Positions 1 through 64,000 of a stretch of DNA of 64,000 nucleotides are shown one piece after another. The DNA is from Dryococelus australis (Eukaryota; Arthropoda; Insecta; Phasmatodea; Phasmatidae), in NCBI GenBank assembly GCA_029891345.1, contig CM056997.1:214311212-214375211 (forward strand), in the 5' to 3' direction. The translations under genes were made by a program, and so were the position numbers. The notes under the pieces are model-generated. The model did no database searches. It was given only the letters and a program-made list of their open reading frames with translations, and was not told where the DNA came from. The first letter of the stretch is position 1. Each line of letters opens with the position of its first letter.

Positions 1-77
1 AGAAACTAAAAAAGTAGCTTATGTGTTTAATATATAAATTCATAAGAAATACCACATTTATCATTTGAGAGTTGAAG

Positions 78-135
78 GTAAGTGGTTAGGGTCGTAAACT
101 TGCAACTTATTAACTCGGGTTCAAGCCTTGCTAAG
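78..135 (+). tRNA. tRNA-like A-box/B-box pair, weak
   Basis: TAAGTGGTTAGGGTCG resembles an A box and GGGTTCAAGCCTTG a B box, 50 bases apart. The acceptor stem is not convincing. Probably a SINE head or chance. Confidence 0.2.
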
Positions 136-530
136 TATAAAAATTTCAAATTTTTTTAAATATCTTCTTTATGCACAGTAGAACACCCACATAATGAGAA
201 TTAAAATAAAAAATATATTAATAATTATGTAAACTATAAGCACAGAAAATTAACTAGGGAATCAACGGAGAGGTTCTATGAATTTTAAGAAAAGTTCGTT
301 TTTGAAAATCAACGTGTCCGTAAATTTACTGACAGTTTATGGACACCTCTGGATAAATTTTTACCAGCACTTTTCCGTAAAATGAAGGTAATTTTTTTTT
401 AACGGTGTACGAACCTTCTGAGGTGCCGTTAAATTGAAAGATCAAGCATTAAATTAACTCTACTTTACTTCTCCTCAGTCAATACGTCCGAGAGATTAAT
501 TCTAAGCCTCAATGGAAAAGAACAATAATA

Positions 531-1260
531 ATGTTACGCGCTGACGCTCGCACTAGACGCGAGCTCCATGCGGGATCCGGCTCTATTAGGGGTGACTCAC
601 CTCAATCCTCCCCTCAGCTAAGTCGGTCTGCCCCGTTGCTCGGCCGGCAGCCGGGGAATGATTGACAGCGGCAACCAGGCTGGCGTCACAGTCCCTCCTT
701 TCCCCTGTCGGAGGAGTCGACGACATTAGGGGATGCGCAAGAATATTCTGGGAAGGAGGACATTTCTGGGCGATGGTCTACGATACTATAAATATTGCAC
801 CGACAAAGGGTTGGCGGTCACTCTGCGGAGGCCAACTGGCTGAGTGCAGTAATAGAGCGATGCGTGGTGTAACGAGAGACATCTCCGAAGGGGTAGAACG
901 AGGACGGGAGATTACGAGGCGAAGGCGGACGATGTGTTTATGTTGCGAATGGACGAGAGGGCGTGATACTCGACGAGTGAAGGCTACTGTACATGAAGGT
1001 GCTCGGAGAACTCTAGAATACTACGGATTGGTGGTACCTGGACTAAACTGCGGTAGGACTGAATGAACATGTCATACGGATTCTACTGTAAATTTTATAA
1101 CTGTCAAATACGGACATATATTTTGTAAAATATTTGAATATGTTTTGATACTCTGTATATTGAGGTTGATTTTTAATTGTTTAATTACATATATTTATTT
1201 GAGGTATAGGTTAATTCTATTGGTTGAATTTATTAATTCTAATCAGTAAGTGATATCAAT
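531..1260 (+). mobile_element. Solo LTR of the gypsy family (copy A)
   Basis: It begins TGTTACGCGCTGACG, contains GAGCTCCATGCGGG, GGGGAATGATTGACAG, a TATA box (CTATAAATATTG near 786) and a GC-rich first half followed by an AT-rich tail. The same order is found at 38569 (+) and 41270 (-), and the first part at 23072 (-). The apparent 134-residue ORF at 662-1066 is inside the LTR and has no support as a gene. The right edge is not sharply defined. Confidence 0.65.
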
Positions 1261-2207
1261 TTATTGATAGATGTTGTGTCGAGAGAGTTCTACAGAGCGT
1301 GCCAGATGCCAATGACACATGGGAAACTAACAGACATTTGTTTTCCACCTTGGTACCGAATTGTAACGCTACTTATGCATGACGAAGTGGATATCTCACT
1401 TTCTAGAGACCGTGTTTCTTAGCTGTTCTCTTTGTAAATGCTATCGTATCACGAAGTCACTGTAATCAATATAGTTTAATTTAATTGTTCTATTTTTATA
1501 AGTGCTTGCTTTATCCGAAAAGAAAATTTGCTGTTTACCTGCTCAGCTGTGTTGTCTTTTATTCATCTGACACTTAAATTGCGGGAATGCATCTTGGGAT
1601 ATTTTTATAATAAACTTAGCAAGCGTAGATCGCTGCAAAGAAAATACGAGAAAGATGATCACTTATTTTAAGAATACCTAGGCTCATAGGACTTTTTCCT
1701 CGTGTTTATTGTTGCGTTTTTTACATTTATCAATTTAGTGTGTAACTAGTGGCTCATGGAATAAAAGTTGTTGTACCTTTTTATTATATTTTATTAAAAA
1801 TTGTATTAGAAGTTGTTACTAGCATAGTTTTTATTGAGATATTAAACAAATGATATATTAACAAATCCTGGACTGTTCTAAACTAATAACATACATAACG
1901 TGCAGCGTATTTTCCGATATTATTATTTCTTGGAATGACAATATATGTTTTTGGCGGCACACCTAAAGGAAAACATTCTGAATGTGGCACAAATAATAAA
2001 AAATTACTGGCCACCTGGTTACTAGCATTTCAAGAAACTTCTTGGTTTAAAGACATGCAACATTTTACGGTCTAGCCTGTGTAGTCATCGGATATTTTAA
2101 AACATTTTAAGGCCTACGCTCAAGCGTCGCCAGAACAAAGCTATTTTGAAAATGTCTCGTGTCCTTGGATATAAAAGTCACACGGACTTAGAATCACATT
2201 TCCGTTA
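1261..2207. other. AT-rich, no gene seen
   Basis: No open frame over 60 codons, RNA gene or bounded repeat seen. It probably includes diverged flank of the LTR at 531-1260. Confidence 0.6.
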
Positions 2208-2456
2208 GTGAGTGAGTGTGAAGAGATTTGGGCGGCTCTTAACAACGAGGTATTGAGAGCCGATGAGGGTGAAACGAGGTGAGTATAGAGCAGCGCGTCT
2301 GAATGGAAGGGCAGGGGAAACGGGAGATCCCCGGGAAATACCGCCGACCAGCACGATTCCCACGTGCGAAAATCTGGGAGCGACCCCGCCGGGAATCGAA
2401 ACCGGTTCGCCTAGGGGGAAGACAAGCAATCTGACCACTATACCACCACGGCCCAT
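2208..2456 (-). mobile_element. tRNA-derived SINE, copy 1
   Basis: On the minus strand it starts GGGCCGTGGTGGTATAGTGG (A box), has B box GGTTTCGATTCCC, and the family's 3' body (CACCCTCATCGGCTCTCAAT, then GTTAAGAGCCGCCC). It ends at AAATCTCTTCACACTCACTC without a poly(A) tail. Confidence 0.85.
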
Positions 2457-3263
2457 AATTCCGTTAGTTTTTAACAGAGTCTTACGAGTAGATTATAGAA
2501 CAACGAAAATAATTTTTCTGGCTACAAAAACGACTTTCATCTTATGATCGATCACTCAAGAGGACATCTGACTGACGCAAAATCAACTTAGCATCCCATT
2601 AGCTGATTACAAGACAATACACTAATAAGCGCTGAGCTTCACAGAACTTAACGATGCAAATGTGAAACGACCACTTGTTCAGCCAACTATAGCAGTACAA
2701 GTCAACAAAATGGCGTCACTAACCTGCAACGTGTCGGAATGCCGTTCACCAATCAGCGCCGGGTAAAACCTACTTGCTAGCCGCAGTTCAGCGAATAAGG
2801 AACTTTACACGTACGACAGCAGCCAATCAGATGCAAGGTCTATAACCGCAGCCTCGCTTAGTCAATGAAAGAATGTGCATATCCGCGCCACAGCAACAGC
2901 CACGCCACTATGCCTCTGTTTACTGTATGCCACGGACCACCGCAGTTTGAGAACCTCTGGTAGGGACAAGAACATTTCGCGTTTTGTAATACCTGTAAGT
3001 TAGACTCCACGATCTTATGATACCCCAGCCTCAGCTTATTGTTCATTGGCTGCTGACCAAGTGTGAAGCCAGTAGCACCTCGGACCAGACGGCACAGGAT
3101 TCGGTGATTGTTTCCTCGCAAGTCCGTTATTAGCTCAAAGTTCACTTGAGCGTGTCTAATAAATTGTGAGACAATAGTACTGCAAACATAACAGAAATAC
3201 ACGGGTGCTTGAAGTCTAGCTTGTCCTAAATGAATTCGCGAAATTATCCTGTCCCTGGCCATT

Positions 3264-3525
3264 TGGGGGGCCACGGTGGCTGAGCGATTAGCACGCTCGC
3301 CTCCCACCAAGGCGAACCGGGTTCAATCCCCGGCCGGGTCACCGGATTATCGCAAGTGGTAATCGTGCCGGACGATGCCATTGGTCGGCGGGTTTTCTCG
3401 GGAATCTACCGCCCCCCCCCCGGCCGCTTCATTCCGGCGCCACTCCATATTCGCTTCAATCACCCTCATCGGCTCCCAAGACCTTGCAATTAAGAGCCGC
3501 CCAAATCTCTTCACTCACCCTAACC
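3264..3525 (+). mobile_element. tRNA-derived SINE, copy 2
   Basis: It starts GGGGCCACGGTGGCTGAGCG with B box GGGTTCAATCCCCGG and ends in AAGAGCCGCCCAAATCTCTT. CCATTTG occurs just before the start and just after the end, a likely target duplication. A run of C near 3411 expands the middle. Confidence 0.88.
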
Positions 3526-3535
3526 ATTTGATAGA

Positions 3536-3790
3536 GCCCCAAGTATTTCGCAAATTTATTCTGCGGCGACGTAGACTTCAGAGACTTGGTCATTTCTCCT
3601 TCCATTGTGATTGGAAGGCAGTTGTTTAGACAAGCCCCGTTTAACTGCGAGCCAGTAATGATCAGGGAGCCGTAATGAGTTCCGAGCAGTGCTGCTGCAG
3701 CAACCAATAAGCAAACGATAGTGTCTCGAATATATAGAGGACTGTTAAGTCTAGTCTGCTGCCAAATAAATCCGCGAAATACTCGCGGCT
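3536..3790. repeat. Inverted repeat of about 45-base arms
   Basis: AAGTATTTCGCAAATTTATT with following bases at 3540 is the imperfect complement of AAATAAATCCGCGAAATACT near 3764. The right arm also recurs near 3218-3250 (GAAGTCTAGCTTGTCC, then TTCGCGAAATTATCC). It may be a TIR element, but the ends are not fixed. Confidence 0.5.
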
Positions 3791-4159
3791 CTAGGCCATT
3801 TGTGGTGCGTTCGGTTCCCGCACACGTATATCCGCTTCCGCTCACGAGACTGGCCCACAGGTGCGCCGTCCAGGGAGTACAGCGGCAGGAGACTGTTGTC
3901 ATTTACATCGGAACTTCATTCCACTTGTTTTGTTTCGCGAGCGCTGACTTGGGCGGCGGCCGGAAGCGGAAGCCGGCGGCCGGAAAGCGGAATTCCATTC
4001 AAATGAGCCCCCGCGCTTCCCCAGAGACGAGAATGCACGCGTACGAATTTGTCATCGCCCCTTCATACCCCTCACTACCAACCCTCAACAACCGCGTGGG
4101 GTGCACGATCAAGAATTGTTATCGCTCACTTCCTATTCGGCGGCCAAGTATCCCGGGAT

Positions 4160-4213
<54 letters not shown>
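4160..4213. repeat. (TA)n microsatellite
   Basis: Nearly pure AT dinucleotide run. It creates artificial YIYI stretches in ORFs that cross it. Confidence 0.97.
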
Positions 4214-4215
<2 letters not shown>

Positions 4216-4753
4216 CGCCTGGCGTTTTTAAACAAAGACAGACTCCTCTATGTTATTCCACACGAAAATGAAAAACAAAAACGTCCGAACATTGTTCTCC
4301 ACCAAAAGTCATAATTTAACGCTTTCTGGCCCAATTTAATTTACGACTTCAGGTGTCGCAAACAAAACATTTTTGGCCGTGAATGCTGTATTCCGTTGTT
4401 ATAATTCCAGGTTACTCCTCCGTCTCATGCAAACACATAACTAAGTCTAGAATATTACGCAAAAGGGACAGCACACCGCATTCGTACACACTCACTTTAG
4501 TGGAATATTGCATAAGATCTATTTCTTACAAGGTATTACCAATTGGCCAATTTTATCCCTGTTTTCTATTCATGCCAGTTATAAAATAAATATAATTAAT
4601 GGACAACATATGGGTAGAGATGGTGGAAAATCGCGAAAATTATTTTGCTTAACATATATTTTATAATACTCTAACTAGTTTATTCTTTCATGGTGGGATG
4701 AACAAGGTTTACGGTTCGGTCAAGTAGTTTGCAGACCAATCGCGAACGTTCTA

Positions 4754-5129
4754 CTTTATAGTATCATAATCCTCACTGGTTCAATGAAAAGTGGTAGTAT
4801 CTTTATAGTATCATAATCCTCACTGGTCCAATGAAAAGTGGTAGTAACTTTATAGTATCATAATCCTCACTGGTTCAATGAAAAGTGGTAGTATCTTTAT
4901 AGTATCATAATCCTCACTGGTTCAATGAAAAGTGGTAGTATCTTTATAGTATCATAATCCTCACTGGTCCAATGAAAAGTGGTAGTATCTTTATAGTATC
5001 ATAATCCTCACTGGTTCAATGAAAAGTGGTAGTATCTTTATAGTATCATAATCCTCACTGGTTCAATGAAAAGTGGTAGTATCTTTATAGTATCATAATC
5101 CTCACTGGTCCAATGAAAAGTGGTAGTAT
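4754..5129. repeat. 47-bp minisatellite, 8 copies
   Basis: Unit starts occur at 4754, 4801, 4848, 4895, 4942, 4989, 5036 and 5083, exactly 47 bases apart, beginning CTTTATAGTATCATAATCCT. Copies differ mainly at GGTTCAATG versus GGTCCAATG, so the array is young. Confidence 0.97.
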
Positions 5130-6369
5130 CTTCATAGATGCATGACAGTCAATAAGGAAAGAAAACTGGCTAACACGTGTACAGTATGTTGAATCCTAGC
5201 AAAATAAGGTATTAATATGTTAATGCAAGTATAAACATCTTGTGGCAAATGAGACATTTACAGCTAAGCACGCCATACATTGAGTGTTTTTTTTAAAGTT
5301 CGATCCAAAGAATGTGAAGAAACCGCAAATAGTCTATAATGTTAGCATTGGAAACCGGAACAGTAGCATTGGGCATCGACTATTGCCGTGTGCATTACCG
5401 ACTGCATTATGTACATAGTTGTGTACACTGGGACTGAATACGTTAGAACTCTCTCCTGTGCTATGTGTGTTGCCTAATGTCAGGCAACACGTTCTCTTTT
5501 CAGAGTTACGCATGGATTTCTCGAAAAACCCTTCATTCACCTACGAGTGTTCCTATATAACGCGACCTTTTTTGTTCATTTAGACGCGCTGATTAATTTG
5601 GTTGCCTTAGAAAATTGCGTAAATCTTAGGTTTACAAAATTTAATTCAATAATAAAATACCAATCCTCAATTGTGACGATGAAGGTGGATGATATTGCCA
5701 ACCATTCCTTCAGATGCGTGAGATCTGTGTTCTACATAGCACCATTCCCCGATTTGTTTTTCAATCACAAGCGGTGTATGACATTGCGAAGGAAAAACAT
5801 TTTTAAATTCAACTTATTAATTTCTCTAGAAAAAGAGTGAAATGTTATTCTCGTTTTCTTTTTTCGTAAATAATAGCCTGCCGGCATTTGTCGGCGTTAA
5901 AAAAAAAACTTGCAGTGAGAAAGAGAGAGAGAGAGAAGGCATTCACGGATAGCTGACTACTTCCCCTCGAAAACTGTCACTGCTCCTGCCTGCAAATATT
6001 TTAACGGACAGAATGACCGGAATGCGGCGAATATATTTGGTAACAACGACGGAGGGAAAGTAATTTCATGAGAATTTAAAGTTTTTGGTAATCATTTGTG
6101 AGTACTAAAACTATTTATCTTGCTCTATTTTTTTTTAATGCGCGTACAAGTGTGAGAATTAGGTGATCTGAAGAAATATTTTCTTTTCTACTTACCTCAC
6201 ATGTCGACTTGTCCGACGCATTAATACAAGGATCAGACCTATGACAATGTTAGCGCCGATCTCAACACGGAACCCACAACAAATAATCCGCGGGGCACAG
6301 TGGAGGGTGACTCTTTACAATTGGTAGAAAAATACAGAACGTCCATGCAATTAGATCGTAAGCAGGGAT

Positions 6370-6400
6370 TTTAAAAGCTCTCAGTTTACCGTGAACAGCC
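6370..6400. mobile_element. Isolated M1 terminal repeat
   Basis: The stretch ending CTCAGTTTACCGTGAACAGCC followed by TA is the right end of family M1. I found no matching left end nearby, so only one arm survives or the element is too diverged to bound. Confidence 0.5.
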
Positions 6401-6569
6401 TATACGTGCAGGTCAAACATTTCGGTTAGTTGGCGTCATCTCGTGCGGACAATGCCGGGCAAATTTACCGATGTGTTTGACTTTTGACCTTTTCAGCTCT
6501 GAGCGCGTGGACTCATGTCGGACTGTTGTCACAACACGTGTTATGTCCCTTCCCCCTCCCACAATTTAC

Positions 6570-6601
6570 ACACACGCACACACACGCGCGCGCGCGCGCG
6601 A
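6570..6601. repeat. (CA)n(CG)n simple repeat
   Basis: ACACACGCACACACACGCGC followed by pure CG dinucleotides. Confidence 0.95.
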
Positions 6602-7737
6602 ACTTTACAGTGGAGAAGTTTGCAGAGGCAGCTCTTAGCGTCAGGGTCTTCAGAGCACGTGTTGTCCATTTCATATAAGTGTTCTCAAATTTGACAGACA
6701 ATGTGACCAACCTACACACTATGTAAACAGTAAATGCTCTCGCTCCTACAGTATTGTATCAGCAGATAAACTTCTGCGGGAAACTTGTTGTTAGGTTGGC
6801 TATTTTGATGATGTCTTGGAAGAAAATAGTACTTGGAACTAAAATTCGTAATTTAAAATCTTAATTATACTTACAACAGCTATGGTTTAAATCATGTTTC
6901 TAAAGCAATTATAAATTTTTTGACTATTAGTAACGGGACTTTAAAATACATGTTCAGCATTTATGACCGAGTATGTCGACACATACGAACAGTAAACGTT
7001 TCCAGCCAATGGCTAGCCATGTTTGTGTTTCCAGCCCAGTGAAGGCAGTTGTGCGTGCGTTTTTTTCTCATCGTGTTTATTATACGAATATCTTATTGAT
7101 GTTAGAATATTTAATCGGTAGTTAATTATTTTTATTTGCTTTTTCCAAACGTAGTTGGTTATAGGTACCGTTGTAGTGCCTTTTGTGGAGTTAAATGTAA
7201 TATTAATAGGCATGTCGTTAAAATTGCTCGTTCCGCCATTTTTCTAGTCGCCTTCCATAATGAAGTGAAACGAATATAATTTCCGTATATAAGTTTAAGT
7301 TTGTTTGTATCAGGAAACGTGCGCAGTGTTGATTTTAGTGAAGTAATCTCGCAAGGATTGCCGTATAAAAACACGTGTTCAAGAGGTTACAACAGTAAGT
7401 TTGCGTGTTTTGTAAATGTATTTGTAAGCCGTTAATATAATTATTGAAATGCACGTGGTCAGGAAAATGCCGCACTTTCCACACTTTTGTAGTGAGTGAA
7501 TAATATTAGTTTGTCTACATCGTAAATTAGAGTGTATGGTTAACTTCGGTCAAGGTGTCTGCATGTATATATTGCTGCATCTGTACGGATACAAACAGCG
7601 ACTTATGTATCGCGTTTTGTATTTTCATTAAAGTTATAGTTTTCGAAGGTAAATAATTTAAATATTATTTCCATACGGGCAAAATTTTCCATTGCTCTGT
7701 CAAAGCAATATGCAACTCAAAATACCACACACTCATG

Positions 7738-8246
7738 TCGGAATCACATAACCCCGACTAACACAGCACGACACGACCAAAAACGCAACAACGACACATT
7801 TCAATGTGACTACTTGAATTTACAGCACGACCAACACCACGCTCTCTGCATTGAACATAACTATTTAGAAGGCGCTGATAGGCTGCATTAGTCTCAAAGG
7901 CGGCGAATAAGAGGAACATTTGTAATACATAATGGTGACAAATTGGTATCGCTAATGCACACAAAAGTAAAATTATTATTTTTAAGAATTAGATACGATA
8001 GTTTTCAATTTATTTTTCTTTTAAGCTGCGTATTTACCATTCCAGGGAAAGCTTTGCAATACAATTTAATTTTGCAATGTTGTGCATTCTTCTGTCGTGC
8101 CGCACGACGCGACGAAGAATAGAAATCATTTCCAATCCAAAATTGCTGGTCGGACAGAATTGGTCGGGCTTACGACAATTTATCTTGTATTTTATTGGCT
8201 GTTGGCTGTCGTGTCGTGCGCGTCGGGGCTGTGTGATTCCGGCATC
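7738..8246. mobile_element. TIR element of about 510 bp, no transposase
   Basis: The left end (TCGGAATCACATAACCCCGA, then CACGACACGACC) is repeated inverted at the right end (TCGTGTCGTGCGCGTCGGGG, then TGTGTGATTCCGG). The arms are about 40 bases long with a few mismatches. ORFs inside it are short and unsupported, so it is a MITE-like element of unassigned superfamily. Confidence 0.6.
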
Positions 8247-10089
8247 GCAAGAACATCAAAATAGTCCCGTCTCACGAAAGACGATAAACTAAAGGCCTCC
8301 CCCCCCCTCCCCACACACACACACACTGACAAATTTTTCCTTTTTCCCTGGAAATAAAATAAAGATGATACCCTAATTGGGCCAACATTTCATTGCTATG
8401 AACATTCCTCTGTGTTATTATTGGTTGAAACTCTACACTCTGGTTCTGGAAGGTTTCAAAATGTAAAGCTTACTGGCCATACAAACTTTTAAGTTGTATC
8501 ACTTAATTTTTTTTAGAACGTTTATAAAATTTGTCAAGCTTGTTACGTAGGAATACTTGTTAGCAGATTAATTTAAAGGTTTTTTCCTTTTTTTAAAGGT
8601 TGTATTCTAAAGTAACATAATGGCACGTGGGTTTCAACGTTTGAGTCTTTCATAAACGTTCTGAGCATTTTGTTTTGCAAATTACAATCGCTTATGTGTT
8701 TTTAACATACTTTGTTAAGAATATTGTAAAAGTAACGGAAGAATAATTCACATAAACAGGATTTACATTGGAAAGAAAACCTTTTGATATCAAGTAAATT
8801 ACAACATGCTTATCAGACAAAATTCTTTCAATTCAAGCACCCAATGAAAGTGCTCCAACATCACAAAGAAGTGTCTCGTGCATCAGCAGGAACTGCGACA
8901 TTGCAAAATTTATAGCTAATGAAAATTAACTTTATGATGACTTTTATCTTAGGAGCTGGAGCATCTTTTTAGTGTGTAAGTAACATGTTCGTTTGATATA
9001 TTTTTACTGTAGGTCAGTTTTGCTTTTCTAGAGCGCTTTGTAACATCTCTGAACTGAAATACAGTTTTTCATTAGGTACCCGAGAACAAGCCTAGGGCTG
9101 TATTCACAATTTTGAGGAGGGAGGTTGTGCGACTGAACTTCAGTGTAAATATCAACACTCAGTTAGTCAGAAATAAGTTTTTATTTGCAGCATGACAAAC
9201 TGAACACGTAGGTATTTTTAAAAAGTAATTAAATTATTTTGTATGTAGACCTGCAATACTTAACATTTGAGTTACTAAATGAGAGTTATTAAAATTACTG
9301 AAATTAAGTAACATTTGCTTAAATATTATTTTGGCTACCTACATACTTAAACATCCTGAGAATTATAACCACCATAAAAGTATCTGGCTGTACAGAGTTT
9401 GTTGTCATATCATACCACAAAGCTGAAGTATGAACTTTTAATGCAATAGTAGGCATAGCCTGTATGTAAGATTGTATACTGTCTTTAAAAAGAGGGTGAG
9501 GGAGAAGGTTGGTATTTCGGTATTTGTGCTTTTTTTTTTTTGGGGGGGGGGGGGCGATATTGGTATTTGGTGTTCGTGGAAACTATGCGAAATTTTTATG
9601 TTCACAAGAACTTACTTCAGGTAAGTGTGACAAGATTAGTTGTCATTCATGTATTTTGAGTGTATTCAGAAACAGTAAAATATATTTTATTCATTTCACC
9701 GTCAAAATACAATTACATTTTCGTGCATCCAGGTTACAAATTTCTTGCAAGGTAAAAAATTGTCAATTTACAGACTTATTACATGGGCTGTTAGTCATTT
9801 ACATAAAACATGTATAAACTAAAAAAAAAAAACGTTATTGTTGCCAACCTGCAACTGTTTGAACAGCCCTTCACAGCTTCGAAAAGTCATTTGGGAGGAG
9901 GCACATGCAGTTTGTTTACAAAAACAGGCAATCATATGTTGCTTGTTTACGAATACTGGCAGTCACATAGTGTTTGTTTGCAAACAGTCACCTTCAATGA
10001 CAGTTCAGCTGTGGCGGAAGGATACATAGTCACCCAGATTCCATTGGCACTACTTTCCTAGAACTGTCAAATTTGAGACCACGTATATG
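8247..10089. other. AT-rich, no gene seen
   Basis: Contains C-rich and CA-rich runs near 8296-8325 and a T/G homopolymer pair at 9531-9552. Short ORFs near 9509-10061 cross simple sequence and have no family signal. Confidence 0.55.
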
Positions 10090-10231
10090 AAATTGACAAT
10101 AAGGGTGAAGAGAGGGGAGTATGGGTGAGGATCGGAATGCAAGGAGTTCCCAGAGAAAACCCGCAGACCAGCGGCAGCGTCCGGCCGTCTCGCCTTGGTG
10201 GTCGGCGAGTACTCTCGACCGCGGCTCCTAC
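10090..10231 (-). mobile_element. tRNA-derived SINE, internally deleted copy
   Basis: The minus strand retains the 5' tRNA part (TAGGAGCCGCGGTCGAGAGT) and the 3' body (TCATTCCGATCC-like GCATTCCGATCCTCACCCAT) but lacks the B-box-containing centre. It is short and diverged. Confidence 0.5.
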
Positions 10232-12930
10232 AGAGTGTGTGAGGGTTGTGAAGCAAGAGTACGCCTCAAGGTCACATCCGGCCATAAGGATCATCGTGAC
10301 AGCGATAGAAATAGCATATATAAGCAACGCGTATGTTTTATTTCCTTTGGATTTTAAGCTTCTACCATATAGTTTTAATACAGCAATCTATTTAGACAAG
10401 ATACGGCATTGTCGCTATAGTTTAAACACTGTTTTACACAAGAATACATATCTTATACACAGGCCGGCTACTTACAGCGATTTTTTGCTGATTTTGACAC
10501 TTTTCGACAATCACATTTATGTTTCAGTAAGAAAATACATTGGTAACAAAATATCGACTTTCATTCCTGCCCTAAAAAATAAATTACGTTTGAATATTTC
10601 ATAGTTAAAAAAAAAAAAAATACAATTTTTGAGAATGAGACCCAAGTGACAACTAGGGAAACCCTCCAGTGTGCAGCGCGTATTAATCATATTTCTCTCT
10701 CGCAACAGCTTAAATCGTAAATTAAAGAGGTTCTAAAAGGGTTTAAAAAAAGTCCACATAACTACAGACATGGTACCATTTTCGATTTCGTTTAGTAGCA
10801 AGCAAGCATCTGACACTTTGGGAACTACGCTCGAGCTTGAGAAACACTACATCGTCCATAAACAAAAATTCTTCAATAAATGAGAGACGTTATTGATAGA
10901 GACACAGAAATTTCACGGATTAATTTGGCAACAAGCTAGATTCCACATACTGTTGTGAGTAGAATGAGAAAGGGGAGTTTGGTGCAAGGGCTTGGGGGGC
11001 ACGAAGCATCGGAGATATTCATGCTCTATCCTTCCGGTCGGCTGGCGGCCATCTTGTTCACCATGTTGGATGTGGGTGACCTTGAACTTTACGTTTGACC
11101 TCGGCTCAGTGACCTTTAACCTTTATAAGACAAAAGTAAAAAAAAATGCCAACAAATTCTATAAAAAATTCAGAAATTAAATTTTTTTTAGAAATATATT
11201 AAATAATTTATAAAAATTATTTAAAAATTTATCTAATATTTATTATTAAAATTATTTTTAAAATTTAAAAAAATATAATGTAAAAGTTAATTTTAAAAAC
11301 CTACATATCTGGAGATTCCCTCCAGTACCACGTCCAGCAGACGTCTAACCCTCTACAATCAATCACATTATATTAACACTCCCTCCTCTAACTCTACACT
11401 TTTGCTCATTCTGTTGAAAACTGGTAGTTTTGATCGTCAGTGCCTTGAAATAAAAACAAACCATAGCCCGCTTCCTGCACATTCTCACATACATTGTATC
11501 TAAAATAGACACAATCGATTGTGTACACCACTGAGTCAATAAGTCTTTCAAAAAAGCAGGAGGGACTATAAAAGAAAATAACACTCACATTACTATGTAT
11601 ACAATAATTTAATTTAATTGCTTATTATATACATTCTATATTTCTAACTATTTAGTAGATTCGATCCTTACATTTCTCATATATTTGCAGATCATTGATA
11701 GTAGCCAACATTCTCATATAATATAATCCCGATCTTTCCGTTCATCGATGATTGAAGCTATCTCAACAATGTGTAAGTAATTCCCGCATTTTTACAATTC
11801 AATGAAATGTCTGAGTCTATTAACAAGTTCAATCGGGTCTTCGGTAAATATGTAATAAGCGTTCTAGACTCCTTCTGCCTTCTCCACGCGGCTTGTAGAA
11901 GAAAATTCGTAGGTGAACTGTGTGGGAACGTTGATAGAATCATCATCTTTCTCATCAGATATGTCAACACTGTCGTCATAGTCATCATTCATGAATGCTG
12001 CCAATAACTTTTTATTTTATTTTTAAAGGTTTTTGCGTCTTTCGAAAGTTTTCTTATGACATGTGAAGTGTTTTTGCACCTGCAAAGATAATATTGACAA
12101 CTCTACGAATTTTTTGTAGTTATTGTTCAAATTTTGTTTATATATTGAGGTTCGTACCTTAAAAATATTTCTTAAATCGTGGAATCTTTTTAATACACAA
12201 GGAGTTTCTAAGTGGTTTTCCAGGAATTCCCTTGAGTTTTAAATGTCTTCTGAAAGTTTTTGTTTCTATAAATTGCATTTTGGTTTTCGTGATTTCTCAT
12301 AGTTCTGAATTCAATTTTATTTTTATGATTAGAAATTTTTTTATATTTGTGGGTTTCCTGTAACATTATAATATATTGATATATTATTTTTTGCATTTTG
12401 TGACTTGAACAGCGGTAATATGGCATCATGATTTTTATGGCTTTTCTGGGGCATGCAGCTGGGTAAGGGACTTTGACATGTGAATGCGTGTCGGATATCA
12501 CTAATGGGTGCCGATTCTAAGAAGTGTTTGTGTACCTAGTAGTCACAAAGAAGTTTTTTTCTTTTCGTTAAATATGCATACTCTTTCGCATATTCAAATA
12601 ATATATAATGTGTTGCATGTTGCAGGGTTGCACCATTACGACGCCAATATCTAGCACCATTGAGTGGCGGACATTGCCGTTCTCTTCGTGACTCCGGCAA
12701 CGATGAATCTCTACAGAGACCAGCTGTGCCGATCGCCGTGGCCGCCATGACAGCCTTAGGACTCAACTTAAGGTGGGATAAACCCAGTTATGTAGTGGCA
12801 CAATTTAGGCAGGTAATAATGTTTGATTTAAAATAGCTCCCCTGATTAACACAGCTCGTATTGCAATTGTAATATTTCGTTAATCAGAATAATAATCCGG
12901 CTCTATTCAAGATATTCTAATGTCATTCAA
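10232..12930. other. No convincing gene
   Basis: Around 11060-11125 the sequence GGTGACCTTGAACTTTACG and GTGACCTTTAACCTTTATA resembles inverted AGGTCA words of the array at 14060. The rest is AT-rich with short unsupported ORFs. Confidence 0.5.
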
Positions 12931-13086
12931 CGCCTTACTCCACCACTAGCTACAGTCCCTACCACGATTCACAACCATAAAGCCCCTAACACTTCTTGTG
13001 TAAAGTGGACCACAAATCGGCTTTATAACAAAGGTTTCGTCTACTGGAACCTAGAAAGTGATGTCGCCAATACCTCCTGCTACATC

Positions 13087-13326
13087 AGGGACCACGGTGG
13101 CTGAGTGATTAGCACGATCGCCTCACACTAAGGTGAACCGGGTTCAATCCCCGGCCGGGTCACCGGATTTTTGCAAGTGGGAATCGTGCCGGACCATATC
13201 TCAGGGATCTTCCGTTTCCCCCGCCCCTTCATTCCAGGGCCGCTCCATATTCACTTCAATCACCCTCATCGGCTCTCAAGACCACGCTGTTAAGAGCCAC
13301 CCAAATCTCTTCACTTCATTTCACTT
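13087..13326 (+). mobile_element. tRNA-derived SINE, copy with 11-bp target duplication
   Basis: The element starts AGGGACCACGGTGGCTGAGT, has B box GGGTTCAATCCCCGG and ends CAAATCTCTTCACTTCATTT. It is flanked by perfect 11-base repeats CCTGCTACATC (13076-13086 and 13327-13337). This fixes the full SINE length at 240 bases and shows L1/RTE-like target-primed insertion. Confidence 0.93.
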
Positions 13327-13338
13327 CCTGCTACATCG

Positions 13339-13800
13339 ATGGTTACTGTTTCCGCATACGACTATGACGAGACATTTAATGCTAATGACGGAATGCTTGA
13401 GTCGATATGGGTGGAATGCACGCATGCAGAGCGTGCGCGTGATGTCGTCGGCTGTAAATACTGATGATGAAACAGGAAGAGAAAGGCGATCATGAATACA
13501 GCTTAGATGAAAATGAGTATGGTGACCGTGATAATGTTGGAGTCGATGAAATTGATTTCCTCGATGCACTAACACACCCCTCAAACTCATTTTCTGCAAT
13601 GAGCGACACGAAGAAGGCAGAAGCCGTCGAGAATACTGACTACCTATTTCCCGAATACCCGAATGAACTTGTTGATGGACTAAAGATGACAGTAGAGGAG
13701 AGGCACCGGAATCACACACAGCAAATTCATAAGGTAGAATGGAACGAAGCAGGTGCATTTCCAGGTTATATCAAATTTTTGGAAGTATTTTCCTTGTATC
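13339..13800 (+). other. Possible coding remnant, acidic, unknown family
   Basis: From 13339 an ATG frame reads MVTVSAYDYDETFNANDG and on to a stop at about 13463. From 13464 another frame reads KQEEKGDHEYSLDENEYGDR, then DFLDALTHPSNSFSAM and KMTVEERHRNHTQQIHK. Both segments are acidic, compositionally unlike chance translations of AT-rich DNA, and end to end. The upstream stretch before the SINE (12930-13075) is also open. I do not recognise a family; it may be a transposase or host exon remnant interrupted by the SINE. Confidence 0.3.
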
Positions 13801-14059
13801 ACTCCACTGACAATTTGTACAGTCTGAATCCTACAGTCTGCCTCCTCCTCCTGTCGCTTCAATGTGTACATATGCATGCATTTCGCCTCGGAAACATTAA
13901 AGGGCGTTCCTGGTCACACTACCATTTTTTAAATGTGTGATCATCAGTCTCGTCTGCAAATTGGAATAATTCGGGCTCTGCGTATGTAGATGTGTGTGTT
14001 TGTAGGTATGTGTGTAGGTGTTTGTCGCTTGCGTGAGTGGAAAATGTACCATTGTTTCG

Positions 14060-14935
14060 TGGTAATCTAAGGTCATGTGGTATAGGTCAATATTACCTGC
14101 ACCAAACATGGTGGTAGTAATTGGTAACATAATATGCTCATTGGGTTTTATGAATTTATTCACTTTTTCTCGGGTTTTTTATTTTCAAGTTCATTAGAGG
14201 TCATGGGGTGAAGGTCAAGGTCGCCTGCATCCAATATGGCGGCAGTAGTCAATAACATATTGTGCATGCTGGTTTTTATGTATTTTTCTCGGGTTTTGGT
14301 TTTCATAGTCATTCAAGATCATGGGGCCAAGGTCAAAGTAACCTGCACTCAATATGATGGTAGATGTCTGTCACATATTATGCTTACTGATTTTTAAGTA
14401 TTGTTTTCTCGAGATTCGGTTTTTAAGGTCATTCGAGGTCATGGGGTCAAGATCACCTGCATATAATACCTTTGTAGTAGTCTGCTATGTAATAAACTTG
14501 CTGGCTTTTATGTATTTTTCTCGAGTTTTTATATTCAAGGTCATTAAATGGCATGGGATAAAGGTCAAGGTAATCTCTATCTAATATGGTGGTAGTAGTC
14601 TGTTATGTAATATGCTTGGTCAATTCTATGTATTTTCTCGAGTTTTTGTTTTTAAGGTCATGGAGTCAAGGTCAAGGCCATACGCATATAATATGGTGTT
14701 AGCAGTCAGTAATGTAATATACTTGCTAACTTTTATGTGGTGTTTCTCGAGTTTATGTTTTCAAAATCATTCAAGATTATGGAGTCAAGTTCAAGGTTAT
14801 CTGTATATAATATGGCGGTAGTCAGTTATATAATATGCATGCTGACTTTTATGTAGTATTTCTCAAGTTTTCTTTTCAAGGTCATTCAAAGGTCATGGGG
14901 TCATGATCAAGGTCACCTCCATCCAATATAGCTGG
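14060..14935 (+). repeat. Satellite-like array, about 115-bp units rich in TCAAGGTCA
   Basis: About seven diverged units, marked by TTTTCTCGAGTTTT-like words at 14164, 14282, 14403, 14514, 14631, 14742 and 14857. Each contains one to four AGGTCA words, often as TCAAGGTCA, and an AATATGGNGGTAGTAGTC block. No coding potential. Confidence 0.9.
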
Positions 14936-16061
14936 TACGATTGCTGACAGCACCAAGATGGCTGACTGGGTATAGGCATGGAGGTATTAGTCTATCGAGT
15001 GGAAGCCGAAACACGAAAGTGAAGCCGAAAATGAAATACATGGACAGGGCTAGTAGTGGCAAAAAGGTGCATGTTTTACATTGCTTGCTATGAAAATTTT
15101 GCCACTCATAATATGGCGGCTGATGTAAACAATCGATCTGCGCATGCGCAGTTGAAAGAAGCAGACAAGGTATCGGCTTCACTTGATAAACGTGGAGAAG
15201 ATAGGCTGTTGCCACTCCATCATTTATTACCTCCATGGGTATGGGCAAGACAGGTGGAGGCCTGCCGACTAATTTGTTAGGAGAGGATGGCGACGGGGGA
15301 ACCTCAGCAAATTAAATTTTTTTATATACGTTTTTATTAATATTAATAATATTTTTTGTTTGGTATTTTAAAAATTCATTTTGGAACTTCATTTAAATAT
15401 TTTTATTTTATTTTTTGGAATATTTTGAGAATTTTTTTTTATTATTGGTGTCAAAGGTCATGAGTCCTACTCTCCTAGCTTGGAGTCACTGATCCCGGTC
15501 TCCTGCTTGGGGAAAGACGGAAATTTTTTTGGGGAAAAAGACTTTTTTTGGGATAAAGGGATATTTTTAGGAAATTTTAGTAGATTTTAAGTGAATAAAG
15601 GAAAAATATTTGAGGGGAAAAGGGGAAAAAAATGGAAAAAATATATTTCGGATGGGTATGTCTCCACATGGCTGCCGGGCGTCTGCGCGCTCCGGTCCCC
15701 TGTACCCTTGTTATGAACAAACTTTATCCTACAACTTCCCCACCCCTTTCTCACCCTCCATTTGTTGCTACGGCGTAGTAGGTTAAATCGTATACGAAAA
15801 TACTAACTAAAGCGATATTCTATTGCAGTTTTGTGTGCTTTGTGGCTACCCTTTAAAAAATCCATGTATGGTTTTATTTACGGCAAACAAAACCGTTTAT
15901 TTGAGACTGTGTGGTTTACAGCGACACGATATAGCTTTAGTTCTGAGATGAAGTCACAGAAACATAGGTTTCCTGTTAGTAAATGTTTTCTTTATACATT
16001 TTGTTTTATGGAAATATTATCTTTCTTTATAGCAAATAAATGAGCATTTTTGAACAGTTTC
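14936..16061. other. No gene; low-complexity and decayed repeat
   Basis: Purine-rich GGGGAAAAAG-type words at 15500-15650 and a GTCAAAGGTCATGAG word near 15450 suggest continuation of the nearby AGGTCA-type repeat. No coding signal. Confidence 0.5.
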
Positions 16062-16439
16062 TGTTTACAGCAAAGATATATTAGTTCGTGCCAACGATAT
16101 GAGTTGAAAGGTTTTTGTTTACAGCAAAGAAATATTAGTTCGTGGCAACGATATGAGTTGAAAGGTTTTTGTTTACAGCAAAGAAATATTAGTTCGTGGC
16201 AACGATATGAGTTGAAAGGTTTTTGTTTACAGCAAAGAAATATTAGTTCGTGCCAACGATATGAGTTGAAAGGTTTTTGTTTACAGCAAAGAAATATTAG
16301 TTCGTGGCAACGATATGAGTTGAAAGGTTTTTGTTTACAGCAAAGAAATATTAGTTCGTGCCAACGATATGAGTTGAAAGGTTTTTGTTTACAGCAAAGA
16401 AATATTAGTTCGTGCCAACGATATGAGTTGAAAGGTTTT
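16062..16439. repeat. 54-bp minisatellite, 7 copies, open on both strands
   Basis: Seven units contain GTTTACAGCAAAGAAATATT and CAACGATATGAGTTGAAAGG. The period is divisible by 3, which keeps a 139-codon frame open on plus and a 152-codon frame on minus. Units alternate GTGGC and GTGCC. I find no reason to call either frame a gene. Confidence 0.95.
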
Positions 16440-16696
16440 TTGCCGCACATTATAGTTTTCAGTACGTAACTGTTTTACTGACGTAATCATTCACAAACCA
16501 GTATATTCTATAGTTGTGAAACTGTAGCAGATCGAATGTATAGTCCTCCTGCAGACGTTTAATGTCATTCTGAAGTGCAGTACAGTTACTCTCCAAGTCA
16601 CTGCAATTATTTCCCACAGGTGGCATTGTATTCTGGACCATGTCACTACGAACCTACGTTTCAAAAGTAATCTCAGTGCAATAAGACGAAGTGGTC

Positions 16697-16766
16697 ACGT
16701 GGTGCAGCGTGCTAGGCTGATAATACAGGGTATGCGGGTTCGAGGTCTGGAACCACCACAATTTCT
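16697..16766 (+). tRNA. tRNA-like sequence, probably degenerate
   Basis: GTGGT at 5' can pair with ACCAC at the 3' end, and a B-box-like GCGGGTTCGAGGTC is present at the right distance. The T-arm stem pairs poorly and no clean anticodon loop is visible. It is more likely a tRNA pseudogene or SINE head than a working tRNA. Confidence 0.25.
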
Positions 16767-17703
16767 CCTTTTTATAAATGTAATTCTTTTTTATTTACAT
16801 ATTACGGTTTTTACAGAGCACAATTTTTTTTAGAGTGCAATTGACATTACCACAATAACATTTGCTGAAATACTGTGACGACAAGGCAAGGTAATCGCAG
16901 ACATCACTGCGTCATGTGTCTATGAATAGTAGATTAAGCAAAGAGCACGGTGGAGGTAGGTAGGGTTTAGCGCCTAGCCGAAAGACGGGGCATGATACTT
17001 AGGGAATCGCGAATGTGAAGGAATTGGACGTTTACACATAACAAATTCTAATGTTCTAACAACAGTAATTATTTTGTAACATGTGAACTGTTAGTGTAAG
17101 AGTTTATAAAAGGTTAGCATTGTTAATTTTTCACAATATTAGTTTTACTACTAAGTTACGTAAACGTTTAAAGAAATACCTCAATAGTAATTTTTTTGTT
17201 GCAAGAACGTTTGACTTCCTTCGTGTAGCAAGGAAACATCCTAGCATTTAGCTGGAGGAGTGATTTCAGAAAACCGATATAAACAGGAATCAGGAGGGCC
17301 TTCAAGTAATGAGTAAAGAAGCACAGTAATTGTTCATCTCTCCAAAACCAGTGGCATACTTGCTAAGATACTGTTACTGTTAGCTAGTATCCAAGAAAGT
17401 TAAAAGAATCAAGTATTCCTTTGTGTAGTAACAAGTGCCTTCTAAGTAAATGTAACGAGGTTATAAAGTCCTATGCCTCATTTCTATCCTTAAAAGTGTA
17501 AGGGTTGGATATAAAATGAACAATGTAAATATTTATTACTAGGGAACCCAGCCCGTGACCTTTTTTATTTGTATTGTCATGGGGTTAGCACAGTTACCAT
17601 GTTAAAAAATTTGGTTATCATACAAAGACTGAAAAAATTATTGCATATATATGTATACGTAGGTAATAATGAAATGATGTGAAATTAACTCAACTCAATA
17701 TTG

Positions 17704-17871
17704 AAGCGACTGCGGTCCCATTTAATATTTCTCTATCCACTTGGCCACTGCGGCCCCATTTAACATAGTTCTATCCATTGTGCCACTAAGGCCCAACTTC
17801 GAATCTCTCTACCCACTGAGGCACTGCGGCCCCTCTTGGAATCACTCTATCCACAGAGCCATTGCGGCCCT
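17704..17871 (-). repeat. 38-bp tandem array resembling a tRNA A-box half
   Basis: On the minus strand five units of about 38 bases each contain variants of GGGGCCGCAGTGGCCAAGTG followed by GATAGAG. This is close to the first 25 bases of a tRNA-derived SINE. No B box follows within the array. Confidence 0.75.
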
Positions 17872-18466
17872 ACTATTCTCTAAGCATTAATACAAACCTT
17901 TTTATAGGGAAAAAGTAATTAAAAAATTAGTTTTTAGGGTAAAGGGTAATGATTACGTAATCTGATATTGCTGAAATTCGAACTTGACCTGTATTTTACC
18001 CTGAGGATTCGCTCTGCAAAATTTTAAGAACTTCTGTTGTGTTTCAAGTGACTTAGAGGTATTTAAGACGGACTGACTGACAGACAGACAGATATCTCCT
18101 ACTTATTATATAGAATTATTCAAGAGGGCACATGAATATCAGCACAAAGAATGTTATGTAACACCCTCGTGTAGTTGATTTCAGCACCGCTAGGTACTCT
18201 CATCACGACACAAGGATGATACATGTGGAAGGGTGGATAAAGATTCCTGCTGTAGTAGTGTTTGCAGATTTTAAGTTAAAGACGTGCTCCGGTCTCTACA
18301 AAAAACTGATTTGTAGAAATATTATTTTATCAATAAAATGGTTTGTTGGTTGCCATTTTATTTTGTTATCCACATAGAACAACGGTTAAATACATATTAA
18401 CCACACCAGTGTACTTATATTTTAAGAGGAGAAAATTTTAGTAAATAAAAATAGTACAATGATAAA

Positions 18467-18479
18467 ATATATATATATA

Positions 18480-18551
<72 letters not shown>
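18467..18551. repeat. Compound (AT)n(CT)n(AT)n microsatellite
   Basis: An AT run to 18482, a CT run to about 18516, and a second AT run to 18551. Confidence 0.97.
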
Positions 18552-18555
<4 letters not shown>

Positions 18556-19988
18556 CGTCTGGCATACAACATAAGCATATATAGTTGAGCATTTTATACG
18601 AGTAAAATTAATATTTTAATAATTAATTTAAATATCAAAGGATCTTGAGTATTCAATATCTTTCACAACTATGGCCTTCTCTTTTCAAATCAAGTTACTT
18701 TAATACAAAACATGCTATTTTCAGCAAGGCAGGAAGTGAATCACCTTCGGGTACCCGTTTGCAAGTATTAGCCATAAGGGCACAGGAAGTTTTCTTAATT
18801 TTGTAGGTTGCATGTTTTATCGTCCCAAAAAAAAAAAACCACAATCATGTTAATTAGTTGCCAATGTTAAGAAAAATTTTGTTTTACCAGTCTATGAACA
18901 GTTAATTTTAATGAGAGCTGTAAGCTTGGAGCACGTGGTGGCATGCGAACAAAATTGTTAGAGTTTACTTGGTGCTGGCGAGAATCAAAATTTTGTCTGC
19001 TGCGTAGGCCAAGAAGCAGCACTGAAGAAGAAACCAAGAAAGGTTGCGAAGAAATCATCCCAGGAGAGATATTGGCCCACGATATACTGTATCGTAGAAC
19101 AAAACTCCAACACGTGCACCGCTACAAGATATGTCACAGAAAAAATATAATGTGGCTCGGCACACACAAAAATAATACGAAGGGGGAAAAAAACACCAAT
19201 AGTTTAACTTACCCTTATCGGCGGGTGAAATTACCAATTACATGGAAAGAAGAAAGTTTAGAAGTAGATAAATATTCGTAGAACAACTACATGCTGTATA
19301 GTTAAGTTCAACAAGGAGGCAATAACATCGCGAGCAGGAATATATATGAAATTGATCGTGCTCAGAACTCCAGTCTGGTTTGACTAATCGATACGTAATA
19401 CAGTATTTAGAAAGATGTATAAAACAAAGATAACTAACAATTATTTCATTATGTTACTTTAAATTACATGTGCATCTTGCAAATACTATACACTCATTAA
19501 ATTATTAAGTAGAATTTAGGTTTGGACACAACATAGACATATATCACATAGTAAATTTATTTTAATTTACGTCAAGTAATTTGTCTCTTCAAGTTAACAA
19601 GACGAGAACAACAGTAAAATAATTTAAATAGATTCTCAAAGTTTTACATTTTGAATAGCATAAACAAATCAAATAAATATAATTGGAACACGTTTTAATT
19701 AAACCAATCATTTTTGGTGAAGAAATAATTAATGAAGAACTTATTAAATTAATAGTAACCAAAAAAATTTAAAGCTGTGCCAATACAACTGGTACAGGAA
19801 TAGAACAATTTATACAATAAATCTATTAGGCGTACGTGAAAAAAGAATGTCACTTAATGGTTATGCTTGGAAAATGTTTTGCCGGGCTATGATAAGAATA
19901 ATTTCTACAGGTGCTAACAAATAAAGTCACTTTAATCCAGCCCAAAGAAAATATTGAGATAAGACAAGTTACTGGACGTAACTAAGTA

Positions 19989-20240
19989 GTGTGGAGAGAG
20001 TTTGGACGGCTGTTAACATTGGGGACTTGAACACCGATGAGACTGAAGCGATGTGAGTATGGAGCAGAGCCGTAATGCAAGGGCGGGGGAAACGGGAGAT
20101 CCCCGAGAAATCCCGCCGACCAGCGGTATCGTCCTGCACGATTTCCACGTGCGAAAATCCGGGAGTGACTCTGCCGGAAATTCAACCCAGTCCGCCTTGG
20201 TGGGAGGCGAATAGTCTGACCACTACACCACCGTGGCCCC
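19989..20240 (-). mobile_element. tRNA-derived SINE, copy 4
   Basis: The minus strand starts GGGGCCACGGTGGTGTAGTG, has a diverged B box (GGTTGAATTTCC) and the family 3' body with CATCGGTGTTCAAGTCCCCA. It ends near GTCCAAACTCTCTCCACAC. Confidence 0.85.
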
Positions 20241-20464
20241 ACGTGGGAGCAGGTAGTCAAGAGGTCAGCTCGCCAGCCTACTGCTATAACGCCATATCCG
20301 AGCATAGTTCCCTGTTGATCCTCTCCGTATGATTGATTTTCCCGAAATATTCAGCCAAAGAAGGCCAAGAAAGAACATGCATCACACTATAAAAACTTTC
20401 CAGTAAACTTTGTCAACTATAACATATTTTTTTACGCATACATGGTGTGGAAATATTACCAAGT

Positions 20465-20640
20465 GTCGGACTATAAATTTAGGAATGTTAAGCGTCGCTA
20501 CAATACAAAGTTATTGGAACTTCTGTATGCCATCGACTCTTTCCTGAGAAAATGTAGGAACGCTACCATGTCTACATGCGTAAATAATTTACCATTCGCC
20601 CTTTATCACTAGACGCATACAATGACGTGGAAAATGTGCA
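20465..20640. repeat. Dispersed repeat R1, copy 1
   Basis: Shares AGCGTCGCTACAATACAAAG and the TTCCTGAG...GAACGCTAC order with the copy at 35890-36030. Function and type unknown. Confidence 0.5.
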
Positions 20641-22599
20641 AATTATTTTATAGTTCATAATTTATGCAGCTTACACACAAACAGAGAAGAGTAACTACTT
20701 CTGTGTAGCAGTCCAAAAAAAAAATTGAAATATTAAACTTACTTGAACGGTGTAAAACGAAGTTGCTACTTAGATTTTCGAAGAAACTGGGTTCTCTGAA
20801 TTTTTCTTGAGTCACAGTGGCTTGATAACATCTAGACTAAATTCACGTTATAATTTATTATTGCCATTCGCTCCGACTTTAATTTTTCTTTTTAACGAAT
20901 ATAATTTCGGATATGTAAATACACGTTTCGTGAACACTCGTTTCCAGAGCAAAATTATGTAAATTTGCTGTCCCAAACGGAACAATGTTAGAGCAGGATG
21001 TAGTTTGGTGTTGGATAACTCTGTTTCACCTGAGCTCACGTGTTACTCTTTAAGAGTGTAAATGCCAGTTTGATTTGTCTTTTGTCGTACTGCAAAGTGG
21101 AGCCCACTGATATACAGTAGCACACGTGGGAGTGCATTGGCAAGAGCTTTCTGTTAATGACCCCGGCAGAAGCAAGTTGCCAACAGTGAATTTTCCTTAA
21201 TTAAAGCTATCTCCATTAAAAAGCAAAATATGTGTGCCGCAGAGCAACGAATGAAGCACCTTTGCGCCACTCCGCTGTCACAGTACGTTCAGTTATAAAT
21301 TGATATCACAAAACAAAGCTGCCTTTCCTGGATACTATTTCCTAACCTTTTAGTACAGAAGTGTTAAGTTCTTTTTTGTCTGATGCAGTTTAACCATTTC
21401 AGTCTTTGTACCCTACACAATATTATCCTGAATTGCAGGTACCTACTTTGTGAGAGAATCCGCCAAAGTAAATGAGGTAGAATACGTGACAACACCTATA
21501 TTTAATGTAATTATTAAGGAAGAGAAACGGCTTTTAAAAACTGCGAATCAAATTAATTAATTTTCAAAATGTCAGAAAATACTTGAAATGAAACAACATA
21601 TTCGTGAAATGTGTTAACCTGATTTGATAACTGCTATCTGTGAGCATTTGGTGGGCAATGCCAACTCCCGTCATTAGGAAATTACGGAGTGCCACGTCAC
21701 TAACCAAAAAAAGTATCTCACTCGTGGACATTTGTTTTTTTAACTAACCGAATAACGAACGACCCACACAGACACCGGAGTGATTCCCCCTTACGCAATC
21801 AGGCAACGAAAGTAGAATAGCTACTGGTTAGTAGAATATGTGAAAATATACCACGGGACCGTTGGAAATATTTAACTCAAGAAACAATAATTCTTTTAAC
21901 ACATTTTGCTCGAAATATGTATGTCGCTCTCTGAAAAACAAGACTACAGTCAATGGTTGTTGGCATTTGGCTGCAAAAAGCACTTGTATTTGTCTCACAA
22001 CTGCACGCTGAAGGAGCGCGCCATGTAAATAAATGGCAGTCGTGAAGATTTTGTACCAAGACCATCCACTTGGAAGAGGCGAGGTAACCAAATAACTAGG
22101 AATATGAACATATCTCGGTTTCTTCCTACTATTTGAATGAAACTTTTGAGAAAATTAGCCCAAACATAAAATGTTTGGTTCTTTCCTAAATATGTCCTGT
22201 ATCACAAGCGTTTTATACTTACGTTAAAATTAATGTACCTTATTTTTGTTAAATGGAATTTATATTTATAAATATGAGTTCATTTATAATTAATATTAAT
22301 AAAAACAGAGAGAAAATAGGTGTGTTAGTAATGCCTAGTGTTGCGTGGATAGTAACGCATTCCGCCGGAGGATCACAGTAATTACTGAGCAGAAAGTCGA
22401 GTTACAAAAGAGCGTTAATTCCACTATTAAATGAAACGAGTGCAGATGAAACCAACTACTTTATTCTTCACCCGCGCCAGATACGCAAACACACTGAGTG
22501 ACGTCATAAAAATAATACCACAAACACACTCAAAAGTCCCAAATTTATACACCTAGTCATAAATAATCCTTATGAGAAACATTGTTACAATTTCTGTCC

Positions 22600-23072
22600 A
22601 TTGTTACAATTTCCCTCTCGTCCGTTCACGCCATAAACACCTCACCCGACGTCGCTTCGTAGTCTCCCGTCGTCATCCGTTCTCTACACATCGCTTGATT
22701 ACCGCACTCAGCTAATTGGCTCCAACAAAAAGACTGCCGACAGTACAGCTGTGGCTTGAATTTATAGGGTTGTAGGCCGTTGCCCAGAAATTTCTCTAAA
22801 TGCTGTGTTGTGCCGATTGTCCCAGTTCCCAGAATATTCTTGCACATCTTCTAAGCTCATCGACTTCTCCAGCAGGAGGTGGGAGAGTGGCTGTGACACG
22901 AGCCAGTACATTGCTCTGTCAGTTTATCTCCCCCTCCCCCCCCCCCCCTTGATGAGCGACGGGGCAGCGAGTGGGTCTAACTTTGGTGAGGGGAGGGCCG
23001 AGGTAAGTCACCCTTCACATAGCCAGACCGCGCATGGAGCTCGCGTCGCACCTGTTCGTCCTGACCAGATTC
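22600..23072 (-). mobile_element. Ty3/gypsy 3' LTR attached to the pol remnant
   Basis: The segment aligns by eye with the solo copies near 531, 38569 and 41270: GAGCTCCATGCG near its start, AGAAATTTCTGGGCAACGG, a TATA-like TATAAATT in the middle, and a purine-rich end. Its place right after the integrase C-terminus in the same orientation identifies it as the 3' LTR. The 5' edge near 23072 is estimated and the 3' edge is uncertain. Confidence 0.65.
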
Positions 23073-23119
23073 CAACATCAGGATATACGTACAGCACCAG
23101 TCGGTCGATGTGGACAACC

Positions 23120-23940
23120 TTAGGCTTTGCCCGAGAGCCCTGTTAAAAAAATCCGGTAGACCACATAATTGATCTGTTTCAGGATCGTGCACAGGCCTTC
23201 CCAACATTTCTGTAGTTGGGGGCGATATCCTTTCCTCCGCTGAGGGTTGAACAACCATACCAGCTGTCCTTTTTGAAAATACTCTTCAAGCAATCTTCGG
23301 CCACATTGTGTTTTCATTGTGTCACTATGAATTTTAAGGTGCCTCCGGGCAAACTCATAAATGTCGACTAACGTTTGCCCTAGTTTAATGACATATTCTG
23401 GGGCCACTGCTTCTTCTTCTACTGGACGTCCGAAGAGCATGACACCAGGGAGGCGGAGATTTCACCCAAACAGCATACTTGAAGGTGTTATCCATGTAGA
23501 CTCGAGGACCACCGAACGATATGCCATGACAAATAAAGGTATCTTGGTGTCCCAATCTTTCTGGTTGCTTGCTACAGAGATCACCAGATGCTGTTCTAGG
23601 GTACGAATTACCCCCTCGACCATCCCATCCAACTAAGGTTGTAATGCTATGGTACAGGTTTACTTAATTCCTAAAATCCTTGTTAACTCTTTGAAAAGAG
23701 TAACTTTAAAATTAGGCCTTGATCAGAATGAAGCTCAAAAGGCACCCCATACCTGGAGAAAACATGCTCTACAAGTGCATCAACTACTGTGCCAGCCTCT
23801 TGGTTTAGCACCGGTATGACCTCAGCCCAGTTTGTGAAAAAGTCTTGTGCTCCAGAAGGTACGGTTCGAAGGTGGCAAGGCCATTGCATAGCCCAAAGGG
23901 CATAAGCTTGAATTGCCAGTTTTCTTTCACTTGGACACAA
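23120..23940 (-). pseudogene. Ty3/gypsy retrotransposon: integrase remnant
   Basis: On the minus strand, FTNWAEVIPVLNQEAGTVVD and RYGVPFELHSDQG (catalytic-core second Asp) lie in the segment 23940-23683. The next piece (about 23636-23440) reads DGMVEGVIRTLEQHL and KDWDTKIPLFVMAYRS, with the third acidic residue at the usual place. The C-terminal part 23440-23120 has QLVWLFNPQRRKGYRPQLQ, the GPY/F-like region. A frame change occurs near 23680. The segment joins directly to RT sequence near 23850, so RNase H and the N-terminal integrase are missing. Confidence 0.9.
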
Positions 23941-24440
23941 AAGGCAGTTTTTTCTTTGTCTTTCAGGCTACCTCGCACTGCCAATACCCACTCTTCATGT
24001 ATAAAGTAGAAAACCACTGTGAACCTGCTAGGCTATTCAGTGTGTCATCTATCCTAGGGAGAGGGTAAGAATCTTTCATGGTCGCATTATTCAGTTGACT
24101 GTAATCAACACAACATCTAATAGAGCCATCTTCATTTTTTAACCAGAACAATGGGAGAAGACCATGGACTGCCTGATGGTTTGATCATGTCTAAATCCTT
24201 CATCTCGTTTATAATACCATCAATAACTTAATGTGAAGCTAGTGGTAGTCACCTTGGTGTCTGCTTTATGGGCCTGGCATCCCCTGTGTTGTGATGGCAT
24301 GCAACATTAGTTAGGCAAAGGTCATCAGGTTCACAGGAGAAAGCACCTCTAGTTCTCTGTATTAATTCTGAGACAGTCTTCTCCTGTCGTCAATTGAGGT
24401 TTTCTCTTGTCCTTTTCAGCAGTTCCACCAGAGTATCTGG
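23860..24440 (-). pseudogene. Ty3/gypsy retrotransposon: reverse transcriptase N-terminal half
   Basis: Reading leftward from about 24440: PPEYLVELLKRTREN, then DDLCLTN, HNTGDARPIKQTPR, KPSGSPWSSPIVLVKK, then in another frame GSIRCCVDYSQLNNATMKD, YPLPRIDDTLNSLAGSQWFS and YMKSGYWQCEVA, and finally LMPFGLCNGLATFE. These are the ordered blocks of a gypsy RT up to just before the YxDD box. The Asp of the usual LDLKSGYWQ block is replaced (LYMKSG). Sequence then jumps to integrase, so the active-site box was deleted. Confidence 0.9.
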
Positions 24441-24789
24441 TAGAGAACATCCGGTATTTTTTGGCATCGAAGCTTCTGGAACATTTGAAAATACCTGTGT
24501 GACCTGCTTTCAAACCCCTATTGCGGCCCTATCCTCAAGATGGACAGCATTATCAAAAAATTAATAAACATACTGGAAAATTGTCCGATTTAGAGGAAGT
24601 CAAAGTCCTTGCTGCAATCATACTGTTTGGTAAAATCCCACCTTTTTAGACTGGATAGAATATGCCCAACCACCTTAAAAAATTTCCATGGGATCTATCT
24701 GGAATAAAGAGCTGTTGTACCTGGAATTTCTGTATAAGATTGTTGGAAAATATACTTACTTTATTGAATTCCTTTTGTAAAATTTGTGA

Positions 24790-25050
24790 GTGTTGTCACA
24801 GAGTTGCCATCAGTACGAGTTGTTACTTGTGCACCTCAATGACTTGCCACTAGCGGATCCTGAATTTGCCATTTCTGGTGCAATTGAAATGTTGTTTTCA
24901 GCTGAGATAGTGGCTGAGGTCATGACAAGACATAAGATCATTTGCCAACCCCATGCAGTTCACTCTGTGTTTGGCTGGGTCATAATTGGTAGTACCCCAT
25001 GCGAACACTTCGACCAGCCACAAGTTACATCCTTATATGTTCGCACATGA
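24790..25050 (+). pseudogene. BEL/Pao retrotransposon: aspartic protease-region remnant
   Basis: The open segment reads LNDLPLADPEFAISGAIEML and then QPHAVHSVFGWVIIG. These match the end of the protease/linker domain that precedes reverse transcriptase in BEL/Pao pol proteins (family pattern LADP, ID-LLGAD, QPHA-NT-FGW). It is the most upstream part of the element I can assign; gag and the 5' LTR were not recognised. The reading frame changes before the RT part. Confidence 0.8.
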
Positions 25051-25087
25051 CATGCATTGGTGGATTGAACTGTCCATATAGTACATT

Positions 25088-25868
25088 GTGGTCACACTGA
25101 CTTCGAGTACTAGTAACCATCCAGTGTATGTAGTTCCACATCATGAAATAGTGAAGCAGGTGCGTGCTTCAACCAAGGTCAGAGTCGTGTTCGATGCATC
25201 AGCAAATGTTGCTGATGGACCATCACTCAACAGCCAGTTACTACCTGGTCAAAACTGCAAAGGGCCATAGTAGACATTGTATTGAGCTTTCGCACATCAC
25301 CAGTTGCAGTGAGAACTGATGTGTGCAAGATATATCGTCAGATATTGATAGATCCTCAGCGTAGGAAGTACCAAAGTGTACTGGGGTATAAATATGTAAA
25401 TGATCCAGTAAGTGTGTGCGTATTAAAAACAGTGACTCATGGGCTAACATCATCAACTTTCCAAGCTTCTACGGACTCTTTAGCAGTTGCCTATGGAAGA
25501 AGGAGCTAAGTACCCATTGGTAGCACATACATTGCTCCATGATGTGTTTGTTAACAATGTAGTTATGGAACTGCAAATGCGACAGAGGCTCAAGAGCTGG
25601 GAAGGCAGTTTATTTAACTACTCAGGGCTGGTGGGTTACAGTTACATAAGTGGTGCTTCAACTTTCCTAAACTGCTTGATTTGAATTCAGGTGAAAGTTA
25701 ATCAAGGACATTCTACCATGCAAAATCAGTGAAGGTGTTGGGTTTTTGTTGGGATTCCAAGCAAGACCACTTCTCTTATCAAGTGAAGATACCAGATTTG
25801 CCAGACATCAAGAGGGGTATTTTGTCGACACTTGCTCGTCTTTATGACCCATTGGTTGGTTATCCCCA
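25088..25868 (+). pseudogene. BEL/Pao retrotransposon: reverse transcriptase remnant
   Basis: Successive segments in several frames correspond to a BEL/Pao RT. HPVYVVPHHEIVKQVRASTK and VRVVFDASANVADGPSLN give the start of the palm. AVRTDVCKIYRQILIDPQR holds the first catalytic-aspartate region in the next frame (after 25282). KVLGFCWDSKQDHFSYQVK and LSTLARLYDPLVGY (25730-25865) are the thumb/connection. A YxDD box is not evident in the stretch where it should be; instead there is DVFVNNVVMEL near 25540, which looks like a mutated version. Multiple frameshifts and stops make it inactive. Confidence 0.9.
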
Positions 25869-26324
25869 GTGATAACAGCTAGCAAAATTTTGTTGCAAAG
25901 GTTATGGACCCAAGGCCTAGGATGGGATGAGCCACAGTCAGTAAGAGTGGTGGTGCACAATAAACGAAATCATTTGAAACAGGCTCTACCCTTGGTTTCA
26001 AAAGTACATGTTACAAGTCTCATTCCATTTCATGACTCAGAGGTTCAATTTCATGGTTTCTGTGATGCCAGCAAGAAGGCTTATGCAGCAGTGATTTATG
26101 TTCGTTGTCTCGATGATGGGGACACACAATTACATATGTTGGTTGCAAAGTCTGGAGTAGAACCAGTGAAAACAGTTTCCATTCCGAAGTTCGAGCTGTG
26201 CATGACATTGCTACTCAGTAGACTATGGCAGTATGTCAAGAAGCTTTATGAGTCAAAGTTTGTGGAGTTGGTGTTTCCCAGTCGGAGAGACTCTATGGTA
26301 GTCCTTGTGTGGTTGCGATTGTAG
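25869..26324 (+). pseudogene. BEL/Pao retrotransposon: RNase H-like domain remnant
   Basis: A 151-residue open segment continues the RT connection (ITASKILLQRLWTQGLGWDE) into the RNase H-like part typical of Pao elements: FHGFCDASKKAYAAVIYVR, then VAKSGVEPVKTVSIPKFELC. The Asp of CDAS and the Glu of FELC occupy the expected catalytic positions. It ends at a stop at 26322-26324, and from 26403 another frame gives ADVASRGSLPYHLI and SWLAQTQKFWPLSE, the usual next block. Confidence 0.92.
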
Positions 26325-26402
26325 CCACAGGTTGAAAACTCTCGTATCCAACCAAGTCTAAAAAATTCAGTCTATCCCCACCCCCCGCTCCACCCTAAAT
26401 TT

Positions 26403-28060
26403 ATGGAGCCATGTGCCATCAGAGCACAATCTGGCATGGCAGATGTAGCTTCACGAGGTTCCCTTCCTTACCACTTGATAAGGGGTTCTGTTTGGTTCAC
26501 AAGGTCTAGCTGGTTAGCTCAGACTCAGAAATTTTGGCCATTAAGTGAATGTGCTGAACAAGTCTCTTTAGGAGTTGAAGCCTCCTTCAACTACTCTTCT
26601 GATAGGACACCAGACCCAGATGCAGACCTCGGAAGATCCACTAGGTTTCCTAGAGCGAATGTCCTCTCTGACGATGCTTAAACATTAACAACATGAGTTT
26701 TGAGGGCAAAGGGAGCCTTTGAGCGTTCAGCACCTCTGGTAGACAAATGCATGGCAGTCGATGAAATGGGAGAAACCTTGGAAACCTTAATCAGATTTGT
26801 GCAAGATTTCTGATTCCATGCAGAAATTGCAGCTTTGCAAAGGGGTGAAGTATGCTTCAAGCCCGCACAGCCATTGGAACCATTCCTTGATTCAGATGGA
26901 GTTGTCAGGTTGGGCGGGCGACTGCAGTGTGCACCTCTCCACACAACTGCAAACATCCGATACTCCTTCCTAAGCAGAGAAAAGTGTCTAAATTAATTGT
27001 CAGCCACTACCATGTGAACAATCTACATCCAGGGCCAGCTACTACTTTGTATTTGGTTCGCAGGGAGTACTGGATAATAACAGTTCGAGGACTCATTCTT
27101 GGTCTGCTTCACCATTGTATTTGTGTTTTAAGGCAAGTCCAAGTTCACCAATACCTATGATGGGCATGCTCCGTAGGGTCAGGATTGAACAAATAAGGCC
27201 ATTAAGATCGGGTGGAATTGACTTTGAGGGACTCCTTCCTACCACACCAGTCAGAAAATGGAAGATGGCAGATGTAAAGATTTATGTGTGTGTGTTTATT
27301 TGCATGACAGTGAAGGCAGTGGATTTAGAATTTGTAGTGGACCTTTCAGCTGCCGAATTTCTAGTGGCACTTAAAAGATGTGTGTCTCTGAGAGGAATTC
27401 CAACATTAGTGTCCTCCAACAACGACACAGTTGTTGGTGGGAGCACACAATTACTTGAAAGCTGTCTACCACCCTTTGCTCCAGGGTGACAACCGGTGGG
27501 ACATTGTTAACGAATCAGTATGACAATGTATCAAGTAGAACCTGCAAGTTCTCACCTGAAATGCGTTGTGGGCATCCAAGTGTTCACTTTTGAATAACTG
27601 GTAGTCCTACTATAGCAGGTATCAGCAGTGCTGAACTCATGGCGACTATGTGCACTCTCTACCGACCTGCAAGAGTATGACAAGCTAACACCTGCACACT
27701 TCCTAGTTGGCGAACCTCTCGGGGCATTACCAGACCATGACTTAACACAGTTACGTATGAATAGACTGGAAAGATGGGAATAGTTACCCAGTTCCAGCAA
27801 CAGATCTGGAAAAGGTGGAACTTGGAATACCTGCACACAATTCAAAAGAGGACCAAATGTACCAAGCCTGCTCCAAGCACCCAGGTTGGGCAGTTGGTTC
27901 TCCTGAAGAACTCAACCTTGCCACGCCTGAAATGGAAAACTGCTCATATACTGCAGTTCACCTAGATCAAGATGGAGTGTTTAGAGTTGTGACACTGAGA
28001 ATGCCTTCTGGGGACTTCACATGCTCAGTTAAAATGATTTGTCCAGTGCCTGTGGAGTAG
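26403..28060 (+). pseudogene. BEL/Pao retrotransposon: integrase remnant
   Basis: After the post-RNase H linker, 26870-27110 holds the zinc-binding/linker region (HNCKHPILLPKQRKVSKLI, HHVN-like HYHVNNLHPGP). At 27200-27460 the DDE core is recognisable: GGIDFEGLLP keeps the first Asp, while the usual SDNGTNF is SNNDTVVGG, so the second Asp is altered. The C-terminal part (27774-28060) spans two overlapping frames, QQIWKRWNLEYLHTIQKRTK and QDGVFRVVTLRMPSGDFT, and ends with CPVPVE and a stop at 28058-28060, the normal end of Pao pol. Frameshifts and the core mutation make it dead. Confidence 0.9.
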
Positions 28061-28078
28061 TGTTTTCACTGACATAAT

Positions 28079-28799
28079 CAGTGGCGATGCGTGCTATAAT
28101 TTCTTGTGCAAGCTACTGTGTGCAGGGGACAGTAGTGGTGTTCGTCTCCCCAATAAATGGCTAGGGGTGTCCGGGGGTCCTCCCCCGGGAAAATATGGAT
28201 TTCAAGGTGCGAAATGGTGCAAATTAAACATTTTCTCTTACGTAAATATAAATTACACAGCTTCTAAATGTATCAATATTCTTTAACACAAAATTTGCCC
28301 GAGTGAATAATTAAATAAAAACAACACGATTGGTGTTGTGCGCACGAACTTGCCCACTCATCGATCTAGTAACTGTAAACTACACGACGCCAACTGCCTG
28401 CGGCTAGGCCAGCTTCGGCTATGTCCGCTTCAGTTCGGAGAAGAAAGCACTCCCATCGTAGCTTCAAACACAAGTTAACGCAACCATAATCCCCGCCCCT
28501 CCCCGGGCTGTCTTCCTATCCTGCCGTCCCTCCGTAGTCTGGGAAACCATTGTTACCTCCTACCTGCTGGAAGCATTACTTACAGTGCTTCCAAACATCT
28601 TGGCTTTGCTAGCCAAAGAACGAGTTGTTTTCTTATAATGTACAGTATTGTTTCCTGAGTATAATGTGTACCACATGTGTGAAAAGTTACCTTAAAGTAA
28701 ATATAAGTTATAATTTAATATTTATTTTAAATATAATATTGCCAGGAAACTGTCTGGGCAAGCACTGCTTGCCTTGCCTGCCCTAACGAGATGCCACTG
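28079..28799. mobile_element. hAT-like non-autonomous TIR element
   Basis: The left end is CAGTGGCGATGCG; the right end read inward is CAGTGGCATCTCG (10 of 13 match). Flanks GACATAAT and GGCACAAT agree at 6 of 8 positions, fitting a decayed 8-bp hAT target duplication. No transposase is encoded. It starts 18 bp after the BEL/Pao stop codon, so it inserted into or next to the 3' end of that element. Confidence 0.5.
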
Positions 28800-29058
28800 G
28801 GCACAATTCATTTATGCGAATATATATGCCTGTTTTTTTACTCCCCTCTTATGTCTTATTTATGTTAAAATGAGCGAATTTCCGGTGGGCGGATTGTTGA
28901 ATATATGCAGTGTAGCATGTGACGTTTTACTGAACTACCAATTTGTACTCTACAGCAGATCACCATATTGGATGAACAAGGAGTCCTCAAAATATGGCAT
29001 CCGGTAAGATGATTACTGTATCGCATCGCTAACACATGCCAAAGTCTTGCAAGTGTAG

Positions 29059-29804
29059 TGTTACATGTAGCTGGTCCATGCCGCTGAGGGTAGAGGACAG
29101 AGAGTCATTATATGATGGCGGCAGCGCGAGCAATAGTGGCCATGTATCAGTTGCAGAAAGCGAGCCGACCCTACAATCCCCTTATCGGCGCATTCTGCTT
29201 ATCCTGGTTGTATTGATTTCTGCATTTATCTGAAGAATGCTCTGGATTACCGACCTCGTTCTCTCAGCGCGACTCGGGGTGTGTTGAACTTTCCAAATGG
29301 TAGGGTCAACACTATAAATATTGTGACAGGCCTCCAGGACGCGAGTGGAGTTGGAGTTGATGAGTGAATGAGTTGCTGTATTCCGAGCGATAGAAGAACG
29401 AGCTACGAGTGAAGTGACCAGCGGAAGGGAAGTATGCGACTGCGAGTATCAAGCAGTGAAAAACACGGCTGGCAGGCTGGACAGTTGGACCAGATGCATG
29501 AGTGAAAGATATAATAAATGATGGCAACAGATAGACTGAACACGTGCTAATAATGAGTATGAGTTAATTGACTATAACCAGCAGTGATGATTAAGAAGGA
29601 CGTTAATTAGAGTTGAAATAGTCATTAAATTTTTCTTTTCGCTCGCTGTTAAATAAAAGAGTAAAAGTGCAGACAGTTAATTTAATGCATTAAATAATTA
29701 CGGAGTGAATAAATTAGAAATAAAATTTAGTTTCTTTTATTCTTTTATTAAGACCTCTTTCCCTCAGGAATTCAGATGCGACCCTCAGGCGTCTGCATGT
29801 AACA
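29059..29804 (+). mobile_element. Solo LTR, 746 bp, sharp TGTTACATG...CATGTAACA ends
   Basis: The 9-base ends are perfect inverted complements beginning TG and ending CA, as in LTRs. Inside are a TATA box (CACTATAAATATTG near 29310) and AATAAA polyadenylation-type signals near 29655 and 29709. The flanks GTAG and GTAA could be a decayed 4-bp target duplication. No PBS or polypurine tract abuts it, so it is a solo LTR, of a family different in sequence from the gypsy LTRs here. Confidence 0.75.
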
Positions 29805-30013
29805 GTAAATTTCACGCAAACCGATTCCACTGTACGACGCAGGTACTTATACCATCTTTAGCATTAATTGTATCATTATAATTGCCTGTGGAATAAGTAC
29901 CCATTAATGCAACAAGAGGTTTTGGCAGCAACACTTGCTGGCTCTCACAAGACGAGTACTTGCAGTTCTTGAAATAGTTCTTCAATGTGTCGTTCTGCAT
30001 AAACTGAATGTGG

Positions 30014-30208
30014 TCATTGTCTTAATGTTTCATCGCGCAAAAATGACTCCGTGCAGGCAGTTATATCATGTTGACCAGCATTTTGAGATAAGGTGATAAC
30101 TCTATCGCGGAATCGGCAATGACGGCAATCAGGTGGCGATGATTCAGGACGCGGCGCCATAATCGTTGATGCCAAAGGCAGCCCTTCGTATTCGCAATTC
30201 GTCTTCAC
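30014..30208 (-). other. Short open segment of unknown origin
   Basis: A 64-residue minus-strand frame (MAPRPESSPPDCRHCRFRDR) follows an acceptor-like TCTGTCTATAG, and another open segment (29812-30000) lies directly downstream in a different frame. The composition is not obviously repeat-derived. No family recognised. Confidence 0.2.
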
Positions 30209-30299
30209 TCTATAGACAGAGAGAATGCATCTAAATCGATGTTAACTTCTCAATGTCTGAAGATCATTTAAGGTATCAGCATACATCACAGCTCAATAC

Positions 30300-30860
30300 A
30301 TACATGTATTTTCCCCTAACTCGGAAAGACTAACAAGATATGTCGGGTAGAAAATTAAAAATTTTTTATCTTGCAATTTTCGACTTTGAACTCAGATCCT
30401 TGTGCCGTGCTTAACAGTTACAGATTGCTCAAAACTTTGTATCAGATGCGCATGAATACCTAACAGTGAGAAATTAATGAACGAGTATCGCTAAAAGGCT
30501 TCCGAAACTCGGGTCATTAATAGAATTGCAAATCTCTTATTACACTCTGATTACTGTACCTGTCCGATGCTAAAACTTGCATTTCGCCTTTATTGCACAT
30601 TCGTGAAAAATTCTCCGATCACTCAAAAAAAGCCGTCCGATTTTTTCTAAGCCAGAGAGAAATTATTATTTTTAATGCTTTCTGGTTACGAACTGAGGAC
30701 CCTACTTCTGGATCACCCGATGTATATTGCTCAAAACTCTGTATCAGTTGCGCATGAATACTAAACAGGCAGTACCGCACGAACTGCGCTAGTAAGCTTC
30801 GAAAACTCGTGCTTGTAATCGAACCGCGAAACTCTTATATCTCTATACCAGTTTCCATTT
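30300..30860. repeat. Diverged tandem duplication, about 302-bp period
   Basis: ATTGCTCAAAACTTTGTATC near 30425 and ATTGCTCAAAACTCTGTATC near 30727 start long similar stretches, each followed by GCGCATGAATAC and GCTTC-GAAACTCG. Two copies are recognisable. Confidence 0.75.
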
Positions 30861-33800
30861 TAATTACATTGCCCCCGTAGTCCCATATGTACACTAGAGA
30901 ATATGGTTTATAACTGTTTGCTAGGATTCAACGTACTGTACGCGTCAGTCAGTTTTCATTCCTTATCGGCTCTCATGTGTTGAGGTTTGTGATACTCTAC
31001 AGCAGAACGTTTGTTACTGGTCGGCAAAGTACTTAGTCGAGTCAGAAAATTCATCATATAATCATAAAATGGTAATATAACTTAGTGTTATGGACAATAT
31101 GTTGGATCAAAATTTCTTTATAAATTTTTCCAGTTTCATTAAGAATAGGGCCTATTGAATCCTAGTATACCAGTAAAGTTTTTTTCCCCGGCAAAATTCA
31201 GATGCCCGGTTTTACATCTGGTCGCTAACATCATTTTGCGGAAAATATCTGGTCTCTAAAATCATTTTGTAGAAAGTTCGGCTGGCATCCGACAAATGGG
31301 CAAATGGGCAAATGGACTCCTATTTAGTAGACGGTGTGCTGGCATATTGTTGGCAAGTGAAACCGTATTCTTGGCACGCGCGATCTGCGCTCGCAGCCCA
31401 AGTTCGGGATTTCCACTTTCGTAAGCTTGACTCTACCCAGGTTAGTAAGCTAACTATTTATTAACAGTTTGGTAAATAACATTTTTCCCGCCAGGTGGCA
31501 CTGGTGTCGCAGGTGTACCAGGGTAAACAAACGAGATATTTGCAATGTTTAATAACCTAAATATTATTGCGCAAAATCGTGAGATTAGTGTAGAAAATTT
31601 TACGAAAAGTCTACATGTTCAATATTCAGTCGTGAAACCGGGTTAAGCGAAACGCTGGCTCACACAATTACTTAATTAAATTGTAACAATTGAATTGAAA
31701 AAAAAATCCTTTCCGTCACCCCTAAATTTAATTCACTCTTAGATTTTCTACATTTTTACACTAAAAGAACTTGTTTGTGAACTCTCAGTGTTGAACACAT
31801 TTGTATTTCTACTGTTTAGCACACTCTTGTAAAACACATTGCAGGGTGTGAATATACTCAATATTCTGGCTTGGGAAATTATATATCACAGTTCGGGCCA
31901 AACACATACTCCTACCCGGTAATGAATAGAATATCTCCGTTTACCGCCAGATATAAAGCCAGCTCCCTGGAGCAGCGACACACCTAGCTGGGGATATGTA
32001 CCTTTTACTAACTCTGCAGTAAGGAAGTTCTTCCCAACACGAGTAAAATAAACCTCAGCTTGACTGTTCTTCGCGCCCCGACCTTGAAAGCGGCCTCCCC
32101 TTGGGGACAGGGAGCGTCATAACAACTCGCTGGCCTTGTTGGTGGACAATGGCGTTGAAAACTCGCCCCCATCCTCCAGGGTCCTCACAAATATCGACCT
32201 AAATTTCTGAACCTGCGTGAGAAGTTTGCTTTCCACCCCCCGCGCGGCGCCATGTTGGACGTAACTTTCATTTCCTCAGGTTCTAGAGCGGCAAAGGGGT
32301 GGAGAGTGGGTGAGGGTGGGCTGGAGACACTCCAGTCGATTCGAGTCGCTTTGCTCGAACATTCTTCTCATGTCAAAGTAAAACATCATTCACACCAAGC
32401 AACACCGGCCCGGCTCTAAACCTGGAGAGCAAAACATCACAACTGGAAATTTACGCACGCTCAGCTTAAAAAGAATTCAGTCACCACATCATTTCCTTTA
32501 GGGTCATTGTTTTCAGCAAATCGCTGCAAAGGAACACTTTGACACATTTCCCTTTTTTTTTTATTACACGTCTCGTAAATTGAACCCCCCCCCCCCCCCC
32601 ATCGTATTTTTAACTATAATTTTGAAAATTAAACAAGGGCTCAAAATCAGCGAACTTGACGGAGTCAAAGAAATCCCATTTATTATTTCAGGAAAGACTG
32701 AAATTATTTTATTTGGTGTGTTTGGGTTTACAGTGAATAACAATGCTCAGGTTGCCAACTTTCAATGTCTTCCACCAGCTGTCAGTGAGATAGTAGCTTA
32801 TCAAACCATCCTTCTAACCTATCTTAAAACTAAGAGGAGAGTCAGCGGTCCTAGGTAGTGATGGGACCTGAGCTGAGACTCAAACACATAGCCACGCAGG
32901 AAATACTAACTACAAGGGCACATGCTCGCAGCTTTGCTGGGATTGGGCAAACATGGCCACGATTGGATCCATGGTTACCTCTCATGCTAACCTAAAGCGA
33001 ACTACAAAGAGCGGGGGAAATACCGGCATACGCATCGTAAAAACCCCTCGACAAAAAATTGCACAATTGCATGCAAATTATGAAGTAGTGAAAGATCTAT
33101 ACTAGAAGAGCGGATGGGAAAGGATCATCTTTATTGAAAGGGTGTTTGAAATACTAGAAGAGAAAGATTGGCCAGGAGGGCTGTGTTCTTTTTATGATCA
33201 CGCTGGATCTTATGTTGCAACTGGGGGAGTGGGCGGTACCAGCCCTCCTGGTAGAGTGGAGAATGCGTAGTTGGGCATGTCACGTCCCTTATTAACCCAT
33301 TCCGCACAGGAAAGTCGTATTTGACCAGCACTGTGCACTGGAAGTATCAGTGATCAGTGATCTATACTGTAACTAGCTGATCCCTATGGACATCTGTCTT
33401 CTGCGAAAACAGTTACACGTGGGTTAACATTTCAATCTCCTAAGTGCACAAGCGCTGTTCTGTTCGCCTTTGGTTTGGTTACTAGACGCGGGTCTTTGTG
33501 AAGGGTTGCCAACTTTCCCAGATTTGCCAAAAGGAACATTTCCGACAACTCGTCACTTACCTGATTCCAATAAAATGATCACAGAAAATTATTTTGAAGG
33601 AAAAAAAAAAAACGGTTTTTAAAAACCATTTTTAATTTACACAAATCGGTAGCGCACACCAGTCAATACTTTCTCTAAATATATAAAACTGCAAAATATT
33701 AACTGCATGTATAATATTCATAGCTAGCAATTGTCATTTCAGACAGTAGTTTTTCATAAATTTGTAATCACACAGAATATTCTTCCACTGCGTTAGATCA

Positions 33801-34603
33801 TCAACGTAAGTGCGCTTGGAATCGGTAAGTGGTGAATTATTGACGATTTGTTTGTTAATTACTCATTTATTTCAGAAGAAATCTGATATAGGCTACGGGA
33901 AGTATGACATCTCGTCCTATGACCACTCGAGAGTAATTCTTTCAGCCTCAGGATACGGGGAGAACCGTACAATACGGGGCAGTAGACAAACCTATCTTTG
34001 TGACTGATGTCTTTGCGTTTGACTGAGCAGAGGCACCTAAGAAGCGTTTGAATTGAAGCCAGTCACGAAAGTGGCTCTGAGTTATAAGTATTTGCAATAC
34101 AACTAGACAGGAAGGAACTTCTTTCGCGATACTCGAGTGTCACTACTGAGAATTAATGCGTGTTAGGTGGGGTCTATTAATTACACAGGAAACGCAAACA
34201 CCGAAGAAATGCGAAGACGTAAAAAGTCGAACGTTGGTGATTCAAAGAAACCGTTTATAAATTACGCAGGATGCAACGGAAAAGTTGGCCATCTATCAAC
34301 TTCTTATGGTTTTTGCTTGCGTTTTTCCCTTTCTAGATAGCAGTGATGGATTTAAAAATTATTTCACACTCGTGCAGATGGCTATCATTTCCACTTTTAG
34401 TTAGTTTTCTTTTCTTTTTTCAATATTTCTATTTGCTTTTACAATAATTAACTTTCAGACGTTAAATAACAAATAGCGTAATTACATATTCAAATATGTA
34501 AGTATCTTTGGCTTGGTAATAAAATTAAATATATTTCATTAAACGAGTTATTCGAGTATTTAAAAACTAAATGTCTTTAAGTTAACAAAGCTGCAAATGT
34601 AAA
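30861..34603. other. No convincing gene
   Basis: Includes a poly-C run at 32583, GGGCAAATGG triplication near 31310, and a GTAAGT...TTATTTCAG pair at 33823-33872 that could be chance. Short ORFs have no family signal. Confidence 0.5.
31850..32130 (+). mobile_element. Possible LTR fragment
   Basis: The stretch has promoter/terminator features seen in LTRs (GCCAGATATAAAGCC near 31946, GTAAAATAAACCTC near 32044) and ends GGGAGCGTCATAACA at 32124. A matching partner or clear 5' edge was not found. It could instead be unrelated unique sequence. Confidence 0.3.
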
Positions 34604-34667
34604 ATATATATATATATATATCCTAAACGAATATGTGCGTGGGCATGTATGTGTGCGTGTGTGTGAA

Positions 34668-34705
<38 letters not shown>

Positions 34706-34740
34706 GGGGGGGGGGGAGAGAGTGAGGAAAGGGGTGGGGG
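34604..34740. repeat. Compound simple repeat: (TA)n, (GT)n, (GA)n, poly-G
   Basis: Short TA run, GTGTGCGTGTGTG, a GAGAGA/AAAGAGA tract and a G run near 34705-34715. Confidence 0.95.
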
Positions 34741-34926
34741 GATATAATTACTCAAAAGCATTAGTGAAATATATATTTTTCTCTTGTTTTGTGTTTTCAT
34801 TTTACATGGATGGTGACGTCTTGCACCCTGCGTTGTTTACAGAAGATCGTTCGTTATCTCCCTGCGTTGTTTACAGAAGATCGTTATCTCCCGGAGTTGC
34901 GTCCTTACGTTCTTACGTTTGTTGCG

Positions 34927-35050
34927 TAATTTAGATCTTGTTGCAGATTTAGATCTTGTTGCAGATTTAGATCTTGTTGCAGATTTAGATCTTGTTGCAG
35001 ATTTAGATCTTTTTGCAGATTTAGATCTTGTTGCAGATTTAGATCCTTTA
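34927..35050. repeat. 18-bp minisatellite, about 7 copies
   Basis: The unit is GATTTAGATCTTGTTGCA with one variant (CTTTTTGCA). It produces an artificial SKSATR repeat in a minus-strand ORF. Confidence 0.95.
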
Positions 35051-35194
35051 GATTTGTAGCATGGGAGGGAGACCTGCTTCATAAATATTTCAGGAAACAA
35101 TATTTAATTAATCAAAATAAAGCCAGTAATTCAAACAATTGTGACTATTTCATTTAAGACTTGAAACATTCACAGGAAATTCTTATGGCAATGC

Positions 35195-35265
35195 GTGTGT
35201 GTGTGTGTGTGTGTGTGTGTGCATGTGGGTGGGGGAAGGTTAGGGGGGGGGGGGGGAGTTTCCAC
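35195..35265. repeat. (TG)n followed by G-rich tract
   Basis: A pure TG run ends near 35221 and a run of G near 35245 follows. Confidence 0.95.
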
Positions 35266-35558
35266 ATCCCTTGTGGCACCTTCTCCTTTCTGGATCCAAC
35301 CTTGAATTTTCGTCGGTGAGGCACTGGTTTTCTACGTAGAAATTCCATAGCTAGTGCTGTACTCCAAAACACTAATGCGTCATGTTATGGATCAGCTACA
35401 CCCACGGTGCATAAATTACTTGTTTTCGCGTCACAATCACGGATTCACAGGAATTACTGTCAATGTACGTTTATAGAAAATTTACATTTTACGAGTTGTT
35501 TAATATTTTTGTGCGTAATTTTCATTGTGTGTTATCTGCTTGTTGTAAGAATTCGTGA

Positions 35559-35560
<2 letters not shown>

Positions 35561-35618
<58 letters not shown>
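35561..35618. repeat. (TA)n microsatellite
   Basis: Pure AT dinucleotide run of about 58 bases or more. Confidence 0.97.
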
Positions 35619-35623
<5 letters not shown>

Positions 35624-35889
35624 GTAAGTTCTCTACAGCCAAGGGCACGAGTGACGTGACATTTCCACATCCTGCACTATAAGTTTTATTTTCAGGTATT
35701 TTTATCAGTTTTGTAGCTTCATTCTGCCATTTTCTGAACACTCGCGGAATGTCCGTAAACAAACCGAAGCAACTTAAGAACATGTGATTAATTAATCGAT
35801 TCTTTCGTACACTGTAAACAATATACGGTAAACTTACTAAACGGTAATTAATGTTTTTAACATATACACAGTACACATCAAGCTGCAAA

Positions 35890-36030
35890 CATAGGAATAT
35901 TTGGCGTCGCTACTATGCAAAGTTTGTAACTTCCAAATACATTTGACTGATTCCTGAGCTAGCGTAAGAACGCTACAATCAACGTATAGAGGCAAATAAT
36001 ACAATTCCTGCTTTCTCGCTAAGACACGGC
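35890..36030. repeat. Dispersed repeat R1, copy 2
   Basis: GGCGTCGCTACTATGCAAAG, ATTCCTGAGCTAGCG and GAACGCTACAATCAACG match copy 1 at 20465 in the same order. Confidence 0.5.
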
Positions 36031-36844
36031 AATTTTCCGAATAATTTCTTAAGAGTGTTTATGCGTTGCAATTTGCGAAACGAATGCGGGTGTTTGAAAT
36101 GGTATCCACTTCACTACGAAGGGATCAAGGGAACGTGGTTAATCTAGGATACTGATAGTATCGAGGGTCAAGTTCAAGCGAACGGGGCCATGTAGCAGTG
36201 AATCCGGACACAGCCCAGCAAGTGAATGGTGAACGGCGTCCGGAGATATCGCTAGACAACAACGCCATTTTGTTAGCGTGTGCGGCTGGGGTTAGGGTAA
36301 TACAGTATGTGACTGTTTTACCTCTGTTATTGTATGTACTCAATAATCTTAATGTGCTGTTTCCCTCGTGCGAATTCTGCTTGGAGGGCAATTACAAGGG
36401 CAGATGACGTATCGAGAATAGAAACTCTAATGAAAAGGGTATTTGGGCGGACGATCAGCGATCTCCGGGTCCGGGAAGCGAGAGTTCTTCGAGGAATGCT
36501 AAAAGGTAAAACTTGTTCCCTGGAAACGGCAGGCGCGTAATTTCCCCCTCCCTGCACAATCTCGTCGTGTTTTAAGCCGCTACCTGCCGCTCGCAATGAA
36601 GAAGCCGGCGCCCGCGCGGGCCCGCCGTCTAGACTGAGACACAGCCTACTAGGCGCCTCACGCCTACCAGCTGGGACGCCACGGAGATGAAGAACGTGTT
36701 CACTAACGCCAGTCGCCTGGGGCGTATTACAACTCGTGAGGGATACAGGTCACAACAACATTAAATAAACTAAATTGAACTGCCTCACTTATTTACAATG
36801 TTACGAAAAAACAAACATTAATTATTTACAACATTAAACTAGAG

Positions 36845-37262
36845 ACTATTCCCGGTAAACTGAGCACTTTTGAAAGCCCTGCGTAATATATAGGCACTGT
36901 ATACATATTGTGTAGCCTTCCGCCAAACGTAGAATCAACAATACCTTGGGCCATCTCACTTTATTCATGCGTCACTCTAGGTAAACTATGAAATTATTAA
37001 GAAAGTAAATACGTTACAGATTTGCTCATTCTTATATTTACATGTATTAAAAAATGCAGGAAAAAATCACTGCAGTATTAAGGAATGTTAACCTTATACC
37101 TTTAGTTCAACGTTAAGACATGGAACTACATTCCCTCCGTCGCTTCGTTGCCAACTTTACAGTGTGCATGCCACTCAATGCGGCTGCTAAAATACACGCA
37201 AGTAAGGGCAGTGACATTTTTGAAAGTTGATTTTAAAAGTGGCCACTTTACCGTGAACTGCC
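36845..37262. mobile_element. MITE family M1, long form (copy 1)
   Basis: The same terminal repeats (CCCGGTAAACTGAGCACTTT at left, GGCCACTTTACCGTGAACTG at right) enclose a longer interior of about 360 bases. Interior blocks such as GGGCCATCTCACTTTATTCA recur in the copy at 41982. Confidence 0.72.
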
Positions 37263-38568
37263 TTTACCTATGTCTCTTATAAATACTTAATGTTCCTGTC
37301 CGTGAGCGCAATATTTAACACCAATCTCAATTATAATTAAGGTCCTTATCCGTGCGTTTGCACTAGTTATAGCCAATTCTTTACCGCTTATTATTTACAC
37401 GTACGTGCTCAAAATGCTCACACACTAAATTCGAATCAGCGGAAAACCACTGATTCGCAGTGAAATTCAGCTACTCTAATCAGTGAAAATGGCTCCACTT
37501 GGAATCAGTGGAAACCCACTGATAGTTTCAGTGAAAAAATTTCACTAATTGAATTAGTGACATGAAACAATTTCACTGATTGTATAAGTGACGGGCGACT
37601 GCAGTGGCGAATGAAATATTGCTTTTATAGAATGTAGGCAAATCATCGCGTGCAGTAAACATATTTACAATAATTTGCTATTTATATTGTGCATTGTCAT
37701 ACATGACGCAATTCCAAATGTCTGCCACTCACACATGCAGTCCCACATTCCCACAGTCTAGCCGGCCAGTCTCACTCTCCCCTCTGCTGATACTAGCAGA
37801 TCTCACTCGCTGATCATTGTTGTCACTCCGATGGCACCACACACCTGGCGCTAATTAATTTCGCGTACGAGAAACCATAATCCCGACTTTGAGGCACGCC
37901 GTGGCTTATATAGCTCAGCTCGCCTGGCTCAGAAGGACTGCGTCGCGCTCAGGGGGCGATGATAAGAAAATTCCCCAGCTGCTACCCAAAACACTCTATA
38001 TTATAAGGACTGGAGTTACATTAATCCCGATAGCCTTATAGTGGCACCTGGCACGTGTTGCCGCGATCAGTTTGTAACTATGCCTTCTCTCCTCTAGTTA
38101 CAGGTGATGCTAATTATCGCCCGAGAGGGAATGGAGAAGAGTACGAGGCCACATGTATCACTACATTTAAAAAAATGGAGGCTTGTAAGGGGTTGGAGTG
38201 TGCTGAATGGCCTTGGGCAGGGTGAGACTAGCACCTGTGGGCAGCACCGAGTGTGTAATAATTGGGACATTGACACGCGCATCAAGTGCCCCATAACAGC
38301 TACGCGCGATCTCTGACCTAGCGTGCAGTGTTTTCGTCGCTCTGCGTCTACCTATGTGACAAATATATTGTTATAGGCGTGCGACGAACAAATTTTACGT
38401 TCCATACTGTATTGGTATTGGTTTAACGTTCTCTAATACATCGATACTAAAAATCATGTGCTTGTGCTAGATGTTTCTGAAGACCGTTGTTAACGAGGCT
38501 ACGGAATTTAATCTCAGCAACTAATTATATTGTTACGAGCTGACTTATTTAGTCTCAACAACTAATTA

Positions 38569-39140
38569 TATTGTTACGAGCTGACTCCCTCACTGAGCGC
38601 AGGCTCCGCGCTGGCTGGGTCAGGCTCTATGGGAGTGACCTCCCCTCTCCCCAGGCAGACCAGCTCGCTGCTCCGTAGACCGGCGACCAGGGGAATGATT
38701 GACGGCCGATCTGGCTGGCCTTCCCTCTTCTCAGCCGGAGGAGTCGTTGACTTGAGAGGATTACTGGTAATATTGTCCCTTGGAGCAACACGGCATTTGG
38801 AGAAATTTCTGGGCCACGGCCCGACACTATAAATACCACCATAGCGGAGGGACGGCAGTAATTGTGGTAGCCATCTGGCTTTAGTGTGGTATGAGGGTGA
38901 AGTCTGGTGCAACGAGAGACATCGGCGAAGATGACGAACGACGGCGCAAAGTACGAGACGACGACAGACGAGGTGCTTGTGGTGTGAACGGAATACCCGT
39001 GTGGCGTGATACCCGATTATTAGAAGGCATGGGGGCGCTCGGAGTACTCTAGAACATTACGGACTGGCGGAATCCCGGCTATACGAAGGCGGGACTGTTT
39101 GAACATGTGATACGGACTTTCTTGTCAATATTGGAACTGT
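38569..39140 (+). mobile_element. Solo LTR of the gypsy family (copy B)
   Basis: It starts TGTTACGAGCTGACTCC and shares GGGGAATGATTGACGG, GGAGAAATTTCTGGGCCACG, CACTATAAATACC (TATA box near 38826), GAGAGACATCG and GATACGGACTT with copy A. A 48-bp duplication just upstream (38505-38585) repeats the first 16 bases of the LTR. Similarity to copies A and C fades after about 39140. Confidence 0.65.
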
Positions 39141-39769
39141 TAAATATGGACATAAAGGATGATCCGGGTTACCATGGCTTACAAGGCCTATTCCTTACAT
39201 CATTTGGAGCAAAATGTGTCATACCAATGTGGGTCCTATTCCCAATATTTATAGAGTCATTCTAAACTTTTGTAAAATTACGAATAAAATAATTACCCTT
39301 TCAGAAGTAAATACAGTGATGTATTATGAGACGTTATTGTTTGCAATTGAGCATCACAAGTGGGTCTAACAAGCGTACAAGTCCGTGACATGATAAGTGT
39401 AGCGTGTCACGGAGAGGACAAGCAAAACCACGCCATCACGTGACTTCACAAGCCAATCGCTTCGTTGTGGCTGGACGGCACCCTCAGCTTCTTCGAGAAA
39501 TTACATTGTTAAAGACGCAGACATTTCGCAAATTCAGGCGGCCGCATACTTGGCACGTGAACTGCGATGCAGCATGTTTGAAATTCACATTTTTTGACGA
39601 AAGTATTAAACGTGTTCCCAATACGAAAAGAAAACGTACCTCGTGCGTAGAAATAATAGGACTCTCCCGCACGCTGTGAATATTATTTTGATGCCCTCCA
39701 ACATCTTTAAAAACGATATCTCTAAACCGCTGCATTTTTAAGTACAGCCCGGCCAAAAACGAAACTACA

Positions 39770-40037
39770 AGTGAGTGAAGTGAGTGAGTGGAGAGACGTG
39801 GGCGGCTCTTCACATCGAGCTCTTGAGAGCCGATGAGAGTGAAGTGAGGTAAGTATATAGCGGTGCCGGAATGCAAGGACGGGGAAAACGTGAGATCCCT
39901 GGTAAAATTCGTCGGCCAACGACATCGTCCAGCACGATTCCTAGTTACGAAATTCCGGGAGCGACCCCGCCGGGAATCGAGCCCGGTTCGCCCAAGCGGG
40001 GGACGAGTTGTCTGACCACTATACTACCGCGGCCCCC
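39770..40037 (-). mobile_element. tRNA-derived SINE, copy 5
   Basis: The minus strand starts GGGGGCCGCGGTAGTATAGT, with B box GGGCTCGATTCCCGGCGGGG and 3' body ending AAGAGCCGCCCACGTCTCTC. A short (TCAC)n-like tail follows. Confidence 0.88.
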
Positions 40038-40519
40038 ACGAATCTACGATAGGGGCCTACATGACACCTTGCTACAGATTATCCACCAATAAGATGATTG
40101 GTTCTCCGCTTAATGGTGTCGCCTACATGTCGCCTGAATTGCATTGCAGAGTGTTTTAAATACGATTTTTCTTTTATGAAACCAGTTAACGTGAACCAGT
40201 TATACTGATAGGGGCTATAGGAAAAGAAAATATATTTCAGACGAGGTACTAATAATACTATAAGAACTTCACAACACGTCCATAAGAAATACTATTCCCA
40301 AGCCCTCCGACATAGCTAAAAACGCCTTTTCACACAGCTGTATTTCAAAATATACTGGTCAGAATAATGCGAAATTATTGTTGCATTTTTCTCAAAAGTC
40401 AGTGTGCTAAATCAGATTCTTTAAGGGATGGTTGGCTTAGTTAAATAAAAGAGTTGTTTATACTTTCCTAATTTTATTTACAATAACTACAAAAACATTT
40501 TCTCGTCCCAAATTCTCAC

Positions 40520-41270
40520 AACAGATTGATATCCCTGGCTGTTTACAGTCAGTGAATTGAATAAATACAATTATCCCATAGAAATTAATGTAATTAAATA
40601 ATTTAAAATCTGCCCCAATAGAAAGTGTATCAAAATCTATTCAATTATTTTACAAATAATGTGTTCATATTTGACAGTTCAAAAATTTACAATAAAGTCC
40701 GTATCACAGGTTATTCAGTACCACATCAGTTTAGTCCAGGTCCCACCAGCCCGCAGTGTTGTAGAGTTCTCCGAGCGCCCTCATGCATAGTAGTCCTCAC
40801 TCGTCGGGTTTCACACCCTCTCTTCCATTCACACCACAAACACCTCGTCCGCCTTCGCCTCGTCATCTCCCGTCGTCGTCTGTCCTCTTCGATGATGTCC
40901 CTCGCCGCACTCGACTTCACCCCGGTTACCCCACTTAGCAAATCACTTCTACTAACAGACTGCCAACCCTTCGACCACTGCAATATTTACAGGATCGTAG
41001 CCCATCGCCCAGAAATTTCTCTAACTGCCGCGTTGCGCCGAGGGTCCTAGTACCTAGGATATTCTTGCGTATCCTCCAAACTCACCGGCTTCTCCAGCCG
41101 TGAGGGGGGAGGGTGTAGGAGGGTCTGTGAGGGCAGCCAGATCATCGCTGTCAATCATTCCCCCGGCTGCCGGGCGAGCGAGCAGGCCTGCCTGGTGGGC
41201 GGGGAGCCCTACCCTCCTCAAAGACGGACCCTGCATGGAGCTTGCGTCTGGTACGAACGTCAGGACCTAC
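40520..41270 (-). mobile_element. Solo LTR of the gypsy family (copy C)
   Basis: The reverse complement matches copy A over its whole length, including the AT-rich tail (TTGAATAGATTTTGATAC against TTGAATATGTTTTGATAC in copy A), so the family LTR is over 700 bases. TATA-like CTGTAAATATTG lies near 40990. No internal retrotransposon sequence flanks it. ORFs called here (40625-41372) are LTR sequence. Confidence 0.65.
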
Positions 41271-41981
41271 GCTGGACTTTGCTTCACACTTCTCACCAGT
41301 ACAGTAAACATGCAGGGTCGCCGCTTAAAGTCCCATAGGTACACGAAGCATAAAGAAAACACTGCACGTTAGTTCAGAGTGTTGTTCACAACGGCAATTG
41401 ATGAGCGTCGCAGCATCTTTCTTGTCGCTCCTGCGTTCCTGAACGTCTAACGCGAAAATAACTGCATTAGGCGAGCGCCTTCTTCCAGCGATAGACTAGA
41501 CCACAAACTGAAGACAAGATGCACTAATTTCCTTTCTTGCGGCTTAGTTTTTTACGAGTGTGGTTGAAACCCCCAAATTAATATGCATTTTGCGTTATAA
41601 AGTTGAAGAAGTTGCGAAATAAAATAATTACATTTGGAATAATTTCACTACGTGCCAGACTGATGGGATGAGATTTCTCAACCTTCTTGGCCCAGTAATA
41701 GTTCCAGAATAACGGCAGGAATGTGGGCGGATTATTTAGTTGAAAGTAAAGTAGGGGATTTGGGAAATAATAGTATCAGACGGCAGCGTCTGGTTAATCG
41801 ACGAGAATATGCGCTTGAATTTAGTGACAGTAACTGTGTAAACCTCTTTAGATTAAAGAAAGAAAATCGCTGCCAGTTTATTTGAAGCTTTATAACATAT
41901 TATATAGCAGACAACAAGGGAATCTACATTTACAGTCAATTTAAAAGGCAAGACATATTTTACTAAATGTTGTAGATATAA

Positions 41982-42424
41982 GTTGTTCACGGTAAAATGA
42001 GAACTTTTGAAAGCCCTGCTTAAGATCTACTTGTACGTACGTTGGTATTCCTCCACCTTATGTAAAATTAACATTGCTATGGGCCTCATCACTTTATTAA
42101 TTCGTCGGTCAGGTGAAACTGTGGAATTATAAGAAAAGAAAATATGTTACAAATCTGGCCATTTTTACATTTCGATGCATTACAAAAAAAAAAAAAAACA
42201 AAAAAAAAAACAGAAAGCGAAATAAATAATTTAAATCATCACAAATGGTTACTCAACACTTGTTATTCGACGTTAAGTTATAGAACAAATTTCCATCTAT
42301 CATTACCAACTTCACTGGACGCATGTCACTCAGCGCGGCCATATATATATATATATATGCAGGCAGGGACAATAACTTTTTTCTAAGGTTGATTTCAAAA
42401 GTGCTCACTTTATCGTAATCAGCT
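41982..42424. mobile_element. MITE family M1, long form (copy 2)
   Basis: Ends TTGTTCACGGTAAAATGAGA and GTGCTCACTTTATCGTAATC are the M1 terminal repeats. The interior shares GGGCCTCATCACTTTATTAA with the 36845 copy and has acquired an A-rich tract near 42184 and a short (TA)n near 42342. Confidence 0.72.
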
Positions 42425-42737
42425 TTTAATAACATACCATTCAGTCAGTTACAACAACAGACACCTTTTCTCTTCCTGCCTTTTTTTTTTTTCGCTGTGG
42501 ATTACCATTTCCACATTGAAGGCGTGATGCGTATCTCTAAAACGTTGTATAACCGAGTCACAAAACTGTCCGCACATGGAAATGAAAGGATTTTTACTTT
42601 TTACATATTTACATTTTCCGGAGTACATTCAATGCATGACGCAAACACGTCCCTATCACTTATCTTACTGTGAGATTGGGAAAAATAATCTCAAGCAAAA
42701 ATTACGCATGTCAATATTTGTATTACAGAAGACCATT

Positions 42738-42861
42738 GTAACGAAATAAGATTAGTGTTACGAAATAAAGATTAGTGTTACGAAATAAGATTAGTGTTAT
42801 GAAATAAGATTAGTGTTACGAAATAAGATTAGTGTTACGAAATAAGATTAGTGTTACGAAA
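42738..42861. repeat. 19-bp minisatellite, about 6-7 copies
   Basis: The unit is GAAATAAGATTAGTGTTAC; one copy has an extra A and one has TTATG. Confidence 0.95.
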
Positions 42862-43889
42862 TGTAAATGATAAGATTCAGTATTACGAAATTGATTTCTA
42901 TCAATTCATTAATAGAGCACGTTGCAATATCCTGGTGTTTTAACTTTTTTTTTTTAATCTTGAATATCGGCTTTGCAATACCTCAATCGCGACATTTTTG
43001 CTGCTGTTTTCAAAAGAAGAAATCTCACGCAAATGTAATTTACCGTTTAATTTTTACAATATGCCGTTTGCGTATTAAGTTCTACGGCAACCGGCAACTT
43101 ATTTTAGGCTACATGTGAATGAAACGTGTTTCCTCTCTTTTTTTTGCACGCACGCACGCACTCTCTATCTTTCTCTCTCTATCTCTCAACACACACACAC
43201 AGCTGCAGATGAGGAGGCGACAGTACCAGGACAATCTGCAACATACATGTGCTGTCAGATGTAAGACGAACGTTTAACGATTAGAACACTTCTGGAAAAC
43301 AAAAATGCACCTTCGTTCTATTGCGTCTGAGCGGCCTACTGCACTGAATTAGAGAGGCAGAACTGTTTTGTATTGATTATATTTTCTGTACTTTTCTTTT
43401 AGTTTCCTCCGCGCAAATTACATATTGATATGACTCCCTTATTGGTGCCTGAAGTAGCTCTAATCTTACAAACTTCCTCAAATGTTCACGTGTTTCAGCT
43501 TTCCTGTTGAATCAACGGTGGTTTCAAACAGTGGCGTACCTAGAAATGTTCCAAGGAAGGGTATCAAGGAACTGGGATACTGAAGTGAAAGGTAGATGGA
43601 CAATCTGGACAAATTAAAGGCGAAAATTACTTCAAAGTATAGTCAAATTGACAATAACGAGTTGCAATTACATACTTTTATAAAAATCAAAGAATTATTA
43701 ACAATTAACACTAATTGATGACAACATCCCAATCTAAAAAACCTGTCTACGACCCTGGTTTTAAACATTCTGCGCAAAGTCTCGCAGCGATTCTGTCTTT
43801 CGAAAGTGATTTCTCTTGTACGATACCATAATTTCGCATTTAGTTTGAGGAGAACAAAGAACACGTTTTCCGAGAATCTGTTTTTGTCG

Positions 43890-44560
43890 CAAGGCCACAA
43901 GTTCGAGGCAGTGGATCTAGCCGGTCTGACAAGAACTCATCGAGCTGAAGGGTAGTTATCTCGAGACGAGAGTTATCTCCTGCTGGGAAATATTTCGGTC
44001 GGAATTATAGGCTTTTGGTGAGTGACGCTTGGTTCTGGGAAAGGTTGGTGAAGGTTAAATGCTCGGCATTTATTTATGTCCGGACCATTACCCGTCTTAG
44101 CGAGCTGTCTAGGGGACAGGTACGCGAAAATGAGGACCCTTCCCCCCTCCGCCAGAGGAATCTTTTCCGCGACCTGCCCTTTGTCCGATAGGTAGGAGCG
44201 TGAGTGCACAGCCGCTGTGGAGGATTATGGGTCGCCGACTGCATTATGGGAAGTCACGCGCGCCACAAGGGCCTCACCATTGGTTTGCACAGGTGGGCGC
44301 CAGGGAAAGAAAATAAAAACGTGTTTTGAGAGTAGAGGGCCACTCGGCATGGTCCTAGACCCGCCTCCAGACAACCACTACAACCCCCGAGGGGCGATTG
44401 CTCAGCCGGAAACTGCTGCTGAAGGGCGCCGACTTGATTCTTTGAGTCACGTTCCTCCAACAGCTCAGCGGACGACCCTCGCCTCCGGTGTCTTTTGTTG
44501 GAATCGGTATTCAAGTTCCCAGTCACTAAGGCACAAGTCACGCCTTGCTTGAACTTGCTT
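43890..44560. other. GC-rich, CpG-containing island without recognised gene
   Basis: This stretch is much richer in G+C and CpG than its flanks. ORFs on both strands (for example 43973-44209 minus and 44254-44583 minus) show no family signature. It might be a promoter-proximal island or an old GC-rich repeat. Confidence 0.35.
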
Positions 44561-45987
44561 GAACTCGTGAATATCGGTGCCAATTTTTATCTCTACGGAC
44601 GGCGATTTTGGGCGAGAATATTTCGCTACATCATAACCTCAAAATTACAAACGCGTTATATACTCTACAACGTTATTAGGATTTCTCGCTTTGTGTTAAA
44701 AACGGTAAACGTTTGCTAATTATTTCTTCTAAGAACAACTAGTTAATGTTGTACAGAAATGAAATGACTGTTTTGCAAAAGGGCCCCCTAGTTTGTATTT
44801 GATGTGGAAATATGGAGAAATATGGAGTGTGAGAGGACCGGCTTTGAGTCTGATAGGATCTTGCGTACTGCAGGAGAACTACTGGCCAGGTTACCAGGCT
44901 ATGATTGGCGAACGGCGAGCCAATATATTGTTTGTGAGTGACGCCATTTTGCTGACGTGTGACTGGAGTTCTCGGAATACGCTGCTATTTCATCTCTATA
45001 TTATTAATTACTCTGTGATATAACCACGTGTATTTTCCGCAAAACCTAGTAAATAAAATTAAAAATAAAAATACTCCATAGAATATACTTCACGCGTTAT
45101 TGTTAACGCTGCAAATAATGAACTATAGCTCTTGCAGTGCGATTAGATATGAATATCGTGAAAGTGATACCCTCGGGAGCTAACGATCAGAAAAATCTGC
45201 AAGTCCGGTCAACAGTAGGTTGTACTTCACAGTGTTATGTATGCTGCAGCAGCTACTATTTGCCGAGTGCCTTATGGAGAAGTTCATTTCCCCCTAACTC
45301 CGTTGCACATGACTGTATTAGTCACTTGTCAAAAGTCTCTGGATTGTTAACAGTCAAAAGTGAATATTAACTCAGTTTACGGTTCCTCGCGGACGAGCTA
45401 ATTTACGGCGCACTATAAAGCATGTTGAAAACCCACACATGTTTGCACCTGCTAATGGGACTCACAAAAGACCTTTAATTGGCTCAGACTCCGCTAACAA
45501 ATGTGTGAACGTCTGCCAGCAGAAAACTGATTCACACGATGGCCGCAAGTTTGCGAGCGGCATTAAAATTTTTACGTGATTTGTCCAATCATTTTGATTA
45601 AATTTACCCAGTGGGCAACACCGTTCCAATTCTCAGCGCAAATATTGACGGGCAGGACCTGAGCATAGCAAGTGGCCAAGTGCGTAATTGTTTACACTTC
45701 TTCGACCGCGGAAACATTTATCATTTTAGTTAATTTGCCTGGCGAGACAAGGACATAACTGGATAGGGGACTATTTACGAATGTACTGGACCGAAAAGAG
45801 GGCCAATTAACTTGTACGTGGATACTAACATCGCAGAGGTACTGAATAAACGAAAAGACTCTCCCGCGTGTGTGATTCGCGCGTAGGAAACACTCGCCTA
45901 GCACACGTGACTCCAGCCTTGCACACGCCAGCAAAGTGCTGTCACTGATGAAGAACATGTCGGGACGCAGTTCCACACCTAGCTCTA

Positions 45988-46223
45988 GGCTATTCACGGT
46001 AAAGTGAGCGGTTCTCAAAGCCCTCTCATTTGAATTTAAACTCAACATATATTATTTTTATTTTTGCTTTACAATTTGACTTCCGAGTAGGGTGGGCTAT
46101 ATAAACTGTGTTTATTACTTAAATGGCAACATTTATTCAAAAAGGTGGTTAAAGGATAAAAAAAATGTCTTAAAGGGAAAAGTAATTAGGTCCTCAAAAG
46201 TGTTCACTTTACCGTGAATAACC
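45988..46223. mobile_element. MITE family M1, short form (copy 1)
   Basis: Ends are near-perfect inverted repeats of about 30 bases: left GGCTATTCACGGTAAAGTGA, right the complement ending CACTTTACCGTGAATAACC. The interior is AT-rich and noncoding. A second copy of the same form lies at 50355. Confidence 0.8.
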
Positions 46224-46401
46224 GATAACTTACTTGCCAGTCGGTGGCCCAGCGCTAGCGAACGTCCCACACCCCGCGGTAGTCGGTCTAGGAAACAAGG
46301 CCCGTTCCCAGAGCTTCGAGCAGCCAATCACACACTGGGTACGCCCACATAGAAGGAGCCGCCACGCCAAGTCACTTCTGTGTACTTACTTATTCTGTGC
46401 A

Positions 46402-46645
46402 GTCCGCGGTGATGTAGCTGTCGAACTACTCGCCTCCCAGAACCAAGGCGAACCTGGTTCATTACCCGGCGGGGTCGCTCCCGGATTCTCGCATGTGGCA
46501 ATCGAGCTGGACGATGCAGCTGGTCGGCGGGTTTTACCGGGGACCTCCCCCGTTTCCCCCGCTCTTATATTCATCTCACTTCACCCTCATCGGATCTCAA
46601 GACCTCGATGCAAAGAATCGCCCAAACCTGTCCACTCTCCACCTA
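46402..46645 (+). mobile_element. tRNA-derived SINE, copy 6
   Basis: The A box region is GTCCGCGGTGATGTAGCTGT, the B box GGTTCATTACCCGGCGGGG carries one substitution, and the body ends AAGAATCGCCCAAACCTGTC. Confidence 0.85.
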
Positions 46646-48067
46646 TTTTGTGGTCCTGCGCTTAGACTGCATTCTGCAGTGTCCACTCTGTACCAACATC
46701 AGTGACGTCAGCCGGTGAAAAACTAGTCACTGACGTAGCTGTTACATGACGCAAGATAAATGTAAAACTTGTGCAAGATGGCACTTTCGTACTAAATCTC
46801 ATGCGATAATATATTGCGCAAGGAAGATCTCGTACAAAATAAGTAATTATACTATAACCAAATTTAAGGAGAGTTTTGCACAAAGCCAGTGATTCTATTG
46901 GTCGTTCTCTAGTAGTCATGTGACCCCTTATATTAACCACAAATGTAGTAGAACAGCGGAGAACATAGCTGTGCAAAAATGAATCAAGGGAAAAAAAAAT
47001 TTTTGTGAAGAACTCTTGAAAAATTTGTTTTGAATGGAGTTTAGATTGGGTTGCGGACGAGTACGACAGGTATCCTGCTGTACCTGATAACTTCTACTTT
47101 TAAAACGTGTGTGTTTGCGAGATTTAAATGGCCATGAACATTTCTCGTGGAGGAAGGTATTTCGCTGCAAGTTTGATCTGTGGACTCGTGTCTCAAATAG
47201 ATTTTCCTGATATTACCACATGAGAAACCTCATACCAGCATTAGCAAGAAATCAATTTTGCATCTAGTAAAAGCAGGTTACACACTGGTTAATCAGTTGG
47301 GTGATCTGGGAGTCAGCGCCGTGATGTGGGGTTCATAGTCGATTGTGAAGACACAACATAAGAAAATGCTTTTCTCGTTCATTCGTCCTTGATATATAGG
47401 CTTCGATGTTTTGTACGCTGTCCATTTCTCGAAAAAAAATTGCTTTCCTTATCAACTAAATAAATTTAAATTATAATTTTCAAAAAATAATTTTTATTGG
47501 TTTTAAACCTCCTCCCGGAACGTACAGTCAGCTAGAGAGCCGGAAATTTTGTGAATCAATTTGGGGAAAAGGTACACTTAAAAGTTTGGCGCATTTAAGT
47601 TACCTTTGCAATGAGAGGACGGTCTAGAATAGACGTGGCTTGGAGGATTCTGCATCAGTGGCAACTTGTAATAATATTCCTTGCTACTCGGTTTGAGGTA
47701 AAACTGGTTCCTCGATGGTGCAGCAGCCAGTGAAATAAATAGAAAATACTCAATTTTATAGAGAGCTGTGGAGTATAGCCCGCAAGTCGCAAAATGTGGT
47801 TCGACCTTCCCCATGGGAGTAGAGAAGGTCTCCTAACCGGAGCGATAAGGGCGACACTGTATCAAATGTGCCATTGTCGCTAGCTTCATGTCTCTGAAAC
47901 AGCGTGTAGTGTTTACGTCGCGTCAAGTGTACCTATAAGCTGCGAAACTATCAGTTTTGTAGCAAAGTTCAATGTACAGGCGCTTATCGTTGTTTCACTC
48001 GTACTCGCTGTGTTTTAAAATAAAGTACCGTAAAAATACTTTTTAACAATGTCGAAGTACTTCTATA

Positions 48068-48200
48068 GGCCATTCACAGTTACTTCACACTTTTCTGAAG
48101 CCCTGGTAAAGTTCTACTTCCAGGATATTCCTCCGCCTCGTACAAACTAAGTCTAGAAAATTACACCAAATGACAACGCGCCTAATTAGTACTCACCCAG
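48068..48200. mobile_element. Diverged M1-related left end and interior
   Basis: CCATTCACAGTTACTTCACA followed by TTTTCTGAAGCCCTGGTAAA resembles the M1 left end. The next block (TATTCCTCCGCCTCGTACAA, then CTAAGTCTAGAAAATTAC) recurs at 4415-4500, where CTAAGTCTAGAATATTACGC is seen. The right end is not recognisable. Confidence 0.45.
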
Positions 48201-48589
48201 TTGTAATAATATTTTATATGACAACTATTTCTTACTAGTTGTTACCAACACAGATGTTCTCTGACAGTTTGATTCATATTCATTATTAATTAGATATTAT
48301 AATTTATAAATTAAATATAGGTGAAACTATAATGTAACGAAAAATAAGATACTTTAATGTTAGCAAAACTTGTGATACATGGCACATTTAGGAAATGACT
48401 AAACACGTTATACATGGGGTGATTTTCCATGCGTTTAATCCTAAAAGTGTGCAGAAATCCCGAATATATAATAAAAAATAATATTTATAGCTTGCTTGAC
48501 GTCTTGAAGTGCCTTTTACATCCTCAACTTGAGCATATTTATTTTCGTGGGTCACGTTTAATAGTCTCTTTTAAAAAAATGCCAATTTC

Positions 48590-48693
48590 AAGCCTGTTAC
48601 AACACAGCTCAAGCTACAGTCAGGCAACCGCCTTAATGTGTAAGCCTGTTACAACACAGCTCAAGCTACAGTCAGGCAACCGCCTTAATGTGT
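48590..48693. repeat. 52-bp perfect tandem duplication
   Basis: A segment starting AAGCCTGTTACAACACAGCT occurs twice head-to-tail with no difference seen, so it is recent. Confidence 0.93.
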
Positions 48694-49944
48694 AAGCAAC
48701 TTCCATACAGCGGCAAATGCACAGTAAGCATTTGGCACGTAAACATATTTCACGCTTAGAAAGTAAGTGCTTTAAAACTGAGTCGTTAATTTTAAAATCC
48801 AATATGATTTATAAGTTAATTAAAAAGTTCTCAATTTGTGAGGTTACCGCGGTTTATAAGTATCTACCTTTTTTCAACACAGCAAGGAGAACTTCTAAAT
48901 TATAGTGAATTTCAGTCATCCTAATGTCCGGCAAGCGGCTAGTGATTTGAAGTGAAGCCGTTTACGCAATTTGGGTTTATAGCGTGTTGGTCATTTACTG
49001 CTCCTTTTCTAAATTTTCTATTGTGAGGTCTGGTATTATTTTCCTCTGCTTTGTTGACAATTATCCAAAATTTAAAATGAAAATCTTGGGTACATGAATT
49101 TTGCCTGCTGTAGAACATTCAAAGCCGCGTCATATGATATTGTTTCCACGCCCACAGAATCAAATACAAGTAGGCGAGAAAAAATTGTAAACTAAAACAT
49201 TGCTTGGATATATATCCCAGCACAACTTCTCAAGCAGTGGTTATAACGCGATGGAGTTTTTTTTATGGGGAATAAAGCCACGTTTATAGAAGCGACTGAA
49301 AACGCCCCTAGTCTAAATACCTGACTGTTTATCAAAGAGGAAATATTTCCAGGCCTGAGGCGTGTATGTTTGTGAACTTAAACACTGGACAGTTAAACAG
49401 TGGCAAGCATTTATATACTCCTCCAGCACGAACGCGGAAATGATTTAGTTCCAGCTCAGCACTGCAGAATAGTCGATTATACAGACACGAAACTGGCGTT
49501 CATATTCTGAATTCTATCTGTGCCAGTATGCGAAGACACCTCATTCACCAGCAATATGAAATAACTTTTCTTTTGTCAGCCAGTACACAGAACTTAATTC
49601 CTTTTCATACTGACAGCGCTGAAGTTTCTGATAAGCAGGAAACCATTCAGGAACGCCAACATCCAATGAGTTGTAGTAGTGCTGGAGCACTCGTCCGCAG
49701 TTTCAGCCGTAGAAATGAAGGGACTCCACTATGCTCGACGAGTTAGTTGTCATGTCGTTATTAGTCATGGATGTGTTTAACGATAACGCGAATAATTTGT
49801 ATAGATTACAGCATGGGCATTAAATTCTCGTGAAAATATAATCTCAGCTGCTGAGAGCAGCAAAGGAACGCGGATCAGGTGAATTATTCCCTCTCAGCAC
49901 GACATTCATATAGTGTTCGTGTGCATTCCATCTCTGGAATACAG

Positions 49945-50199
49945 AGTGAGTGAAGAGATATGGTTGGTGCTTAATATTGAGGTCTTGAGAGCCGATAAAG
50001 GTGAAGCGAATATGTGTATGGAGCAGTGGCGGAATGAAAGGGCGAGGGGAACGGAAGATCCCCGAGAAAACCCACCAACCAGTGGCAAACATGCGGCAGG
50101 ATTCCCACATGCGAAAATCGGGGGTGGCCCCGCCAGGAGTCGAGCCCGGTTCGCCTAGGTGGGAGGCGAGTTGTCTACTCACTACACCACCGCGGCCCT
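49945..50199 (-). mobile_element. tRNA-derived SINE, copy 7
   Basis: The minus strand starts AGGGCCGCGGTGGTGTAGTG, with B box GGGCTCGACTCCTGGCGGGG and the 3' body down to ATCTCTTCACTCACTC. ORFs reported here on both strands are SINE sequence. Confidence 0.88.
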
Positions 50200-50354
50200 C
50201 CCTGGTATACAGAGGTGCGGCCAATTGGGAGCCAGAAACTCTGGCTTAACTGTAAACGTAATCTAGTTGCATTTATTTTCCCCGGCCAGTTACCAAAAGA
50301 AAATTGTATATGCGCACGCAGGAGATCTATATCTAGCCAGCATGGAAAAGTGTA

Positions 50355-50589
50355 GGCTATCCACGGTAAAGGGAGCACTTTTGAAAGCCCTCTCATTCAA
50401 ATAGTCCTCAATAAATATATTTTATTTTAACCTTAGACGTTAACTTCAGAGTGTAGTGACATATACGCATTATGTTTATTACTTGAATTGCAATAACTAT
50501 TTTAAAAAGTCGTTAAAGGATAAAAAAAAAACTGCTAAAAGGGAGAAGTAACTAGGGCCTCAAAAGTGCTCACTTTACTATGAACAGCC
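50355..50589. mobile_element. MITE family M1, short form (copy 2) with TA target duplication
   Basis: Left end GGCTATCCACGGTAAAGGGA, right end the complement finishing TTTACTATGAACAGCC. TA flanks both sides, consistent with a Tc1/mariner-type insertion. Interior similarity to copy 1 includes the TTAAAGGATAAAAAAA block. Confidence 0.82.
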
Positions 50590-51204
50590 TATACTACTGC
50601 GGGAAATATGATGGGCGCTACATCTGCCGCTCCCAACAACGAAATGCCGGCCTGGACATCGGGCTGATGGGTCATTGTCGCGCCAAACAATACATTCGCT
50701 ACACTTGCGATTGTCGACCGATCCGCCATTGTAGCTAGATGACTGTATCAAACTACCGCCCGGCACGGCATAAAAACATCCTACAGAAGCGAGCATTCAG
50801 CGAATCTTTCCTCCCTGCATTTCAACTAGAAGATGGCTTCTTAAAAAAGAAAAGAAAGTAAAGAAATGGCCATGAAAAGTTATTCTCAGAACAGAAACCC
50901 CAGTTCGTATAAAATTTTCTCGAAGCCAAGAAGTGGCAGAAAACAAATGTTACAAGTAGTTCTACCTAAGAAATTAGTCTGACATCAAGTATTTGTTGTT
51001 ATCGGGACATTGAAATGCATGCTTGTATGGAGGAGCATTCGCAACATACTCAGACATTTACGTAACACTGCGCAGTGGTATGATGTGCTCCCAATCCCAC
51101 AGCTTCAAACTCTCGACTGTTTATATTGCATCAGTGAGATAATAATTTGTTCGAGTTTCTCGTTTGCCGCTGTATGCCAACTGTGCACGAATGAGGAGGC
51201 GTGG

Positions 51205-51360
51205 TCGAGATCCAAGTGAGAGTTTCGACAGCGCTATTTTTGCCGTCGATTAGGGAGAAGTGGAGCGGAGTTGCTGTGCGATGGGTGGATAACGCAGTTG
51301 CAGGAGAAACAGGGAGCACCCCGAGATAATCAGCCGCGGTCAATGACAACGTCCGGCACG
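51205..51360 (-). mobile_element. Diverged SINE-like fragment
   Basis: The minus strand shows GAGAAACGTGCCGGACGTTG and CTCGGGGTGCTCCCTGTTTC, which correspond to the mid-body of the SINE family, but the tRNA part is not clear. Confidence 0.4.
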
Positions 51361-51631
51361 TTTCTCAACGCGGTAGCTGATTAACTGCGGGGCGGGAAAA
51401 CTCGTCTCGAAAAATGCCGATAATACATACACAACTATTGGTCTCAAATTATTTCTAAGGGTGGTATTAGGGTTTGACTCTGAGGGGAAGACATAAGCTT
51501 ACTTCAAAATTATGGAATGCATTTAAAGTAAAACACTGAGTGTTTGAAGAACGCATAATTTAATGAATATCTACGACTGTTGAACGGAATCAGTGTTCAC
51601 GTTATAAAATTATTTAATGAAAATATTTACC

Positions 51632-51635
<4 letters not shown>

Positions 51636-51662
<27 letters not shown>
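51636..51662. repeat. (GA)n microsatellite
   Basis: Pure AG dinucleotide run followed by GTGTGTGTATGTG. Confidence 0.97.
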
Positions 51663-52075
51663 CGTGTGTGTATGTGCCCGCTTGTGCACTTGCGTATGTA
51701 GTGCGGAGTGGAGTTATTCAATAAAAAAAAAAAATGTAATGTGGTTATTTCAAATTTGCATTCATAAATTTTTCTTCCTGAATTGTATTAGTAACGTAAT
51801 GTCAGTATTACATTTATTAGGCTATAAAATTCGTAATGTTTACACAATAGCGCGTTGTACAATAACATAAATAGTACACCGTTTCCTGTCACATAGTATC
51901 ACCCAAAGGTATATGACCTCCCTCTCCTTTTTTACATAACACATTATTGTAGAAATGTGTGGTGGAATCCCCTCCATATGTAATTGATAACTGTAGCCGA
52001 AGCAGAAACACTTAGTGTTTTTTCATTGACAGTTGCGTCCAATACATCTGAATTCGTCGCGAATACACTTTGCAT

Positions 52076-52265
52076 AGTGGGTGTAGTGTTTAGAGTACTT
52101 GCCTCTCAGCCAATTCGGGTTCGATTCCCTGCCGGGCAGCTCCCGGATTTTCGTACGTGGCAATAGTGCCGGACGATGTCACTAGTTGGAGGGTTTTCTC
52201 ACGGATCTTCTGTTTCCACGGCCCTCGCATTCTGGCGCTGCTCCATACTCCGTCCAAGCGTCTTC
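52076..52265 (+). mobile_element. tRNA-derived SINE, 3'-truncated copy
   Basis: GTGGGTGTAGTGTTTAGAGT and B box GGGTTCGATTCCCTGCCGGG lead into GTGCCGGACGATGTCACTAG and a body that stops after CTGCTCCATACTCCG, lacking the usual terminal AAGAGCCGCCC block. Confidence 0.8.
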
Positions 52266-52349
52266 GCTCCGCTATACAAAGGATAGGACAGATAAATGGC
52301 CGCATGACGTTATAAATTCGAAATTACGGCTGACTTTTATAGTTTTCAA

Positions 52350-53230
52350 CAAACTTTTATAGGTTTTTGACCAAGCCGGGCACTTACTTTAAAAACGGCG
52401 GCGGTCTAAAAATTATGGTGATATGTAATCTCAGAAACCATTCAATCGATTTATACAAATTTTGCTATCTGACAGAGGAAGGCATTGAATTCAGAGTTGT
52501 ATAGTGTTGTTGGTCCGCAATTTTCAAATATAGGGCCACAGGAATAAATAAAGCTTTTTATTTCATCCCGAAAACTACTCAAAAGTAATTGAATTTTATG
52601 TCACTTATTTTTTAAACGGAGGCCATACAATTTTTTAAATATTTATATGGTATAACTACCTTACAATTTGACCAATTTAACCAAATTATGTATAATGACA
52701 GTATCTATTGGAAGTATCATATACGCCAAAAACAACTACTTTTGTCCGCCATTTCGTAAGGTAGCGCTACATGAATAAATCAAGTTTTTGTACAATGTCT
52801 CGGGAAATAATTGACAGATCCATTCCAAATATGGCATATAAGCAGCACTACGGCAGGCTATGTAAACTGATAAACTTTGAGATGGTCAGACACATATTTT
52901 TCAATTAGTGGCCATGCAATAATTGTAGCTAAGAATTTTTGATCTACAAAACTGCAAAACAAATTTCAACTTAACTTTGTAGGCTGACAATACGATATAG
53001 ATCCATCAAAATTGTCAATACAAAGCCTCATTTCTCCACCGTTTTGTAAGATAGCCTCATATGAAATAATACAATTTTATGCCTTATCTCGGGAAAGAAA
53101 CAACCGAATTCTTTCAATTTGGGGAAGAAGTTGTAATGTAGTAAGCCATAATAATTTACATGTTTTAAGTGAGTAATTCTCTTATTTTCTGAATGGTGAC
53201 TATATAAACGTTTTATCTTAATGTGGGTCC
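52350..53230. repeat. Old tandem repeat, three diverged units
   Basis: GGTCCGCAATTTTCAAATAT (52512), TGTCCGCCATTTCGTAAGGT (52743) and CTCCACCGTTTTGTAAGATA (53033) begin similar blocks with GAATAAAT-like words and a TCTCGGGAAA motif. Spacing is irregular (about 231 and 290 bases). Confidence 0.55.
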
Positions 53231-55640
53231 TATTCGGAATTATTACAGAGATGCACGGATGCTTGCAATAACCTGGCCGTCCAAGTCGCTGGACCCGAGT
53301 CCTATAAAATAGCTGTATACGAAAATGGATAGAAGAGTTTTTATACTAAGGACATTCACAAACACGGGATACATTGCTGGACCGTATCAGGAAGATGCAG
53401 TAATGATCAAGGCCAAGCACCGTGAATTACGGCGAGCTACACTCGTCATACACAGACAAGCTAATTGCGTGTATTGCTGCTGAGGGCGGTATCTGAATAC
53501 GTATTTTCATCTCTGTACACACCACAATACACAGATGAGCTTCTTTTCTTTGTGACAGCGAAACACCAACCTAAGTTGTTTCTCCGTATTCGTTCAGAAT
53601 CGGACCCATGTTTATGTCCCCTGCCCCCCCCCCCACAGATATCTAATAACACATTCAATAATTCGAACATTCGTCACCAATCACTTGCGTGTCGAAGGAA
53701 CAGCCACATTATTTCGCTTCTGTGTGCCTGCTGTTCTGAGCTCAAAGGGCGGTTTACGATCAACTTGGCGTATGTAAGAGACGTCTGCATAGGACGTTTA
53801 CAAAAATGCCTGGTTCATAATGAATGTACACGTATTACTCCAAACACACTCAACTAGAAAGTAACTTTTTTTGTGAAATAGTTAGAATTTTATTTAATTT
53901 TTGTTTCCTTCTTCTGCCAGTACTTACTGCGCTGGATTTGTCGATAACATAACATAAAACATGATAAGGCAATACCAAATAAAATCAAGTATAAATATTA
54001 CATACGATTTAGATGTAATTTTTAGGCGAGTAAAGAAAATAATAATGTAAGTTTCCTTTCATAATTCCGATATTCTGTTAACCGCAACAAATTACTTCCT
54101 CTCGCCTGCTTCAGTTATATTGGCTGAATATCTTACGGACACGAAACGAAATAAAATATCGCCATTTTCTACACGTATACACTCTCATTTTGATACGTAG
54201 AGGTTTTTCGTTGTAAACCGACCGTTACTCGAAGTGGGGAACTTATGTCTGTTCCTCCCTCCTTGGCAGACCACTAGCGCTGCACAAACCACATTTCAGA
54301 ACCACTGTCACAGAACTGACCTTCGCCATTAGGAAACCTGTTGCCGAACAGCATCGTCTCAAGATTTACTCTACAAGTACTGCAGCGAGAGGGTCTTTAC
54401 CACCCAGAAAATGTGTCGTTATTCCGACTAACTTAACAGGCAGGTGGGAAGGTCATCGTTATCTCTGAAACGTTCAGCTTTACAGGAACGGTACATCATG
54501 CTGTTGGAAATTTAATGAACCTCGCTTGTAAGAATTCACGCATTGGGCTATATGTGTTTGCAATCTTAGTATGAGTTCATGCTTCTCAAGAAACATTCAT
54601 GAGAACGCCCTGGTTCCTCAGTTTTCTGTGGTGAATTTTAACTGATCACTTATTTGAAAGTTTTCAAAATGATTTTATTCAACTGGTTTTCGTATATTTA
54701 GTAGTTCGCTATCCAAGAAGAATGCCATGAACTAAATCTCACCTCTGAAATTATTTATTATTTTTACTATAACTATTAAGATACAGTTTCACCTAGAAAT
54801 CCAATGAGATTCACCAAGCACGGTCGACAGGGGATATGACACGTACTTATTTTATTTATTTTTCTCATTCCTTCTTTAAAGAAATTAGGTGCGCACAGAA
54901 ACTTGATTTCCACGTTCCACAGAATTACTTCACCTATCTTGAGGCACCCGCGAATAATAAATCAATGAAAAGAAGTGCGTAATTCCATCCATATGTAGCA
55001 CATGGATGCATCGACATTTTGCGTTAAACACTGTTATGTACAGTGCTGGTTACTTATTCGTTTTACGTGCAACATGTGCACGCTCGTTGCCATGGTGACG
55101 AACGAGTTGAATAGGATAAAAGAGTGTAGGGTAATTTAAACTGGTAATCATAGTGTTGGTTTTTATTTACCTTGGCAATAATATTGATTTTTGAAATAAT
55201 CAATTTTAGAAAATTATAAATTACTTAGTTAGGAAAACTTAAAAGGAATCGGTTATTTTCAGATTGAGGTTACTATTAATTGTTTATAAGGTTGTGTCAT
55301 TTAAATATTGATAACCTGACATTTTGAAGTTCGTCACAATTGCCAAATTATAATATTAATGTTTTATTCTCATTGTATATAAAATTACTTTGTAAAATTA
55401 TTTTATTATAATCATTCAATCTTCTCAAAATATTACTTCCACCATCGGTTCGAGCCAACGGAAATAGGTAACATAACTAAAATTCAATATAATTTAATTA
55501 ATTAAAAAGTATGCTATTAGCTATAATCTATAGTTACTAAGACATGCTGTCTATGTATCCTCCCTCCCTTCACTGTCAGCCCAGAAAATGTCTTATTTCC
55601 AACTACTTCAGGAACTCTCCAACTGCTAGACACCCCTCAA
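53231..55640. other. No convincing gene
   Basis: An ORF at 53465-53857 crosses a C-run and shows no family signature. The remainder is AT-rich with no bounded repeat seen. Confidence 0.5.
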
Positions 55641-55664
55641 GACACCAAGTTGGACTCTTCCAAA

Positions 55665-55883
55665 ATGTTTATTTGTTTGCGTTACTACGCTTTACCCATG
55701 AATTGTGAACTCTCCCGAAAATCTGCCCAGTCCGGTTCTGTAAGAGGACTAGTTATTCCCCCACCGACCTCTTCCCCTGATTCGCCATACCTGGAGCTGA
55801 TAACAACCTTCAAACTTTTGTGCGCGGGGATGCTTGAAAAATTCTCGCATTTAGTCTCTGAAGTGTTTGAACGTTTGCAGCAA
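55665..55883 (+). CDS. Candidate host exon ending at a strong splice donor
   Basis: From the ATG at 55665 the frame reads about 73 residues, including KSAQSGSVRGLVIPPPTSSP and LEKFSHLVSEVFERLQQ, an amphipathic helix-like end. At 55884 the sequence CAGCAA is followed by GTGAGTATAT, a near-ideal 5' splice site. GC content rises locally compared with the flanks. No partner exon was identified within the window and no family is recognised. It could be a first coding exon of an unknown gene or chance. Confidence 0.3.
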
Positions 55884-56004
55884 GTGAGTATATTTTAACA
55901 ACTCCCACTATTTAATTATTACACATAATTGTGAGGAAATGTACAGATACTACTTAATCACAATCTAGGTGAATGAATAATCCATATAAATTTGAAAAAA
56001 AAAA

Positions 56005-56005
<1 letters not shown>

Positions 56006-56066
<61 letters not shown>
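56006..56066. repeat. (TA)n microsatellite
   Basis: Pure AT dinucleotide run of about 60 bases. Confidence 0.97.
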
Positions 56067-56070
<4 letters not shown>

Positions 56071-56199
56071 GATTTTTAGTCCCTGCAACTTCGTGGAAGA
56101 AAAATGATGAAATCAATTCTAAGTTACTTAACACAAACACAGGTTATCGATCCGAAATAATTTTAACAAAAACTCAAGTGAAAACCATCAGTGTTTGTT

Positions 56200-57270
56200 A
56201 ATAGCCATTAACTGTATTTTACATTTATATTTAAAACTCGTATACTATAATTAAATTAATTATTTCGTCTTGTTTTTTGTTAAGATGTAAAATTGTTGAC
56301 TCATTGCGAATCTCCATAGCCTTTACTGTTTTAAATATGAATGATTTCGCTATTTTTAGGTGATATTCATGCAAGCTGATTTCACAACGAGACAGTATTT
56401 TTTGCTGTTATGGAAAGCGTTCATACAAAGTAATTCGCTAATTGTTGCGAACAAACACTCACTCATTAAACCGATTGAATGAAAAAGTGTGTATTCAGTT
56501 CACATACAAATATTTCTGCTCTCTGTAAACATATCAATTAACCAGGTAATTTTTGTTTTGTTATGTTGATATGCATCTTCAAGGTATATATGTAAAAAAA
56601 GGTCACACCCACGAATAAATAAATGTTCTTCACACAAACCAAGCTACAACCCTTGTAGATAAAGTAATAAGATATATTTTTGCAAAAACATTGATTCACT
56701 CATTTCTCCAAGCTATATGATTATGAACTTCCAGATCTACAGTTTGGAGATCAATGACTAACATATTCACTTTGAAATATCTAATATATCCCATTTTTCC
56801 AACAAACACAATATTTAATTACATGTACAAAAATCACATTCTTCTTTAAAATATTTATTTATATACAGAAAAAATAAACTCAATCTTCTTTTTTGTGAAT
56901 GAGGTGGTTACATTTGGTTGATGTTGCAGGAAGATTAACTCGTTGCTCTCAAATCTATGAGAAGTTGTTATTCACAGCGGATTCTAGATGAGGCATTGGT
57001 TGTTAGAATTTCAGATTAGATATTTTAAGACACTATCTGTCAGTTTATTGGTTATCTTTTGATACAGCTGGCAGTTTAATTGACTTGTAGATGCTACTAT
57101 GTCATTTAAGTATCCCATTGGCTGTATTGCTAATAGCAGGGCTGAATTTATAATGGCATTCCCCTGAACAAACTAGAAAAGTCTGCATCACTTTTCAGCC
57201 TATTGTTAACTATCTCCGCGTCAGTTAGCCTGCCGGCGAATGCGTTAGCCAGGATTTTGTATCTGATATT
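56200..57270. other. AT-rich flank of the viral cluster, no gene seen
   Basis: No open frame of note. If the integrated element ends here, its terminal repeat is not recognisable without the right-hand end for comparison. Confidence 0.5.
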
Positions 57271-57273
57271 GGA

Positions 57274-58341
57274 TTATGAACTTTTTACTGAATCTGGAGG
57301 CTTGGGAATCAAGTAATTTTTCATCCCTGGATTAACATATCGAATTTGTGGAGGTAATTCAGTGGGTGGGGCTGGAAATGTTAACTGTGGAGCTGGAAAT
57401 GATAACTGCGGAGCTAATTGTGGTGTTGGCTTAGGAGGTGGTGCAGATTGTGGAGCTAACTGAGGAGTAAACTGCGGAGCAGATTGTGGAGATAACTGAT
57501 GAGCAAATTGTGGAGCAGATTGTGGAGCTAACTGAGGAGCAAACTGCGGAGCATATTGTGGAGCTAACTGAGGAGCAGACTGTGGAGCAGATTGTGGAGC
57601 TAACTGAGGAGCAATCTGTGGAGCATATTGTGGAGCTAACTGAGGAGCAAACTGTGGAGCATATTGTGGAGCTAACTGAGGAGCAAACTGTGGAGCATAT
57701 TGTGGAGCTAACTGAGGAGCAAACTGTGGAGCATATTGTGGAGCTAACTGAGGAGCAGACTGTGGAGCAGATTGTGGAGCTAACTGAGGAGCAGACTGTG
57801 GAGCAGATTGTGGAGCTAACTGAGGAGCAAACTGCGGAGCATATTGTGGAGCTAACTGAGGAGCAAACTGTGGAGCAGATTGTGGAGCTAACTGAGGAGC
57901 AAACTGTGGAGCATATTGTGGAGCTAACTGAGGAGCAAACTGTGGAGCATATTGTGGAGCTAACTGAGGAGCAAACTGCGGAGTAGATTGTGGAGCTAAC
58001 TGAGGAGTAAACTGCGGAGCATATTGTGGAGCTAACTGAGGAGCAAACTGTGGAGCAGATTGTGGAGCTAACTGAGGAGCAAACTGTGGAGCATATTGTG
58101 GAGCTAACTGAGGAGCAAACTGTGGAGCATATTGTGGAGCTAACTGAGGAGCAGACTGTGGAGTAGATTGTGGAGCTAACTGAGGAGCAAACTGCGGAGC
58201 ATATTGTGGAGCTAACTGAGGAGCAGACTGTGGAGTAGATTGTGGAGCTAACTGAGGAACAAACTGTGGAGCATATTGTGGAGCTAACTGAGGAGCAGAT
58301 TGTGGAGATTGAGATCCAGTGTTGCAAGTTTTACAATGCAT
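57274..58341 (-). CDS. APQ-repeat protein, 355 residues, with zinc-finger-like remnant upstream
   Basis: This is the longest intact open frame in the window. After MHCKTCNTGSQSPQ it consists of about 24 near-identical 12-residue units of the form APQ-L/APQ-Y/APQ-F with Tyr/Ser and Phe/Ser variants. It then has a unique proline-rich end (FPAPQLTFPAPPTELPP) and ends in PKPPDSVKSS. The same frame extends upstream of the ATG to two stops near 58384 and reads FCQKQFSRSYALNMHCKTC, which resembles a decayed C2H2 finger with F, L and H at the usual spacing. An N-terminal finger plus low-complexity tail would suit a DNA-binding viral protein, and the direction matches the capsid cassette to its right; both points are inference. 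The 36-bp array is also open in two other frames, but only this one has unique sequence at both ends. Confidence 0.5.
   Translation of the reverse strand: MHCKTCNTGSQSPQSAPQLAPQYAPQFVPQLAPQSTPQSAPQLAPQYAPQFAPQLAPQSTPQSAPQLAPQYAPQFAPQLAPQYAPQFAPQLAPQSAPQFAPQLAPQYAPQFTPQLAPQSTPQFAPQLAPQYAPQFAPQLAPQYAPQFAPQLAPQSAPQFAPQLAPQYAPQFAPQLAPQSAPQSAPQLAPQSAPQSAPQLAPQYAPQFAPQLAPQYAPQFAPQLAPQYAPQFAPQLAPQYAPQIAPQLAPQSAPQSAPQLAPQYAPQFAPQLAPQSAPQFAHQLSPQSAPQFTPQLAPQSAPPPKPTPQLAPQLSFPAPQLTFPAPPTELPPQIRYVNPGMKNYLIPKPPDSVKSS
57445..58308. repeat. 36-bp minisatellite built of three 12-bp subunits, about 24 copies
   Basis: Each unit is three variants of a 12-mer of the form GGAGCNNNNTGN, arranged as a higher-order 36-bp repeat. 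Since 36 is divisible by 3, a frame open in one unit stays open, which explains long ORFs on both strands. Differences between units fall mostly at a few positions (A/G giving Tyr/Ser or Phe/Ser, and T/C synonymous in Pro). Confidence 0.95.
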
Positions 58342-59039
58342 ATTTAAAGCATAACTCCGAGAAAATTGTTTCTGGCAGAATTATCACTGAAACTGATTTT
58401 TTAAAGATTTCATTCGACAGCTACTTCTTTCATGTCTTCGTAAGTTTCGCATAACAGTAAATTCTTTACTACTGAAGTGACACAGCAAATATATAATTTC
58501 TTTTCTACTATTCAAAGATGATAATAAAACTGCAAAGCATACGCATTTTATAGGTATTTATAGGCAAATCCATGAAGCAATTCTTTTACTTTATTAGTTT
58601 TAAACACAATATGTCTGTGTTGTAGAAGGTGTTAAATGTACATTTTTTCAACATAAGACATTTGAATACTAGAATTTAGTTTTTAAATACTTTTATATAT
58701 TAAATCACTTGCAAATTACTAAATGTTAATTTAATCATTAACATGCACACAAACCTTTATGTGCTAACAAATTTACATTTTAATGTTAAATACACGCAAA
58801 GTTTACATAACATTTGATTGTCAGAATATGGTAATATTACAAATCATGCATTCATTAAGTCAGTAAAACAGAAAAATATTTTCAAACTATTTATTTTGAT
58901 ACATTTGCTTACAGAATACATTTTCACATCACTGTGTTTTCAAAAACATTTTTACGTCATATCTTCTCCTTGGCAATATTTATAGTATTTTCATCTGTTT
59001 GATTGTTAAAATTTTTCACATATTTGGGTGCGTTAACTA

Positions 59040-59234
59040 TTATACATTCTGGTAAATAGGAAAAGTTTCATAAACGTGCGAATACACTTCTTCGATGATC
59101 GCTGGTAGACTTGTATTCGGACACATATGGTATACAGGACATTTTTTCAGTTCTTGACAAGATATTAAATCATTATATTTTTTACCCGCTAAGGGACATT
59201 GAATATCTTTGAAATGAAACAGTCCATCGCATAT
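59040..59234 (-). other. Cysteine-rich open segment of unknown identity
   Basis: The frame starts right after a stop (or an AG acceptor, TTTTGTATAG) and reads about 65 residues to two consecutive stops. Six cysteines occur in a short span (ICDGLFHFKDIQCP, LISCQELKKCPVYHMCPN). It loosely resembles small disulfide or peritrophin-like domains but lacks their full spacing. There is no ATG at the start. It may be a single exon or a decayed viral gene piece. Confidence 0.25.
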
Positions 59235-59618
59235 CTATACAAAATGACATATTATTCCGTTAAACAAGCAAGTTTAATCACACACGAGTTTCCAGAGTCA
59301 TAAATACCAGTTGGGGAAAGAAAGACATGTTTACAGTAGAAACGCCACAAATATACTAAATATATTTATTTCTGAAACAAATTCGAAATGGTTTACTCCA
59401 ACGTGCTAATAACTTGCTGATATTCAATTTACATTTGGATTTCTGTATGCAAGAACAAGTGATTTTGTTTTCTTGTTGATCCATCTTAACTAAGTAGTAG
59501 ATTACATACAACCAAATACTTATTATATTAAATTTTACTCATTAGTTCTCTCACCCCAAATAATGCCAATTGACTCGAATAATATTCACAGGTGATTCGG
59601 GAGAAGAATCATCATAGT

Positions 59619-59879
59619 CTATTTCACCCCAGGCAGACCACAAGTAAGCAAAAATTTTGAGTTTTCCTCTGCAGAGAAGAACATCGAATAAGAACCATAT
59701 GTTTTACACCATTGTTTGAACAAGGGGCAATTGTATACTTTTTGAATATCTATTACTTTCCCGTTATACACACATTCGAAAAAATGTTTTTGCTCAACTC
59801 CACCTACATATATTTCAAAATAATTATGTAGGTAATTCATGCTAATATCTTCAATATTCTCATACTCTATACATCCACA
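59619..59879 (-). CDS. Unassigned short ORF downstream of the capsid remnant
   Basis: The frame is open from about 59879 (ECGCIEYENIEDISMNYL) with the first ATG at 59840 and ends at 59619. It encodes about 73 residues with several cysteines and aromatics (YNCPLFKQWCKTYGSYS). I do not recognise the family. Its position and direction, about 270 bases after the capsid C-terminus, suggest a fragment of another gene of the same element. Because its neighbours are broken, this is probably also a remnant. No ribosomal, signal or membrane features are evident. Confidence 0.35.
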   Translation of the reverse strand, partial: CGCIEYENIEDISMNYLHNYFEIYVGGVEQKHFFECVYNGKVIDIQKVYNCPLFKQWCKTYGSYSMFFSAEENSKFLLTCGLPGVK

Positions 59880-60148
59880 TTCCCATTATAAACTATGATG
59901 ATGGTTAGTAACCAATCTATTAGTTTTCTTGTATTTGGGAGATTGATATTTCAATTTGATTTGAAGCTAAATACAGTTGTATGTTCTTCCATATCAGTAA
60001 TAGCTAATAGCTAATTCTTTAATGTTAAATTTATCTGCAGACTGAAATCCTTGCACATTGCAAAACATCTCATCGCAGCCGTGGTTCGTTGTCTCCTGAC
60101 TCAATTCATTATTTTCACCAACTTATCTCTTACACTGTAACTCGCTAA

Positions 60149-61318
60149 TCAATTGCGAATAATAAGAGTACAAGCTTGTGTATTTGCTGGAATTGGTGTA
60201 ATTGCAAAAATTTCAATTTGTGAATCAATTATGCCATTGGTAATTCTGTCGTCCTGTTTGCGTTCATCAAACACAAATAATGCTCCTCTACTTTTAAATG
60301 TTTCGGATACTAGGATCGGTGAACTGTTTTTGTTATAATATGTTTCCTGAAACTTTGTATACATATGATAAAAAATAAGGAATTCGCCATTAGCAAACTT
60401 CATATTAAAATCCACATAGAGGTAAGCTTGGCTGTTTAGATACAGTTTAATATTTTTCATATCACAATTATCGAATACTAGTCTATCAGCTTATAAATTG
60501 TTTTGTCGATTTGTTTGAAAACAAATGACAACATATCTCGGTTTTTCCAAAGATAAACTCGATTTCACACTACACACAATATTTTGAGCAAATTGTAGAG
60601 TTGGGTATGCCTCTAAATTCCACGATCTGAATGCAATGTCTAGATACTTCCCTTTTTCGATAAATTTTTAAAAAAATTTACATATTCACGAGTGTAAATT
60701 TCAATATGTGGCATCATCCATTCCACACTGCTTAATTCAAATGTTACACCTTCCTCGTTATTAGCCGTATCATATATGACATTCAAATGCATATTGCTGA
60801 ATAGAATAACTAATTCTTCTTTAGCATTTAATATGACATGTTTGTAGTCTTTAGCAAATCCCAAAACCATACTTAAAAACTTTGTACTTTCCACCTGGGT
60901 TTATTTGTACTAAATAATCACTAGCATTGTTCCACCTATCCATAAGTCCTGTATAAAGATCGTTTACAGTTCCCAAAATATAGTTCTTTATCTTGGAAGT
61001 AATTCCAAAATCTTGTATTTGATCATTTCTAACACCAGTTATCAGATATGGAATTCTGTCGATTAAATGAAGTATTCCATTTCTTACTGTTTTAGTAGTT
61101 GCTTGATTACTTGCATCGGCTGTCTTTTTAATTGTTCCTCTAAACCTTAAACTTGATTTCGATGGTAATGTGTCAATATCATGATTTTGTTTTGAAATCC
61201 TTATTTATGATGGAAACATGTATGGATATGCTCGGAATGGTTCATACACATGTATTTCCGTATTGGTGATGACATTTTCATAGCTGATCGGTTCTTCAAC
61301 ATTAAGTATGTCTTCCAT
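60149..61318 (-). pseudogene. Major capsid protein, double-jelly-roll type, broken
   Basis: This would form the icosahedral shell. The first open piece starts at the ATG at 61316-61318 and meets a stop at 61205-61207. The same frame then continues to 60851 and contains RNGILHLIDRIPYL and DFGITSKIKNYI, hallmarks of the capsid family widespread in insect Polinton/adintovirus-like elements. A frameshift near 60880 moves the reading into the segment 60894-60640 (LGFAKDYKHVILNAKEEL, VEWMMPHIEIYT). A further piece with AFRSWNLEAYP and LEKPRYVVICFQT ends at a stop near 60490. The last piece (60460-60149) has MKNIKLYLNSQAYLY, TKFQETYYNKNSSP and a C-terminal PANTQACTLIIRN. All parts are present in order over about 1.17 kb, near full length, with two in-frame stops and at least one frameshift. 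It is nonfunctional. Confidence 0.88.
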
Positions 61319-61319
61319 T

Positions 61320-61500
61320 TCTATTAAGAGTATATCCTAATTCTTTCACATACAATTCGTTGCCTTGTGTTAACTTCACAGGTAACTTATTTCAAGTGAG
61401 AATTTTATGTTGACGTTTACGTCTTTTACTTCCTTCGAAATACCTTCTTTAGTGCCACATTTCTTAAAAATACTGCCTACTTTATTCCGAATTTACTCTT
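61320..61500 (-). pseudogene. Short remnant between partner protein and capsid gene
   Basis: A short open segment on the minus strand reads VGSIFKKCGTKEGISKE and ends in stops near 61389. It resembles the small lysine-rich proteins that these viral cassettes often carry between larger structural genes, but the match is weak. A further piece, VKLTQGNELYVKELGY, in another frame leads up to the capsid start. It may be a small core protein, or decayed N-terminal sequence of the capsid gene. Confidence 0.3.
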
Positions 61501-61599
61501 ATACACAATACCAATTATGATTGTAATGTACAATGGAATATAACAGCTTAAATAGCTTTTTTTTTTTAAATTAAACTAACTGCAATTCTTTTTTTTTTA

Positions 61600-62160
61600 A
61601 TTAATACATTTGCTGTCTTGATCGACAATTGTAACAACTATTTCGCCACACGATTCACTATTACTGGAAGATATATCAGTGTATTAGGTTTTTAAATTAT
61701 TTTATATCCTTGTGCCACAGCCCATACGAATCCATGTAATATATATGTCAGTTTTCCATTCAAATATGAACTGTCTACAATATTAACAACTATGCGACAT
61801 TAATTTACCGATAATATATTACCTGTTTTGAAGATTCATGGAATTAATTAGCTGGATATACTCTCAGTTGAGCACCCAATATATTTGGAATTGAATTGCC
61901 TTCCGAGAAATCGATATTGACGTTACTATACTTAGCACTAGTTAACGTATTTGGATTTCCACGTAATCGAAAATGTATGTACATCTTCAGGTGATGCCAC
62001 TTTAATGAATGTTTCAAGGTCTTCCAACTCATGAGATTCTACCGTTATCACTATATTGTAGGTTTTCCCCAATATTAGCTGCAAATAATTTGTTATGCAT
62101 ATCAATGTTTGGTATGCTGTTGTAAGTAATGAATTCCATTAGACTTATTTGCTATTCTCC
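61600..62160 (-). pseudogene. Capsid-cassette partner protein of Polinton/adintovirus-like element, broken
   Basis: I recognise this as the conserved protein that usually lies next to the capsid protein in these insect elements; its role (minor capsid or vertex component) is inferred, not established. Pieces in order on the minus strand are MEFITYNSIPNIDMHNK (from about 62140), IVITVESHELEDLETFIK in a second frame, then the open segment 62032-61844 with the hallmark VNIDFSEGNSIPNILGAQLR. After a stop, GYKII and LIYLPVIVNRVA appear in one frame and EIVVTIVDQDSK in another, ending near 61600. At least three frame changes and several stops show long decay. It follows the protease in the same direction. 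Confidence 0.7.
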
Positions 62161-62261
62161 ATCTAACTCCAATACAGGGAAATATACCACAGGCAATTGC
62201 TATGAATTTCCACTTAATATCAACATAATTGACATATTGCTAATATTTTTTACTCTTATAA

Positions 62262-62760
62262 TTACTTATATACCGTATTTCTAACCAAAAAATGTAAACA
62301 TGAATATCCGCAATTGATTTTATTTAGTAATTAGACCATTTTGTAATTATATCTTAATTACATGTTTTTTAAATAATTAAGTATTTCAATTGGAGGACTA
62401 AATTGCCGAAAACTGTCGTAATACAATGATTGATTTACGTTTTTAATTAATGCAAACCAATGTATTCCTTCGTTTTGTTTTGAATCTAAATTAACAAACA
62501 TACATTCACGAAGATTTGGTTTCTTTGGTAAATCATTTCTCATATACACACTTCGGAAATAGGGAATATCCAGGTTCTTAACAAATACACTAAGAGCTTT
62601 GTTTGCTAATGCTAGTTTTGGAAGACTATTTAGGACTTTCTGGATGTTTTCCACATTTTGAGTTTTTTCGACCTTGTCCAACAAGGTTTCAAATACGTTC
62701 CTTTACATTTTGATTTAACTGCTTTACTAATTGTCGAAACCCCTCCGAGGATTGATCCAA
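62262..62760 (-). pseudogene. Adenain-like (C5) cysteine protease, two in-frame stops
   Basis: Proteases of this family cleave capsid precursors during virion maturation. The longest open part (62684-62358) reads IPYFRSVYMRNDLPKKP, then NEGIHWFALIK (His75) and LYYDSFRQFSPP (Asp90), the spacing expected of the catalytic His and acidic residue. Stops follow at 62358-62360 and 62331-62333. In the same frame beyond them is INCGYSCLHFL, whose first Cys (codon 62310-62312, residue 125) matches the catalytic cysteine, and the frame ends at 62262. Upstream, 62685-62760 holds GSSEGFRQLVKQLNQNVKE in another frame, probably an N-terminal extension or the end of the neighbouring gene. All three catalytic positions are recognisable, so the gene was once complete, but the stops separate the nucleophile from the rest. 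It sits between the PLA2-like gene and the capsid cassette, as is usual for such elements. Confidence 0.88.
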
Positions 62761-62762
62761 GA

Positions 62763-63118
62763 TCATGGAATGAGTCCTATTTTCTTTGTTTTTCTTTTAG
62801 TTTCACATTTTAGGCCCATGCCTCTATTTACATTCGAGCGCATAACTGTGTCAACAGCCCAAGCTCCAATCTTTTCACCTGTAGATGTAGATGGATTCTC
62901 CCTTATATTTGCTGCTTTATTGGCTAGAATTGTATCTGGTATATGTCTTTCTTTCAAATTGTTATTTCGATCGTAAACTATATTGTGTTATTTACATGCA
63001 TTATCCAAAGAGTTTATTCCTTGATCATTTGGGGTCAAACTTCTGCAAGTTTAGTACCTGGTCCGCAATAATTGTATTTCGGTAAATGCAATTCAAATGG
63101 TAATTTATTAATCAATGT
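62763..63118 (-). pseudogene. Parvovirus VP1-like phospholipase A2 domain protein, broken
   Basis: PLA2 domains of this type occur in parvovirus VP1 and in some adintovirus-like elements, where they help the particle cross membranes. Reading leftward on the minus strand, the calcium-loop motif YCGPGT lies at 63053-63070, preceded by PFELHLPKYN. A frameshift follows, then GINSLDNACK and, after an in-frame stop at 62988-62990, HNIVYDRNNNLKERH. The family normally has a Glu-His-Asp stretch here: the Glu codon is now a stop, the His remains (62985-62987) and the Asp is Asn. The tail ends in WAVDTVMRSNVNRGMGLK, which fits the usual lysine-rich end. The gene lies immediately upstream of the protease in the same direction. 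One stop, one frameshift and loss of the catalytic Asp make it nonfunctional. The domain call rests on the two motifs in correct order and spacing. Confidence 0.82.
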
Positions 63119-63119
63119 A

Positions 63120-63430
63120 TTCAATACACCACATCCTTTTTTGATATGTTTAGTATATGTCATTGTTTTCAACTAAAGGCGAACCTCTACATAGACCAAA
63201 ATTTACAATTTTATGTTAGTATGTTACAATTGTTTTACATTACTACATTACAGCAATACATTATAATATGTTACATTATGTTATGTTATGTCATTACATT
63301 ACAATATGTTACATTATTACGTTATGATACATTGCAATAAATTAAATAAGTACGTTACAATATGGTGCAATATGATACACTAGTATGTTGCGATACATTA
63401 CAATATGTTAAGTTAGTATGTTATGATACC
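63120..63430. repeat. Degenerate TTACATTA/TATGTTA tract between divergent viral genes
   Basis: Irregular repetition of short ATGTTACA-like words lies between the plus-strand ATPase and the minus-strand PLA2/protease cassette. Position suggests the former divergent promoter region. No TATA box can be singled out because the tract is almost all A/T. Confidence 0.6.
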
Positions 63431-63453
63431 TTATACTGTCTATTTGTGAAGGA

Positions 63454-64000
63454 ATGAATGTTATAAAACAATATAATTGTAAATTGGTAATTGTAAATAT
63501 GAAAGAAAAAGTAATTGAACAGAAACATGATATTCTTTTACCATCAAATATATGTTGTATAATAAGCTGTCCTTCTTCATGTGGAAAAACTTGTGTTATT
63601 ATGTCGCTGTTGGAGCATCCGAATGGACTTAAATTTGAAAACCTATATGTGTTTTCTAAAACAATACAACAAGAGAAATATAAACGATTTGCGAGCATTT
63701 TGTCGTAATTTAAAGGAATGCGATATTTCCTTTTACAAATAAGGATGATATAGTGCCTCCGAATGAATTATTTATTTATTTTTGACGATGTTTGGTGTGA
63801 ATGGTGAGGTGAAATACCTTAATATTTCAGTTTTGTCCGACATTCAAAAGTTGATTGTTTTTATCTATTGCATTGTTGCGCACATATATCAAAACATAAT
63901 TTGCATGATAATGTAAATATGGAAGTAGCGTTTAAAATGTATGATATGAATCTGCAACATATTTACAATGATCAAGTTTTAGGCGATATAACATTTACAA
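63454..64000 (+). pseudogene. Virion DNA-packaging ATPase (FtsK/HerA/A32-like), broken, runs off window
   Basis: A viral ATPase of this family pumps the genome into preformed capsids. The first open segment (63454-63708, 84 codons) carries a Walker A motif CPSSCGKT at residues 39-46; the lysine codon is 63586-63588. The first glycine normally expected in the loop is a cysteine. A Walker B motif IFDDV starts at 63778, in the same frame but after stops at 63706-63708 and near 63751. Part of the segment between them (DIVPPNEL) is in another frame, so there are frameshifts as well. From 63838 the original frame reads DCFYLLHCCAH and DMNLQHIYND, which I recognise as the C-terminal half of packaging ATPases of insect Polinton/adintovirus-type elements. 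It is divergently oriented to the protease/capsid genes on its left. The gene is inactive as it stands and its end lies beyond the window. Family call is from motif order; certainty is high for ATPase, moderate for the exact virus group. Confidence 0.85.

What the first reader, a model, noticed from the sequence alone, without database searches (positions are those of the whole stretch)
57274..64000. Fossil Polinton/adintovirus-like DNA virus cluster at the right edge
Packaging ATPase, PLA2-like domain, adenain-like protease, capsid partner protein and double-jelly-roll-type capsid protein occur within 4 kb in a sensible order, on divergent strands. The motifs (Walker A/B, YCGPGT, His/Asp/Cys of the protease, capsid hallmarks) are read directly; the group assignment is from family knowledge. 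Every gene with a known family is broken, so this is an endogenous viral element. I saw no polymerase or integrase, which may lie beyond the window.
Basis: partly seen in the sequence, partly recalled or inferred. Interest (0 to 1): 0.9.

Follow-up and report, generated by a model that had tools for sequence, protein, structure and literature searches.

The report
Decayed copy of polymerase-less virus-like transposon
The right edge of this stick-insect window holds one old, broken copy of a virus-like mobile element (a Polinton) from a large family in the same genome, in which the copies examined share a cut-off DNA polymerase gene while capsid and integrase genes were kept.

Summary
Extending the contig adds ORF2 and integrase (to ~66.5 kb) and an inverted terminal repeat (~69.0-70.95 kb). 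Leftwards the copy reaches 55,562 and breaks off. The host is Dryococelus australis.

It is not a one-off virus fossil. Its capsid region has at least 39 sister copies in this genome (capped list), 81-86% identical, on 12 contigs. In ten aligned copies distances are nearly equal, 20 of 21 frameshift events are private, and variable sites do not differ between codon positions: one burst, then neutral decay.

The polymerase is present as a stump. The 355-aa ORF at 57,274-58,341 belongs to the N-terminal part of the PolB gene (zinc finger, PQ repeats, start of the N-domain). In 6 of 6 sister left arms read, that gene stops at the same place, is followed by the same non-polymerase sequence, and no polymerase core was found. 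So the family most likely spread as a polymerase-truncated, capsid-bearing element. I infer that polymerase came from other Polintons; the genome has 54 PolB matches (47 places), some beside capsid genes. No helper with matching ends was found. New variant of a known kind.

The parts
55562..64000 (.). In-window part of the decayed Polinton copy; continues on the same contig to about window coordinate 70,954
   Evidence: DNA homology to sister copies begins at 55,559-55,562 in 4 of 6 left arms; right inverted terminal repeat ~69,035-70,954
55562..57160 (.). Left arm without recognised genes, shared with sister copies; this copy lacks stretches of 578-751 bp (at 57,160, vs 6 of 6 sisters) and 654-845 bp (at ~56,178, vs 5 of 6) that sisters have
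   Evidence: 56200-57150 has 39 other matches at 83-87% (capped list)
57166..58557 (-). Remnant of the PolB N-terminal gene: zinc finger, Pro/Gln-rich linker, first part of the N-domain
   Evidence: 57258-57166 and 57294-57166 match the PolB N-domain (3.3e-11, 2.1e-8); finger scored by Pfam in sister copies (best 1.8e-4), in the window read by eye; N-domain lies upstream of PF03175 in L040 and L041
57438..58307 (.). 36-bp minisatellite (24.2 copies) inside the PolB N-terminal gene
   Evidence: shorter arrays in sister copies
59043..59234 (-). Cys-rich piece, weak match beside another copy's capsid gene; unnamed
   Evidence: tblastn to L003, E 8.6e-4; no Pfam hit
59622..59885 (-). Piece in the place of insect Maverick ORF8; named by position only
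   Evidence: No protein match in L002-L009 or L042-L049; lies in DNA shared with sisters
60104..61324 (-). Double-jelly-roll major capsid protein gene, in pieces
   Evidence: PF21738; open homologue from L008 aligns over 61324-60104 in two frames, E 4e-96
61847..62239 (-). ORF6, possible minor capsid protein (not shown), in pieces
   Evidence: Pieces match 6 of 8 other-lineage copies; L008 ORF6 at 62235-62068, E 2.7e-13
62277..62702 (-). Adenain-like cysteine protease gene with a premature stop
   Evidence: matched in 7 of 8 other-lineage copies
62766..63172 (-). PLA2-domain (CAP) protein gene, frameshifted
   Evidence: PF08398 8.8e-5; L057 homologue 2.4e-24 in two frames
63256..63433 (.). AT-rich imperfect 33-bp repeats between the two divergent gene arms
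63427..64000 (+). Packaging ATPase gene, broken; continues to ~64,058, followed beyond the window by ORF2 (~64.9-65.6 kb) and integrase (~65.7-66.5 kb)

Best explanation
This is an old, decayed, left-truncated copy of a Polinton/Maverick-derived element family of Dryococelus australis. SHOWN: the layout is [PolB N-terminal stump, ORF8-place, capsid, ORF6, protease, PLA2 protein] leftwards and [ATPase, ORF2, integrase] rightwards, with long inverted terminal repeats (the left one read in sister copies). SHOWN for the 6 sister left arms read: the PolB gene ends at a common stop after its N-domain and no polymerase core follows. INFERRED: the parent element was already polymerase-truncated when it multiplied; terminal repeats and probably its own integrase served insertion; the DNA polymerase was supplied in trans by polymerase-bearing Polintons of the genome. 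After one burst the copies decayed as neutral DNA (shown for the capsid region of ten copies).
For: Genes and order. Interspersed family: 39 other matches at 81-86% over 60100-61250 and 39 at 83-87% over 56200-57150, both capped lists. Burst and decay: ten copies, mean pairwise identity 0.867 (0.855-0.886); 21 frameshift events, 20 private; variable sites by codon position 153/342, 157/341, 140/340, p=0.42. Truncated PolB: N-domain 48.5% identical to the region upstream of PF03175 in L040, 9e-36; common stop in L023, L025, L027 and L022, L024, L026; PolB core pieces 0 hits in 6 left arms, 6 outer stretches, 6 right stretches, L010, L011 and the window. Terminal repeats: window right end matches 5 of 6 sister left arms in the outward direction. 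Polymerase elsewhere: 54 PF03175 matches, with capsid or protease genes within 8 kb on the N-terminal side in 2 of 6 read (L052, L054).
Against: The capsid-to-integrase middle of the sister copies was read only in part; three of six right stretches (L030-L032) do not align usefully to the window's right side, and 3 of 9 sisters break off at 59,363-59,460, so whole sister elements were not seen. The PolB scan by Pfam took 99 of 166 eligible pieces. Shared stops inside the capsid gene were not counted, and one 2-nt insertion there is shared by two copies. Two of the capsid pieces show a slight third-position excess. Exact ends and target-site duplications were not resolved.
Confidence: 0.75

Rival explanations
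1. A virus fossil proper: each copy is a separate germline integration of an infectious adintovirus-like virus with a complete genome, later eroded.
For: Capsid, protease, ATPase and PLA2 genes are all there; frameshifts are almost all private, as expected if capsid genes were intact at insertion.
Against: Nearly equal distances among ten copies without significant codon-position signal fit one rapid burst rather than a virus lineage diverging under selection; the shared PolB stop and shared sequence behind it in 6 of 6 mean the sister parents were not complete.
Confidence: 0.1
2. A polymerase-less Polinton whose capsid genes were already useless: an ordinary non-autonomous DNA transposon carried by terminal repeats, with the capsid genes as passengers.
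For: Amplified interspersed family with terminal repeats; no evidence of selection on the capsid gene among copies.
Against: 20 of 21 capsid frameshift events are private, so a parent with an already frameshifted capsid region is not supported; stops and the other capsid-module genes were not tested this way.
Confidence: 0.15
3. Host locus with spliced genes or chance motifs.
For: The minisatellite ORF alone would be uninformative, being open in more than one frame.
Against: Colinear Pfam hits to 1e-26, the same gene order beside most other-lineage capsid copies (7 of 8 with protease, 6 of 8 with ORF6), interspersed copies.
Confidence: 0.01

Closest known systems
Sf Maverick 1 and 2 of Spodoptera frugiperda (PMC5803895; passages and section 11 part 1 seen)
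   Same: Insect Mavericks with ATP, ORF2, INT, PLA2-bearing CAP, adenain-like PRO, then ORF6, ORF7, ORF8 in one series; here CAP, PRO, ORF6, capsid, ORF8-place follow in the same order, and ATP, ORF2, INT likewise.
   Different: There the eight small ORFs are tandem on one strand and a full POLB (1162 aa in the table) is present; here ATP-ORF2-INT runs divergently from CAP onward, and PolB is cut after its N-domain. That paper found no PY (jelly-roll) homologue; by position its ORF7 would be the capsid gene (my inference, not tested).
Adintoviruses (family now Eupolintoviridae: PMC12451622 passages; definition in PMC11071296 section 16)
   Same: Capsid, adenain, packaging ATPase, rve-type integrase, PolB-related sequence.
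   Different: [quoted passage not shown] no polymerase core was found here. Starrett et al. 2021 was not held.
Non-autonomous DNA transposons in general (PMC6431247 passages)
   Same: Multiply using enzymes supplied in trans.
   Different: This family kept the virion genes and integrase and lost the polymerase; the loss reported for Polintons in PMC4028283 (passages) is the opposite one, nine elements without MCP, PRO and ATPase genes.

Membership tests
Polinton/Maverick (Eupolintoviridae) | Double-jelly-roll major capsid protein | tested here: met
   PF21738, four colinear pieces
[quoted passage not shown]
   Only an N-terminal fragment in the window; core absent from window, L010, L011 and the sister stretches read. 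Hence filed as a polymerase-less derivative, not as a complete Polinton
Polinton/Maverick (Eupolintoviridae) | Retrovirus-like (rve) integrase | tested here: met
   Fragments at ~65,719-65,859 and 66,149-66,376 match L056 pieces (1.0e-6, 1.8e-13); L056:2980-3231 matches PF00665 at 5.1e-5, 23.9 bits, below the cut-off 32.6. Beyond the window
Polinton/Maverick (Eupolintoviridae) | Adenain-like protease | tested here: met
   Homologue 1.6e-25; direct matches to adenain weak: 0.081, 0.22, 0.05
Polinton/Maverick (Eupolintoviridae) | Packaging ATPase | tested here: inconclusive
   Homologue in the same position 5.9e-15; that homologue matches Pox_A32 at 0.0019, below the cut-off
Polinton/Maverick (Eupolintoviridae) | Penton (minor capsid protein) | tested here: inconclusive
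   ORF6 is conserved but has no family or PDB match of note
Polinton/Maverick (Eupolintoviridae) | Terminal inverted repeats | tested here: met
   Window's right end matches 5 of 6 sister left arms; its own left repeat is lost
Polinton/Maverick (Eupolintoviridae) | 6-bp target-site duplication | not tested
   Ends not resolved to the base; the feature is taken from PMC8097293
Adintovirus | PolB with N-terminal OTU-like domain | tested here: not met
   Common stop before that region in 6 of 6 sister left arms; that the OTU begins there is my reading, no OTU search was run
Adintovirus | Integrase with C-terminal chromodomain | tested here: inconclusive
   The C-terminal piece L010:2831-3241 has no Pfam hit
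Adintovirus | Hexon recognisable by BLASTp to adintovirus hexons | not testable with these tools
   No animal virus protein library; viral contigs gave no relative

The most novel reading that the evidence does not exclude
A satellite-like Polinton: a lineage that gave up its polymerase but kept capsid, protease, ATPase and integrase genes plus a free-standing PolB N-terminal protein (zinc finger, PQ linker, N-domain). If that N-domain is the terminal-protein domain described for Polinton polymerases (PMC11071308 passages), the element would have carried its own replication primer and borrowed only the polymerase from a helper, and multiplied to some hundreds of copies that way.
Probability: 0.3. 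Interest if true: 0.7.

Novelty: new variant of a known kind. Interest (0 to 1): 0.5.

Why it matters
Polintons are named for encoding their own polymerase and integrase. A family that spread after losing the polymerase core while the virion module stayed would mean that polymerase and capsid can be uncoupled in the direction opposite to the loss already described (elements without capsid, protease and ATPase, PMC4028283 passages), and it would make helper dependence among animal Polintons testable within one genome. It also puts a name on part of the repeats of the D. australis assembly, of which 1.56 Gb were unclassified; the words Maverick and Polinton do not occur in the main text of the genome paper (PMC10268593 passages). 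For scale, vertebrate genomes average 22 Maverick copies, the axolotl has 287 (PMC8097293 passages).

Tried and rejected
Led nowhere: viral-contig scans with the capsid piece (51 pattern matches, no relative) and the protease piece (24, none); protein database searches (13 candidates, none; 1 candidate, none); PHROGs, 10 pieces, nothing below E 0.02; PDB with the window capsid piece and the L008 capsid (0 hits); motif TAYTGYGGNCCNGGNACNAARYT in viral contigs (0). The related pattern gave one metagenomic contig, L001, with a PLA2 protein (1.1e-14) beside a 439-aa ORF without Pfam hit and a Walker-A-bearing ORF on the other strand: a distant parallel only. Terminal repeats inside this copy were sought and not found, later explained by the lost left end. 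Rejected: the PQ ORF as a host mucin or repeat artefact; the divergent strands as a rearrangement of this copy (same in L056, L057); the idea that PolB merely lies beyond the window. Copy number: 3 places shared between the lists give a Chapman estimate of about 400, crude and not relied on.
Full report
WHERE AND WHAT. The window is C5:214,311,212-214,375,211 of a genome of 3,415,067,245 bases in 646 contigs. Contig C4 is 262,277,254 bases long, exactly the published scaffold N50 of the Dryococelus australis assembly (PMC10268593, passages; that assembly is given as 3,421,391,311 bases in 1,879 scaffolds, so the held copy is slightly smaller). The species is inferred from this match.

THE OBSERVATION. 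The capsid gene is certain: four minus-strand pieces match PF21738 in the right order, best E 1e-26, and an open capsid frame from elsewhere in the genome (L008) aligns over 61324-60104 in two frames, E 4e-96. PLA2 scores just under the Pfam cut-off, but same-genome homologues above the cut-off align across 63166-62781 in two frames. The protease rests on a weak direct adenain match (E 0.081, the only PDB hit) plus a strong match to the gene in the same position of other copies. The ATPase rests on position and homologues. ORF6 is real but not shown to be a penton. Of 153 open pieces of 75 aa or more in the window, 148 were scanned apart in two batches (five left out: two minisatellite frames and three capsid pieces, the latter scanned): five Pfam families in the first batch, among them a Pao retrotransposon peptidase at 1.6e-31, none in the second.

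EXTENDING THE CONTIG. To the right (L010) the ATPase continues to ~64,058, then ORF2 pieces (64,943-65,101; 65,220-65,603) and integrase pieces (65,719-65,859; 66,149-66,376) match those of L056 or L057; L056:2980-3231 matches PF00665 at 5.1e-5, below the curated cut-off. At ~69,035-70,954 lies a repeat that matches, in the outward direction, the left ends of 5 of 6 sister copies at about 69-89% over patches: long inverted terminal repeats. The exact end could not be fixed. To the left, homology to sisters runs to 55,562 and stops sharply in 4 of 6 comparisons, while sisters go on to their left repeat; the window copy lost that end. It also lacks two stretches of roughly 0.6-0.85 kb that sisters have.

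A FAMILY, NOT A SINGLE FOSSIL. Searching the genome with 1,151 bases of the capsid region gave itself plus 39 others at 81-86% identity (capped at 40 of 3,932 first-look candidates) on 12 contigs. The left arm, 56,200-57,150, gave itself plus 39 at 83-87% (capped); three places occur in both lists at the expected 3.7-4.0 kb spacing and strand. Other lineages are also present: PF21738 gave 126 scored matches, all over the cut-off, out of 18,148 first-look candidates, none of them among the 39 sisters, and PF08398 gave 150 scored matches; neither family rings in the 14 control genomes. These are lower bounds. Window proteins are 31-51% identical to eight of the best-scoring capsid copies; protease is found beside 7 of the 8 and ORF6 beside 6.

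ONE BURST, THEN DECAY. In ten aligned copies (window plus nine) pairwise identity is 0.855-0.886, mean 0.867. Of 21 frameshift events 20 are private; one 2-nt insertion is in two copies. Pairwise differences by codon position are 0.127, 0.127, 0.144, and variable sites do not differ between positions (p=0.42); two of the four capsid stretches show a slight third-position excess. Stops were not counted by sharing.

THE POLYMERASE STUMP. The minisatellite ORF sits in a gene that in sister copies has a C2H2 finger (Pfam best 1.8e-4), a Pro/Gln-rich linker and a domain of up to 133 aa. That domain is 48.5% identical (9e-36) to the protein region upstream of the PF03175 polymerase domain in L040 and 54% in L041. 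The window keeps 31-43 residues of it, ending at the 57,160 gap. In all six sister left arms read, a stop stands at the same place at the end of the domain, and the same non-polymerase sequence follows. Polymerase core pieces from L040 and L041 had no hit in those six arms, in six further outer stretches (five left, one right), in six right stretches, in L010 and L011, or in the window. Three of the right stretches (L030-L032) show no useful homology to the window's right side, so they say little. No finger was found by a motif scan within 2.5 kb of the near end of six stretches upstream of PolB, so the finger-and-linker part may be peculiar to this lineage or decayed elsewhere.

WHERE THE POLYMERASES ARE. 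PF03175 gave 54 matches (91 scored of 6,290 candidates), 47 places by my count. None lies within 25 kb of the 126 capsid matches, the 39 sisters or the 39 left-arm matches; since all lists are capped this is suggestive only. Against a clean separation, 2 of 6 PolB loci read on the N-terminal side carry capsid or protease sequence within 8 kb (L052, L054); these are what a helper could look like. The terminal repeat was not found in the PolB loci held, whose outer ends were not fetched.

LAYOUT. In L056 and L057, joined by position to other-lineage capsid copies L008 and L004, the PLA2 gene and the ATPase also run divergently. So the divergent layout is ordinary here, unlike the tandem series of Sf Mavericks (PMC5803895, section 11 part 1), with which the gene order within each arm agrees.

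MECHANISM. Shown: amplified family, terminal repeats, common truncation of PolB in the arms read, neutral decay. Inferred: the truncation preceded the burst, replication used polymerase in trans, insertion used the element's own or a relative's integrase. Not shown: that virions were ever made, or that the N-domain is a terminal protein. Two literature searches for such elements (listings) showed me none, which is not proof of absence in print.

Noticed in passing
L056:586-975 (+): In another capsid-bearing lineage a zinc finger plus Pro-rich ORF sits between the PLA2 gene and the ATPase, resembling the finger-and-linker part of the PolB stump (Pfam only 0.027).
   Followed up: partly
window 1-29364: Pao/BEL retrotransposon peptidase (PF05380, 1.6e-31) and an integrase zinc-binding piece (PF17921, 4.6e-5) among pieces of the left part of the window; one weak TTC7_N match (6.3e-4) that could be a host exon.
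   Followed up: no
window 4754-5137 and 16050-16440: Two clean minisatellites, 47 bp x 8.2 and 54 bp x 7.2, both 97% matching.
   Followed up: no
L001:5739-6179 (-): Metagenomic viral contig with a YNYCGPGT-bearing PLA2 protein (PF08398, 1.1e-14) beside a 439-aa ORF and a Walker-A ORF on the other strand.
   Followed up: partly
Sf Maverick ORF7 (PMC5803895): By gene order, the unidentified 404-aa ORF7 of Sf Mavericks should be the double-jelly-roll capsid protein that its authors did not find; inferred from position, not tested.
   Followed up: no
L012 (window copy) and probably L015: The only frameshift event in the capsid alignment that is shared, a 2-nt insertion in two copies; L015 inferred from the counts.
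   Followed up: no
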